Shown: piece by piece, positions 1 through 64,000 of the stretch
Numbering within the stretch: the stretch's first letter is position 1
Layout: each line of letters opens with the position of its first letter
From: Meiothermus sp.
Lineage (GTDB): Bacteria > Deinococcota > Deinococci > Deinococcales > Thermaceae
NCBI GenBank assembly: GCA_026004095.1
Contig: BPIL01000006.1
Coordinates: 62,001-126,000, forward strand
Length of the DNA: 64,000 nt
Reading direction: 5' to 3'
Translations under genes and position numbers: made by a program
Notes under the pieces: model-generated
Seen by the model: only the letters and a program-made list of their open reading frames with translations
The model's database searches: none
Told to the model about the DNA's origin: nothing

Positions 1-927
1 GGTGGCCTTGCGCCCGGCCTCGTCGGCGTCGAAGGCAAGGTAAAGCTCGGCAGCATCGGCCCGCCGCAGAAGGTGGGCCTGCTCACCGGAAAGCGACGAG
101 CCCAGCACCGCCACCGCCTCAGTAAAGCCCATCTGGTGCAGGGCGATAACATCAAACAACCCTTCCACCACCACCGCCCGCCCCCGCTCGCGGATGGCCG
201 ACCGGGCCTGGGGATAGCCGTACAGGAGCTGGCTTTTTTTGAACAGGGCGGTCTCCGGGGAGTTGAGGTACTTGGGGTTGTCCTCTTTTTCCAGGGCTCG
301 AGCGGTGAAGGCCACAATGCGGCCCAGCGAGTCTTGTATTGGGAAGGTTACGCGGTGGCGAAAGCGGTCGAAGTAGCGACCTTCGCGCTCCACCAACACC
401 CCGGCCTCCGCGGCTTCCTGGGGGTCTACACCGTGCCCCTGAAGATGTCGAATCAGACCATCCCAGCTTTTGGGCGCGTAGCCCAGGCCAAACCGCTCAA
501 TGGAGGCAGAGCCCAGGCCGCGCTCCTGCAGGTATCGCTCGGCTGGGCCGGATAGGTTGGCACGGAAGTAGGCCTGGGTGAGCTCGAGGATCTGCAAAAC
601 CTCCTTGCGCGGGGAGGAACGCCCCTTGGGCTGCGGCAGCTCCACCCCGGTCTCCTGGGCCAGACGTTCCAGGGCCTCCCAAAACCCAATCCCCTCGATC
701 TTCTGCAAAAAAGCAAAGATATCCCCTCCGTTCTTACAACCAAAGCAGTAGCACAGCCCCTTGTCCTCGCTGACCTGAAAGGAGGGGGTCTTTTCCTGAT
801 GAAACGGGCACAAACCCTTCCAGGTTCCCTTTCCACTGGGCTTGAGCGCCACATACCGGCCCACCAGCTCGCGAATGGGCATCCGCGAGCGAATCAGTTC
901 GATGGCTTGGTTCAATTGGGCATCCAT
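1..927 (-). CDS. dnaG: DNA primase, N-terminal part (runs off the window)
   Basis: DnaG makes the RNA primers for replication at the fork. The 309 residues present begin at ATG 927 and run off the left edge. A CHC2 zinc-binding domain is visible (C40, H43, C61, C64, within CPFHQEKTPSF and CYCFGC). The catalytic core follows, and a TOPRIM domain lies at the truncated end with VEGLFD and FDADEAG acidic motifs. A GAGG ribosome-binding site sits 7 bases before the ATG. A TAGAAT -10-like box lies at 973-978, but I see no convincing -35. The helicase-binding C-terminus is outside the window. Identification is firm. Confidence 0.95.
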   Translation of the reverse strand, partial: MDAQLNQAIELIRSRMPIRELVGRYVALKPSGKGTWKGLCPFHQEKTPSFQVSEDKGLCYCFGCKNGGDIFAFLQKIEGIGFWEALERLAQETGVELPQPKGRSSPRKEVLQILELTQAYFRANLSGPAERYLQERGLGSASIERFGLGYAPKSWDGLIRHLQGHGVDPQEAAEAGVLVEREGRYFDRFRHRVTFPIQDSLGRIVAFTARALEKEDNPKYLNSPETALFKKSQLLYGYPQARSAIRERGRAVVVEGLFDVIALHQMGFTEAVAVLGSSLSGEQAHLLRRADAAELYLAFDADEAGRKAT

Positions 928-1044
928 AGGTGCGCCTCTGACAGACCGGTGGGCCAGCAAATTTAGAGCCTTATTCTAACCCGCCTTGGCTGGAAAGGGC
1001 CCGAAGCTAAAGGGTTCCCATCAACTGGAGGCCATGCCACGTGC

Positions 1045-4000
1045 TTAATCGAGCTGCACAGGGCGTGGTTTCCAGGGCGCAGCGGCCTGCTGAGAAAACC
1101 AGCGAGCCAGCGCACCTAAGATCCCATACCCCCGGAAGCTATCGGTGCTTAAGCGAGGTTTGTCACCCTTCAAAGCCGTTCGCACCAGCGTAAACCACAG
1201 TTCAGCCAGGGGTGTTTTGGCTTCAAAGTCCAGCAGGTCAACGGGATCGCGGCCCATGCTCAGTAAAATCTGCGCCTGCAGTAAGCGGGCATAACCGTGT
1301 TGCGTCACAAAACCGGCTGCCATGGTTTTTCGAAGCAGGTACCGCACAATCGTCAGGGCCTTTTTGGGATTCCGGGTCTGATAGAGGAAGCCCAGGCCCA
1401 GCAGCGCATGGAAGAAGAGCCTGGGGTTGTGCGCCCGCTGCGCCAGCAAGGCTGCCTGGCGCATATGTTCAACCCCGGCCCGCTCCCAGTGCCAGGAATA
1501 GATGGCCCTGGCCAGTGCACAGGCTGCCTGCACCTCTGGGTGTTGCAGACCCTCGAGGCCCTTGAGCATCCGCTGGAGCATCTGAGCGTTGGTCTGTCCA
1601 GGGGCCAGGGCATAGGCCAGGGCCAGAATAGCCAGCAGGCTGGGCGAAGGGGCTCGAGCCACCGCTGATTCCCCAAAGAACAGCGCATCATCGAGCTGGC
1701 CCGACTCCATCAAATAGCGCAGGCGAACCCGGCTTACCCGCTCGATCGCCCAGGGGGGCGCGCCCTCCAGCAACAGCAAGCCCTCTTCCAGCAAAGCCCC
1801 CGCCTCCTCGAGCCGGCCCATATCGAGCTGTAGATCAGCCAGGTTGCTGTTGTACAGGCTGCTAAACCACGACGGCAGCACCTCGCCCGGTGGCGGGCCC
1901 AGGGCGTTCAGGGCATCGCTGAGCCTGAACTGCCGCCAGAACACCTCAGACAGAATTTGTCGCGCCTCGAAGGTTTCCGCGGGGCTATGGGCGCACTCCC
2001 TGAGGTAGGTCTCGCACTGCGCCTGGGCCAGCTTTAGCTGTCCGGAGCGCAGCCAGCCCCGGGCCCGGATCAGCTTGGCTGAACCCTCGAGGCGCGGGGG
2101 CAGCCCTTCCAACAAGGCCAGCGCCCGATCCAGCGGAAGGGTACGGGCCAGCGCCAGTGCCCAGCGGGGCTCCATTTGATGGGGAGGGCTCGTTTCCGGC
2201 AGCCCGGGGCCTTCCTCCGGCGGCTCTGCAATGCCGGCAGTTTCCTGCGGTATCAGGTGTTCCACCAGGTCGGTTTGCCCCAAGGCCAGACCTGCCTCGA
2301 GGCGAATTGCCCAGGCCCGCTGGCGCAAGCCCAGGGGTAGCTCCTGGGCCTCCAGCGGAAGACCGGCCAGTTCCAGGGCCTCGGCATAGCGACCCAGGGC
2401 CAGGTGGGCCTCGGCGGCCTCGAGCGCGGCCTGCCAGCGCACATTCCCCTCCGCCAGACGCAAGGCCTCGAGGAAGCCCAGGATGGCCGCCGAGTACCGC
2501 TCCTCGGCCCAGGTCTGCTGGGCCACCACCCGCCACATACGATAGGCCGTAGCCAGATCACCGGCGGCCTCGAGGTGGGTGGCTGCCTCGGCCAGACGAC
2601 CCTGGCGCTGATACCAGCGCGCGGCCTGCTGGTGCCAGGTCTTAACCTGCTGCCCCCCTACCTGACCCAGAATGGCCTCCCGCAGCCAGGGAACCGCGAA
2701 CCGTAGCTGCCCCCGGTCGTCGGCTTCCAGGTACCCCTCCCCCACCAGCCGGGTCAGGTCGGCCTCCTCCCCTACCAGATGCCTCACCAGCTCAGGTGGA
2801 ACGGTCGCACCCAGGACGGCTGCCGCCTGCAGGGCCACCCGGGCCAGGCGGGGCAGGCTATCCAGCCTAGGCTGAAACAACGGAATGGGTTCAGGCTCGC
2901 CGGTAGGGGTGAGGCTCAGGGCCTGCACGGCCAGGGGGTAGCCCCCACTGGCCTCCGCCAGATGAAGACTGGCTGCCGGGCCCAGGTCGGGGCGGATGCG
3001 CAAAATAAGACGCTGAGCATCTTCCAGTGAAAGGGGCTCGAGCAGGAGGGTTTCCAGATCCTCGGCAGCCTCCCAGCGGTTTTGCCTCGCCACCAGGAGC
3101 AGCATTACGCCGGGCGGCGCTGGACGGCGGGTGAACTCGAGCACGGTGGGGTCGGCGTTGTGCATGTCTTCCAACACCACCACCAGCGGGGCCTGCTGGG
3201 CTATCCAGGCCAGCAAAGTCCACCAGGCTTCTATCAGCAAGCGATCCAGCTCATCGGAGGGCAGGCCCGGGTGCTCTCCAACGCCGATGCTGAAGTCCAG
3301 CACCGTACGAAGATGTTCTGGCAAATTGATCTGCCGAAGCTGGGAAAGCCCCCCCGGCAACAGCCTGTGCAGAGCCTGTTGCAGGGCGTAGCGCAGGGCT
3401 ACCCCAGTGGTTAGTCGGGGCGCCAGCACACCACGCACCCCATCCGGCAGGGTTTCTATGAGATGGCGGGCCAGGTGCGACTTACCAACCCCCATTGGGC
3501 CATAAAGCACCAATCGCCGACCCGCCCCAGCCCGCACAGCTTCTAGGGCCTGCCGCAGGATGCGCACCTCCCGCTCCCGCCCCAGCACCTCTGGCGGATC
3601 CGGGCGCAGCCCCAGAAAGCGGTATGGGGAAAGCGGCTCGGCGTAACCCTTGAGGGGTTGGGGCGGCAGGGCTTCGGTAATCGCGCTCGGAACCAGGCGC
3701 ATGGTTGTCTCGTCGCACCATACCTCACCCGGCGGGGCCGCCTGCGACAGGCGCTGCGAGAGGTTGATGGCCGGGCCCAGCACGGTCTGATCACCGGCCA
3801 CCCCACCCCCTAAGGGCGTGCGCAGAACCAGGCCACTAGCAACCCCTGCACGGCCCGGTAAGGTGCTTGAAGCCACCATCGCCTGGGCGGCTTCCAGGGC
3901 CGCCCGCGCATCGGATTCCTGGCTACGCGGCACGCCAAAAACCGCCAAAAAACCGTCTCCAAAAAACTTATCTATGTGCCCGCCATAGACCCGGACATGG

Positions 4001-4215
4001 CTGGCCGCGGTCTGTAGAGCGGTGTTGGCAGCTTCCCAGGTATCTTCCAGCGGGTGGGCCAGCGCGTACTCGGTAAACCTCGAGAGATCGAAAAACACCG
4101 CACTGACCCAGCGCCGCTCCTGAACAAAAGCCCCCCCCGGTAGCAAGGCATTACCGCAACGGACGCAATTTTCCTCTCCATCCGCATTGCTGTGACCACA
4201 ACGGGGGCAAACCAT
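1045..4215 (-). CDS. Zinc ribbon / class III cyclase-like / AAA ATPase / TPR regulatory protein
   Basis: A signalling protein of about 1056 residues. A four-cysteine zinc ribbon comes first (CPRCGH...CVRCG, residues 3-21). A class III nucleotidyl cyclase domain follows, with two metal-binding Asp motifs (FFDLSRFT, KFFGDGF) and the NLSQR Asn/Arg pair. An AAA/NB-ARC-like ATPase has Walker A GPMGVGKS near residue 240 and Walker B VVVLEDMHNAD. The C-terminal half is helical TPR-like repeat. I chose ATG 4215, which directly precedes the zinc ribbon; a GTG at 4230 would add five residues. The architecture matches large cyclase-ATPase-TPR regulators. Whether it makes cAMP is not shown: the usual DTVN segment reads PAIN here, so it may act mainly as a sensor ATPase. 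It lies between dnaG and an unknown gene, all on the minus strand. Confidence 0.8.
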   Translation of the reverse strand: MVCPRCGHSNADGEENCVRCGNALLPGGAFVQERRWVSAVFFDLSRFTEYALAHPLEDTWEAANTALQTAASHVRVYGGHIDKFFGDGFLAVFGVPRSQESDARAALEAAQAMVASSTLPGRAGVASGLVLRTPLGGGVAGDQTVLGPAINLSQRLSQAAPPGEVWCDETTMRLVPSAITEALPPQPLKGYAEPLSPYRFLGLRPDPPEVLGREREVRILRQALEAVRAGAGRRLVLYGPMGVGKSHLARHLIETLPDGVRGVLAPRLTTGVALRYALQQALHRLLPGGLSQLRQINLPEHLRTVLDFSIGVGEHPGLPSDELDRLLIEAWWTLLAWIAQQAPLVVVLEDMHNADPTVLEFTRRPAPPGVMLLLVARQNRWEAAEDLETLLLEPLSLEDAQRLILRIRPDLGPAASLHLAEASGGYPLAVQALSLTPTGEPEPIPLFQPRLDSLPRLARVALQAAAVLGATVPPELVRHLVGEEADLTRLVGEGYLEADDRGQLRFAVPWLREAILGQVGGQQVKTWHQQAARWYQRQGRLAEAATHLEAAGDLATAYRMWRVVAQQTWAEERYSAAILGFLEALRLAEGNVRWQAALEAAEAHLALGRYAEALELAGLPLEAQELPLGLRQRAWAIRLEAGLALGQTDLVEHLIPQETAGIAEPPEEGPGLPETSPPHQMEPRWALALARTLPLDRALALLEGLPPRLEGSAKLIRARGWLRSGQLKLAQAQCETYLRECAHSPAETFEARQILSEVFWRQFRLSDALNALGPPPGEVLPSWFSSLYNSNLADLQLDMGRLEEAGALLEEGLLLLEGAPPWAIERVSRVRLRYLMESGQLDDALFFGESAVARAPSPSLLAILALAYALAPGQTNAQMLQRMLKGLEGLQHPEVQAACALARAIYSWHWERAGVEHMRQAALLAQRAHNPRLFFHALLGLGFLYQTRNPKKALTIVRYLLRKTMAAGFVTQHGYARLLQAQILLSMGRDPVDLLDFEAKTPLAELWFTLVRTALKGDKPRLSTDSFRGYGILGALARWFSQQAAAPWKPRPVQLD

Positions 4216-4393
4216 AGGGCAAAACCACACTGGAAATATTGGTCGGTGCGATGAAAATGAATTACATCGCCTGGCAGCCTGCTACGAGTACGTGATGCCC
4301 AACACCAGCAAGTATAGCCCGTTGGACAACGATTTCCAAGCCAGCTAGCAAAAACCTCTGTGAAGCACCCCGCCCGCTTACCCCACAGCCAGC

Positions 4394-4855
4394 CTAGCGG
4401 GACACTTCCGGCCGAAAGGCCATCAGCGGAGGCGCCAAATGGGCCTGAATTGGGGTACCCAGCTCCGGCAGCCTCGAGCCGGCCAGCACCAGGTGCAGCC
4501 GGTTCTCTTGCCCGGCCCCCGCCAGGCCCAGCAAAAAGTACCGGCTGTCCAGCACCGCTTCCACACGGCCCCGCACCTTGTAACGCCCCCCACCAAGATG
4601 CTCGATGGCAGGAGGCTCTGAGGCCGCCTCCCAGTGCACCACCTGCCCATGGATCACCAGCGAGGCTGCTCCCCCAGAGAAGGGCGTGATGCCCCTGTCG
4701 AAAACATACAGAACACCCCATGGGGTGAGCACCTCGAGCACCGGGCTCCCCAGGGGTTCTGGGCTCACAGGCCAGGTCTGTGCATACGGTGCAAAACGCT
4801 CCCAGAAGGCTTCCGGGCTATCCTCGAGGGCTGCAGGTCGGGTGACTGCCTTCAT
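4394..4855 (-). CDS. Hypothetical protein, 153 aa
   Basis: I do not recognise this family. The protein is soluble-looking, with no signal peptide or membrane segment, and rich in beta-strand-like stretches (VLEVLTPWGVLYVF, SLVIHGQVVHW, RYKVRGRVEAVL). The C-terminal half resembles a small OB- or single-strand-type barrel, but that is only an impression. A TATGAT -10-like box (4864-4869) ends 8 bases before the ATG, suggesting a leaderless or near-leaderless transcript. It lies between the cyclase-like regulator and the bamA-like gene, all on the minus strand, with CTCGAG-rich codon use like its neighbours. The reading frame is supported mainly by the absence of any better frame and by the promoter box. 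Confidence 0.6.
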   Translation of the reverse strand: MKAVTRPAALEDSPEAFWERFAPYAQTWPVSPEPLGSPVLEVLTPWGVLYVFDRGITPFSGGAASLVIHGQVVHWEAASEPPAIEHLGGGRYKVRGRVEAVLDSRYFLLGLAGAGQENRLHLVLAGSRLPELGTPIQAHLAPPLMAFRPEVSR

Positions 4856-4914
4856 CAGGCTCTATCATACGCATTTCGCTAGTATCGTTGGCAGGCTCGA
4901 GGATGCCCAGCTCT

Positions 4915-7491
4915 CTAGAAGCCAAGGCCTAAGCGCAGTGCAAAGCGGCCCGTGGGGTAGCGCTGGCTAAAACCGTAGTCGAGGCGTATGGGCGGCAGGA
5001 TGGCCCCAAGCAGGTCAAGGTTGAGTTGCAGGCCCACGCCGGCCCCCAGGAAGAAAGCGTCCAGATCGCCTGAAGCCGGCCATAGGCGGCCAAAATCCGC
5101 AAACACAAAACCATAGAGGTTGGTGCCGCCGGTGGGGCTCAATCCAAAGTCGTAACCATACTCGATCGAGCCGTTCAACACGGTGGTGCCTTTATCCAGG
5201 AAGCGGGGGTCGTAACCGCGCAGGGTTGTGATATCGGTGCTGTTACCCCCCAGGCTAAACTTTTGACTGTCCTGCGCAGTGCCCAGAATGGTGCCTACAG
5301 AAACCCGCAAACCCAGGGCCTGACGGGCTGCCTGATCTAGCTGGAAATAGGTTCTTCCAGTGATCACCACCGGAACGTACTGCGTCACATCGCTGCCCTT
5401 AGGGAAGGTGATGCCGTAGCCCGTGCTGAGGTTGATCGAAAAGCCCTGGGTGGGGAAGGTAGGGCTGTTGAGGGTGGAGTAGGTCGCGCCCAGGGTCAGC
5501 GTAATGGCCTGAAACTCCCGCACGCTCTGTTCAAACTTGCTCTGGGCATCCTGCAACAAGGCCTCGCTGCAGGCGGTGTCCTCGGCCACCGAGGGGTTGG
5601 CGGTGTTGCTCGAGTCCGAGACCTTCACCAAACAGCGGGGCCGGTTGGGGTCGCCGACCTCCAGAAAGGGAATGCTCCATTCCCAGCCAAGCCCCGCCGA
5701 AACCCGCAGGTTGGGAAGGTCGCTGCTCAGGGGACGCGAGATGGTGAAGCTAATACCGGTCTTGCGCTCGGTATACTGCCACTGCGAGGTTTTGTCGCTA
5801 TCGTCGATGATCCCGTCGCCGTTGAGGTCGGGGGTATTCCCGTTGTAAAGCTGCTCGAGGGGGAAGCTAATGTTGGCTTGCGGCTGGCTGTAGATGCTCA
5901 CCCCAAAGGAGGTGCGCACCTGCTTGAAGTCGGCAAAGTCGATGTAGATCCAGGGAATGCGGTAAGAGGCACTGAAGGTTAGAAACTGGCCGGCGTCGTT
6001 GGGGTTAATACCCAGGGTTACGTTGTACTGGTGGGCCAGCCCCCACAGGTTGGTATCGCTGATGCCAATGCTGCCCTCCCAGCCGGTCAGGCTGCTCCAG
6101 GAAATTCCAGGTACAAAACTGCCGGTCTGGGCTTCGCGGAAGCTCAACACCAGGATCACATCCTCGGGTTTTTCACCCTGTTGGGGGCGTACCCCTGGCG
6201 GCTCGCGCAACAAACCCGTGCGCAAAACGTTGGTAATACCCTGGCGCAGAGCGCTAACCGAAAACAGGCTACCCACCGGGGGCATCTCACGCAAAAACAC
6301 GCTGGGGTCGGTGCGGGTCAGGGCCGGCTCGATACGGTAGCCCGCAATTCGCAGCTCGCGCAGCCGCTGCACATAGACCCCCTCGCGGAAGCTAATCTCG
6401 GGCTGGGCCACGAGGTCGTAGCCAAGATCGCGGTACTCCCGCAGAATACGGGCGAAATCCTCGTTGGCTAGGGTTGGGCTGTACTCGTCTCCAGGCTTAA
6501 GACGCATTTTCGATAACAACTGTTCTGTGGGAATGGCGGTGTTGCCTTCTATGCGCACTTCACGAATCGCCCCATAGCGCTGTTCACCAACCTGAAAAGT
6601 CAGGCGCACCCCCTCCTGGCTTATCCGCTCGGGCCTTAAGTCAACCACCCGCCCAAGGCTACGGGATAGAGCATTAACCCCATCCAGTATGCGGTCGAGG
6701 TTGAAAGGATCGCCCACTTTGAGGTTCAGGGAGCTGATATCCACCCCTCGAGCGCTGATCTCCACAATCTTCAGCTCACTAAAAGCCACCCTGAGCACGC
6801 CGTCCACCAGGCTGGTACCGGCCAGGTTGACTCCGCTGCCCCTAAAGCCCGCCGCCGCGTATACATCGGCCGTGCGCCCTACTGCATCGCGGAAGCGTTC
6901 GAAGGAGAAGCGCCCGTTCTCGATCACCGGCTGAAAGAGCGGCTCGAGGCGTTCTTTGGGAACATAGGTAGCCGCCCCCACCTCCACCGACTTGAGCTCG
7001 GGGCTTTCATCCACATTGAAAAAAAGCTCCACACCCCCGGCCACCTCCTTGGCCTCGGGGACAATCCTGGGCTCAAACGGGAAGCCCTCGTTGCGGTAGA
7101 TCCTGGCCAAGGCCTGGGCCGCCTCGCTGGCTTTTTTGGGGTTGAAAACCGAGCCCACCCCGATGGCCTGTTCGGTCTCCAGGTAGCGCAGCACATTGGC
7201 CTCGGGGAAAGCCCTGGCCGAGGTGGTCACTTTGGTGATGCTGGGGTTGGTCACCACTTCCACCACCAGCTTGCTGTCTTCCAGTCGAATTTTTACATCC
7301 CGGAAATAACCCGTATCCAGTACGGCTGCACGGGCCTGCTCGAGGTCACCCGGTTCATCACCCACCCCAAAAGGCAGCGCAATACGTACCAGGGCCGCCA
7401 GCACGGCATCGGTGCCCCGCACTTCCACTTCCTGAATGGGGGCCGCCCAGGCCGCGCCCAGCAAAAACAAAACGGCGAACCATCGCTTCAT
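4915..7491 (-). CDS. bamA: Outer-membrane assembly protein, Omp85/BamA family
   Basis: About 858 residues. The N-terminal signal peptide (MKRWFAVLFLLGAAWAAP) is followed by several POTRA-type repeats (IQEVEVRG, ITKVTT, SVEVGAATY, IREVRIEGN). A C-terminal Omp85 beta-barrel ends in aromatic/hydrophobic strands (FALRLGLGF). The family inserts beta-barrel proteins into the outer membrane. I chose ATG 7491 because the signal peptide starts there; ATG 7503 would add four residues, and neither has a clear Shine-Dalgarno. The end of the tamB-like gene lies about 78 bp upstream on the same strand, so the two probably form one unit, as TamA/TamB do elsewhere. It could be the TamA-like partner rather than the essential BamA; one window cannot decide. 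Confidence 0.85.
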   Translation of the reverse strand: MKRWFAVLFLLGAAWAAPIQEVEVRGTDAVLAALVRIALPFGVGDEPGDLEQARAAVLDTGYFRDVKIRLEDSKLVVEVVTNPSITKVTTSARAFPEANVLRYLETEQAIGVGSVFNPKKASEAAQALARIYRNEGFPFEPRIVPEAKEVAGGVELFFNVDESPELKSVEVGAATYVPKERLEPLFQPVIENGRFSFERFRDAVGRTADVYAAAGFRGSGVNLAGTSLVDGVLRVAFSELKIVEISARGVDISSLNLKVGDPFNLDRILDGVNALSRSLGRVVDLRPERISQEGVRLTFQVGEQRYGAIREVRIEGNTAIPTEQLLSKMRLKPGDEYSPTLANEDFARILREYRDLGYDLVAQPEISFREGVYVQRLRELRIAGYRIEPALTRTDPSVFLREMPPVGSLFSVSALRQGITNVLRTGLLREPPGVRPQQGEKPEDVILVLSFREAQTGSFVPGISWSSLTGWEGSIGISDTNLWGLAHQYNVTLGINPNDAGQFLTFSASYRIPWIYIDFADFKQVRTSFGVSIYSQPQANISFPLEQLYNGNTPDLNGDGIIDDSDKTSQWQYTERKTGISFTISRPLSSDLPNLRVSAGLGWEWSIPFLEVGDPNRPRCLVKVSDSSNTANPSVAEDTACSEALLQDAQSKFEQSVREFQAITLTLGATYSTLNSPTFPTQGFSINLSTGYGITFPKGSDVTQYVPVVITGRTYFQLDQAARQALGLRVSVGTILGTAQDSQKFSLGGNSTDITTLRGYDPRFLDKGTTVLNGSIEYGYDFGLSPTGGTNLYGFVFADFGRLWPASGDLDAFFLGAGVGLQLNLDLLGAILPPIRLDYGFSQRYPTGRFALRLGLGF

Positions 7492-7568
7492 GCTGCCAAA
7501 CATATGCGAAGCGCGTGAAGTGTGAGTGAGAGAGCTTTCAACACGCCCACACCCCGCTGCTTCGATTT

Positions 7569-10500
7569 TTAGAAGCGGAAAGTAAAGCCCACACCAAACT
7601 TAATACCGTCGCTGCGGTAACCATCCCCCACCCCCGTGGCCAGATCAATGGTGAGGTCGGCCCCGAGGGGACGGATCGTCCAGCCAAATGAAATTTCCGG
7701 CCTGGGCTGGGGGAAGACCTCGGTGCTGAAGCGCAGACGATAATCGCCTTGCAGGTATTCGGCAAAAATGGTCTGGTAGCCCCGAAGGTCTACCGAGTAG
7801 GCAAAAAACAGCTCAGGAGACAGATAGCGCCCGATGGTGAAGCGGGTCTCCTCGATGGTACCGCCGTTCAGAGCGGGGATTTCCACCCGCACCTGATCCA
7901 GCCCCAAAGCCTTGGCCAGTTCGCGCTCGAGCTGCCCCACAATAAAGTTCTGTATCGCGGCCTGAAGGCCGGTCTGGGCAATATCGCTGGGCAGGGCCGA
8001 TAGGTCGGAGCGGCCCAGCAGGAGCAAGGTATAGATTTCGGCCTCACTGTATGGTTGGCCGTCGGCTTTGCGGGCTGTTTCGTTGTTGTAGATAGCCTCA
8101 AAAGTGGGGGTCAAACTAACCTTGATACGCCCATTCTGCCGCAGAAATTCCCCCTTGAGGGTCAGGTTGATCTGAATGCGGCGGTTGTCCTGGGCACGAT
8201 CCTGCACCTGCGTGTCAGCCACAATCTGCAACTCGGGCAGAATTCCAGCGGCCGGGCTAAACTGGGCGTAACTGCGCTGCTCGGTGGAGCGATCCCGGAT
8301 GGTAAAGTCGCGATCCCACAGGCGGAAGTTCCCCCGCAAAGGCACCACCTCCCCCGACAGGTAGGGATTGGAGATATCGCCGTTGAGGAAGACCTCGCCG
8401 GCAAGTTCGCCCTGGGCCAGCGCCTCCTGGATGATAATGCCCCGCTCGGCCTTGAATTGAATGTTAGCGAATTCCACGGGAACCAGATTGGCCGGACGGG
8501 TAGAGGCAGCCTCGGATGGGGTGCTAATGGTTACCTCACGCTGACCCGCGGGCAACCCCAGCCGGGCCCGGATCACATTGGCCGCCCCCTGAAGAATGTA
8601 GGTTCCACGCTGATAGCGCAAAATTAAGTTGGTCTCGAGCAACCCATCCAGCAAGAAGTACTGTGGGTAGCTGACCGGCACCTGTCCCTGCAGGGTCAGG
8701 ATGAGCTGGGGAAAGAGCGTACCATACAAGCGGGCATCCTGCTTTTGTAAACGAGCATCCACCGTGTAGGCCGGGTAATTGAAGCTCAGATCAAAGGGCT
8801 CATCGGGACTCAGGAGCGGCAGGTTGGCCAAACCCGTAGCCCGCACCGTAAAGTTGCTGAGGTCGCCCTCGCCAGAAAGCTGGGCCTCGGCTGGGTAGGG
8901 GGCGGTCAGTTTGATACGGCCCTCTGCGCTGGTGGTGTTACCAACGCGCAGCACCGCGCGGGGGGTCTCGGCCCGCACCGGGCCCAGCTTGAAGCCAAAA
9001 TTTTCCAGGGTAAGGTCAAACGCTTCGCCGTTCGAAACCAGGCGCAGCGTACCGCTGCCCTCGGGGGCCAGCGGCTTGAGGTTGGGTATAACCTGCAAAA
9101 CCGGCGTAAAACTGGTGTTCTCCAGGCTGAGGCGAAGGTTGCTACCCCGTCGGCCATAGTAGCCCGACCCCGTCCAGGTTCCCTTGCCCGAAAGGCTCAA
9201 CCGGTCTATGTATAACCGCTCCTGCTCAAATCGCAACGCAGCCGCACCCACCAGGGTGTCGCCGCCACCCTGGAAGCGCAGGTACTCCCCTACCCAGATG
9301 CCCCTGGAGGCCCAGGGGTCGCGGATGTTATAGCTGAAACTGGTTCGCCCCGTCCAAAAAGCCTGACCGGCCAGTTCACCAGCCCAGGTTGAGAACAGCC
9401 AGTGCAAGGGGAAAGCCGCCGCCACGGCCTCTCCGCTCAGGATGCCGTTTTCCAGGCGAATCCTGGCCGTAGTCCGGTTGGAACCCAGGTTGCCGTTCTG
9501 CATCAAACCGCCCGACGGATCGGCCTTCTCGAAGTCAATTTCGGCCTGCAACAGGCCATTGGCAATCCCGCCCTTGGCCTCCATAGCCAGCACCAGCTCA
9601 TCGCCCTTAACCTTGAGCCCCGGGCTGCTGAGGTTGAACTCGATCTGGCCCTGGTCGTATACCAGCGAGCCCGTCGTTCGACCCGCTAGAAAGGGCAGGC
9701 GGCTGGCCAACTGGGGCACCTCTTCAATCGCCAGATCCCTAAAGCCAACCCGCGCCTGCAGGCCGCTGGGGGCCAGGGTTCCCCGTATCTCGAGGCCGCC
9801 CACCTCACCATCCAGGCTACCGGTGGCGCTGAGGGTATCCTGACCATCCACCCGAAGCCGCAGGCGGCTGGAAAGGGGCTCGAGGGGCAGATCAAGTTGC
9901 AGGCGACCCTGCCATCGGCCCGGGCCAGGGTACCTTATCTGCCCTTCCACCCAGGGCCCTTTTGCAGTCAGGGTGGCCTCGAGCAGGCGCCCCTCGGCCT
10001 CGATCTGCTGCTTTTGTTGGGGATCGCGGTACAGCAGCTTCCAGCCCCCATCGAGGCCAATCTGCCCGGTTAGAGCACCACTTTTCCAGGGAAGCCACTC
10101 GGTGGTGGGGTGCACCACCCGCACGCTGGCCTGCGGCCCGGAGCCCTCGAGGCTCAGGCCCAGCCCATAGACGGTAAGCTCGAGCCCACCGCTAAGCTGC
10201 CCCTGTTTGAAGACTAGCTCGCCCGTTCCCAGCTCCGGCGCCGAGAGGCTTACGGCGAAAGTCTGTAAGTTCAGGGCCGCCACCAGGCGCCCCCCGGCCA
10301 GGGGATAGACCGCCTCGAGCTCGGGCCCCCGGCCCCGCACCTCGAGGTTATGCACATCCAGCTCACCCGAGGCGCTGCGCTCGGAGAGGTTAATCATCAG
10401 GCTGCTGGCCCGGCGGGTGCTGGCCGGGGTGGGGCTGTCCAGGCTCTCGCGGTTGGGGGCCACCTGCAGCATGGGGTAGCGCAGGCGCAGGGCCAGGCCC

Positions 10501-13500
10501 AGGATGTCGCCCTCCACCACAGGAATCCCGGTGCCGGAAAGCTCGAGGCTCCCCTCACGGAAGCGCAGCCGCCCCGCCCAGGCCGGGCCATAACTCACCG
10601 AACCCGCCAGATCCCCTTGCAGACTCGCTTGCAGGCGGTTTTGCCTCCAGCTCACCTGTAAAGCCCCTGTGCGGCCAAACCCAGTCCAGTCCAGGGTGCT
10701 CTCTAAAGCATTCCACGGCCCGGCGATGCGCCCGCTCAGGCGCAGGCCGCCCAGGTTGTAGTCCTGCAGGCGGGCCTCGAGCCGCTCGGGGGTGAGGCTG
10801 GCTTCCAGCCCCGCTGCGCGGAGGCGCAGGCGGGTGTCCTGCCCCTCGAGGCTGGCGGTCTGGCCTGCAATCTGATAGCGGCCCACCACCCACTGCCCGG
10901 GGTATGCACCCCTGGCCTCGAGGGTGCCCAGGCCGCGCGGCAGGGCCCCCACATACGACCAGTTCAACTGCAGGGGGCTCAGGCGCAAGCGCCCGGCGAG
11001 GGGGGCCAGTTCGTCCAGGCCGCGCAGCTCGATCTCGCTGCCCTGGGCCAGAAACTGCACCGCCCCCCATTCCGGCACCTGCACCCGCCCGCTGCCCCGC
11101 AAGGCCAGCGGGGCGGCGTCGAGTTCAAAGCGCCCCTCCAGGCTTGCCGGGGTGTTCTGGGCCGGATAGGGGCCTTTGAGGCTGGCCTCGAGCGCCCAGC
11201 GGGTGGGCTGGCCCCAGCCCTCGCGCAGCCGCCCACTCAGGCTTCCCTGCCAGCCTTCGCGGCCCTCGAGCGCCACCCGGCCCTCGTCCAGGCGGGCCTG
11301 CCCCACCAGCCGCCCACCGGGCAAGGGCAGATCGAGCCGCAACAACCCGCTGGGTGCATCCCCCGCCCATCGGGCCGTGCCGGTGGCATAGGGGCCATCG
11401 AGCTGCAACTGCACCTGCCGGTCGTAGCGCAGTTCAAAACGCTGCTGCTCATAGCGGCCCCGAAGCTGTACCTGTAGCCCCGCCAGGAAGGCTGTGCCGC
11501 TGGCCTCGAGGTTGGGGCCGCTCAGGGTGAGGGGGAGGCGCAGGCTCTCCCAGGGCCCTTCGCCCTGGGTCTGGAGGCGGATGGGCAGGCCCAGGAAGGG
11601 CTCGAGGTCGCTGTCCACCTGGAGGCTCAGCACGCCCCCGGCCAGACGGGCCGAGAGCCCCGCCCCTTCGGCCTGGGCCCAGAGCGCGGCCAGCCAACCG
11701 CTGGACGGCCCGGCCATGCTATGAGCCCGCGAACCATACCCGAAGCGCAGCGCCACCAGCGCGCCACGCCCTGCCAGGCTGCCCTCGCCTTGCAGCACCG
11801 GCTGCCACAAGGCCCCGCCCAGGGTTCCACGGACTTTTAGGGTGCTGCTGCCCAGGCTACGGGTATAGCCGGCCTGGCCGCTGAGTTGGCCCTGGCGGTT
11901 GGTGCGGGCTTCCACATAAACCCCGTAGGCCGTTCCACGGGCCAGCAAGTCCCTGCCCCGGCCCAGCAGCTCGAGCGAAACCTGCTCGCCCTGGGCCCGC
12001 ATCTGCCCGGAGAAGGCCTCGCCGATAAGAGCCATACCGCCCGAGAGCGCGAACAGGCGTCCCCCTAACTCGAGGTTGCCCTGCCCCGCCAGGCGCACCT
12101 GCTCAGGGCTGGCGGCCTGGCCCTGGGCCTCGAGTCGCAGAGGAGCCGCCCAGGCCAGCGTCCAGCGGGCCCCTTCACCGCTGAGCTGCAACGGGCCGCT
12201 TTGCCGCAGGTACTGCAGGCTGGAGAGCTGCCCACTGGCCTGGTAGCGGCTGCCCACGCTCGAGAGTTCCAGGCTGGCCTGGGCATAAGGGCTTTCGAGC
12301 TGCAATTGCGCCAGCCCCTGGTTTTGCTGGAGGGCGTAGCGGCCCTGGGCCTGTAGCCGGAAGGCCGGGGCCTGGGCCTCCAGGGTAAACGCCGGACGCA
12401 GGCGCGGCCCGCTAATCTGGGCCTCCAGCTCGAGCCCTTCCACCCGGTAGGCCAGGCGGCCATCGAGCTGTTCGCCCAGCTCGAGCCGGCCCTCCAGGTT
12501 GCCGAGCCCGATGACCTGGGGGTGCTGGCCGGGCTCGAGCTCCACCAGAGCCCCCAACCGGTGGGCCGGGAGGAAAGCCGAAAGGGAGCGGTCTTTGTAA
12601 TCCAGCACCACCTGCTGGCCGTACACCTGCAACACCCCTTCCAGCTCGCCTTTGGGCGCAAGGAGGGCTGCGTTGCTGCGGGATAAAACCTCCGCCAGGT
12701 CGAGGCGGCCCCGCAGCCGACCCTGCACCTCGGCGTTCCACAGGCGGGCCAGGGGGGCGGTCTCGAGGTCGAAGACCGCCTGCTTTTGGGCAAGCTGCAC
12801 CCGGCCTTCCGGCAGCTCGAGGGTGGCCCGCAACCGCTCCAGGTCGGCGCCTTCGGCCTGCAGGGTGGCGCTTAGGGGAAGGCCGGCATAGGTGGTACGC
12901 AGACTGCCCCGCAGCGAGAGGCCCTGGCCTTCCAGGCTACCCTGCAACACCCCCTGGCGCTCCAGTAGCCGGTAGGGCCAGTTAATCCGGCCCGTGTAAG
13001 CAAAGCCTTTTCCCTCGAGTTCCAGCGGCCCCTCCAGCTTCCAGGTCTGGGCCCACACATCCGCGTTCAGGCGCCAGTTCTGTGGCTCCAGGTAGGGCAG
13101 GTTGTAGCGCCCCTGGCCCCGGGCCCCCAGGTTGTTCCAGGGCCCCGAGACCGCCAGCGTGCCGCTTATGTAGGGCAGGCGCAGGCTCCCGCGCAAAGCG
13201 ATGGCCTCGGCGCTAACCATGCCGCGCAGCGTACCGTAGGGGCTCTGGGCCTCGAGGTTGGCCGGCCCCAGGAGGCTCGAGCCGCTTAGCTGGGCCTGCC
13301 CGAAAGGCGTGCTCAGGCTCAGGCGACCCCCCCGCTCCGACCAGTTGCCCTTGAGGGTTCCAGGGAGCCCCCAGCGGCTCAGGTCGTAGTCGCTGGCGAT
13401 GGCCCGCAGGCGCAACCCTTCCAGCGGTTTTCCGACCACCAGGCGGTAGTCTCCGGCGATGGTGAGGCGGCTGTTCTGGAACAGGCCCGCAAAACTGAGG

Positions 13501-15953
13501 CTGGTGCCGCGGCCCCTGAATTCCAGCGCCCCCTCCAGCCTGGGCACCTGCAAGCGCCCCTGGTAGGCCAGGCCAAAGAGGTCGGCCTGCCCCTGGAGCT
13601 GGCCTGCAAACCCGGCATAGTTCAGGCTGCCCCGCACCGCCAGGTTGCGCCAGGGCCCCGCCCCGTTCAAGGTTCCAAAGGGGGTGCGCAGCAGCAGGCG
13701 GCCGCGCTCGAGGTTGCCCCGGGCCTCCAGGCGGCCGGCCTCGCGGTTGATCAAAAGCGGCAGGGTGCCCTCGAAGGGAAAACCCGCCCGCAGCGCCACC
13801 CGCCCCCCCGGCCAGCGCACCTCGGTGCGGCTCACCGTCAAGGGCACCGCAGGCACCTCCACAAACCCCGATACGGGCAGGGTCAGGCGGCCCCTGAGCG
13901 CGGTGGTGGGCCAGATGGGGCCAGCGAGCTGGGCATAGCCATCGGCAATGGCCCACAGCGCCGAACCGCGCCCCTCCAGCCGCCCGCTCAACCAGGGGGT
14001 GTCGAAGCGCACCTGGCCTTTGTAAAGCGAGCCCTGCAGACCCAGGTCGGCCTCGAGGCGGATCTGCGGGCCTGGCTCGAGCGGCCCCCGCAGGCGCAGC
14101 CCCTCGGCGCCATTGGCGGTGATGCGAAGGGTATCGAGCTGGGCTTGGAGCCCCGTGCTGTCGGCGGTGCCGCTCAGGGGCAGCACCCGCAAGGGGGTGC
14201 GCACCTCCCCCCGGTAGCGGGTGGCCAGATCGAAGAGTTCGCCCTCTAAGCCCAGCCGCTCCCCCTGCAGGTTCCAGTTGCCCGAGAGCCTGCCCTGGGC
14301 GTAGCGCACCTTGCCGGAGAGCTTCAGGGCCTCCAGAACCTGTAAAGGCAGGTCGCGCACCCCCAGGGTAAACACCCCGTTGCGATACTGCCCGCTGGCC
14401 CAGCGGTTGGATAGCCGCCAGGTTGATCCGTCCTGCTGCACCGCAATGGGAAAGCGGGTGTAGGGTGAGTCGTAGCTCAGGTTTGCGCTAAAGCGCCCGG
14501 CCTTGAGGGCGGCCTGGCCCGTGAGCTGGCCCACCAGAAGCTCGAGGCCCGAAAGCTGCATCTGCAGGTTGTCCCAGGTACCGCCAAAGCTCACCGGCCC
14601 CAGCCGGCCCGCTACGCTGGCCCCCTCTCCCTGCAAGCTGCCCGAGAGGCCAAAGGGCTTGGCGGTGGGCAGGCCCACCTTCTCCGACTGCACGCGCAGG
14701 TTCCAGCGCGGCCCACGGCTCTCAAAGCGCAGCCCGGCCTCTCCCAGCAGGGGGCGCGGCCAGACCAGGGTGCCCTCGGCCTGGGTGTTGGGGCCCTTGC
14801 CAGTCAGGCGCAGGCTGCTCTGGAAGGAGTCGCGCAGCCGAACGGTGTACTCGTCGCTGTTGCGCAGGGCCACCGTGGCCTGAAAGGTGCGGTCGAACAA
14901 GGCCCCATCCACCACCGCGTCGAGCCGAAACTTTTTATCGAAGGCCAGCGTGCCCTCGTAGGTCAGGGGCTCACCCAGCAGGCGGCCTTCGCCGCTGTAG
15001 CGTCCGTCTATCACGATGTTCTGCCAGCCCCGGCCCAGGAGCACCAGAGGGCCGCCCCCGCTCACCGGCAGCCGCAGGCCGAAGTGTGCGGCCAGGGCCG
15101 GTAGGGTGGGGTTGCCCTCGACCCGGAAGCGGTACTCCTGGCCCGGCAGATCCACCGTGGCCGAGCCCTTGAGGGGGCCGTCCAGGCCGCGTCCAACCAG
15201 GTTGGCGGTCACGGTCTGGCCGTCGAAGTCCACCGCCCCGAAGATGTCGGTCAGGGTAAAGCCCACAATTTTGACGGTGGCGTTTTTGATCCGGTTCTTG
15301 CCCAGGATGCCGTTCTTGACCCTGGGGCCAATGGTCCAGGTGCCCTCGAGCTCCCCCGACTCGAAACCTTCAAACCAGTAGCGGGCCGCCCGCAGCTCGC
15401 CCCTGGCCTCGACCTGCCAGGCCTCAAACTCGCGCCCGGTGCGGCGAACCGTGGCCCAGAGCTTCCCATCGGGCAGCGCCACCGCCACCTGATAGGGGCC
15501 GCTGCCGCGGATGGTGGCCCGCAGGGTGGGCAAAAAAAACTTCTGGCTTTGCTCGATCTGCACGCTCACGCGGTTCAGCACCAGCTCATCGACCCGCAAC
15601 TGAAAGGGCGCAGGGGCCCCCGGCTGGCGCTGCTCGGGGATGAGGGTGTCCCAGCGCAGGAACACCTCGCCCTCCTCGGCCAGGATGCGCAGGGGTAGTT
15701 CGCGCCGTTGCAGGCTCAGCAGGTTGTACCCGATGCGCAGCCGCTGAGCCTCGAGCCGGAGCCCGTTGCCTTCCAGCTCCACCCCCCGCAGCTCGAGCCC
15801 CCCCAGCAGATAACCCCCCACCGCCTGCCACCGACCGGTGAAATTGGCCGCTTTGAGGCCCTCCTGCAGGACGTAGCTGATGAGCGGGGGAAAGGCCGGG
15901 AGCCCCACCAGGAGGAGGAGCAGAATTACCGGAACCCAGCGCCAAAACCGCAC
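7569..15953 (-). CDS. tamB: Giant TamB/AsmA-like envelope protein, 2794 aa
   Basis: A single N-terminal membrane anchor (VPVILLLLLVGLPAF, about residues 7-21) is followed by more than 2400 residues of beta-rich repeats with recurring L-G-x-L-x-G and LEGQGLSLRGSL-type segments. The last about 350 residues match the DUF490/TamB C-terminal domain (QINLTLKGEFLRQNGRIKVSLTPTF, YTLLLLGRSDLSAL, YQTIFAEYLQGDYRLRFS). TamB-like proteins are thought to form grooved periplasmic bridges for lipid transport or barrel assembly. At about twice the length of E. coli TamB (1259 aa), it may span a thicker envelope. The GTG start at 15953 has TAGACT six bases upstream, implying a leaderless mRNA. The bamA-like partner follows. 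Confidence 0.88.
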   Translation of the reverse strand: MRFWRWVPVILLLLLVGLPAFPPLISYVLQEGLKAANFTGRWQAVGGYLLGGLELRGVELEGNGLRLEAQRLRIGYNLLSLQRRELPLRILAEEGEVFLRWDTLIPEQRQPGAPAPFQLRVDELVLNRVSVQIEQSQKFFLPTLRATIRGSGPYQVAVALPDGKLWATVRRTGREFEAWQVEARGELRAARYWFEGFESGELEGTWTIGPRVKNGILGKNRIKNATVKIVGFTLTDIFGAVDFDGQTVTANLVGRGLDGPLKGSATVDLPGQEYRFRVEGNPTLPALAAHFGLRLPVSGGGPLVLLGRGWQNIVIDGRYSGEGRLLGEPLTYEGTLAFDKKFRLDAVVDGALFDRTFQATVALRNSDEYTVRLRDSFQSSLRLTGKGPNTQAEGTLVWPRPLLGEAGLRFESRGPRWNLRVQSEKVGLPTAKPFGLSGSLQGEGASVAGRLGPVSFGGTWDNLQMQLSGLELLVGQLTGQAALKAGRFSANLSYDSPYTRFPIAVQQDGSTWRLSNRWASGQYRNGVFTLGVRDLPLQVLEALKLSGKVRYAQGRLSGNWNLQGERLGLEGELFDLATRYRGEVRTPLRVLPLSGTADSTGLQAQLDTLRITANGAEGLRLRGPLEPGPQIRLEADLGLQGSLYKGQVRFDTPWLSGRLEGRGSALWAIADGYAQLAGPIWPTTALRGRLTLPVSGFVEVPAVPLTVSRTEVRWPGGRVALRAGFPFEGTLPLLINREAGRLEARGNLERGRLLLRTPFGTLNGAGPWRNLAVRGSLNYAGFAGQLQGQADLFGLAYQGRLQVPRLEGALEFRGRGTSLSFAGLFQNSRLTIAGDYRLVVGKPLEGLRLRAIASDYDLSRWGLPGTLKGNWSERGGRLSLSTPFGQAQLSGSSLLGPANLEAQSPYGTLRGMVSAEAIALRGSLRLPYISGTLAVSGPWNNLGARGQGRYNLPYLEPQNWRLNADVWAQTWKLEGPLELEGKGFAYTGRINWPYRLLERQGVLQGSLEGQGLSLRGSLRTTYAGLPLSATLQAEGADLERLRATLELPEGRVQLAQKQAVFDLETAPLARLWNAEVQGRLRGRLDLAEVLSRSNAALLAPKGELEGVLQVYGQQVVLDYKDRSLSAFLPAHRLGALVELEPGQHPQVIGLGNLEGRLELGEQLDGRLAYRVEGLELEAQISGPRLRPAFTLEAQAPAFRLQAQGRYALQQNQGLAQLQLESPYAQASLELSSVGSRYQASGQLSSLQYLRQSGPLQLSGEGARWTLAWAAPLRLEAQGQAASPEQVRLAGQGNLELGGRLFALSGGMALIGEAFSGQMRAQGEQVSLELLGRGRDLLARGTAYGVYVEARTNRQGQLSGQAGYTRSLGSSTLKVRGTLGGALWQPVLQGEGSLAGRGALVALRFGYGSRAHSMAGPSSGWLAALWAQAEGAGLSARLAGGVLSLQVDSDLEPFLGLPIRLQTQGEGPWESLRLPLTLSGPNLEASGTAFLAGLQVQLRGRYEQQRFELRYDRQVQLQLDGPYATGTARWAGDAPSGLLRLDLPLPGGRLVGQARLDEGRVALEGREGWQGSLSGRLREGWGQPTRWALEASLKGPYPAQNTPASLEGRFELDAAPLALRGSGRVQVPEWGAVQFLAQGSEIELRGLDELAPLAGRLRLSPLQLNWSYVGALPRGLGTLEARGAYPGQWVVGRYQIAGQTASLEGQDTRLRLRAAGLEASLTPERLEARLQDYNLGGLRLSGRIAGPWNALESTLDWTGFGRTGALQVSWRQNRLQASLQGDLAGSVSYGPAWAGRLRFREGSLELSGTGIPVVEGDILGLALRLRYPMLQVAPNRESLDSPTPASTRRASSLMINLSERSASGELDVHNLEVRGRGPELEAVYPLAGGRLVAALNLQTFAVSLSAPELGTGELVFKQGQLSGGLELTVYGLGLSLEGSGPQASVRVVHPTTEWLPWKSGALTGQIGLDGGWKLLYRDPQQKQQIEAEGRLLEATLTAKGPWVEGQIRYPGPGRWQGRLQLDLPLEPLSSRLRLRVDGQDTLSATGSLDGEVGGLEIRGTLAPSGLQARVGFRDLAIEEVPQLASRLPFLAGRTTGSLVYDQGQIEFNLSSPGLKVKGDELVLAMEAKGGIANGLLQAEIDFEKADPSGGLMQNGNLGSNRTTARIRLENGILSGEAVAAAFPLHWLFSTWAGELAGQAFWTGRTSFSYNIRDPWASRGIWVGEYLRFQGGGDTLVGAAALRFEQERLYIDRLSLSGKGTWTGSGYYGRRGSNLRLSLENTSFTPVLQVIPNLKPLAPEGSGTLRLVSNGEAFDLTLENFGFKLGPVRAETPRAVLRVGNTTSAEGRIKLTAPYPAEAQLSGEGDLSNFTVRATGLANLPLLSPDEPFDLSFNYPAYTVDARLQKQDARLYGTLFPQLILTLQGQVPVSYPQYFLLDGLLETNLILRYQRGTYILQGAANVIRARLGLPAGQREVTISTPSEAASTRPANLVPVEFANIQFKAERGIIIQEALAQGELAGEVFLNGDISNPYLSGEVVPLRGNFRLWDRDFTIRDRSTEQRSYAQFSPAAGILPELQIVADTQVQDRAQDNRRIQINLTLKGEFLRQNGRIKVSLTPTFEAIYNNETARKADGQPYSEAEIYTLLLLGRSDLSALPSDIAQTGLQAAIQNFIVGQLERELAKALGLDQVRVEIPALNGGTIEETRFTIGRYLSPELFFAYSVDLRGYQTIFAEYLQGDYRLRFSTEVFPQPRPEISFGWTIRPLGADLTIDLATGVGDGYRSDGIKFGVGFTFRF

Positions 15954-15959
15954 CCATAT

Positions 15960-15965
15960 AGTCTA
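15960..15965 (-). promoter_or_regulatory. -10 box of the tamB-like gene
   Basis: TAGACT, followed by exactly six bases and then the GTG start. No strong -35 is visible. The spacing predicts a transcription start at the first base of the start codon. Confidence 0.55.
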
Positions 15966-16122
15966 GCCCAGAACTCTGAGGGGAATCTAGGAAAAAAACC
16001 CATCCAGAGCCAATCAAATCTGACTTTTACTCCAAGGAACTTGATCCGAGTCCAAAACCAGCCCACCCCGGTCAAGAACAGGGCCCCTGTGAAAGCGCGC
16101 CCTTTACTTGCCCCGACTGTTG

Positions 16123-16128
16123 TAGATT
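16123..16128 (+). promoter_or_regulatory. -10 box of acyP
   Basis: TAGATT, six bases (GAGGGC) before the GTG start; predicted leaderless transcript. The 181-bp gap between tamB and acyP holds these two divergent boxes and nothing else I can recognise. Confidence 0.5.
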
Positions 16129-16134
16129 GAGGGC

Positions 16135-16401
16135 GTGTTTCGCATTACGGTACTGGTCAGCGGGCGGGTGCAGGGTGTTGGCTACCGCCACTTTACCCGT
16201 AAAAAAGCCCTCGAGCTCGGCCTTTCCGGCTATGCCGAGAACCTTTCGGACGGTCGGGTGGAGGTGGTAGCCGAGGGTGAAAAAGCCGATCTGGAGCTCC
16301 TGATTCATCACCTGCGCCAGGGGCCCCGGGGCGCTTCAGTCCTTCAGCTCGACGTGCAGTGGAGCGAGGCTACCGGCCTCAAGGGATTTCAAACTTTCTG
16401 A
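16135..16401 (+). CDS. acyP: Acylphosphatase
   Basis: 88 residues, the normal size. It hydrolyses carboxyl-phosphate bonds of acyl phosphates. The signature is clear: [15 protein letters not shown] with the phosphate-binding loop and catalytic Arg (GRVQGVGYR), then [18 protein letters not shown] containing the catalytic Asn and the second signature. The GTG start fits the conserved N-terminus and the TAGATT box six bases upstream. It ends 7 bp from the convergent hflX stop, with no terminator hairpin between. Confidence 0.95.
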
Positions 16402-16408
16402 GGCGGCA

Positions 16409-18091
16409 TCAATCGGTCAGGGCAGCAGCCACCCCCGGCTCTCTCGGCGGGTAGGCCCAGGCCGCCGGGCGCACCCCCTGGGCCAGCAAGGCCCCGGCCA
16501 CGGCCTGCTTCAGCTCGCTCAGGCCCTGCCCCCGCACCGCCGAAACCGGCAAACCGCCCAGCCGCTCCTTGAGGAACTCGAGGTCGTAGCCCCCGGCGGC
16601 GTCAGCCTTGGAGAGCACCAGCAGCCGCGGCGACTCCACGCCCAGTTCGGCCAGCAGGTCTTCCACCACCTGATAGCGCTCCAGCGCCCCTTCCTGCGAG
16701 GCGTCCAGCACGTGCAAAAGCACATCGGCGTCGCGCAGCTCCTCCAGGGTGGAGCGGAAAGCCTCCAGCAAGTCGCCCGGCATGTGCCGTATGAAGCCCA
16801 CCGTGTCGGTGAACAGCACCTCACCGATGCCGGCCAGAAAACCCCGGCGGGTGAGCGGGCGCAGGGTGGCGAACAGTTTGTTCTCCCCTTCGTCGCCTTT
16901 TTTGGCCAGGGCGTGCATCAGGGTGGTCTTGCCGGCGTTGGTGTAGCCCACCACCCCCACGATGGGCAGGCCCGATTTGTCGCGCTGGCGACGGGTCTCC
17001 TGGCGGCGACTGGCAATTTCTTGCAGCTTGCGGGTAAGCTCAGCGATGCGGTCTTGCAGGCGGCGGCGGTCGACCTCGAGCTTGGTCTCCCCCGGCCCCC
17101 GGGTTCCAATACCACCCCCCAGACGCGACAGATCCTTGCCTTTCCCCACCAGCCGGGGCAGCAGGTACTTAAGCTGGGCCAGCTCGACCTGCACCTTAGC
17201 CTCGGGGGTGCGGGCGTGCTGGGCGAAGATGTCCAGAATGAGCTGGGTGCGATCCAGCACCTTGAGGCCGGTGATGGTTTCCAGTTCGCGGGCCTGGGCC
17301 GCGCTCAGGTCGATGCCAAAAATGAGGGTGCCGGCGTTCTGGTGGTAGGCGTGGGAGACCAGCTCCTCCACCTTACCACGCCCCACCGCATAACGCGGGT
17401 CGAGGCTGGGGCGGAAGACCAGCTCTTTGTGGGCCACCACCGCCCCCGCAGTGCGGGCCAGCTCGGCCAGCTCGGCCAGGTCTACCTCGGCCTGCACCCC
17501 CTCGCCCTGGTCTATCCCCACCAGCACCGCCCGCTCCCCCGAGCCGTCGCGTAGGTCGAGGCCGCGGGCCTGGCGTGAAAGCTCCTCTTCCAGCGCTGCC
17601 ACCGAGGCCGACAGATCCCACTCGAGGTACTCGTGGTAGGGCTTGGAGGGGAAAATTTGCCAGTCTTCTTCGTCGGCCTTGGGCGGCGAAAGCTGGGCCA
17701 GGTGCAGCCGGCCGGGGTGGCCCTGCTCGACCTCGAGGGCCGCCATGGCATCCAGGCGGTGCAGGAAGAGCACCGAGAGATCCGGGCGCGAAAGCCCTCC
17801 CGGCCCCAGGTGGGTGTGCAGGATGCGATACCCGGAGAGCCGGGTCTCCACCAGGGCCCTCTCAGGCACCGGCAACTCTTTGGCATCCCCCACCGCCACC
17901 CGCATCACCCGTCCGCCCCGATCCAGAAGCAGGCTGATGGGCTTGCCCAGCTCCCCCGACAAAGCCGCCAGGGTACGGGCCAGCTCGGCGGTGAGCAGAC
18001 GGTTGGCCCCCACGCGGCGGTTGTACAGGTTGGCAAGGCGCTTCTTTTCGCTGGGTTTCAGACCGTTGGTGCGACCGAAGATTTTCTCCAC
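16409..18091 (-). CDS. hflX: Ribosome-associated GTPase HflX
   Basis: HflX binds the 50S subunit and splits stalled or heat-damaged ribosomes. The predicted protein is about 560 residues. A substrate-binding N-terminal domain carries RYAVGRGKVEEL. A GLGIGTRGPGETKLE-type linker follows (here GGIGTRGPGETKLE). The G domain has G1 GYTNAGKTTL, G3 DTVGF and G4-like LSKAD. I place the start at GTG 18091 (VEKIFGRTNGLKPSE) because AGGTGA lies just upstream. An in-frame GTG at 18193 would start upstream of the likely -10 box (TATACT, 18184-18189). The N-terminus is longer than in E. coli, as in other Thermaceae homologues I recall. Confidence 0.9.
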   Translation of the reverse strand: MEKIFGRTNGLKPSEKKRLANLYNRRVGANRLLTAELARTLAALSGELGKPISLLLDRGGRVMRVAVGDAKELPVPERALVETRLSGYRILHTHLGPGGLSRPDLSVLFLHRLDAMAALEVEQGHPGRLHLAQLSPPKADEEDWQIFPSKPYHEYLEWDLSASVAALEEELSRQARGLDLRDGSGERAVLVGIDQGEGVQAEVDLAELAELARTAGAVVAHKELVFRPSLDPRYAVGRGKVEELVSHAYHQNAGTLIFGIDLSAAQARELETITGLKVLDRTQLILDIFAQHARTPEAKVQVELAQLKYLLPRLVGKGKDLSRLGGGIGTRGPGETKLEVDRRRLQDRIAELTRKLQEIASRRQETRRQRDKSGLPIVGVVGYTNAGKTTLMHALAKKGDEGENKLFATLRPLTRRGFLAGIGEVLFTDTVGFIRHMPGDLLEAFRSTLEELRDADVLLHVLDASQEGALERYQVVEDLLAELGVESPRLLVLSKADAAGGYDLEFLKERLGGLPVSAVRGQGLSELKQAVAGALLAQGVRPAAWAYPPREPGVAAALTD

Positions 18092-18121
18092 TAATTCATC
18101 ACCTAAGCTGAGCCAAAAGAC

Positions 18122-18189
18122 AAACCCGCTCCTTCCACCTTTTGGGCTTCTGGGAGCGCGGTTTGCAGTCTCAACCTGTTTAGAGTATA
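18122..18189 (-). promoter_or_regulatory. hflX promoter -10 and leader hairpin
   Basis: TATACT (18184-18189) sits about 90 bases upstream of the chosen GTG. The leader contains a 12-bp stem with one bulge: arms CAAACC-CGCTCC and GGAGCG-GGTTTG on the transcript, plus-strand arms 18121-18132 and 18153-18165. The transcript after it reads TCTTTT. This looks like an attenuator-type hairpin, but no function is shown. Confidence 0.45.
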
Positions 18190-18270
18190 GCACCGGTTCT
18201 GTCAGGGAAAGATGATATGGGTCACAGCAGGAGGGCTTCCTGGGCTTTTATTTATCATTCACCTTCCTGA

Positions 18271-18276
18271 TAGGCT
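18271..18276 (+). promoter_or_regulatory. -10 box of the HAD phosphatase gene
   Basis: TAGGCT, six bases before the GTG at 18283; predicted leaderless start. Confidence 0.4.
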
Positions 18277-18282
18277 GGCGCT

Positions 18283-18864
18283 GTGGGAAGACCCAGGGCT
18301 GTGTTTTTCGATTTAGACGACACCGTGCTGGCCCCGCGGGCAACCAACCCCTGGGCCGCCTTCAAACGAGACCACCAACTTCCGGCCCATCTGCTCATCC
18401 TGGAGGGCATCGCCCTGCACCCACCCCACGAACAGGCCCGGCTGTACCAGCGGCTGCTGGCCTACGAACAGGCCCTGGCCGCCAGTTCGGAGGTGCGTGA
18501 AGGTATACCGGAGCTGCTGGAGAGACTGGCTGCTTTGGGGCTGCCCACCGCTTTGCTCACCAACAACCACCGGGCCGCCACCGAGTTAGCCCTGCAAAAA
18601 CACAGCCTGGCCTTTACCCTGGTGCTCACCCGCGAGGAGGCCCCGCCCAAACCCAGCCCGGCCCTCTTAGAGCGGGCCCTGGAGCATTTTGGCTTGCAGC
18701 CCCACGAAGCCCTGTACATCGGGGACTCGGAGGGCGATTTACAAGCAGCACAGGCCATCGGCCTACCGGTGTGGTTTTTGGCCACACCACACAACCCGGC
18801 CCTACAACCCCGCTTCGATGATCCTGCGGAGCTGCTGCGCTCGCTTATGCAAGATTGGGGGTAA
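18283..18864 (+). CDS. HAD-superfamily phosphatase
   Basis: 193 residues. HAD motifs are all visible: motif I FFDLDDTVL with the nucleophile Asp, motif II LLTNN, a lysine in PPKPSP, and motif III/IV GDSEGDLQAA. A helical cap lies between motifs I and II, so this is a subclass I phosphoglycolate-phosphatase-like enzyme. The substrate cannot be read from the sequence. The GTG start fits motif I position and the TAGGCT box. It is followed 9 bp later by the DUF218 gene on the same strand. Confidence 0.85.
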   Translation: MGRPRAVFFDLDDTVLAPRATNPWAAFKRDHQLPAHLLILEGIALHPPHEQARLYQRLLAYEQALAASSEVREGIPELLERLAALGLPTALLTNNHRAATELALQKHSLAFTLVLTREEAPPKPSPALLERALEHFGLQPHEALYIGDSEGDLQAAQAIGLPVWFLATPHNPALQPRFDDPAELLRSLMQDWG

Positions 18865-18867
18865 AAT
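18862..18867 (+). promoter_or_regulatory. -10 box of the DUF218 gene
   Basis: TAAAAT overlaps the TAA stop of the HAD gene and ends six bases before ATG 18874. It suggests a separate leaderless transcript in addition to any read-through. Confidence 0.4.
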
Positions 18868-18873
18868 TCAGTC

Positions 18874-19404
18874 ATGCGCGTGTGGTGGGCCTTGGTGTTT
18901 GTGGCGGCGGGGCTGGTGTTTTTTAGCCCTAAAGCCTCGCCCGGTACCTTGCAAAAAGCCGACTGGATCGTGGTATTGGGGGCCGCGCAGTACAACGGCG
19001 AGCCCTCGGTGATTTTCCGCAACCGCCTCGAGGCTGCCCTGCGCCTCTACCAGCAAGGGTACGCCCCCCGCATCGCCGTTACCGGGGGCCGCGCCCCTGG
19101 CGACCGCTACAGCGAAGGCGGGGTGGGTTGTTCATATCTGGAAGCCAAGGGGGTTCCGCCCGCAGCCCTCTACTGCGAGCAACAAAGCCGACGCACCGTT
19201 GAAAACCTCACCAACATTGCCCCTGTGGTTGGTAAGTCCCGGCTCATCATCGTCACCGACGAACCGCATCTGCCCCGCGCCCTCATCCTAGCCGAACAGC
19301 TCGGGCTTCAGGCCACAGGGTTTGCCGTACAAGGCAACTTTAAGGAATCTTACCGGTATCGGGAAAGCTTGCTGGCCCTGCTGGCCCGGCTGGGGGTGCG
19401 CTAA
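18874..19404 (+). CDS. DUF218 (YdcF/SanA-like) membrane-anchored protein
   Basis: 176 residues. A short N-terminal hydrophobic segment (WWALVFVAAGLVFF) acts as anchor or uncleaved signal. A DUF218 domain follows: DWIVVLGAAQYNGEPS, R..EAALRLY..G, IAVTGGR, and SRRTVENLTN. The family includes SanA and YdcF, linked to envelope and peptidoglycan-related functions, with biochemistry largely unknown. It ends 16 bp from the convergent divIVA stop. The family call is good; the cellular role is unknown. Confidence 0.8.
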   Translation: MRVWWALVFVAAGLVFFSPKASPGTLQKADWIVVLGAAQYNGEPSVIFRNRLEAALRLYQQGYAPRIAVTGGRAPGDRYSEGGVGCSYLEAKGVPPAALYCEQQSRRTVENLTNIAPVVGKSRLIIVTDEPHLPRALILAEQLGLQATGFAVQGNFKESYRYRESLLALLARLGVR

Positions 19405-19420
19405 CACCCCGGTCGGGCAC

Positions 19421-19906
19421 TTAGCGTTTGAAGCGATCCAGCGAGGCCAGGTAGCCCTCGAGCAGGGCGCGAAACTGGCTCACAAACAGGTCGCGCTCGT
19501 TGCGCACCTGTTCGATATCACTTTTGATGCGCTTCATCTGTTCGATTAGTTCTTGCAGCGCGGCCTGGCGCTCGGACTCGGTCTCCCGTCGGATAAGTTC
19601 AGCCTCGCGCTCAGCCTGGGCCTTGATCTCACGGGCAATGCGCTCGGCCGCCACCACCGCCCGTTTGAGTTCGGCCTCGCCCTCTTTGGCCTTGGCTAGC
19701 TGGGCCTCGAGGTCGCGAATATAGCTGCGCAGGCGCTCGTTTTCTTCGATGAGGGCGGTCTGGGCATCGGCCACCCGGCCCAGGTACTCCCGCACCTCGG
19801 CCACCAAATAGCCGCGCAGGCCCTGGCGAAACTCCTGGTAGCGGATGTCCAGGGGGGTCAGGTCGCCGCGTTCGCTGCGAAACTCACCGGTTATACGATC
19901 TTCCAC
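19421..19906 (-). CDS. divIVA: DivIVA-domain coiled-coil protein
   Basis: 161 residues. The N-terminal DivIVA-like region reads DLTPLDIRYQEFRQGLRGYLVAEVREYLGRV. It is followed by a long charged coiled coil from about residue 50 to 150 (ENERLRSYIRDLEAQLAKAKEGEAEL and onward). Such proteins sense negative membrane curvature and recruit division or polar proteins. The GTG start at 19906 lies six bases downstream of TAGTCT (19913-19918), suggesting a leaderless mRNA. It sits convergent with the DUF218 gene rather than in a division cluster. Confidence 0.82.
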   Translation of the reverse strand: MEDRITGEFRSERGDLTPLDIRYQEFRQGLRGYLVAEVREYLGRVADAQTALIEENERLRSYIRDLEAQLAKAKEGEAELKRAVVAAERIAREIKAQAEREAELIRRETESERQAALQELIEQMKRIKSDIEQVRNERDLFVSQFRALLEGYLASLDRFKR

Positions 19907-19912
19907 GGCCTT

Positions 19913-19918
19913 AGACTA
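19913..19918 (-). promoter_or_regulatory. -10 box of divIVA
   Basis: TAGTCT followed by AAGGCC (six bases) and the GTG start; predicted leaderless transcript. Confidence 0.45.
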
Positions 19919-19989
19919 CTACAGCCCCTATCCAAAGAGCGACAACTCCCCACGCTTTGCAGCAGCACGGTACAAAGTATCTCTGGTTT

Positions 19990-20255
19990 TGGAATCAAGT
20001 CACGTGACGACTCCCCGTTCTGAAGAACAGGGCTTCTCGGTTCTCACGGGACGGCCCACGCCGTACCCATCCCCGAAGGCTCCGTCCGAGCCCAGAAAAC
20101 CTTGACTCCGTATCGGCAGGCGAGCGCAATGCTTCCAGCTCTGCCACGGGTGTTCGTTTGGAGTTTTACCCACCGGACTGCCCGGTGGAACCCCCTACTC
20201 CAAGTTTCAAGGTGCATGGGGAACCCTGTCCCCAAGAGGATTATACCCCACATCC
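19990..20255 (-). mobile_element. Decayed IS200/IS605 (tnpB-type) right end
   Basis: The 525-bp gap between divIVA and the YggS gene holds no intact gene. Its minus strand resembles the 3' end of a tnpB/OrfB gene plus right end. Short readable stretches such as NTRGRAGSIALACRYGVKV followed by GMGTAWAVP match the degenerate C-terminus often seen after the TnpB zinc finger. A terminal hairpin follows at 20013-20032 (arms CCCTGTTCT / AGAACGGGG on the minus strand). No transposase gene or left end remains. The stretch lacks CTCGAG, unlike flanking genes. Other hairpin-rich sequence continues to about 20360. The assignment rests on remembered family patterns only. Confidence 0.45.
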
Positions 20256-20431
20256 GCTACCCACTATGCCATGTGTTCCGAAGGAGCACATGGGGGAGTC
20301 CATGTATCCCCGGTTTGAAAAGCGGGGGATTATAGCTCCCCCACACCCCTCTTTTCTCTAACCAGGGGCACACCCACTCATGCGAATTCCGGCAGTATCG
20401 CTCACTTTTGAGGGTTCGGCCAGGAACGACA

Positions 20432-21076
20432 TCAAACCCCTGGCTCAAAAATAGCCCGCCCCACCCGCACCAGCGTGGCCCCCTCCTCCACCGCCACCTC
20501 GAGGTCGCCCGACATCCCCATGCTGCGCTCGGGTAGCCCATAGCGGTCGGCCAGCCGGGAAAGCAGGGCAAAAATGGGCCGCACCGTCTCGGGATTGTCG
20601 GTGTAGGGGGCCACGGTCATCAGACCCTCCACCCGCAGCCCTTCCAGGGCCTGGATCTGGGCCATGGCCTGGGGCAGTTCTTCTTCCAGAAAACCGTGCT
20701 TCTGGGGTTCGCGCCCCAGGTTGAGTTCCAGAAGCACCCGCTGCACCTTGCCCTGCTCGAGCGCCTTGCGGGCCACGGTCTCGGCCAGGCGCAGCGAGTC
20801 TATGGAGTGGATTAGCTCGAAGCGCACCGCAAACTTGGCCTTGTTGCGCTGCAAGGGCCCAATAAAGTGCCACTCGGCCGAAAGCGCCTCCATTTTGGGC
20901 AGGGCCTCCTGAATGCGCGACTCCCCCAGGGCAAAGTGGCCGTAGCGCAGCACCTGTTCTTGAATTTCGGCTACCGAGTGTTCCTTGGTAACCGCCACCA
21001 GCCGGACACCCTTCGGGTCACGACCCACACGGCCGCAGGCTTTTTCAATACGCTCGAGAACCGCGGGAAGACTCAT
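20432..21076 (-). CDS. PLP homeostasis protein, YggS/PROSC family
   Basis: 214 residues, the usual length. It is a single-domain TIM-barrel PLP carrier with no known catalysis that buffers pyridoxal phosphate. The PLP lysine is K31 in VRLVAVTK. Other hallmarks are GESRIQEA, EWHFIGPLQRNKAKF, IHSIDS, GLMTVAPY, and the C-terminal MSGDLEVAVEEGATLVRVGRAIF phosphate-binding segment. The start ATG 21076 (MSLPAVLERI) is 38 bp after the purine nucleoside phosphorylase stop on the same strand, so co-transcription is likely. Confidence 0.92.
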   Translation of the reverse strand: MSLPAVLERIEKACGRVGRDPKGVRLVAVTKEHSVAEIQEQVLRYGHFALGESRIQEALPKMEALSAEWHFIGPLQRNKAKFAVRFELIHSIDSLRLAETVARKALEQGKVQRVLLELNLGREPQKHGFLEEELPQAMAQIQALEGLRVEGLMTVAPYTDNPETVRPIFALLSRLADRYGLPERSMGMSGDLEVAVEEGATLVRVGRAIFEPGV

Positions 21077-21114
21077 AGCAGGTACTTCATTGGATGGCCC
21101 TAAAAGCCCAGCGC

Positions 21115-21936
21115 TCAGATGGCCGCCAGAATTCCCCGCACAAACCTGCGGAACAGCGCCCCACTCCGGGCCGCGGTAGCCAGCACCTCCTGCTCGGTGG
21201 CGTGGTGGTCGCGCTCGGGCACGGCCATATCGGTGATGGTGGAAAGACCCAGCACCCGGGCCCCCAGGTGGCGCAGGGCAATCACCTCGGGCACGGTGGA
21301 CATCCCGATGGCATCGGCCCCCAGGGTGCGCAGCAGCTTGAGCTCGGCCCGGCTGGCAAACTGCGGCCCCGGCCACCAGGCATACACCCCCTCGCGCAGG
21401 GTGAAGTCCTGGGCTCGAGCCACCTTATGGGCCAGCCCCCGCAATTCCGGGTCGTAAGCGTCAAAGGTCACAGGAAAGCGCGGCCCCAGGCGCTCGTCGT
21501 TGGGGCCGGTGAGGGGCGAGAGGGGCGCGTAGTTGATGTAGTCGTTGTGCAGCATCAGCTCCCCCGCGTGCCAGTTGGGGTTGAGCCCCCCAGCCGCCGA
21601 GGTGATGAAAAAGGTCTTTGCCCCCAGAAAGTAGCCCACCCGCACGGGAAACGCGACCTGCGCTGCGGTGTAGCCTTCGTAGCAGTGCACCCGACCCTTG
21701 TAGGCCAGTACGTTTTTGCCCTCGAGCCGCCCCAGAATCAGCTTCCCCTCGTGCCCCGGCGCGGTGGACTGGGGGAAGTTGGGCAGTTCCGCATACGGGA
21801 AACTCGCCACCGCCTCGATCTCGTCCCCCAGCGGCCCCAGCCCCGAGCCCAACACAATGCCCACCTCGGGTACAAAGTCGGTCTGGGCGCGAATGTGGTT
21901 GACGGTCTCTTGAATCTGGTCGTAGGTCGAACGCAT
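21115..21936 (-). CDS. Purine nucleoside phosphorylase (trimeric PNP)
   Basis: 273 residues from ATG 21936 (MRSTYDQIQETV). It cleaves purine (deoxy)nucleosides with phosphate for base salvage. Family marks: GIVLGSGLGPLGDEI phosphate-binding loop, GRVHCYEGY, TSAAGGLNPNW, GPQFASRAELKLLRTLGADAIGMSTVPEVIALRHLG, and the Asn-equivalent STITDMA. A TAGATT box (21945-21950) ends 8 bases upstream, favouring this start over an in-frame ATG at 21960. The YggS gene follows. Trimeric PNP (punA/deoD2 type) fits better than the hexameric form. Confidence 0.92.
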   Translation of the reverse strand: MRSTYDQIQETVNHIRAQTDFVPEVGIVLGSGLGPLGDEIEAVASFPYAELPNFPQSTAPGHEGKLILGRLEGKNVLAYKGRVHCYEGYTAAQVAFPVRVGYFLGAKTFFITSAAGGLNPNWHAGELMLHNDYINYAPLSPLTGPNDERLGPRFPVTFDAYDPELRGLAHKVARAQDFTLREGVYAWWPGPQFASRAELKLLRTLGADAIGMSTVPEVIALRHLGARVLGLSTITDMAVPERDHHATEQEVLATAARSGALFRRFVRGILAAI

Positions 21937-21992
21937 ACCCCCACAATCTACCGCAAACATCGCCCCGGGAGTAGAAGCGTTGCCCGTATAGA

Positions 21993-22027
21993 CCACGGGC
22001 TGTAGACCTGTGGCCTACAGCCCGTGG
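21993..22027 (-). terminator. Strong hairpin after rpoC
   Basis: A perfect 13-bp inverted repeat (CCACGGGCTGTAG and its complement, 9-base loop) lies 15 bp downstream of the rpoC stop. No T-run follows on the minus strand, so it is either a non-canonical terminator or an mRNA 3'-end stabiliser. Confidence 0.5.
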
Positions 22028-22041
22028 ATCCAACAACGGCT

Positions 22042-26622
<4,581 letters not shown>

Positions 26623-26699
26623 TGCTCACTCCGTGCACTGCCTCTTTTCAGATCTAGGCCCGTTGCAGTGGGTACCCCTTCTCAGGTTCAGGCCTGGCC

Positions 26700-30074
<3,375 letters not shown>

Positions 30075-30102
30075 CAAAACACCTCTTAACCCATGGGCTC
30101 TG

Positions 30103-30123
30103 GCTGCACGCAGGCGGTGCAGC
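30103..30123 (-). other. rpoB leader hairpin 2
   Basis: 7-bp stem GCTGCAC/GTGCAGC with a 7-base loop, 29 bases upstream of the rpoB ATG on the transcript. Confidence 0.45.
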
Positions 30124-30173
30124 TACGGCTTGCTTGGGGTCGCTGGGGGTTTTCGTAAGCTAACAGGGTTCTT

Positions 30174-30196
30174 CCGCAGGCGAATACTCCCTGCGG
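30174..30196 (-). other. rpoB leader hairpin 1
   Basis: Perfect 7-bp stem CCGCAGG/CCTGCGG with a 9-base loop in the rpoBC leader. No T-run follows, so it is not a classical terminator. Confidence 0.45.
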
Positions 30197-30258
30197 CGGC
30201 TGGCTCTTACGCTGTTTGTGGGTCACACTCGAGGTGCAGTCCACAAAACACAAACGCT

Positions 30259-30288
30259 AGTGTAGCACAACTACACGTAAAGGCACAA
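30259..30288 (-). promoter_or_regulatory. Probable rpoBC promoter
   Basis: -35 TTGTGC (30283-30288), 18-base spacer, -10 TACACT (30259-30264). It predicts a leader of about 180 bases. A second TACAAT-like box lies further upstream without a clear -35. Confidence 0.55.
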
Positions 30289-30375
30289 TACGCGCACCCC
30301 ACCATTCAGCTCTACAGCCAGGATTGTAACACAGCAGGGGGTGTTTGAGGAGAACCGCCCCGCAGATTGACCTGC

Positions 30376-31966
<1,591 letters not shown>

Positions 31967-32018
31967 GCGTGCCATTCTAACGCCCACAAGGCTGGAGGGT
32001 ACAGCTCGAGGGCTGGGC

Positions 32019-32047
32019 TTGACATCACAGGGTTGTCTATCTAGACT
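32019..32047 (+). promoter_or_regulatory. metYX promoter
   Basis: Consensus -35 TTGACA (32019-32024), 17-base spacer, -10 TAGACT (32042-32047). It is the best sigma-A promoter in the window. Transcription would begin near 32054, about 33 bases before the SAM riboswitch. Confidence 0.85.
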
Positions 32048-32086
32048 CACATCTATCCGCGCTGGGGCGCGGCCACAATCAGTCAA

Positions 32087-32267
32087 GTTCTTTTATCCAG
32101 AGCGATGGAGGGATTCGGCCCTGCGAAGTCGCAGCAACCCACAAAAAGCCTCTGCTCATCACCAGATGGCTTTTTGCAAGGTGCTAATTCCGGCCCAACT
32201 GCTGAACGTTGTAGGCACACGATGTTCAAGGCTAGGCATAGCCTGGCAGTTGGGAAAGATAAGAGAA
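32087..32267 (+). ncRNA. SAM-I (S-box) riboswitch
   Basis: The core is intact. P1 is GTTCTTTTATC with GATAAGAGAA. Other conserved pieces are AGAGCGATGGAGGGA, GGCCCTGCGAA, GCAGCAACC, the P3 arms AAAAAGCC/GGCTTTTT, AAGGTGCTAATTCC, and GGGAAAGATAAGAG. P4 is unusually long, with a 9-bp CCCAACTGC/GCAGTTGGG stem. It lies between the metY promoter and metY, so it senses S-adenosylmethionine and should repress methionine synthesis. Confidence 0.93.
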
Positions 32268-32309
32268 GGGAGCGCACAAAAAGTGGCGCAGCGGGATATC
32301 AAAGCCGTA

Positions 32310-32369
32310 CCCCCTTCCAGTCATAAAAGAACGTCTGGTAGGGGGTTTTGCTATAGCAAAACTCCTACC
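32310..32369 (+). terminator. metY expression platform: competing terminator and anti-terminator stems
   Basis: CCCCCTTCCAG (32310-32320) pairs with CTGGTAGGGGG (32335-32345) with one mismatch and is followed by TTTT, an intrinsic-terminator-like stem. The same GGTAGG plus TTTTGC can instead pair with GCAAAA...CCTACC (32356-32369). The last arm, CTCCTACC, is also an exact complement of the metY Shine-Dalgarno at 32439-32446. Confidence 0.6.
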
Positions 32370-32438
32370 AAAAAGCGCCCCAAATCCCACGCGGATCATT
32401 CCCAACGGACAGACGGCCCAGGCCGCTGTTCGCTGGGT

Positions 32439-33745
<1,307 letters not shown>

Positions 33746-33778
33746 CCCCCGCGTTGCGGTGTACCGAGGGCGCATAAA

Positions 33779-34918
33779 ATGACCGATCTGCTTATCCAAG
33801 AGGCCTGGGGCGACCACGAAGCCCTGCTGATCAAGCCGCCCAAAAGCCGGGGCCGGGTGCCGCCGCCGGTGCCGGCCCAGGCCCTGGTGGCCGGTGGGTT
33901 TCGCCTCGAGTACGGCGGCGTGCTGCCCGAACTGCGCATGCGCTACGAGACCTACGGCCAGCTTAACTTTGAGCGCAGCAACGCGGTGCTGGTCTTCCAC
34001 GCCTGGACAGGCTCGGCGCATCTGGCCGGAACCTACACCCAGGAAACCCTGCGCAGCCTGCCCAAACTGGATCAGGCCTTCGGGCCCGACGGCTGGTGGG
34101 ACGAGCTGGCCGGGCCAGGCCGGATGCTGGATACCGATAAATATTTCGTTATCTGCGCCAATCACATCGGCAGTTGCTACGGCTCAACCGGCCCGCTCTC
34201 ACAGAACCCCGAGACCGGACGCCCGTATGGCCCGGAGTTCCCCAAGCTCACCGTGCGCGACCTGGCTCGAGCCCAGGCCAAGCTGCTGGACTTTCTGGGC
34301 ATCGAAAAGGTGACCCTGCTGGGCGGCAGCCTGGGGGGCATGGTGGCGCTGGAGTTTGCCCTGCTATACCCCGAACGGGTGAACAAGATGGTGGTGCTGG
34401 CCGCACCGCCGGTGCACAGCCCCTGGGCCCGGGCCTTCAACCGACTCTCGCGCGAGGCGGTGCTGGCCGACCCCGGCTACCGGGGCGGCCATTACACCGA
34501 GCAACCCCTGGGGCTTCAGCTCGGCCGGGCCATTGCCATGCTCTCTTTTCGCTCCCCCGATTCCTTCCGCCTGCGCTGGCAGCAGCACCCCGAGCGAGGG
34601 GAAAGCTATGTGCTGTACCAGGGCGAAAAATTCGCCAAACGCTTCGATGCCAACGCCTACCTCATCCTCTCCGAGGCTATGGACACCCACGATGTGGGGC
34701 GCGGGCGCGGGGGCCTCGAGGCAGCCCTGCGCCAGCTAAAGCACATCCCCAGCCTGTTTGTCGGCATCGATACCGATCTGCTCTATACCGCCCAGGAAGT
34801 CCGTGAGATGGCCGACCTGAGCGGCGGGATCTACCGTGAAATTCACAGCCCGCACGGGCACGATGCCTTTCTAATCGAAACCGACCAGGTCGAGCGCATT
34901 CTGGGCGACTTCCTGTAG
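33779..34918 (+). CDS. metX: Homoserine O-acetyltransferase
   Basis: 379 residues. Alpha/beta-hydrolase fold enzyme that acetylates (or, in some members, succinylates) homoserine at the start of methionine synthesis. Nucleophile Ser in LLGGSLGGM, catalytic Asp in VGIDTDLLYT, His in SPHGHDAFLIE. The HAWTGSAHLAG and GSCYGSTGP oxyanion and substrate segments are typical of MetX. It is co-transcribed with metY under the SAM riboswitch. Acyl-donor preference cannot be settled by eye. Confidence 0.95.
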   Translation: MTDLLIQEAWGDHEALLIKPPKSRGRVPPPVPAQALVAGGFRLEYGGVLPELRMRYETYGQLNFERSNAVLVFHAWTGSAHLAGTYTQETLRSLPKLDQAFGPDGWWDELAGPGRMLDTDKYFVICANHIGSCYGSTGPLSQNPETGRPYGPEFPKLTVRDLARAQAKLLDFLGIEKVTLLGGSLGGMVALEFALLYPERVNKMVVLAAPPVHSPWARAFNRLSREAVLADPGYRGGHYTEQPLGLQLGRAIAMLSFRSPDSFRLRWQQHPERGESYVLYQGEKFAKRFDANAYLILSEAMDTHDVGRGRGGLEAALRQLKHIPSLFVGIDTDLLYTAQEVREMADLSGGIYREIHSPHGHDAFLIETDQVERILGDFL

Positions 34919-35152
34919 CACCGCGTTTTCCGGCCTCAGGCCAGCCCACAAGGAATACGCTTCATACCTGTACCGCCGGGCGCAAGCAAAGGTGAGGATC
35001 GGTGGTATCGTTTGGGCCTGTCAGAGTGAGTAATACCACCAAAACGCGCATCAAAGCTCACTGGTTGGGGCAACCCACCCCCAAACAATAGCAGATCGTT
35101 CGGGCCTGCCCTAGCCGGCGTAAAAACCCCGCGCTGGAGGTTGCCGGGCCAC
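34919..35152 (+). other. Intergenic region between metX and gcvP (convergent)
   Basis: 234 bp with no convincing gene or terminator. The only structures are a weak TTGGGG/CCCCAA inverted repeat near 35065-35085 and a T-run (TTTTT on the minus strand near 35125) behind a poor stem. Confidence 0.4.
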
Positions 35153-38002
35153 TCAGGACGCGTATTCCTCCACCGGCGGACAGGAACAAACGATGTTGCG
35201 ATCGCCGTAGACGTTATCCACCCGGTTGACTGGGCTCCAGTACTTATCCATGGCCGACTGACCGGCAGGGAAGCAGCCCTGGGCCCGGGTGTACTTACGG
35301 TTCCAGTTCTCATCGGCCAGATCCAGCACGGTGTGGGGGGCGTGGCGCAGGGGGCTTTCCTCGGCGGTGAGCTCGCCCCGCTCGATCTGGGCGATTTCCT
35401 CGCGGATGGCGATCATGGCGTTGATAAAGCGATCGAGCTCGCGCTTCGACTCCGACTCGGTCGGCTCCACCATCAGGGTTCCGGCCACCGGAAAACTCAT
35501 GGTGGGGGCATGGAAGCCAAAGTCGATCAGGCGCTTGGCGATGTCTTCGGCAGTGATGTCGCAGCGGGCCTTGAAAGCCCGGGGATCGAGGATGCACTCA
35601 TGGGCCACCCGGCCTTTTTCGTTTTTGTAGAGCACCGGGAAGTAGGGCTCGAGCCGGCTGGCAATGTAGTTGGCGTTCAGGATGGCCACCTCGGTGGCCC
35701 GCTTGAGCCCCTCGCTGCCCATCATCCAGATGTAGGCAAACGAGATGGGGAGAATCGAGGCGGAGCCGTAGGGGGCCGCCGCCACCGGCCCCACCGGAGC
35801 CGTCCCACCGTCGAGCACGGGGTGCCCCGGCAGGAAGGGGGCCAGGTGGGCCTTGACCGCGATGGGGCCCATCCCCGGCCCACCCCCGCCGTGAGGAATG
35901 GCGAAGGTCTTGTGCAGGTTGAGGTGCGAGACATCGGCCCCGTAGTGGCCGGGTTTGGCCAGCCCCACCTGGGCGTTGAGGTTGGCCCCGTCCAGGTAGA
36001 CCTGCCCCCCGTAGCGGTGCACGATGTCGCACAGCTCGCGTATCTTCTCCTCGAACACCCCGTGGGTGGAGGGGTAGGTGACCATCACCGCCGCCAGCCT
36101 ATCGGCGTGCTGCTTTGCTTTGGCCTCGAGGTCGTTCAGATCCACGTAGCCCTGCGCGTCGCAGGCCACCACCACCACCTCCATCCCGGCCATCTGGGCC
36201 GAGGCCGGGTTGGTGCCGTGGGCCGAGGAAGGAATCAAGCAGACGTTGCGGTGCCCCTCACCCCTCGAGCGGTGGTAGGCCCGGATAGCCAGCAGCCCGG
36301 CATACTCGCCCTGGGCCCCGGAGTTGGGCTGGAGCGAGACCGCGTCGTAGCCGGTGATTTCACACAGCCAGCGGCTCAGGGTTTCGAAAAGTTCGTGGTA
36401 GCCCTGGGCCTGCTCGGCGGGTGCAAAGGGGTGCAAATTGGCGAACTCGGGCCAGCTAATGGGAATCATCTCGGCCGCAGCGTTGAGCTTCATGGTGCAG
36501 GAGCCCAGGGGAATCATGGCGCGGTCGAGCGCCAGGTCGCGGTCGGCCAGGCGGCGCATGTAGCGCATCAGCTCGGTTTCGGAGTGGTAGCGGTTGAAGA
36601 CCGGGTGGGTCAGGTAGGGGCTGGTGCGCTGCAAGGTGGCCGGGAGGTGGTTTTCGGGGACAAAGTCCTGGTAGCGGAAGTCGCCCCCAAAGGCCTGCCA
36701 GACCGCCTCGATGACCTCGGGGGTGGTGGTCTCGTCGAGGGCGATGCCGATGTGGGCCTCGTCCACTTTGCGCAGGTTGATGCGGCGGCGGCGGGCCTCG
36801 GCCAAAATTTCCTCCACCCGGCCCTCGGCCCGGATGGTCAGGGTATCGAAGAAGTGGGCGTTGACCCGCTCAAAACCCAGGCGCTCCAGGCCCGCGGCCA
36901 GCACCGCGGTTTTGTCGTGCACGCTCTGGGCGATCTCGCGCAGGCCCTCGGGCCCGTGGTAGACCGCGTACATCGAGGCGATCACCGCCAGCAACACCTG
37001 GGCGGTGCAGATGTTGGAGGTGGCCTTCTCCCGGCGGATGTGCTGCTCGCGGGTCTGGAGGGTCAGGCGGTAGGCCCGGTTGCCCCTCGAGTCGATCGAA
37101 ACCCCCACCAGCCGCCCCGGCAGGGCCCGCTTGAGGGCGTCCCTGACCGCCATATAACCGGCGTGGGGCCCGCCGTAGCCCATGGGCACCCCAAAGCGCT
37201 GGGCCGAGCCCACCGCGATATCGGCCCCCAGCTCGCCGGGCGGGGTGAGCAGGGTCAGGGCCAGCAGATCGGCGGCCACCACCGCCAGCCCGCCAGCCGC
37301 CTTAACCCGCCCAATGGGGCCGCGCAGGTCGCGGATCTGGCCCAGGGTGTCGGGGTACTGGAAGATCGCCCCGAACAGCCCCTCCGGGTTCAGGTCGGTC
37401 TCGGGGTCGCCCACCACCAACTGCCAGCCCAGGGGTTCGGCCCGGGTCTGCAAAACCGCCAGCGTCTGGGGGTGCACGTTCCTGTCCACAAAAAAGGCCC
37501 TGCGCGGGGCTTTGCAACTGCGCTGGGCCACCGCCATGGCTTCGGCGGCTGCTGTGGCCTCGTCCAGGAGCGAGGCGTTGGCGATGTCCAGGCCGGTGAG
37601 GTCGGCCACCATGGTCTGGAAGTTGAGCAAGGCCTCGAGGCGGCCCTGGCTAATCTCGGGCTGGTAGGGGGTGTAGGCGGTGTACCAGGCCGGGTTTTCC
37701 AGCAGGTTGCGCTGGATCACCGGGGGCAGAATGGTGCCGTAGTAGCCCTGGCCGATCAGCGAGGTAAACACCTGGTTCTTGCTGGCGATGGCCCGCATGC
37801 GCGCCAGCATCTCGGTCTCGCTCAGGCCGGGGCCGATGTTGAGCGGCTCGGCCTCGCGGATGGAGGCCGGCACGGTCTGTTGGATGAGTTCCTCCAGCGA
37901 GGAAACCCCCACGGCTTGCAGCATCTGCTCGATGTCCGCAGGGGTGGGGCCAATGTGGCGGCGCGAGAAATCGGTGGAACGGGGTTTGCGTTCAGGGGTC
38001 AT
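35153..38002 (-). CDS. gcvP: Glycine dehydrogenase (decarboxylating), single-chain P-protein
   Basis: 949 residues. It decarboxylates glycine and passes the methylamine to lipoyl-GcvH. Both homologous halves are present in one chain. The N-terminal half starts with [18 protein letters not shown]. The C-terminal half holds the PLP lysine ([25 protein letters not shown]). Start ATG 38002 has GGAGGAG five bases upstream. A tandem glycine riboswitch immediately precedes it. The P-protein characterised in Thermus thermophilus is an alpha2-beta2 split form, so the fused form here differs from that genus. Confidence 0.97.
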
Positions 38003-38020
38003 GCGGTCTCCTCCACTGAC

Positions 38021-38165
38021 CCCATCTGTCCTTTTGCCTGAGAGTGTTATCCCGTCGGCGGGCGCTTGGCGCCTCTCTCCAGATTTCACTGCTGTGGTCC
38101 TTTTGCCTGAGAGTTTCCGGGGTGGTTGCTCCTTCGGCGTGGGACGGGCCCATCTCTCCCATCAG
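38021..38165 (-). ncRNA. Tandem glycine riboswitch
   Basis: Two aptamers in series on the minus strand. The first (about 38163-38091) has GGGAGAG, GCCGAAGGAGCAA and ACTCTCAGGCAAAAGGAC. The second (about 38084-38021) has GGAGAG, GCCGACGGGATAAC and ACTCTCAGGCAAAAGGAC. The second ends about 19 bases before the gcvP ATG, with the GGAGGAG site in between, so control of translation initiation is plausible. Glycine riboswitches generally activate degradation genes. A 14-base palindrome AGCAGCGCGCTGCT abuts the first aptamer. Confidence 0.95.
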
Positions 38166-38189
38166 CAGCGCGCTGCTTGTACCAGGTTT

Positions 38190-38219
38190 ATGATAGCCTA
38201 AAGGGGCGCGGTACAAAAA
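38190..38219 (-). promoter_or_regulatory. Possible promoter for the glycine riboswitch and gcvP
   Basis: -35 TTTTTG (38214-38219), 18-base spacer, -10 TATCAT (38190-38195), inside the gcvH-gcvP gap and just upstream of the first aptamer. Confidence 0.4.
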
Positions 38220-38238
38220 GTGACCCCTGCACACCTGG

Positions 38239-38619
38239 TTACTGGCTTTCTGCCACGGCCTGGTACTCCGCCGCCGATAAGAGCCCGTTCAGGTCTGCCG
38301 GGTTCACCTTCATTTTGAACAGCCAGCCCTCGCCGTAGGGCGCCTGGTTGATGAGTTCGGGCTTGTCGGAAAGGGCGCTGTTGACCTCGAGGATCTCCCC
38401 GGCCACCGGGGCGTAGATGTCGGAGGCGGTCTTGACCGACTCCACCACCGCCACCGCCGACCCGGCCTCCACGGCCTTACCCACCTGCGGCAAGTCCACA
38501 AACACCACATCCCCCAGGGCGTCCTGGGCGAAGTCGGTGATGCCCACCACGGCCACGTCGCCCTCGAGGCGAACCCATTCGTGTGATTTGGTGTACCTGA
38601 GCTCAGAAGGATAATTCAT
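38239..38619 (-). CDS. gcvH: Glycine cleavage system H protein
   Basis: 126 residues, standard length. Lipoyl carrier that shuttles the aminomethyl group between GcvP, GcvT and the lipoamide dehydrogenase. N-terminal [13 protein letters not shown], the central [12 protein letters not shown], the lipoylated lysine in [19 protein letters not shown], and the C-terminal GWLFKMKV. It lies 44 bp after gcvT and is followed by the riboswitch region and gcvP, all on the minus strand. Confidence 0.98.
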
Positions 38620-38663
38620 CGTCTCACCTCGGCTGTCAGTTTATTGCCTGAAAGACCTGCCAT

Positions 38664-39719
38664 CTAGCGCTTCACGAAAGGCGTCTCGACCACGGTGGCC
38701 GGCGCGGCCCTGCCCCGAATCTCCACCTCCAGCGCGGTGCCCACCCCGGCCCATTCAGGCTGCACATAGGCCAGCCCGATGCCCTTTTTGAGCACGGGGG
38801 AGTGGGTTCCCGAGGTGAGGACGCCGACCTCCTTGCCCCCTCCCAGCACCCGGTAGCCCTCGCGGGGAATCCCCCCCTCGACCAGCAGCCCCACCAGCCG
38901 ACGCTCACAGGCGGGATGCAGCAAGGCTTGTTTACCATAAAACTCTTTCTGGCCCTTGACCACCCAGTCGAAAGGGGTGCACAGGGGGTTGGTGGTGTCG
39001 GTGAGTTCGTGGCCGTACAGGGGAAAGCCGGCCTCGAGCCTCAAGGTATCGCGCGCCCCCAGACCGCAAGGGGTCACCCCGGCGTCCAGGAGGGCCGCCC
39101 AGACCGCCGGGGCTTCGTCGGGGGCCACGAACACCTCGTAGCCGTCCTCGCCGGTGTAGCCGGTGCGGGCGAAACGGGCCCACTTGCCCGCCAGCTTGCC
39201 CATGAAGGTATCGTTTTTCTTGCGCGAGACCAGGTCGGTATCGGTTAGTTTTTGCAATACCGCCACCGCGTGGGGGCCTTGCACGGCGATTAGGGCGAAG
39301 AAGTCCGAGGCATCCTCGAGCCTCACCTCGAAACCTTCCGCCAGACGCTGGAGATGCCCCCAGTCCTTCTCGATGTTGGCGGCGTTGACCACCATCAGGT
39401 ACTCTTCCTCGCCGGTGCGGTAAAGGTAAATGTCGTCCACCACGCCCCCCTGTGCATTGGGCAGCATGGAGTACTGGGCCCGGCCCACTTTTAGCTTAGC
39501 CACATCGTTCAGGGTGGCGTACTGCAAAAACTCGAGGGCCCCCGGCCCCTTTATCCAGAACTCACCCATGTGGCTCACATCGAACATCCCCACCAGCCCC
39601 CGCACCGCCAGGTGTTCAGAGGTGATGGAGGTGTACTGAATGGGCATCTCGTAACCGGCAAACGGCACCATCCTGGCTCCCAGGGCCAGATGGGCTTGGT
39701 GAAGTGGGGTGGTTTTCAT
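38664..39719 (-). CDS. gcvT: Glycine cleavage system T protein (aminomethyltransferase)
   Basis: 351 residues from ATG 39719 (MKTTPLHQAHLALGARM). It transfers the methylene group to tetrahydrofolate and releases ammonia. Family marks: GARMVPFAGYEMPIQY, GMFDVSHMGEF with the folate-side Asp, LEDASDFFALIAVQGP, RTGYTGEDGYEV, and GLGARDTLRLEAGFPLYGHEL. An upstream in-frame start at 39737 is less likely. No glycine riboswitch is visible upstream of this gene. Confidence 0.96.
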   Translation of the reverse strand: MKTTPLHQAHLALGARMVPFAGYEMPIQYTSITSEHLAVRGLVGMFDVSHMGEFWIKGPGALEFLQYATLNDVAKLKVGRAQYSMLPNAQGGVVDDIYLYRTGEEEYLMVVNAANIEKDWGHLQRLAEGFEVRLEDASDFFALIAVQGPHAVAVLQKLTDTDLVSRKKNDTFMGKLAGKWARFARTGYTGEDGYEVFVAPDEAPAVWAALLDAGVTPCGLGARDTLRLEAGFPLYGHELTDTTNPLCTPFDWVVKGQKEFYGKQALLHPACERRLVGLLVEGGIPREGYRVLGGGKEVGVLTSGTHSPVLKKGIGLAYVQPEWAGVGTALEVEIRGRAAPATVVETPFVKR

Positions 39720-39828
39720 GCTGTTCCAGCATACCAACCCAGGGGCTCAGGCCCGAACAGCACCGTTTCACCTTTGAAAGCCAAAACGATACCCTGAACA
39801 GTTGAGGGGTGCGCTAACCTGGCGCAAA

Positions 39829-40419
39829 CTAGCCAGCCGAGGCTACGCGGGCCAGCACCTGACGGCTCACAGCCTTCAGGGTTTCGAAAACCCCGATGCC
39901 ATTGGTAGCGATGGCCTCAAAGATAGGCAGCCGCATCTCGGGGTCGATCACCGCCTGAATCATCTCCACCGGCAGGGCATCGGGGGCGTCCCGCTTGTTG
40001 GCCTGCAGCACGAGGGGGATGTCCTCTAATTTGATGCCGTACTCAGCCAGGTTTTCGCGCAGGTTGCGCATGGATTCCGCGTTGGCCCGCAGGCGGTTGG
40101 GGGCTGAGTCAGCCACGAAAACAATCCCGTCCACGCCTCGCAAAATGAGCTTACGGCTGGCGTTGTAAAACACCTGGCCCGGCACGGTGTACAGGTGAAA
40201 GCGGGTTTTGAAGCCCTTAACCTCGCCCAGATCCACGGGTAAAAAGTCGAAGAACAGGGTGCGCTCATCCTCGGTAGCCAGTGAAACCATCTCACCTTTA
40301 CGGTTTTGCGGCACCTGCTGGAAGACCCATTTGAGGTTGGTGGTCTTACCGGACATACCGGGGCCGTAGTAGACGATCTTGAAGTTGATCTCCCGGGCGG
40401 CAAAGTTAATCGTGCTCAT
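39829..40419 (-). CDS. mglA: MglA-type polarity GTPase
   Basis: 196 residues, a bacterial Ras-like small GTPase. P-loop GPGMSGKT (residues 19-26), switch region [12 protein letters not shown], the MglA-specific TVPGQ in place of DxxGQ, and the base-binding NKRD. In Myxococcus MglA sets cell polarity and drives motility; in Thermus it is studied structurally with MglB. The start is 2 bp after the mglB stop, so the two are translationally coupled. Confidence 0.95.
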
Positions 40420-40421
40420 AG

Positions 40422-40913
40422 TTAGTTACCAAATAGTTCATCCAGAAGAGCGCTAGCCCCAGCGTGGTACTCGCGATCAATCCCCAAGGTGCCTGGCTCT
40501 ACCAGGGCCTCCTTGGTAATGACCTCGAGCGACTGCACAGCCCGCTTACCAAATAGCTTGACCCGCCCCACCGGGGCCGTGTTGTCGAAGATAATCACCA
40601 GCAGGGCCAGATCCCCCACTTCTTCAGCGTACAGACCGTAGGTGGCCCCTTGGTGCAGAAGTTCGTTAAAGCGAGGCTCGCCGAGCATTTTAGCCAAAGC
40701 CTGGGTAGCTGCCGCGTTACCAGCAATCAAAGTAGCCAGCGAGTCCAGGGCCGGGGGCCGGGGCGCCCACAGGGCCTCTTTGTGTACCAGCACAAAGCCC
40801 TTACGGTCGAGCAAAAGCACGTAACGGGCCCCCGTCTCGCGAAGAAGCTCCTCGAGGACATGCGAGGCCTTTTCATAGGCCCCCCCGAAGAGCGCGATTG
40901 CAGGCTCAACCAT
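40422..40913 (-). CDS. mglB: MglB, Roadblock/LC7 GTPase-activating partner of MglA
   Basis: 163 residues. Roadblock/LC7 fold: [27 protein letters not shown] at the N-terminal part, a helix with [21 protein letters not shown], then [25 protein letters not shown]. MglB dimers stimulate GTP hydrolysis by MglA. A TACACT box (40923-40928) ends nine bases before the ATG, with no ribosome-binding site, so the mRNA is probably leaderless or nearly so. It is the first gene of the mglB-mglA pair. Confidence 0.93.
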
Positions 40914-41069
40914 ACCAGGCTCAGTGTAACACGCACCCGTTACCTACCCCTGTGACGAATTACGCTGGATGGTTTTATGCACAAAGACCGCCCCCGGTTT
41001 TAGCTGAGCAAGATTGCACTGTGCATCAGAACAGACTGAATCGGCCCTGTGCGGCTTATCTTGGCGGTT

Positions 41070-41993
41070 ATGCAACGCTTCTTCGGGGTAATCTGGCCTT
41101 GTCTGGTGCTCCTCGGCCCCCTGGGCCTGGCCCAGCGCCCCGCCACCATCGACGAACTCACGCGCCAGCGCTTTGGTGGTGGCCTGCTCAGCATCGAACG
41201 GGTTCTAGAGCGCAACTCGAGCTTTACCCGCTACCTGGTGCGCTACCCCTCGGATGGGCTTCAGATGTACGGCTTTATGAACGTGCCCAACCAGGAGGGC
41301 CGTTTCCCGGTGGTGGTCGTGATCCACGGGTATGTCAACCCCGCCGCCTACCGCACCCTGACCTACACCACCCGCTACGCCGATGCCCTGGCCCGGGCTG
41401 GGTTCGTCACCCTTCACCCCAACCTCCGGGGGCATGGTCTGTCCCAGGGACGCCCCGAGCAAAGCCCCTGGCGCATTCAGTACGCGCAGGAAATCCTCGA
41501 TTTGGTGGCTATAATCCGGGCTCAGGCCGGCAGCGGGCCCCTGAGCAAAGCCCGCCCGAGCATCGGCCTGATGGGGCACAGCATGGGCGGCGGCATCGCC
41601 CAGCGGGTGGCGGTGGTCGACCCAGGCATTCGGGCCTTGTTGCTCTATGGAACCATGCACGGCAACGACCTGAAAAATGCCCAGCAGATCTGCAATGTCT
41701 TTACCAATGGCCTGCGCGGTTGCCAGGAAGCCCGCAACCCTCCCCCCAACCTGGCCCAGGTGTCACCGATCAACTACTATGGCCGTTTGCGGGCCAGGGT
41801 GCAGGTACACCACGGCACCCAGGATCCCCAGACCCCCTATGCCTGGGCCCAGGAAATTTGCGCAGCTTTGCAAAAAAACCGGGTTGATCACGAGTGTTTC
41901 AGTTATCCCGGGGCCGGCCATACCTTCCGCGGGCAGGATTACAGCCGCCTGATACAGCGCGCCGTGGCCTTCTTTAGGAGCGCGCTTAACTGA
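41070..41993 (+). CDS. Exported alpha/beta hydrolase (peptidase S9-like / DLH-like)
   Basis: About 307 residues. A signal peptide (QRFFGVIWPCLVLLGPLGLAQ) indicates export. The hydrolase fold has VVVIHGYVNP oxyanion strand, nucleophile Ser in LMGHSMGGGIAQ, Asp in HHGTQDPQTPY and His in YPGAGHTFRG. This resembles prolyl-oligopeptidase and dienelactone-hydrolase domains; the substrate is unknown. I prefer ATG 41070: TATCTT ends seven bases upstream, and the signal peptide starts well there. A GTG at 41049 would add seven residues. hemW follows 21 bp later. Confidence 0.8.
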   Translation: MQRFFGVIWPCLVLLGPLGLAQRPATIDELTRQRFGGGLLSIERVLERNSSFTRYLVRYPSDGLQMYGFMNVPNQEGRFPVVVVIHGYVNPAAYRTLTYTTRYADALARAGFVTLHPNLRGHGLSQGRPEQSPWRIQYAQEILDLVAIIRAQAGSGPLSKARPSIGLMGHSMGGGIAQRVAVVDPGIRALLLYGTMHGNDLKNAQQICNVFTNGLRGCQEARNPPPNLAQVSPINYYGRLRARVQVHHGTQDPQTPYAWAQEICAALQKNRVDHECFSYPGAGHTFRGQDYSRLIQRAVAFFRSALN

Positions 41994-42014
41994 AAGGCCC
42001 GGCCGGGCTCGAGG

Positions 42015-43169
42015 ATGGGAGGCCCCGCTTTGCAGCATCTTTACCTGCACGTACCGTTCTGCCCCACCATCTGCCCGTACTGCGACTTTCATGTGGTTCG
42101 CCGCTACGGGGATGTGGTGGAGGCCTATCTAAAGCGCCTAGCCCAGGAAGCCCGGAGGCTTTTTGAGCAGCACCCTGGCCCGCTTACCACGCTCTACCTG
42201 GGCGGGGGCACCCCCAGCTTCCTGCGCAGCCACGAGCTGGAGGCGCTTTTTCGCGCCCTGCCCTGGAACCTGGAGGCCGCCGAGGTCACCCTCGAGGCCA
42301 ACCCCGGCACCCTCAACCCAGAACGGCTTGGCCTGCTGCGCGCGCTAGGGGTCAACCGCATCTCACTGGGGGTGCAGAGCTTCCAGGACGGTGTGCTCAA
42401 GGCCCTGGGCCGGGCCCACGGCCGCATTGGGGCCCTGCGGGCTGTGGAGATGAGCCTCGAGGCCGGCTTCCGTACCTCCATCGACCTGATTCTGGGCCTG
42501 CCCGGTCAGGATGTCGAGGCCGACCTGGTTCAGGCCGCGGCCCTGGGGGTGGAACACGTCTCGGCCTATACACTACAGGTTGAGCCCGGTACGCCGTTTG
42601 CCCTCACAGGGCTGATACCCGACCCGGACACCGAGGCCCAGGCCCTGGCGCTGGCCCAGGAGGTACTGGGCGAGGCCGGCCTCACCCGGTACGAGGTATC
42701 CAATTTTGCCCGCCCTGGGCGAGAAAGCCAGCACAACCTGGCCTACTGGCGCAACGCATTCTGGGGCGGGCTGGGGCCGGGCGCTACCGGGCAGCTTGCC
42801 GGGCTCGAGCCGCACATCTTCGCAGTACGCTATACCAACCCCCCTCTACCACGTTGGCTGCAGGGCGAAAAACCCTTGCTGGAGCAGGTCAACAGGCTCG
42901 AGCACCTCAAGGAGTCTCTCATGCTGGGTCTAAGAATGGCCCAGGGGATTGACCTGGAATGGCTCGAGCGGCGCAGCGGGCTCGAGGTGTGGCCGGTTCT
43001 GGAGCCTGCTGTTCGGCAGTTAAGCAGCCAGGGTTGGCTGGTCGTAGAGCAAAAACGCATCCGCGCCACCGATCTCAATACCCTGCACCCCATCATTTTG
43101 CAGCTCTGGGATAGCCTGGAGGCACGAAACCCCGGGCCGCTCGAGCCCCGCCGGCTACCGGGGTATTAG
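42015..43169 (+). CDS. hemW: Radical SAM protein HemW (heme chaperone, HemN-like)
   Basis: 384 residues. Radical SAM cluster motif CPTICPYC near residue 16, then YLGGGTPSFL, EANPGTL, GVNRISLGVQSFQD and DLILGLPGQ, all typical of HemW/HemN-like proteins. The C-terminal HemN domain includes YEVSNFARPGRESQHNLAYW. Family members once called oxygen-independent coproporphyrinogen oxidases mostly act as heme chaperones. It lacks the N-terminal extension of true HemN, so HemW is favoured. Its last 15 bp overlap the 3' end of the convergent kinase gene. Confidence 0.9.
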   Translation: MGGPALQHLYLHVPFCPTICPYCDFHVVRRYGDVVEAYLKRLAQEARRLFEQHPGPLTTLYLGGGTPSFLRSHELEALFRALPWNLEAAEVTLEANPGTLNPERLGLLRALGVNRISLGVQSFQDGVLKALGRAHGRIGALRAVEMSLEAGFRTSIDLILGLPGQDVEADLVQAAALGVEHVSAYTLQVEPGTPFALTGLIPDPDTEAQALALAQEVLGEAGLTRYEVSNFARPGRESQHNLAYWRNAFWGGLGPGATGQLAGLEPHIFAVRYTNPPLPRWLQGEKPLLEQVNRLEHLKESLMLGLRMAQGIDLEWLERRSGLEVWPVLEPAVRQLSSQGWLVVEQKRIRATDLNTLHPIILQLWDSLEARNPGPLEPRRLPGY

Positions 43170-43976
43170 CGAAGCGTGCATGGCCTCAAAATCGCGCAGG
43201 GCCTCGAGGGCGTTCTGGTAACGCTCGGCCACATCCTTGCAGATGAGCCGGCTCAGGAAACCCTGCAACTCGGCGGTCACGGTCAGGCCGGTCTCGGGGG
43301 CAGCCACCAGCGGCGGCGGAGGTAGCTTGAGGTGGGCGTTCATCACCTCGACCGGCTCCCCCACAAACGGCAGCTCACCAGCAATAGCCCAGTACAGCAA
43401 GATACCGGCTGAGTACATGTCCGAGGCCGGGGTGGGCGAGCGCCCACGGATCTGCTCCGGGGCAATATAGGCAATGGTGCCCAGGCGAACTTTCTGGCTA
43501 AAGCGCTCTCCCAATGGGCCGGAGAGGTCGAAATCCACCAGGCGTGCCTCACCGGTGCCGTCCACCACAAGGTTATCCGGCTTAACATCGCGGTGTACTA
43601 AATTCTGGCCGTGCATGTGGGCCAGGGCCTCGAGAAGGTGCTTGAAGACACCCAGTATCCGGGCCGGGTTATCCCTACGCCACTCCGACAGGCGGATGCC
43701 CGGGGCAAAGGCCAGGAGCACCGCTGGGTGCTCTCCGCCGTCGTGGGGCACGCTCAGACGGGCCAGAACAGGGTTGATGTGCGGATGCTTGAGCTGCTGG
43801 CCCACCTTCCACTCCCGGTCGGCCCGACCCTCAAATCCCCGCGGGAAAACCTTGAGCGCATAGGGGGTGCCGTGAACATCGAAGGCCAGGTAGACCGTGG
43901 CCAGCGCCCCACGGGCAATGGGTCGGATGACCTTGTAGCGGCCTTCCAGGGTGATGCCGGCTAACCCCACAACCAT
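43155..43976 (-). CDS. Serine/threonine protein kinase
   Basis: 273 residues, a soluble Hanks-type kinase with no membrane segment or sensor domain. Gly-rich loop IARGALATVY (20-29), Lys42 in ALKVF, HRDVKPDN (128-135), Mg-binding triplet DFD (148-150) instead of DFG, and APE (172-174). The catalytic residues remain, so it is probably active; the DFG Gly to Asp change is unusual. A TATAGT box sits at 43978-43983, only one base before ATG 43976. A leaderless start at GTG 43970 is an alternative. Confidence 0.88.
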   Translation of the reverse strand: MVVGLAGITLEGRYKVIRPIARGALATVYLAFDVHGTPYALKVFPRGFEGRADREWKVGQQLKHPHINPVLARLSVPHDGGEHPAVLLAFAPGIRLSEWRRDNPARILGVFKHLLEALAHMHGQNLVHRDVKPDNLVVDGTGEARLVDFDLSGPLGERFSQKVRLGTIAYIAPEQIRGRSPTPASDMYSAGILLYWAIAGELPFVGEPVEVMNAHLKLPPPPLVAAPETGLTVTAELQGFLSRLICKDVAERYQNALEALRDFEAMHASLIPR

Positions 43977-44037
43977 CACTATACCGATTCTGGCCGGTAT
44001 TGGGGGTTCATAGCACCGATCGGTAAAATGTTCCAAG

Positions 44038-44781
44038 GTGCGAGGTTTGGTCTTGTCAGGTGGTGGTGCCAGGGGGCTGGCCCATATCGGGGTGCTGGAG
44101 GTGCTCGAGGCCCAGGGTTTCCAGGCCGAGGTAATCGCAGGCACCAGCATGGGGGCTGTGGTCGGCGCGCTGTACGCCTCTGGCAAAAAACCCCGTGAAA
44201 TCCTGGAAATTGCCCGCTCCACCCCCTGGTTGCGCTTGCTGGATCTGGTACCCCGGCCCGGGCTGATCTCCCAGCGCGGCCTTAGGGACTTCCTGGCTAA
44301 ACACCTGCCCCCCCGGTTCGAGCAGCTCTGCAAAAAACTAGTCGTTACCGCCGTCGACCTCGAGGCCGGTAAACTAGCCTACTTCGCAGAGGGCGACCTG
44401 CCGGGGGCGGTGCTGGCCTCGGCGGCCTACCCCGGCCTGGTTGCGCCGGTGCAATTCGAGGGCCGAACCTATGTGGATGGTGGGGTGCTCGACAACCTGC
44501 CGGTTGACGCAGCTCGCTTTATGCGGGCCCGGTATGTACTGGCGGTCGACGTAACCCCCGAGATAGGCCTGCCGGGGATTCCGCGCACTGCAATAGGGCA
44601 GGTTCGCCGAGCCATCGATATCATGCAAAACCACCTTACCGCTGCCCGCCGCTCGCTTTATCCACCCGAACTCTATATCCGCCCCGAGCTGCCCGGGGTG
44701 GGTATTGAGCAGTTTGGGCGCCTCGAGGAGATTGTCGAGGCCGGTCGCAAAGCCGCCGCGCAGACCCGGCTCGGTATCTAG
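44038..44781 (+). CDS. Patatin-like phospholipase
   Basis: 247 residues. Patatin fold with GGGARGLAHIG oxyanion loop (residues 8-18), nucleophile Ser37 in GTSMG and catalytic Asp147 in DGG. It belongs to the RssA/NTE-type family of bacterial lipid acyl hydrolases. It has no signal peptide. The GTG start at 44038 follows TTGGGG-18-TAAAAT with eight bases between box and codon. It is divergent from the kinase gene 61 bp away; a functional link is not shown. Confidence 0.9.
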   Translation: MRGLVLSGGGARGLAHIGVLEVLEAQGFQAEVIAGTSMGAVVGALYASGKKPREILEIARSTPWLRLLDLVPRPGLISQRGLRDFLAKHLPPRFEQLCKKLVVTAVDLEAGKLAYFAEGDLPGAVLASAAYPGLVAPVQFEGRTYVDGGVLDNLPVDAARFMRARYVLAVDVTPEIGLPGIPRTAIGQVRRAIDIMQNHLTAARRSLYPPELYIRPELPGVGIEQFGRLEEIVEAGRKAAAQTRLGI

Positions 44782-44867
44782 TGCCCGCTCATGGCCTCGC
44801 GGCAAAGCCCGGTCGGGTGTACGTTATGCTATGGCCGGGCCTCGGCCACGACGAAAGGGATCTTGCG

Positions 44868-45650
44868 ATGCAGAAGTTTCTGGACTACCTCTTCAAAGAA
44901 TGGTTTCGACAGGTGGGTGAAGCCTTACTGCTAGCCTTCCTGGTAACCACGTTTTTGTTTACCACGGTGGGCGTGGTGGGCAGCTCGATGAACCCCACCT
45001 TGCTCAACGGCGAGCGGGTGTTTGTCCCCAAATACGAGACCTGGCTGGTGCGTTTTGGCCTGATGCAGTGGCGGCGGGGCGAGGTGGCAATTGTCAAACC
45101 ACCCGAGGGCACCCCCAACGCGGTGGCCCAGTTTCCGGTGCTGGGCTTCCAGTTCCGGGCTTTTTTTATCAAGCGCATCATCGGCCTGCCGGGCGATGAG
45201 GTGAGCCTGCGGGAAGGGGTGGTGTACGTCAACGGCCAGCCCATTAACGAAATCCACATCACCGCCTCCCTAACGCCCTACCCCGATAGCTACCCCGTGG
45301 TGTGCTACCAAAACGAACGGCTGACCGCCCTGGTAACCCAGCAACAGGTGCGCTTCACCCCGGATACGCTGCCTGAGTACCTCAAACCCACCCTCGAGAT
45401 GCTCACCCCTCCCAGCCCGGAGGATCTAGCCAAAAGCCGTTCCGGCGAGCACTGCTTTACCGGTTCGCTCAAGCTCAAGCCGGGCTACTACTTTGTAATG
45501 GGCGATAACCGCACCTTTGGGGGCTCCGAGGATTCGCGCACCTTTGGCCCTGTACCCGCCAGCGCCATCGCTGGCCGGGCCAATGCCATCTGGTGGCCCC
45601 TGAATCGTATCCGCAGCCTGGATATTCCCGAAGGCTTCAAGGGCTTATAG
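44868..45650 (+). CDS. lepB: Signal peptidase I
   Basis: 260 residues from ATG 44868 (MQKFLDYLFKEW), with AGGGA about ten bases upstream. It cleaves Sec and Tat signal peptides at the outer face of the membrane. One membrane segment (LLLAFLVTTFLFTTVGVV). Catalytic Ser40 in GSSMNPT and Lys102 in FFIKRIIGLPGD; the C-terminal GYYFVMGDNRTFGGSEDSRTFG is typical. An insert of about 70 residues between the Lys box and the MGDNR box is longer than in many relatives. A terminator follows. Confidence 0.96.
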   Translation: MQKFLDYLFKEWFRQVGEALLLAFLVTTFLFTTVGVVGSSMNPTLLNGERVFVPKYETWLVRFGLMQWRRGEVAIVKPPEGTPNAVAQFPVLGFQFRAFFIKRIIGLPGDEVSLREGVVYVNGQPINEIHITASLTPYPDSYPVVCYQNERLTALVTQQQVRFTPDTLPEYLKPTLEMLTPPSPEDLAKSRSGEHCFTGSLKLKPGYYFVMGDNRTFGGSEDSRTFGPVPASAIAGRANAIWWPLNRIRSLDIPEGFKGL

Positions 45651-45670
45651 CCCCCCGGCTGTCGTTCACA

Positions 45671-45697
45671 CCCCCGGCCCACCGGGGGCTTTGCTTT
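45671..45697 (+). terminator. Intrinsic terminator after lepB
   Basis: Perfect 7-bp GC stem CCCCCGG/CCGGGGG with a CCCA loop followed by CTTTGCTTT. It separates lepB from hslVU. Confidence 0.75.
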
Positions 45698-45812
45698 GCA
45701 GCATCTCCCGCAAGGCCCCACAACCTGCCAGAAATTCAACCGTGTGCGGCAGAATAGGCCGCTCTCATGCCAGATTCACCGTGCTGAGCTAGATTCCGTA
45801 GGAATGGAGCGA

Positions 45813-46355
45813 ATGCACGGCACCACTATTGTGGCAGTTCGTCGAGACGGTGTCACTGCAATCGCAGGCGACGGGCAGGTCACCCTGGGTCAGACCATCA
45901 TTAAAACCAGCGCGGTTAAGGTTCGCCGCCTCGAGCAGGGTGATGGCATTTTGGTTGGCTTTGCTGGCGCCGTGGCCGATGCACTGACGCTTTTGGAGAA
46001 GTTTGAGGGGGCTTTATCGGGCGCCAAAGGCAACCTGCCTCGAGCAGCCATCGAGACGGCCAAGCTCTGGCGCACCGACCGGGTGCTGCGCAGCCTCGAG
46101 GCCATGCTGGTACTCGCCGACCGCGACCACCTGTTGCTGCTTTCCGGGAATGGTGAGGTGCTGAACCCCGATGAGCCGGTGATCGCGGTGGGGTCTGGCG
46201 GCCCCTATGCCCTGGCCGCCGCCAAAGCCCTGTTGCGGTACTCGAGCCTCCCAGCCCCCCAGATCGCCGAACAGGCCATCCGGATTGCCGGGGAGATTGA
46301 CCTGTACACCAGTGGGCAGGCCACCTCGGTGCTGAGCGTGGGGGGTGGGTCATGA
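45813..46355 (+). CDS. hslV: HslV peptidase subunit of the HslUV protease
   Basis: 180 residues from ATG 45813 (MHGTTIVAVRRDG). Thr4 would become the N-terminal nucleophile after removal of three residues. GGAG lies four bases upstream of this ATG, while ATG 45804 has AGGA directly against it. Threonine-peptidase marks: GDGQVTLGQTIIK, VGFAGAVADALTL, GSGGPYALAAAKAL. It forms the double-ring proteasome-like chamber. Its stop overlaps the hslU start by four bases (ATGA). Confidence 0.96.
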   Translation: MHGTTIVAVRRDGVTAIAGDGQVTLGQTIIKTSAVKVRRLEQGDGILVGFAGAVADALTLLEKFEGALSGAKGNLPRAAIETAKLWRTDRVLRSLEAMLVLADRDHLLLLSGNGEVLNPDEPVIAVGSGGPYALAAAKALLRYSSLPAPQIAEQAIRIAGEIDLYTSGQATSVLSVGGGS

Positions 46356-47605
46356 ACCTGACGCCCGCGGAGATCGTGCGCGAGCTGGATAAACACATCG
46401 TCGGCCAGGCCGCCGCTAAGCGCGCGGTGGCGGTGGCGCTGCGCAACCGCATACGCCGCAAGAAGCTGCCGCCTGAGCTGGCTCGAGAGGTCATGCCCAA
46501 AAATATCCTGATGATTGGCCCCACCGGGGTGGGCAAGACCGAAATTGCCCGACGGCTGGCCCGGCTGGCGGGCGCCCCCTTCCTGAAGGTAGAGGCCACG
46601 AAATTTACCGAAGTGGGCTATGTGGGCCGCGATGTGGACTCGATTGTACGCGATCTGGCCGAGGCCGCCTACCAGCTCGTGATGCAGGAGATGAAGGCCA
46701 AGGTGGAAGGGCGCGCCCAGAACCTGGCTGAGGAGGAGGTGGCCTCCATTCTGCGCGTCTCACCCCTGGAGTTGCGCACCGGTCGCTACAATGACCAGCT
46801 CATCGAGATCGAGGTGGCCGAAGAGGCCCGCCTACCCATGATGGGGATGTTCGGCGGGGAGCAGATGCAAAGCCTGCAAGACATGCTCAAAGGGCTGATG
46901 CCCCAGCGCAAAGTCCGGCGCAAAGTGCGCGTAAAAGAGGCCCTGGAGATCCTCAAAAACCAGGAAGCCGAGCGCCTGGTGGATAAGGAAGAGGCCACCC
47001 AGGAGGCCCTGCGCCGCGCCCAGGAGGAGGGTATCGTCTTTATCGACGAGGTGGATAAAATCGCCCGGGGTAAAGGGGCTGTGGGGGGCCCGGATGTTTC
47101 TGGTGAGGGGGTGCAGCGGGATCTGCTACCCATCGTGGAGGGCACGGTGGTTTCGACCCGCCTGGGCCCTGTCTCAACCGACCACGTACTGTTCATTGCT
47201 GCCGGGGCCTTCCACGTTTCTAAACCCTCCGATCTGATACCTGAGTTGCAGGGCCGCTTCCCTATCCGGGTTGAGCTCGAGCCCCTCGGGCCGGCAGAGT
47301 TCGAGCGGATTTTGCGAGAGCCGGAAAACTCGCTCATCAAGCAGTACCAGGCCCTGCTGGCTGCCGACGAAACCGAGCTCCATTTCACCCCCGAAGCCAT
47401 CCAGGCGGTGGCGCGGTTTGCTCACCAAGCTAACCAAGAGTTGGAGGATATTGGCGCCAGGCGACTCGCTACGGTGCTGGAACGCGTTTTAGAAGAAGTT
47501 TCGTTCCAAACCAGCCTGGGGCGGGTCGAGATCACCAAGGAATATGTGGAAGCACGCCTCAAAGACGTACTGGCCTCCCACGATCTTTCCCGCTATATCC
47601 TGTGA
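46352..47605 (+). CDS. hslU: HslU ATPase subunit of the HslUV protease
   Basis: 417 residues. AAA+ unfoldase that feeds HslV. TPAEIVRELDKHIVGQ at the N-terminus, Walker A GPTGVGKT (56-63), GYVGRDVDS pore loop, an I domain of about 100 residues (shorter than in E. coli), Walker B VFIDEVDK, sensor RFPIRVEL, and the C-terminal tail DLSRYIL that docks into HslV. It is translationally coupled to hslV. Confidence 0.97.
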   Translation: MNLTPAEIVRELDKHIVGQAAAKRAVAVALRNRIRRKKLPPELAREVMPKNILMIGPTGVGKTEIARRLARLAGAPFLKVEATKFTEVGYVGRDVDSIVRDLAEAAYQLVMQEMKAKVEGRAQNLAEEEVASILRVSPLELRTGRYNDQLIEIEVAEEARLPMMGMFGGEQMQSLQDMLKGLMPQRKVRRKVRVKEALEILKNQEAERLVDKEEATQEALRRAQEEGIVFIDEVDKIARGKGAVGGPDVSGEGVQRDLLPIVEGTVVSTRLGPVSTDHVLFIAAGAFHVSKPSDLIPELQGRFPIRVELEPLGPAEFERILREPENSLIKQYQALLAADETELHFTPEAIQAVARFAHQANQELEDIGARRLATVLERVLEEVSFQTSLGRVEITKEYVEARLKDVLASHDLSRYIL

Positions 47606-47684
47606 AGGTTGGCCTGGTATGAAACCTCAGTTAGCCGTATCCCTGGGTCGAGTGCAGACGCCCATAGCACCATTTAGGAGGAAA

Positions 47685-48752
47685 ATGATGCGTTTTTGGT
47701 TCTTTGTGCTGGCGCTGTCGGTAGGGGCCGCTGTGGCGCAGCAAAACCCCACCCAGCCCACACCCAAGCCGCAGACTCAAGCCAGCCTATGCCTCCTGCT
47801 CTACGAGGCGGGGCGCCCCGAAGCAGCCTTACCCGCCTGCGAGCGCGCGGTTAAGGACGCACCCAGCGCAGAAAACCTCTATCTGTTGGCCCGTGTGCAG
47901 TCCGATTTGAACCGTTTTACCGCGGCCATCGAGAACCTGCGCCGCTCCATCACCCTTAACAGCAGCTACATTCAGTCCTACGTAGCGCTGGCCCAGGTGT
48001 ATGTGCGGCAGTACCTCCTCGCGGAGAACCGCGAGGCCAGCAAGGGCTTGCTGGATCAGGCCCTGAGCATACTGCGCGAAGCTGAGCGGGTTAATGCCAG
48101 GTACGCCCCTATTTATGCAACCCGCGGCACCGTGCTGGCTTACCAGAACAAGCTCGACCAGGCCGTGGAATCCATCAGCCGCTCGCTGGCCCTGAAGGAC
48201 GAACCAGTCGTGCGGGCTCTGCTGGCCGATATCTACATCCGACAGGGCAAGTGGGATGAAGCCCTCAAACACTACGATGAGGCGGTTAAGGCGGCCCCCA
48301 AAAACCCCAGCCTGCGCATCAAATACGGTAGCCTGCTGCTGCTCAGGGGCAACGTCGATTTAGCCATTGAGCACCTCGACCAAGCCGTAATCCTGAGCCC
48401 CGGCAACGCCGAGGCCTGGCTGCGCCGGGGTGATGCCTACTACGAGAAGAAAGACTGGCAGCAGGCCGGGGTCTCCTACCAGCAAACTGTGGCCCTCTCG
48501 CCGGTTCGCTATCCGGATGCCTACGTTGGCCTGGGCCAGGTGCTGATCGAACTCAAGGACTACCAGAAGGCCCGGTTCAACTTCACCAAGGCTGTAGCCC
48601 TGGAGCAGAACAACCCGGTTTACCGCTACTGGCTCTGCCGCGCCAACGAACTGCTAGGGGACAAGGCCGGCGCAAAAGAGCAGTGCGAACAGGCCCTCAA
48701 GCTACGGCCTGATTTCAAAGAAGCCCAGGACGTACTTAATCGCCTAAAGTAA
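47685..48752 (+). CDS. Exported TPR-repeat protein
   Basis: 355 residues. AGGAGG lies upstream of two adjacent ATGs (47685, 47688); the second has the better spacing. A signal peptide (MMRFWFFVLALSVGAAVA, cut before QQ) is followed by at least seven TPR units, for example IYATRGTVLAYQNKLDQAVESISRS and AWLRRGDAYYEKKDWQQAGVSYQQ. Such proteins scaffold envelope complexes; the partner is unknown. An in-frame extension back to 47544 overlaps hslU and is unlikely. The gene is followed by a short AT-rich gap before nurA. Confidence 0.85.
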   Translation: MMRFWFFVLALSVGAAVAQQNPTQPTPKPQTQASLCLLLYEAGRPEAALPACERAVKDAPSAENLYLLARVQSDLNRFTAAIENLRRSITLNSSYIQSYVALAQVYVRQYLLAENREASKGLLDQALSILREAERVNARYAPIYATRGTVLAYQNKLDQAVESISRSLALKDEPVVRALLADIYIRQGKWDEALKHYDEAVKAAPKNPSLRIKYGSLLLLRGNVDLAIEHLDQAVILSPGNAEAWLRRGDAYYEKKDWQQAGVSYQQTVALSPVRYPDAYVGLGQVLIELKDYQKARFNFTKAVALEQNNPVYRYWLCRANELLGDKAGAKEQCEQALKLRPDFKEAQDVLNRLK

Positions 48753-48855
48753 GGCATCCGGGCTGGCGTAGCGGCCTGGTGCAGGAGAGGTTGAGTAAAG
48801 GGTCATATGTTTCTTACATTTTCATTTCGCTATTTTCGTAAAAAACAAAATATTG

Positions 48856-48861
48856 TAGATT
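48856..48861 (+). promoter_or_regulatory. -10 box of nurA-herA
   Basis: TAGATT six bases before ATG 48868, within a locally AT-rich stretch (48806-48867); leaderless transcript predicted. Confidence 0.5.
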
Positions 48862-48867
48862 GGGTTT

Positions 48868-49812
48868 ATGGCCTGGAAGCTAGAAGCCTGGAACCCTGAG
48901 TATGCGCTGCCCGAACGCATAGAGAGCGAGGATGAAAGCGGCGGCCTCGAGGACATCAAAATCCCTTATGAGGGCGACTGGGTCGCCCATACACCCCCAA
49001 GGGTCGCACCCCAGGACTGGCCGATTGTGTACCTGGTGGATGGCCGCCGGCGTATAGATGCCCAGATCGCCGATGCCAGGGGGCGACGGGCCTTGCTAGC
49101 AACAGTGATCGCGGGGGCTGTGTTGCGGGATGGGGCCGGCATTCGCCCGGTAGGAGACCCAATCAAGCGCCACATCCTGCTGCACAGCAGCGACCTCGTG
49201 GAACCCCTACCCCCTGGCCTCAGGCACTACGAACCCATCCAGACGGAAAAATCCGACCCTACCAGCCTGCGCAGCAAGGTTATCGAGGTGATGCGCCACC
49301 TGGAGGCCAGTCTGGTGAACAGGCTCGAGGGCGGCCTGGTAATCGTGGATGGGCAAATTTTCCCCGGTGAGCAGGCTTACCACGCACCCGAACGGCTGCT
49401 GGGCTACACCAAGACCCAGGCCGCAACCTACCTGGGGCCCAAACATCAGGCTTTGCTGTATGAGCTACAACCCTACCAGCGCACCCCCATATTTCAGATT
49501 CCCCGTCAAGCCCTACCACGCCAAATGAGCGTTTCCTCGTGGTACGTGCGCCTGCCCCTGGAACCAAACAGCACCTTCTACAGCGGCGCGGCCCTCCTGC
49601 GCATCGAGACCCCCACCGAGGAGCCCAGCGAGGCGGTTCGACTGGCCGATCTTTCGGTCAGCCTTTTTTGCACCCTGGCCTCCTCACCGGCCAAGGACCC
49701 GCGCGCACCGCAAAACCTGATCCCCATAGGGGGCCTGGAGCAGTGGCTGGGGCGGCACCTGGGGCAGGCCGAGGTGGTTCGGCGTAGAATCGTGCAGGCG
49801 CTATTTGCTTAG
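48868..49812 (+). CDS. nurA: NurA-like 5'-3' nuclease
   Basis: 314 residues. The NurA pattern is an early catalytic Asp in VYLVDGRRRIDAQI, a basic middle region, and VIVDGQIFPGE, which carries the second acidic motif. The partner ATPase herA starts 16 bp downstream. NurA nuclease and HerA helicase process DNA ends for recombination and are known as a pair in archaea and Thermus. No ribosome-binding site precedes the ATG; TAGATT lies six bases upstream. The family is divergent, so the call leans partly on the neighbour. Confidence 0.8.
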   Translation: MAWKLEAWNPEYALPERIESEDESGGLEDIKIPYEGDWVAHTPPRVAPQDWPIVYLVDGRRRIDAQIADARGRRALLATVIAGAVLRDGAGIRPVGDPIKRHILLHSSDLVEPLPPGLRHYEPIQTEKSDPTSLRSKVIEVMRHLEASLVNRLEGGLVIVDGQIFPGEQAYHAPERLLGYTKTQAATYLGPKHQALLYELQPYQRTPIFQIPRQALPRQMSVSSWYVRLPLEPNSTFYSGAALLRIETPTEEPSEAVRLADLSVSLFCTLASSPAKDPRAPQNLIPIGGLEQWLGRHLGQAEVVRRRIVQALFA

Positions 49813-49827
49813 AGTTGGGAGGAAGCT

Positions 49828-51585
49828 GTGAAACCGGTAGGCATGGTATTGGGTAGCCGCGAAGCAAAGGCCTTGGATTTCTGGGTTGCTGTCGAGGAGG
49901 GGCAGTACCTGCGCCTCGACGATATGGTGTATGTCGAGTTTCCGCATCCCGACCCGCGTAAGGGCAGCGTGCGCTATTACGGCATGGTGGATCAGGTGAT
50001 CAAGCTCTACGAGGGAACCCAGTTCGACACCGACGTGTTCCTGGCCCGGCGCGACCTGCTGCCGGTGAGCCTCTCCTACGCCGCGCACGTGCAGGTGACC
50101 CGGATTATGCCGGAGGAATACCTCCCCCCCGACCCCGGCGCGCCGGTCTATCCGGCGCAGGAAGAAACCCTGGGGCTAGCCCTGTACTACGACCGGATGC
50201 AGGAACAAAAACTCCCGGTGGGCCTCCTGAAAAACGGCGAGGTAGCCTACATCAACTTCGAATTTCTCAACGGCTTCAAGGGGGGGCATGTCAACATCTC
50301 GGGGGTCTCGGGGGTGGCGGCCAAGACCAGCTACGCCACCTTCCTGCTGCACAGCATTTTTCAGTCGTCGGCCAACCGGCAAAAAGCCAACACCAAGGCC
50401 CTTATCTTCAACGTGAAGGGGGAGGATCTCTTCTACCTCGACAAGGACAACAGCGGCCTGAACGACGAGGCCAGAGCCGCCTACCAGAAGCTGGGCCTGC
50501 CCGCCCAGGCTTTCCGGAGCGTGGACTTCCTGGCCCCGCCCCGCAAAACCCCGGGCGATATTCTGGCCGATGTCGGGCGACCCAATGCCAGCGCATACTA
50601 CTGGGACTTGGTGCAGTTCTGCCGCGAGGGCCTGCTCCCGTTCCTGTTCACCGACCGCGGGGCCATGAGCAACCTGGGCTTTCTGATTGACCAGGTGACC
50701 GAGCGCCTGCGCCGCCTGGTGGGCGACGAGAACGATAAACAAGGGCAGCGGGGCCCCCATATTGTGGTGGAGGACTGGTCGGATGAGCTTTCGACCGCAG
50801 AGGCCCATGTGCCATTTGATGAGCTCGGCCGGCAAAAGATTGTCACCTTTGCCCAGTTGGTGCGCTACATCGAGTTCAAACTGCTGGGGCCGGAATCTGC
50901 CGACGATGAAGAGAAGCAGAAGGGCGACCCGCGCTGGACAGCCCGGCAGGCTCGAGGCACGCTCGAGGCCTTCGTGCGGCGTCTGCGGGCTTCCATCGGC
51001 AACGTGGAGCACCTCGTCCGCGGGGATAAACCCGGCAAAAGACCCAACCCCCTGGGCAGCCAGGCCCAGGTTAGTGTGGTGGATATTCACCAGCTCTCGG
51101 CGCAGGCACAGATGTTTGTGGTGGGCTCCATTCTGCGGGAGGTGTTTAGCCGCAAGGAGCGGGGCGACTATGCAGGCCGGGTGTTTGTGGTACTCGACGA
51201 GCTCAACAAGTACGCCCCCCGCGACGGCGAAAGCCCCATCAAAGACATTCTGCTGGACATCGCCGAGCGCGGGCGCAGCCTGGGCGTGATTCTGATCGGT
51301 GCACAACAAACCGCCTCCGAGGTGGAGAGCCGCATCGTCGGCAACGCCGCCATCCGGGTGGTGGGCCGGCTCGATGCCGCCGAGGCCGAGCGGCCCGAGT
51401 ACCGCTACCTGCCCCCATCCTTCCGCCAGCGGGCGGTAATTTTGCCGCAAGGAACCATGATTATCCACCAGCCTGAGGTGCCGGTGCCGCTGGCCCTCAC
51501 CTTTCCCCTACCGGCCTGGGCCATGAAAAAAGACGAGGCGCGGGAGGATGTCTCAGCGGCCACCTTATCCCGGCTGCTAGACTAG
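49828..51585 (+). CDS. herA: HerA-type DNA translocase ATPase
   Basis: 585 residues. An N-terminal HAS-barrel-like domain (about residues 1-140) is followed by a FtsK/HerA ATPase core. The P-loop is non-canonical: NISGVSGVAAKTSYAT, with Ala rather than Gly before the Lys. Walker B is VFVVLDELNKYAP, and sensor GVILIGAQQTASEVESRIVGNA is typical of HerA. GGGAGG is upstream of the start (GTG 49828). It forms a pair with nurA and is not accompanied by a Sir2 or DUF4297 gene, so a DNA-repair role is more likely than defence. Confidence 0.88.
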   Translation: MKPVGMVLGSREAKALDFWVAVEEGQYLRLDDMVYVEFPHPDPRKGSVRYYGMVDQVIKLYEGTQFDTDVFLARRDLLPVSLSYAAHVQVTRIMPEEYLPPDPGAPVYPAQEETLGLALYYDRMQEQKLPVGLLKNGEVAYINFEFLNGFKGGHVNISGVSGVAAKTSYATFLLHSIFQSSANRQKANTKALIFNVKGEDLFYLDKDNSGLNDEARAAYQKLGLPAQAFRSVDFLAPPRKTPGDILADVGRPNASAYYWDLVQFCREGLLPFLFTDRGAMSNLGFLIDQVTERLRRLVGDENDKQGQRGPHIVVEDWSDELSTAEAHVPFDELGRQKIVTFAQLVRYIEFKLLGPESADDEEKQKGDPRWTARQARGTLEAFVRRLRASIGNVEHLVRGDKPGKRPNPLGSQAQVSVVDIHQLSAQAQMFVVGSILREVFSRKERGDYAGRVFVVLDELNKYAPRDGESPIKDILLDIAERGRSLGVILIGAQQTASEVESRIVGNAAIRVVGRLDAAEAERPEYRYLPPSFRQRAVILPQGTMIIHQPEVPVPLALTFPLPAWAMKKDEAREDVSAATLSRLLD

Positions 51586-51968
51586 TTACGGCTATAGCAG
51601 CCATATGGTTCGGGCTGGCAATGGCACCATAGCCCACCTCAAAAGCTCCGTTTGTGGATAAGAGCAACCTGCAAGCTGTACTGGGCATGTACGCCCAGGG
51701 GTATTTTCCCCTGGGGGTGGAGCATGGCATTGGCTGGTTCGACCAGCGGGCCTATGGCACGCCCTACCGCGCCCTGATACCGCTCGACGAACGCTTCCAC
51801 ATTCCGCGCAGTCTGAGGCGGGTTCTAAACAGCGGCCGTTTTGAAGTGCGCATCAACCACGATTTCGAAGGGGTTCTGGAGGGCTGCGCCACCCGGGGTT
51901 GGACGTATTCCAGCGAAACCTGGCTCACACCTGAGGTGGCTGATATGAAATCCTTTTGATTCATTCCC

Positions 51969-52529
51969 CTAACATCCCCCCGGCCACCAGTGAAATAGGG
52001 TGTAGCTCTGGATAAGCGCGGGCTGGGTTTGTAGGTAAGCGCACCGGGCTTCCACCTTGGCCCACAGCTCCTCTTCATCCTGCACCTGCCCATTGGCCAC
52101 GACCGCGTCAATGAGCCCCCAGACTCGTTCTACCGGCTGCAACTCGGGCGAGTAGGGTGGCAGATAACACAGCCCCAGGCCCTTGGCTGGCTCCACCCGC
52201 CCCGAGGTGTGCCAGCCAGCCTGATCCAGCACCACCAGTACCAGCTTGCCCGCCCCCGCCCCCCGTAGCCGGGCAAAGGCCTCCAACACCAACTGGAACC
52301 CCTCCACCGAGACCGAGGGCAGCAGCCAGTACTCGCTTTCCCCCGTACCCGGTCTTATGAAGGCGTACACATACAGCCAGCGATAGCGGGGCCGCTCCTG
52401 CGCTAGCGGCGTCCTCCCTCGCAAGGCCCATACCCGTCGGCGGATGGGCTTCAGCCCTATTCGGTGCTCATCAAAGCCCCACACCTCCAACTCCAGTTCA
52501 GGAAAGAGCAACCTGAACAGGAAAACCAT
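51969..52529 (-). CDS. IS630 transposase OrfB, DDE_3 domain (copy A)
   Basis: 186 residues with the RNase H-like catalytic core. First Asp in VWGFDEHRI, second in VVLDQAGWH, and the Glu in LQPVERVW. It lies in the -1 frame relative to orfA and overlaps its stop (TGATG), so the full transposase is probably made by frameshifting on the A7 run just upstream. Confidence 0.93.
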
Positions 52530-53041
52530 CAGAAAGAGCTTTTTTTGAAAGCCTCCTGCCGCTTCGCATCCGCCTCCCGGTGGCGCGGCCGGGGGCGCAG
52601 CGGGGCCAGGCCCAGGCGACGCATCCAGTACCAGGCCCGCCGCCCATCCACCGGACGTCCCAGCCTTTCAGCCAGCCACTCCGCAGCGTTGCGAATGCTC
52701 CAAAGCCCGTCCCTGGGATGGGGCTGGAGGAGGGCCTGGCGGAAGCCCTCCTGGAGTTCGGGCGGTACGAGGGGGGCCCGGCCTTTGTTCTCGTGCCGCA
52801 GATTCTTCATGGGCAGGCCCTGATTGTAGCGGTGGATTACCTGACGCACCCAGCGATCGGTATAGCCCAGATTCCTGGCTACCTCGGGGATGCTCTGACC
52901 CCTGGCCAGCAGCCAGAGAGCGTGCCAGCGGGCGCGTTCGGTGTGGTCTTGGGACTCCCGGTAGAGGGCGTGGAGGTTATCCGGATGGTGTCGCAGTTGG
53001 AGTTCCAACCGGGGGCGGCGCTGATGTTGGGCCAGTTGCAT
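52529..53041 (-). CDS. IS630 OrfA, helix-turn-helix DNA-binding part (copy A)
   Basis: 170 residues. Helix-turn-helix [29 protein letters not shown] followed by a winged-helix HTH_33-like region ([17 protein letters not shown]). It ends FKKSSF just after the slippery A AAA AAA G (52544-52550, read on the minus strand). It starts 39 bp inside the right end. Confidence 0.93.
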
Positions 53042-53433
53042 GGCTCCATTTTAGTGGAAAGAGTCTTGAAGATTTCTTATGAGTTATATAGAAGCCTTCA
53101 TCGCTATGGCTTTGCCCACAGCTTCGAGACCTGGTACGGCAACCAGCTCGCAGGCGGCATTCTGGGCATTGCGCTGGGGGCTGCCTTCATTGGTGACAGC
53201 ATGTTTTACAGCATTCCCAACGCTTCCAAGGTGGCTATGGTGCGCTTGGTCGAGCACCTGCGCGCTCGAGGTTTTGAGATTTTTGATGTGCAGGTGCAAA
53301 ACCCCCACCTGGCCCGCTTCGGCGCCATCGAGGTAGACCCCCTCGAGTTTCGCCAGAGGCTATGGCGGGCCATCCAGAAACCGGCCCGGTTTGTGGACTA
53401 GAACCGATGGTATCGCTTGGGCTATGCAGGCAC

Positions 53434-53463
53434 AAAAAACGGATGGCTTTGAGGAGCCATCCG
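53434..53463 (-). terminator. Intrinsic terminator of gltA
   Basis: 9-bp stem CGGATGGCT/AGCCATCCG with a 6-base loop, followed on the minus strand by TTTTTT. It lies 19 bp after the citrate synthase stop. Confidence 0.9.
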
Positions 53464-53481
53464 CCGCACATAGCAAGAACC

Positions 53482-54624
53482 TTAGCGTTTAGACAGGGGT
53501 TTGTAGGGGAGGTCTAGCTTCCCGGTGTAGTGGGAGTCGGGGCGCAGCAAGCGGTTATCGAGCTTGGTGTACTCGAGGATGTGCGCACACCAGCCCGAGA
53601 TGCGGGCCACCGCGAAGATGGGCGTAAAGAACTCGAGGGGGTAGCCCAGGTCGGAGTACACCACCCCCGAGTAGAAGTCCACGTTGGGGTAGATGCCCTT
53701 GGGGTTGTAGATGGCCCCTGCCTGGCGCTCGAGCTCCTTCAAGATGGCGTACTCTTTGCTGTACCCTTGCTTGGCGGCCACCGCCCCCGCGTACTTGTCG
53801 AGCACCCCAGCCCGGGGGTCGTAGGACTTGTAGACCCGATGGCCCATGCCCATCACGCGGCCCTTCTTGGCCTGCAGATCGGCCAGCCAGGCCGAGACGT
53901 TTTCGGGGGCGCCAATCTCGGCGATCATCTTCATCACCGCTTCGTTGGCGCCGCCGTGCCGGGGGCCCTTGAGCGCCCCCACCGCGGCAACGATGGAGCT
54001 GTAGATGTCGGCCTGGGTGGAGTAGGTGGCAATGGCGGTAAAGGTGGAGGCGTTGAAACCGTGCTCGGCCTGCAAAATCAGGGCCACGTCCATCAGCTTG
54101 GTCTCTTCCTTGCTGGGCACCTTGCCAGTGGACATGTAAAGGAAGTTGGCCGCATGGGACAGGCCTTTGCGGGGGGCCAGAATTTTTTGCCCCTCGCGGT
54201 GACGCTTGGTAGCGGCCACGATGGTAGCAAACTTGGCGATCAGAGAAAGAGACTTCTCGTACAGCGCCTCGGGGGAGACGTCGCTCTCGGTGGGGTCTAC
54301 CATGCCCAGCTCGCTCACCGCGGTGCGCAGCATGGACATGGGGTGGGCGTCGCGGGGGAACTGTTTGATTTGTTTGATAATCGAGGCCGGTAAGGCCCGC
54401 AGCGAGGCCAGCCTGGCGCTGAAGGCCTTGAGCTCGGCCTTGTTGGGTAGGTGGCCGTGCAGCAGTAGGTAGGTTACTTCCTCAAAGGTGGAGTACTCGG
54501 CGAGATCCTGGATTTTATAGCCAGCGTAGTAGAGGCGACCCTGGTCGCCGTCGATGAAGCACAGGCTACTTTCGGTAAAGATGACATCTTCCAGACCTCG
54601 AGCAATCGCAACAGTTGCACTCAT
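53482..54624 (-). CDS. gltA: Citrate synthase
   Basis: 380 residues, the short hexamer/dimer-type length of Gram-positive and Thermus enzymes. It condenses acetyl-CoA and oxaloacetate. Active-site His in [12 protein letters not shown] and [15 protein letters not shown], Asp in [10 protein letters not shown], and the C-terminal [17 protein letters not shown] lies five bases before ATG 54624, excluding the longer in-frame start at 54705. It is flanked by direct IS copies. A 2-methylcitrate synthase role cannot be excluded, but no prp genes are nearby. Confidence 0.95.
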
Positions 54625-54683
54625 AATCGCTCCTTGGGTGCCCTGACCGCGGTCGGGGCTAGCCTGTGTATTGTATCGCGTTC

Positions 54684-55484
54684 TTACACGGAAATTCCGC
54701 ACCAAAGCTCATAATCTTGCAGTGTAGATACACTAGGTTGCTCACCACACACCGGGCAGTCCGGGCGACGGGGGAAGCCCACCCGATGGAAGCGGGCCTG
54801 TAAACCATCGTAGAGCAGCAGCGTTCCGGACAGCACCTCCCCAAGGCCCAGCAGCACTTTTATCGCCTCGGTGGCCATCAAGCTACCAATCACGCCGGGA
54901 AGTACGCCAAACACCCCGGCCTCGGCGCAGCTAGGAACGGTACCAGGCCTGGGTGGCTGGGGGAACAGGCAGCGGTAACAGGGGCCCCCTTGGTGGTGAA
55001 ACACCGAAAGCTGACCCTCAAACTGGTGGATGGCCCCATACACCAGCGGTTTATCCAGCAGAACACAGGCATCGTTGAGCAGGTAGCGGGTTGGGAAATT
55101 GTCGGTGCAGTCGATTACCAGATCGTAGGGGTGCAGCAGCCTGAGGGCGTTTTCGGAGGTAATGCGCTCGGCATGGGCTTCGATCTGGATATGGGGGTTG
55201 AGGCTTTCCAGGCGGCTTTTGGCTACCTCGGCCTTGCGCTGCCCCACCGATGGGGTATCGAACAGCACCTGCCGCTGGAGGTTGGAAACGTCCACCCGAT
55301 CCATCTCGACCAGGCCCAGCCGACCCACCCCCGCCGCGGCCAGGTACATCAAGACCGGCGAGCCCAGCCCACCGGCCCCCACCACCAGCACCGCGCTCTG
55401 CTTGAGCCGGGCCTGGCCGGCCCCCCCCACCCCGGGCAGCACAATGTGGCGGGCGTAGCGATCCAGCTCTTCTCTGCTCCACAT
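54684..55484 (-). CDS. moeB: E1-like sulfur-carrier activating enzyme (MoeB/ThiF/TtuC family)
   Basis: 266 residues. It adenylates the C-terminal Gly of ubiquitin-like sulfur carriers (MoaD, ThiS or TtuB). ATP-binding GAGGLG (36-41), [26 protein letters not shown], zinc cysteines C169/C172 and C243/C246, and the catalytic C186 in CAEAGVFG. It has no rhodanese domain. One enzyme of this family, TtuC, serves several carriers in Thermus. TATAGT lies six bases before the ATG. The IS nest begins 30 bp upstream, and an open frame continues from IS sequence into this gene. Confidence 0.9.
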
Positions 55485-55490
55485 ACCAGC

Positions 55491-55496
55491 ACTATA
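55491..55496 (-). promoter_or_regulatory. -10 box of moeB, -35 region now in IS DNA
   Basis: TATAGT exactly six bases before the ATG. The expected -35 position falls at the IS end (junction 55514/55515), so the original -35 has been displaced. Confidence 0.5.
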
Positions 55497-55763
55497 GCCA
55501 ACCTGGTTATCTGATATGAAATCCTTTTGATTCATTCCCCTAACATCCCCCCGGCCACCAGTGAAATAGGGTGTAGCTCTGGATAAGCGCGGGCTGGGTT
55601 TGTAGGTAAGCGCACCGGGCTTCCACCTTGGCCCACAGCTCCTCTTCATCCTGCACCTGCCCATTGGCCACGACCGCGTCAATGAGCCCCCAGGTTCGTT
55701 CTACCGGCTGCAACTCGGGCGAGTAGGGTGGCAGATAATATGAAATCCTTTTGATTCATTCCC

Positions 55764-56324
55764 CTAACATCCCCCCGGCCACCAGTGAAATAGGGTGTAG
55801 CTCTGGATAAGCGCGGGCTGGGTTTGTAGGTAAGCGCACCGGGCTTCCACCTTGGCCCACAGCTCCTCTTCATCCTGCACCTGCCCATTGGCCACGACCG
55901 CGTCAATGAGCCCCCAGACTCGTTCTACCGGCTGCAACTCGGGCGAGTAGGGTGGCAGATAACACAGCCCCAGGCCCTTGGCTGGCTCCACCCGCCCCGA
56001 GGTGTGCCAGCCAGCCTGATCCAGCACCACCAGTACCAGCTTGCCCGCCCCCGCCCCCCGTAGCCGGGCAAAGGCCTCCAACACCAACTGGAACCCCTCC
56101 ACCGAGACCGAGGGCAGCAGCCAGTACTCGCTTTCCCCCGTACCCGGTCTTATGAAGGCGTACACATACAGCCAGCGATAGCGGGGCCGCTCCTGCGCTA
56201 GCGGCGTCCTCCCTCGCAAGGCCCATACCCGTCGGCGGATGGGCTTCAGCCCTATTCGGTGCTCATCAAAGCCCCACACCTCCAACTCCAGTTCAGGAAA
56301 GAGCAACCTGAACAGGAAAACCAT
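55764..56324 (-). CDS. IS630 transposase OrfB, DDE_3 domain (copy C)
   Basis: 186 residues, same sequence as the OrfB of copy A, with the Asp, Asp and Glu residues intact. It follows orfA in the -1 frame. Copies A and C therefore each have the parts of a functional transposase. Confidence 0.93.
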   Translation of the reverse strand: MVFLFRLLFPELELEVWGFDEHRIGLKPIRRRVWALRGRTPLAQERPRYRWLYVYAFIRPGTGESEYWLLPSVSVEGFQLVLEAFARLRGAGAGKLVLVVLDQAGWHTSGRVEPAKGLGLCYLPPYSPELQPVERVWGLIDAVVANGQVQDEEELWAKVEARCAYLQTQPALIQSYTLFHWWPGGC

Positions 56325-56836
56325 CAGAAAGAGCTTTTTTTGAAAGCCTCCTGCCGCTTCGCATCCGCCTCCCGGTGGCGCGGCCGGGGGCGCAGCGGGG
56401 CCAGGCCCAGGCGACGCATCCAGTACCAGGCCCGCCGCCCATCCACCGGACGTCCCAGCCTTTCAGCCAGCCACTCCGCAGCGTTGCGAATGCTCCAAAG
56501 CCCGTCCCTGGGATGGGGCTGGAGGAGGGCCTGGCGGAAGCCCTCCTGGAGTTCGGGCGGTACGAGGGGGGCCCGGCCTTTGTTCTCGTGCCGCAGATTC
56601 TTCATGGGCAGGCCCTGATTGTAGCGGTGGATTACCTGACGCACCCAGCGATCGGTATAGCCCAGATTCCTGGCTACCTCGGGGATGCTCTGACCCCTGG
56701 CCAGCAGCCAGAGAGCGTGCCAGCGGGCGCGTTCGGTGTGGTCTTGGGACTCCCGGTAGAGGGCGTGGAGGTTATCCGGATGGTGTCGCAGTTGGAGTTC
56801 CAACCGGGGGCGGCGCTGATGTTGGGCCAGTTGCAT
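56324..56836 (-). CDS. IS630 OrfA (copy C)
   Basis: 170 residues, same as OrfA of copy A, with helix-turn-helix and the A7 slippery run near its 3' end. Confidence 0.93.
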   Translation of the reverse strand: MQLAQHQRRPRLELQLRHHPDNLHALYRESQDHTERARWHALWLLARGQSIPEVARNLGYTDRWVRQVIHRYNQGLPMKNLRHENKGRAPLVPPELQEGFRQALLQPHPRDGLWSIRNAAEWLAERLGRPVDGRRAWYWMRRLGLAPLRPRPRHREADAKRQEAFKKSSF

Positions 56837-57238
56837 GGCTCCATTTTAGTGGAAAGAGTCTTGAAGATTTCTTATAACACAGCCCCAGGCCCTTGGCTGG
56901 CTCCACCCGCCCCGAGGTGTGCCAGCCAGCCTGATCCAGCACCACCAGTACCAGCTTGCCCGCCCCCGCCCCCCGTAGCCGGGCAAAGGCCTCCAACACC
57001 AACTGGAACCCCTCCACCGAGACCGAGGGCAGCAGCCAGTACTCGCTTTCCCCCGTACCCGGTCTTATGAAGGCGTACACATACAGCCAGCGATAGCGGG
57101 GCCGCTCCTGCGCTAGCGGCGTCCTCCCTCGCAAGGCCCATACCCGTCGGCGGATGGGCTTCAGCCCTATTCGGTGCTCATCAAAGCCCCACACCTCCAA
57201 CTCCAGTTCAGGAAAGAGCAACCTGAACAGGAAAACCA

Positions 57239-57751
57239 TCAGAAAGAGCTTTTTTTGAAAGCCTCCTGCCGCTTCGCATCCGCCTCCCGGTGGCGCGGCC
57301 GGGGGCGCAGCGGGGCCAGGCCCAGGCGACGCATCCAGTACCAGGCCCGCCGCCCATCCACCGGACGTCCCAGCCTTTCAGCCAGCCACTCCGCAGCGTT
57401 GCGAATGCTCCAAAGCCCGTCCCTGGGATGGGGCTGGAGGAGGGCCTGGCGGAAGCCCTCCTGGAGTTCGGGCGGTACGAGGGGGGCCCGGCCTTTGTTC
57501 TCGTGCCGCAGATTCTTCATGGGCAGGCCCTGATTGTAGCGGTGGATTACCTGACGCACCCAGCGATCGGTATAGCCCAGATTCCTGGCTACCTCGGGGA
57601 TGCTCTGACCCCTGGCCAGCAGCCAGAGAGCGTGCCAGCGGGCGCGTTCGGTGTGGTCTTGGGACTCCCGGTAGAGGGCGTGGAGGTTATCCGGATGGTG
57701 TCGCAGTTGGAGTTCCAACCGGGGGCGGCGCTGATGTTGGGCCAGTTGCAT
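57239..57751 (-). CDS. IS630 OrfA (copy B)
   Basis: 170 residues, intact and identical to the other two OrfA copies. Its partner orfB is broken, so it can yield only the DNA-binding part. Such a fragment might compete with full transposase; that is an inference. Confidence 0.9.
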   Translation of the reverse strand: MQLAQHQRRPRLELQLRHHPDNLHALYRESQDHTERARWHALWLLARGQSIPEVARNLGYTDRWVRQVIHRYNQGLPMKNLRHENKGRAPLVPPELQEGFRQALLQPHPRDGLWSIRNAAEWLAERLGRPVDGRRAWYWMRRLGLAPLRPRPRHREADAKRQEAFKKSSF

Positions 57752-57830
57752 GGCTCCATTTTAGTGGAAAGAGTCTTGAAGATTTCTTATGAGACCCAGC
57801 GCACATCCACAAAGTGGTTTGGTCGGTGAC

Positions 57831-58220
57831 TCATCCCTCGAGCCAGACCGGAACCTCCTCCGCCTGTGGCAGGCAAAAAGCCCGGAAGCCACCGGTTCGC
57901 ATATCGAAGATTACGTAGGGAACCCGCCAGTAAGCCTGCGCACGATCCGCTTCACTGGGCAGCGCCGGGCCGCTGGGGTGGGAGTGTACGATGGCGAGAA
58001 GCTCCAGGCCCCTTTGCTCAAGGCGCCGAACAGCTTCGATAAGGGCCTGGGGATCGGCCTCGTAGCGCTCACGGGGACGCGGGTGAACGTTGCGGAGCGG
58101 CCAGAACTCCACCACCCGCCCCACCCGGCCCACCCAGAGGCCCACCCCTTCGTGGGGCAGGGCGGCCCGCAGGTGGGCAAGGGTTCGCTCGAGGCAGGCC
58201 CTGGGCAGCCGCAGCATCAT
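57831..58220 (-). CDS. JAMM/MPN-domain metalloprotease-like protein
   Basis: 129 residues, a stand-alone JAMM domain. All zinc and catalytic residues are present: Glu24, then His79-Ser-His81-x7-Ser89-x2-Asp92 (HSHPSGPALPSEAD). Such proteins cleave isopeptide or C-terminal tails of ubiquitin-like proteins. In Thermus a JAMM protein removes TtuB from targets. The start overlaps the DUF2461 stop by four bases. The E1-like gene lies next downstream, now beyond the IS nest; without the IS the gap would be about 68 bp. Confidence 0.9.
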   Translation of the reverse strand: MMLRLPRACLERTLAHLRAALPHEGVGLWVGRVGRVVEFWPLRNVHPRPRERYEADPQALIEAVRRLEQRGLELLAIVHSHPSGPALPSEADRAQAYWRVPYVIFDMRTGGFRAFCLPQAEEVPVWLEG

Positions 58221-58900
58221 GGCTCTTCTGGCAACAGCAGGACTTCGCTCAAAAACTGGTTGAGCGGCAGCAGTTCACGAAACACCTTTTCTACGGCCGG
58301 GAGGAGTGCGTCGGAGGTAACCACCTCTTCGGCGAGGGGGTACGAAACCGTAAAGCTCCGCTGCTTGAGGTCTTCGATGAGGGGATGATCGGGGCGGTAG
58401 CCCCTGGGTGGGCGGGTGAGCTTGCCCTCCCCATCCAGCTCGAGCCGCTCGCGCAGCCGCAGCCAGCGATCATCCTGGCGGGCAATGGCGGCCCGGATGC
58501 GCCGCAGGTTTTCCGGCTCGGGCATCCAGATACCGCCGCCCAGGAAGCAGTTGTCGGGCTCGAGGTGGATGTAAAAGCCCGGCATGTGCACGTCCCGCCC
58601 CCGACGGTGGCGAAACTGGGCTGCGGCGTGGGTCTTGTAGGGGGCTTTGTTGGCGCTGAAGCGGGTATCGCGCTGGATGCGAAAGAGGCTCTGAGGGCCT
58701 GCCACATAATCGGGGCTAATTTTCTCGAGGTGCGGGGCAAAATCGGCGATAAAGCGCAAGAACGGCTGCCGCACCAGGGCCTCGTAGCGGGGTTTGTTGG
58801 CCTGAAACCAGTCGCGCCGGTTGTTGAAGCGCAGCTCGATCAGAAAATGGAAAAGCTCGGGAGAAAAATACGCTTGCTTTCTGGTGAGCACAGCCGCCAT
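58217..58900 (-). CDS. DUF2461 family protein (TIGR02453)
   Basis: 227 residues from ATG 58900. Family marks: FSPELFHFLIELRFNNRRDWFQANKPRYEALVRQPF at the N-terminus, RIQRDTRFSANKAPYKTH, and GFYIHLEPDNCFLGGGIWMPEP. The function of the family is not established. The stop overlaps the JAMM start (ATGA), so both are made from one transcript. Confidence 0.85.
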   Translation of the reverse strand: MAAVLTRKQAYFSPELFHFLIELRFNNRRDWFQANKPRYEALVRQPFLRFIADFAPHLEKISPDYVAGPQSLFRIQRDTRFSANKAPYKTHAAAQFRHRRGRDVHMPGFYIHLEPDNCFLGGGIWMPEPENLRRIRAAIARQDDRWLRLRERLELDGEGKLTRPPRGYRPDHPLIEDLKQRSFTVSYPLAEEVVTSDALLPAVEKVFRELLPLNQFLSEVLLLPEEP

Positions 58901-58993
58901 ATCAGCCACAGTAGCCCGGGTAGGGGCTGGCAATTGTTGGGGAGGCTCGAGTTAGGCGTTCCCTCCCCAAAACCGGTATCCCCAGCACCGCGC

Positions 58994-59500
58994 TCAGTTG
59001 AGCTGGGCCAGGGCGGCCTGGAGCTGCTCCGGGCTCATATAGCCCCGCACCTCTCCCACCAGCCTGCCTCTGGAGTCATAGAAAAAGTTGGAGGGATAGC
59101 CGTTCACCCTGAGCGACCGGGAAACCGTCCGAAGCGCGTCCTGGTAGACCACCGCGCTGGAAAAGCCCCGGGTATCGTGGAACTGGCGCACCAACTGCAC
59201 CGGCTCACCATCGTTGACAAAGGCGAATTGCACATCGGGCCGCTGGCGGGCCATCTCTTCGAACTCGGGGAGCTGCCGCTGGCAGTAGGTACACCAGGTC
59301 GCCCAGACCGTGAGCACAATGGGCTTTCCACTGCGCAAAACCGCGCTGCTACCGTCCAGGCGAACCAGCTGGGCCTGGGGCAGATCGCCCGCCCGCTGGG
59401 GGGGAGCCGCAAACAGCGCCAGGGCAACCAAACCAACGGCAATCAGACCGACAATGCCCAGCTGCAAAGCCGGGGAAAGTTTTTTAGGAGCCGCTTCCAT
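58994..59500 (-). CDS. Membrane-anchored thioredoxin-like protein (TlpA/ResA type)
   Basis: 168 residues. An N-terminal membrane anchor (LGIVGLIAVGLVALALFAA, about 14-32) is followed by a thioredoxin fold with WATWCTYC (C70 and C73), a cis-Pro loop GYPSNFFYD, and a C-terminal helix. Such proteins reduce disulfides outside the membrane, often for cytochrome c. The partner is not evident here. TAAACT lies eight bases before ATG 59500. An in-frame start at 59596 is less likely. Confidence 0.85.
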   Translation of the reverse strand: MEAAPKKLSPALQLGIVGLIAVGLVALALFAAPPQRAGDLPQAQLVRLDGSSAVLRSGKPIVLTVWATWCTYCQRQLPEFEEMARQRPDVQFAFVNDGEPVQLVRQFHDTRGFSSAVVYQDALRTVSRSLRVNGYPSNFFYDSRGRLVGEVRGYMSPEQLQAALAQLN

Positions 59501-59651
59501 CGAATTCAAGTTTAGCAGGGCCTGCCCGTCCGGGGTGTGCAGGGTCACAGTGCCCAGCAGAGGATACCGCCTCACCCTGAAACCCCGCCGGGCCACTCCT
59601 AAACCGATGCCGCTATGTTGCAGCCTCGAGGGGGATTCGTGGAGCTGGGCG

Positions 59652-59657
59652 TATACT
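59652..59657 (+). promoter_or_regulatory. -10 box of the MFS transporter gene
   Basis: TATACT, six bases before the GTG at 59664; predicted leaderless mRNA. Confidence 0.5.
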
Positions 59658-59663
59658 GCCTTT

Positions 59664-60941
59664 GTGTCCGCTCATTCCTCCGCACAATCCAGTGACGGCT
59701 TGGCCCCCATTCCCGCACAGGTACGCAAGAACACCTGGTTGCTGGCCATCACCCAGGCCATCAACGGCGCAGGCATCCAGCTAGTGCCCACCTTTGGCGC
59801 CATCCAGGTGGTGATGCTGCTGGGCAATGCCGCATTTGCAGGCTTAGCCACCAGTCTTTTATCACTGGCCAGGGTCATGACGGCCTTTTACGTTGGGCGC
59901 ATGACCGACCGACGGGGGAGAAAAGCGGGGCTGTACCTAGGTTTGTGGCTGGCCCTGGTGGGGGCCTTGCTGATCGGTACCGCCACCCTGCTGGGGTCGT
60001 TTGCCTTGTTCTGCGCAGGTGCTTTAGTTTTTGGCAGCGGGGTGGGGGCGGTGCAGCAGATGCGGGTGGCGGCCGCCGATATGTACCCCCCCAGCCGCCG
60101 GGCCGAGGGGCTGAGCCTGGTAGCCATGGGCTCTTTGTTTGGGGCCGGCCTCTCTCCATTGCTGGTCTGGGTGGCCGAGCACCTGGGGCTGGCCCTGGGC
60201 ATCAACGAGATTGCCCTGGCCTGGCTAATGCTGCCACTGTTGATTCTGCCAAGCTTCCTGCTGGTAGCCGGCATCCAGCCCGACCCCAAGCAGATGGCCC
60301 TCGAGCTCGCCCGGTACTACCCGGCCTGGGCCTTGCAGGGCGCGGCCTCGGCCTCGGAGGGCCTCGAGCAAAAAGACCTGGCGCGCGTGCGGTTGGCGGC
60401 CATTCTCACGGCGGTCACGGTGCAGGGGCAGATGGTGATGATGATGGCCATGACGGCCCTGGCCCTCAAGGCCCTGGATTGCAGCCTTTCGCAGATCTCC
60501 TTTTCGGTAGCCCTGCACGTGATGGGCATGTTTGCCCTGTCCTGGCCCATAGGCCGCCTGACCGACCGGCTGGGCCGCAAGCCGGTGATCATGGCGGGGC
60601 TGGCGGTGGCAGGGCTGGGGGCCCTCCTGGTGGGGCTGGGTGAGGGCTACTGGGTGATCACCGCCGGCACTTTTCTGGTGGGGCTGGGCTGGTCGGGGGC
60701 CTTTCTGAGCGCCAACACCATGCTGACCGACGTGACACCCCCCACCCGGCGCGGCCAGGCCATTGGGATGCTCGACCTGTGGTCCAACGCCGCCGGCATG
60801 AGCCTGCCCATCCTGGGCGGGCTGATTGTGGAAGGGTTCAACCTCCACATGCTGGGCTTCTTTGGCGCGCTCTTGATGCTGGTTCCGCTTTACAATTTGT
60901 CCCGGGTGCGGGAGCACCAGCCCGGCGACTACCGCCCCTAA
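59664..60941 (+). CDS. Major facilitator superfamily transporter
   Basis: 425 residues, about 12 membrane segments. The loop 2-3 motif is GRMTDRRGRKAG and its repeat in the second half is GRLTDRLGRKPV, the hallmark of MFS drug/proton antiporter-like carriers. The start is set by the TATACT box and by the first residues VSAHSSAQSS before the first helix. A longer in-frame start overlaps the thioredoxin gene on the opposite strand and is rejected. The substrate is unknown. The helicase gene begins 14 bp later. Confidence 0.88.
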   Translation: MSAHSSAQSSDGLAPIPAQVRKNTWLLAITQAINGAGIQLVPTFGAIQVVMLLGNAAFAGLATSLLSLARVMTAFYVGRMTDRRGRKAGLYLGLWLALVGALLIGTATLLGSFALFCAGALVFGSGVGAVQQMRVAAADMYPPSRRAEGLSLVAMGSLFGAGLSPLLVWVAEHLGLALGINEIALAWLMLPLLILPSFLLVAGIQPDPKQMALELARYYPAWALQGAASASEGLEQKDLARVRLAAILTAVTVQGQMVMMMAMTALALKALDCSLSQISFSVALHVMGMFALSWPIGRLTDRLGRKPVIMAGLAVAGLGALLVGLGEGYWVITAGTFLVGLGWSGAFLSANTMLTDVTPPTRRGQAIGMLDLWSNAAGMSLPILGGLIVEGFNLHMLGFFGALLMLVPLYNLSRVREHQPGDYRP

Positions 60942-60955
60942 CCCACCTTTGAAGC

Positions 60956-63262
60956 ATGTCGTTGCCCAAGGCACTCCTTCCCTACACCTCCTACGCTGAA
61001 TGGCTGCGCGACCTCGAGGGCTACGCCGGACAGCTCGCCTTTGTGCGGTTGCTGCCCGCCGAGCCACCGCAAAAAGCGGCCTACAACGGGGTTTTCTCGG
61101 GGGTACTGGCCGCGCTCGAGCTGCAACCCTTTAGCTTTCAGGCCGAGGCTTTTGCCGTCATTGAGCAGGGCCAGCACCTGGTGATGGCCACCTCCACCGC
61201 CTCGGGGAAGAGCCTGGTGTTTCAGGCCCCGGTGCTCAAAGCCGTGCTCGAGGGCCAGACCGCCCTGCTGCTCTACCCCACCAAGGCCCTGGCCCACGAC
61301 CAGTTGGGACGGTTGCGGCAGATGGGGCGGGTGCTCGAGGTCGCCGACCGAATCTATGCCTACGACGGCGATACCCCCGACCCCCAGCGCAAAAAAGCCC
61401 GGGAGCAGGGGCGCGCCCTCCTCACCAACCCCGATATGCTGCACTTTGGCCTGCTCCCGCGTCACGGCGAGTGGGCGGCGTTTCTTGCCCGGCTACGCTA
61501 CATCGTGCTGGACGAGCTTCACGCCTACCGGGGGGTGTTTGGCTCTCACACCGCCCTGATTCTGCAACGGCTTTTGCGGCTGGCCTGGCACTACGGGGCC
61601 AGGCCGCAGGTCATCGCGGCCAGCGCCACCATCGCCAACCCCGCCGAACACGCCCAGGGCCTGACCGGCCTCGAGTTCGTGCAAATCACCGCCAGCCCCC
61701 GGGGGGCCGAGCGCGAGTTTGCGGTCTGGGTGCCCAAGGCCCTGGATAAAGAGGGCAAAAACCGCCGCAGCCCCAACCTCGAGGCCGCCCTGCTGGCCCG
61801 CCACGCCGCCGAGCAGGGGCTGCGCACCCTGATCTTCACCAACGCCCGCCGCACCGCTGAGCTGGTCGCCCGCTACGCCGCCGACGATCGGGTGCGCCCC
61901 TACCGGGCCGGCTATACCGCAGCGGATCGTCGAAAGCTGGAACAGGCCCTGCAGGAAGGCACGGTTCGGGTGCTGGTGAGCACCAGCGCCCTCGAGCTGG
62001 GGGTGGATATCGGGGGATTGGAGGTGGTGGTGCTGCTGGGCTATCCGGGCTCGGTGAGTTCGTTCTGGCAGCGGGCCGGTCGGGCTGGGCGCGGGCAGCA
62101 GCGCGCGTTGGTGCTCTGGATTCCCCGCGAAGACCCCATGGATGCCTACTTCGAGCAACACCCCGAGCTGCTCCTGACCGGCGCCCCGGAGTCGGCCATC
62201 GCCGACCCCGATAACCCCACGCTCTTCCCCCTGCACGCCCACTGCGCCGCGCGGGAGCTGCCCATCGCCTTACCTGTGGAAGCCAGCACCCAGCCCCTCG
62301 ACCCCTTTTACAAGCCCTGGCACAACATCCAGCCCCCCCTGATCGAAAAGCACCGGCGGCTTTTCTCCACCGTGCGCAACCCCCACCAGGCCCTAATCCT
62401 GCGCGGCTTTGGCAAAACCTTTAGCCTGCGCGACAACACCGGGAAGCTCTTGGGTACCCTGGACGAGCGCCAGGCCTACTGGGAGGCCCATCCGGGCGCG
62501 GTCTACCTGCACCAGGGCGAGGGTTATCTGGTGCGCAACCTCGACCTCGAGCGGCGGGAAATTGTGCTGCTGCCGGGCCTTGAGGACTACTACACCCAGC
62601 CCCGGGCCGAGACCGAGATCGAGGTGCTGCAAGGCGAGGAAATGCTCGAGGGGGTCTGGGTGGGGTCGGTGCTGCTGCGCGAGCGGGTGACCGGGTACGT
62701 CAAAAAGCGCTTCGTCAGCGAGGTGGTGCTGGAAGAGGTCGCGCTCCTGATGCCGGAACTCACCTTCCAGACCGAAGCCGTCTGGTTCCACCCCTGCCTG
62801 GGCCTGGCGGTGTTGCCGACGGTGGAAGCGGGCAACCCGGTGGAGCCGCGCTGGCCCGAGCGTGGCTTCCTGACCGAGGCCCTGGTGCCCTCGGCCATCC
62901 ACGCCCTCGAGCACACCCTGATCGGCCTTCTGCCCCTCTTCGTGCTGGCCGAACGGCAGGACATCGGGGGGGTCTCGTACCCCTTTTACCCCCGGCCCCT
63001 GCCCTCGGGCAGCGGCCCCACCATCTTCATCTACGACGGCTACCCCGGCGGCGTGGGGTATGCTCGAGCGGCCGCGCGGCAGTTTCCCCGGTGGGTGGCC
63101 GCGGCCCGCGACCTGCTTCAGCGCTGCCCTTGCGAAGCGGGCTGTCCGCGCTGCATCCTGTCACCCAAGTGCGGCAACGGCAACCAGTTTTTGCACAAAC
63201 AAAGCGCGCTGTGGCTGGCGGAGGCCCTCAGCACGCGCTACCGTACCGGAGAACCCAACTGA
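60956..63262 (+). CDS. MrfA/YprA-like DEAD-box helicase with DUF1998
   Basis: 768 residues. SF2 core: Walker A TSTASGKS, DELH box in VLDELHAYRG, SAT motif AASATIANP, and a C-terminal helicase domain ending FWQRAGRAGRG. The DUF1998 C-terminus has four cysteines (CPCEAGCPRCILSPKCG). In Bacillus, MrfA with MrfB repairs mitomycin crosslinks. No mrfB gene is nearby. ATG 60956 has no strong ribosome-binding site; translation is probably coupled to the MFS gene. Confidence 0.9.
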   Translation: MSLPKALLPYTSYAEWLRDLEGYAGQLAFVRLLPAEPPQKAAYNGVFSGVLAALELQPFSFQAEAFAVIEQGQHLVMATSTASGKSLVFQAPVLKAVLEGQTALLLYPTKALAHDQLGRLRQMGRVLEVADRIYAYDGDTPDPQRKKAREQGRALLTNPDMLHFGLLPRHGEWAAFLARLRYIVLDELHAYRGVFGSHTALILQRLLRLAWHYGARPQVIAASATIANPAEHAQGLTGLEFVQITASPRGAEREFAVWVPKALDKEGKNRRSPNLEAALLARHAAEQGLRTLIFTNARRTAELVARYAADDRVRPYRAGYTAADRRKLEQALQEGTVRVLVSTSALELGVDIGGLEVVVLLGYPGSVSSFWQRAGRAGRGQQRALVLWIPREDPMDAYFEQHPELLLTGAPESAIADPDNPTLFPLHAHCAARELPIALPVEASTQPLDPFYKPWHNIQPPLIEKHRRLFSTVRNPHQALILRGFGKTFSLRDNTGKLLGTLDERQAYWEAHPGAVYLHQGEGYLVRNLDLERREIVLLPGLEDYYTQPRAETEIEVLQGEEMLEGVWVGSVLLRERVTGYVKKRFVSEVVLEEVALLMPELTFQTEAVWFHPCLGLAVLPTVEAGNPVEPRWPERGFLTEALVPSAIHALEHTLIGLLPLFVLAERQDIGGVSYPFYPRPLPSGSGPTIFIYDGYPGGVGYARAAARQFPRWVAAARDLLQRCPCEAGCPRCILSPKCGNGNQFLHKQSALWLAEALSTRYRTGEPN

Positions 63263-63332
63263 CCGGGGCTTTCGCTGTCCCAGAAAAACTGCCCCAGCCC
63301 CCATTGACCCGGCCCCGCCCTGCATAAACTAA

Positions 63333-64000
63333 ATGCCCGTGGGTCTGCCTTCGCTCAACGATGTAATTGCGGCCATCGCCACCCCGCCCGGTAAAGGCGC
63401 GGTGGGGATTGTGCGGGTCTCGGGCAACGGTGCGCTAGAGCTGGTCTCGAGGCTCTGGAAGGGAAAAAACCCCTGCCAACTGCCGGGTGGGCGCTTTACC
63501 TACGGGAAAATCTGCGACCCAAACACCCAGGAAGTGCTGGACGAGGGGCTCTTGCTGGTGTTTCGCAGGCCTCACTCCTACACCGGCCAGGACAGCGCCG
63601 AGCTGCACACCCACGGCTCGCCGGCGGTGCTGCGCAGGGTGTTGCAGGTTTTGCTCGAGCAGGGGGCCCGCCCCGCCCAGCCCGGCGAGTTCACGCTGCG
63701 CGCGTACCTGAACGGAAAGATGGATCTGGCCCAGGCCGAGTCGGTGCTGAGCCTGATCGAGGCCGAGTCGGACGCGGCCCGGCGGCAGGCCCTGCGCGGC
63801 TTGAGCGCAGGTTTATCACAAAAAATAAGCCGGCTTTCGGAGCAGCTTTTCGACCTGCTGGCCCATATTCAGGCCTGGCTCGACTACCCCGAGGAAGGGG
63901 TGGAGCCGGCCCAGATTCAGGCCGGTCTCGAGCCGGTTTTGCAGGAGATAACCCACCTGCTGGCCACCGCCCCCGCCGGGCGCATCGCCCAGAAAGGGGC
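63333..64000 (+). CDS. mnmE: tRNA modification GTPase MnmE, N-terminal part (runs off the window)
   Basis: 222 complete codons. MnmE works with MnmG on wobble uridines. The formyl-THF-binding N-terminal domain reads DVIAAIATPPGKGAVGIVRVSG, SYTGQDSAELHTHGSPAVL and QPGEFTLRAYLNGKMDLAQAESVLSLIEA. The G domain is beyond the edge. The start may be ATG 63333 or GTG 63339; TAAACT (63325-63330) lies two bases before the first and eight before the second, favouring the GTG if the mRNA is leaderless. Confidence 0.95.
   Translation, partial: MPVGLPSLNDVIAAIATPPGKGAVGIVRVSGNGALELVSRLWKGKNPCQLPGGRFTYGKICDPNTQEVLDEGLLLVFRRPHSYTGQDSAELHTHGSPAVLRRVLQVLLEQGARPAQPGEFTLRAYLNGKMDLAQAESVLSLIEAESDAARRQALRGLSAGLSQKISRLSEQLFDLLAHIQAWLDYPEEGVEPAQIQAGLEPVLQEITHLLATAPAGRIAQKG

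Follow-up and report, generated by a model that had tools for sequence, protein, structure and literature searches.

Genes and insertion elements at the locus

The window, that is, the whole stretch of Meiothermus sp. DNA that was analysed (64,000 nucleotides), carries on its minus strand, in this order, a DUF2461 gene (58217-58900, with its ATG at 58900), a JAMM gene (57831-58220), 2.3 kb of insertion sequence (IS) DNA and an E1-like gene (54684-55484). An earlier note on this DNA had described the last two genes as an E1/JAMM locus interrupted by nested IS elements. That observation was confirmed, with the families Prok-JAB and ThiF assigned to the two proteins, both genes on the minus strand, and the pair contiguous in IS-free relatives; the interpretation attached to it was partly supported.

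The JAMM protein (129 aa; Pfam PF14464, E 6.7e-20) contains the complete metallopeptidase motif E...HxHx7Sx2D, with E24 followed by HSHPSGPALPSEAD at residues 79-92 (H79, H81, S89, D92), which are the residues previously listed as intact. They were present in 57 of 58 JAMM loci, the 58th being truncated at a contig end. The match to the NCBIfam desampylase model (E 3.9e-20) was below the model cut-off, and the closest solved structures by sequence were 2kks and those of JAMM1 (5ld9 and 5lda). The E1-like protein (266 aa; Pfam ThiF, E 8.4e-87) is an adenylyltransferase of the MoeB/ThiF/TtuC type with GAGGLG at position 36, C186 and the CxxC pairs C169/C172 and C243/C246, again as noted before. 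PRK05690, a MoeB subfamily model, was the one NCBIfam model whose cut-off it exceeded (308.6 vs 266 bits); its scores for the 23 others listed were below threshold, among them that for the SAMP-activating enzyme UbaA, with an E value of 3e-99. JAMM and E1 each had a single match in this genome. The DUF2461 protein matched PF09365 (E 1.7e-64) and TIGR02453 (222 bits vs a cut-off of 105). The earlier description of this gene as translationally fused to the JAMM gene holds in so far as the two reading frames share 4 bp, at the DUF2461 stop and the JAMM start, but these are overlapping genes and no fused protein is encoded.

The gap between the JAMM and E1 genes is 2346 bp, of which 2278 bp were inserted, leaving the 68 bp that had been estimated. 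The outer IS630-type element (55515-57789, minus strand; 1136 bp once the inner copy with its repeat is subtracted) is flanked by the target repeats TGA at 55512-55514 and 57790-57792. Inside it lies a second element of 1136 bp on the same strand (55739-56874) with both ORFs uninterrupted and TAA repeats at 55736-55738 and 56875-56877. A third copy at 51944-53079, with TGA target repeats, was identical to the inner one over 1136 bp, and the outer copy differed from both at 2 positions. The elements have terminal inverted repeats, and their ends are TATGAAATCC and GATTTCTTA. Like IS630 members, the elements encode a two-ORF DDE transposase; both ORFs matched NF033545 (1.1e-34 and 6e-21), the DDE half above the cut-off (120 vs 100 bits) and the other half below it (75 bits), and Pfam DDE_3 (PF13358) was found with an E value of 1.1e-21. 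IS630 members usually duplicate TA, whereas all three copies here have 3-bp TNA target repeats. No element was present at this site in M. taiwanensis, G009, G021, G017 and G005 (M. taiwanensis is probably the same genome as G021), and G009, the nearest relative, whose E1 is 99% identical, has the IS-free arrangement. Since these relatives lack the element, the nested IS630-type copies were inserted recently, between genes that both remain intact.

The interruption is limited to intergenic space. A native -10-like TATAGT (55491-55496) is located 6 bp ahead of the E1 ATG, and the outer IS end is situated 18 bp upstream of this box. Together with the -35-like TTCATA (55515-55520) contributed by the IS end, the box forms a predicted composite promoter-like site (55491-55520, minus strand, 18-nt spacer), the sole promoter-like hit in the 2.5 kb from 55400 to 57900, with 9 of 12 matches and a chance mean of 0.5 (sd 0.8). 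The box region, TATAGTGCTGGT-ATG, was kept in G021, G009, G017 and G005 and absent from the other 13 genomes compared. E1 has probably retained a promoter of its own close to its start, with a weak -35 contributed by the IS end. Because both genes and the -10-like box are intact, breakage of the locus is not demonstrated, and the words "broken by transposition" used previously were too strong.

Conservation of the gene neighbourhood

Relatives were compared in a sample of 50 genomes from five genera of the same family (including the Meiothermus-like g1 and the Thermus-like g4) and in a wider sample of 111 genomes of the order, which adds families f2 to f5. Within the family JAMM was found in 48, E1 in 49 and DUF2461 in 16 of the 50 genomes. 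JAMM and E1 were same-strand neighbours in 16 of the 48 JAMM-bearing genomes, counting the IS-interrupted one and two (G004, G006) that were visible only up to a contig end. No such adjacency was observed in the remaining 32, including all 27 Thermus-like genomes, of which nine were scanned over 1.5 kb and 18 over up to 6 kb on each side, contig ends allowing. The adjacency without an IS that the earlier reading implied was thus found in M. taiwanensis, G009 and others in the family but in 0 of 27 Thermus-like genomes; genes lying far apart without an IS, which that reading had counted against itself, occurred in Thermus-like genomes.

Outside the family, f4 had the pair in 11 of 12 JAMM genomes with gaps of -8 to +23 bp; in the twelfth, JAMM lies at a contig end and no E1 was found. 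In f5 the pair was present in one of four JAMM genomes (gap 158 bp) and in f2 and f3 in none of six. Among 23 JAMM loci of other phyla (24 less M. taiwanensis) examined by tblastn, seven had an E1 nearby, six of them gammaproteobacterial with E1 first. The JAMM-E1 adjacency is old. In G011 and G015 the two genes are ~5 kb apart on opposite strands, a separation that is a rearrangement and not a case of IS insertion; in G011 JAMM follows ORFs that we take, by eye, to be thyA/dfrA-like.

In 14 of the 16 family genomes carrying DUF2461, across three genera, the gene immediately precedes JAMM; the exceptions are G012, with a 64-residue fragment 1.2 kb away, and G019, where it is at a contig end. 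As this tie spans three genera, the two genes likely share an operon. The earlier note had proposed DUF2461 as a candidate component of the TtuB system. This proposal was not supported, as DUF2461 had no match in any of the 27 Thermus-like genomes and lay beside JAMM in none of the 19 DUF2461-bearing genomes found among the 61 outside the family. It was in Thermus that the TtuB/JAMM system had been demonstrated. Of those 19 genomes, three had JAMM on another contig and 16 had no JAMM match. Each gene thus occurs apart from the other: JAMM is present in Thermus-like and f4 genomes that gave no match to DUF2461, and DUF2461 in 16 f5 genomes that gave none to JAMM. No DUF2461 was found near the 23 JAMM loci of other phyla by tblastn, a search that would miss a distant DUF2461. 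On plasmids, the genes next to DUF2461 in five annotated records (of 21 matching ones in PLSDB, whose gene tables are incomplete) were unrelated, and neither JAMM nor E1 nor a carrier was annotated among them. A DUF2461 alignment detected no relative in viruses, and tblastn against phage records gave five weak matches; no solved structure was similar by sequence up to E 1, and a single-sequence AlphaFold model reached a mean pLDDT of only 42. Judged from titles, the literature on DUF2461 was unrelated, TIGR02453 was not found in it, and no title among the papers on Meiothermus and JAMM was on JAMM. DUF2461 is probably a later, lineage-specific operon neighbour of JAMM.

Ubiquitin-like carriers and the MoaD-MoaE fusion

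The 65-aa TtuB of T. thermophilus had no match in this genome (84% complete) or in the remaining 15 family genomes with DUF2461, 13 of which are listed as 99-100% complete, and the TtuA-type family TIGR00269 likewise gave no match in any of these 16. TtuB matches were obtained in 30 of the 50 family genomes (27/27 in g4, 1/1 in g5, 2/18 in g1, 0/2 in g2 and 0/2 in g3), i.e., in 30 of the 34 genomes without DUF2461, with up to 97% identity to T. thermophilus TtuB in g4. TIGR00269 was found in 29 genomes, the same set minus G015, which has a partial TtuB close to a contig end. The link of this locus to TtuB suggested earlier was therefore not borne out. We considered the mutual exclusion of DUF2461 and TtuB as a functional signal and set it aside; judged by eye on the tree, it probably reflects few evolutionary changes.

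The search for a ubiquitin-like carrier, for which TtuB had been named, yielded another ubiquitin-fold carrier instead, a MoaD fused to MoaE. The lack of a carrier, which the earlier note had named as counting against its reading, therefore applies to TtuB only. In this genome the fusion (L078 1027-1734, 235 aa; ThiS 5-78, MoaE 98-208) is the only ThiS-family match, and its ThiS domain ends in SGG. A ThiS-family match was present in 49 of the 50 family genomes, and in all 49, Thermus-like included, the top match was the MoaD-MoaE fusion with a PP[VI]SGG junction. The fusion gene is not beside JAMM here or in the other genomes with coordinates compared, and tblastn detected MoaD-MoaE near none of the 23 JAMM loci of other phyla.

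The 111 genomes of the order were classed as fused (73, each with the fusion as a single open match), unfused (16) or without a match (22). Thirteen of the unfused genomes had two matches, G096 and G097 stop right after GG, with MoaE continuing in the same frame after the MoaD stop, and G052 has MoaE alone; G099 has the fusion plus a second MoaD-like match. In all 12 genomes with moaD in the stretch examined, unfused MoaD ends in GG followed by a stop. JAMM was found in 69 of the 73 fused, in none of the 16 unfused and in one of the 22 no-match genomes. When completeness of 90% or more and contamination of 5% or less were required, the counts were 60 of 61 fused vs 0 of 14 unfused; for most family genomes this tally used values of 99% and 1%, respectively, and a separate JAMM listing gave the same total of 60. 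Outside the family JAMM was present in 21 of 24 fused vs 0 of 16 unfused genomes. The fusion occurred without a JAMM match in G019, G064, G070 and G072, three of which are <90% complete, and JAMM without a detected fusion in G067 only (64% complete). Fisher's test gave p ~3e-14, but the genomes are related. A MoaE+E1 tree of 64 rows, with long branches, some of them meeting, and 23 rows on MoaE alone, provided four independent contrasts on well-supported branches and six on all branches; JAMM followed the fusion in 3.7 of the four on average, 0.3 showed no difference and none ran opposite (p = 0.125, not significant). The direction of the association is consistent, and the contrasts are few.

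Proposed role of the JAMM/E1 pair

Gene content, co-occurrence, adjacency and intact residues make it likely, in our view, that JAMM and E1 work as a pair to process and activate MoaD, one half of the MoaD-MoaE fusion encoded elsewhere; the cut, the activation and the expression of the pair are what we infer from them. As long as its Gly-Gly end is buried in the fusion, MoaD cannot be adenylated or thiocarboxylated, so that a cut is needed. JAMM would cut after the internal Gly-Gly and free MoaD and MoaE, and E1 would then adenylate the freed MoaD C-terminus for sulfur uptake in molybdopterin synthesis. The same single E1 presumably serves ThiS too, as the TtuC/MoeB family suggests, and DUF2461 would have joined the operon later, in this lineage; its membership in the processing system is unlikely. 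Evidence against this reading comes from the separation of JAMM and E1 in 32 of 48 family genomes and in all six f2/f3 JAMM genomes, the small number of independent contrasts, the four genomes with the fusion and no JAMM match, the one with JAMM and no detected fusion, and the position of the fusion gene away from JAMM, in other phyla as well.

The closest precedent comes from Deinococcus radiodurans, in which, according to PMC8832034 and PMC9916421, DR0402 cuts the MoaD-MoaE fusion DR2607, and cPMP was described in the drJAMM mutant and not in the wild type. Here too a JAMM occurs with a linear fusion that has the Gly-Gly junction; unlike in D. radiodurans, JAMM adjoins E1 and, in Meiothermus-like genomes, DUF2461, and the JAMM described here is a candidate counterpart of DR0402. 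The MoaD-MoaE fusion MoaX of Mycobacterium tuberculosis must likewise be cut after Gly-Gly to work, by a protease, however, that PMC4326299 calls as yet unidentified. Iyer et al. (2006) proposed that JAB peptidases perform such a cut on fused MoaD or ThiS and describe classical thiamine or molybdenum operons as being without JAB genes (PMC1779556), which is consistent with JAMM not lying beside the fusion gene here.

The earlier note had read the locus as one of TtuB-type conjugation and deconjugation with DUF2461 as a new component. JAMM and E1 belong to the right families and are linked, 14 of the 16 DUF2461 genomes have that gene immediately ahead of JAMM, and for T. thermophilus an action of TtuC and a JAMM on TtuB conjugates is described (PMC3980101). 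The E1 is a single enzyme of the same type as TtuC (62-68% identical for the main match in 26 Thermus-like genomes, with only a short fragment in G042), and JAMM is 53-61% identical in the same number of genomes and 64% over a fragment in G042. Unlike in T. thermophilus, however, TtuB and TtuA were not found here, while Thermus-like genomes have JAMM and E1 apart and DUF2461 in 0 of 27. The TtuB distribution, 0 of 16 with DUF2461 and 30 of 34 without, thus largely refutes this reading, to which we assign a very small probability. PMC3980101 also reports that TtuC is the one E1 common to TtuB, MoaD and ThiS. As deletion of the Thermus JAMM alters TtuB conjugates according to that paper, JAMM can have a second substrate besides the fusion.

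In another explanation, E1 attaches freed MoaD to lysines of MoaE or other proteins and JAMM both processes the fusion and removes the conjugates, as in Haloferax SAMP1/HvJAMM1. There the JAMM releases a MoaD-like protein from MoaE, cutting SAMP1-MoaE both as a linear fusion and in the covalently linked form (PMC4443979), and the sub-threshold resemblances of our proteins to UbaA and desampylase fit this picture. The cellular link in Haloferax is described in the same source as a post-translational isopeptide bond on a MoaE lysine, whereas here it is a genetic fusion. The fusion alone accounts for the JAMM distribution, and we regard MoaD tagging as unlikely. It is also conceivable, with a distinctly lower chance, that the substrate of JAMM is ThiS or a carrier-cysteine adduct of the Mec+/CysO type and that the link of JAMM to the fusion is incidental. 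JAB-type JAMM genes elsewhere sometimes adjoin ThiS/MoaD, E1 and cysteine synthase genes (PMC1779556), and G009 has a ThiS in a thiamine-type cluster. The C-terminus of this ThiS, however, is already GG, so that no cut is required; the four non-IS proteins of the locus that were scanned with Pfam included no cysteine synthase or carrier, and no JAMM match was obtained where MoaD is unfused. A bolder variant would have the pair run a MoaD-based tagging cycle in Meiothermus-like genomes, with DUF2461 as a lineage-specific partner replacing or redirecting the TtuB branch. DUF2461 overlaps or adjoins JAMM in three genera and was never found with TtuB or TtuA; we nevertheless consider this variant highly improbable.

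The useful outcome of this analysis is the substrate assignment together with the co-occurrence of JAMM and the fusion. If fusion processing by the JAMM/E1 pair is correct, the widespread job of the enzyme would be fusion processing rather than protein tagging, and TtuB deconjugation in Thermus would be a second use of the same enzyme, as the co-occurrence suggests. The JAMM/E1 pair of this order would thereby gain a defined substrate in the form of a fused molybdopterin synthase which, judging by the published cases, is inactive until cut.

Copies of the IS630-type element and their effect on reading frames

A third copy of the IS630-type element that lies nested between the JAMM and E1-like genes, identical in sequence to the inner of the two nested copies, is located at positions 51944-53079. 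This copy interrupts aat (51654-53401), the gene for leucyl/phenylalanyl-tRNA-protein transferase, leaving one half of PF03588 on either side, and in Meiothermus taiwanensis (stretch L002) aat is an uninterrupted single ORF. Whereas the IS630 family usually has a 2-bp TA target repeat, all three copies in the window (51944-53079 and the two within 55515-57789) are flanked by a 3-bp TNA repeat. Upstream of the E1-like gene (54684-55484, minus strand), the frame stays open into the element, giving a 332-amino acid ORF (54684-55682) that starts from a TTG within the IS. Judged from this frame, a putative extended E1 product continuing in frame with IS sequence is possible.

E1-JAMM order and carrier genes in other genomes

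In six loci from gammaproteobacterial metagenome-assembled genomes (L006-L010, L022), an E1 match (42-44% identical) was found directly upstream of JAMM, which is the opposite of the gene order in the Meiothermus locus. No separate match to ThiS was found in the window's own genome (L078; assembly 84% complete); genome G009 contains ThiS in a thiamine-type cluster.

Within genus g1, inferred to be Meiothermus, TtuB was present only in genomes G008 and G015 (L186, L187), in which neither a DUF2461 match nor the JAMM-E1 pair was seen. Both are placed among TtuB-less genomes in the MoaE+E1 tree, and their TtuB may either have been acquired by transfer or have been lost repeatedly elsewhere.

Fused and unfused moaD-moaE

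In genomes G096 (L230) and G097 (L231), neither of which showed a JAMM match, moaD ends with Gly-Gly and a stop codon exactly at the would-be start of the linker of the MoaD-MoaE fusion, and MoaE continues in the same frame after this stop. The fused and unfused states therefore differ little.
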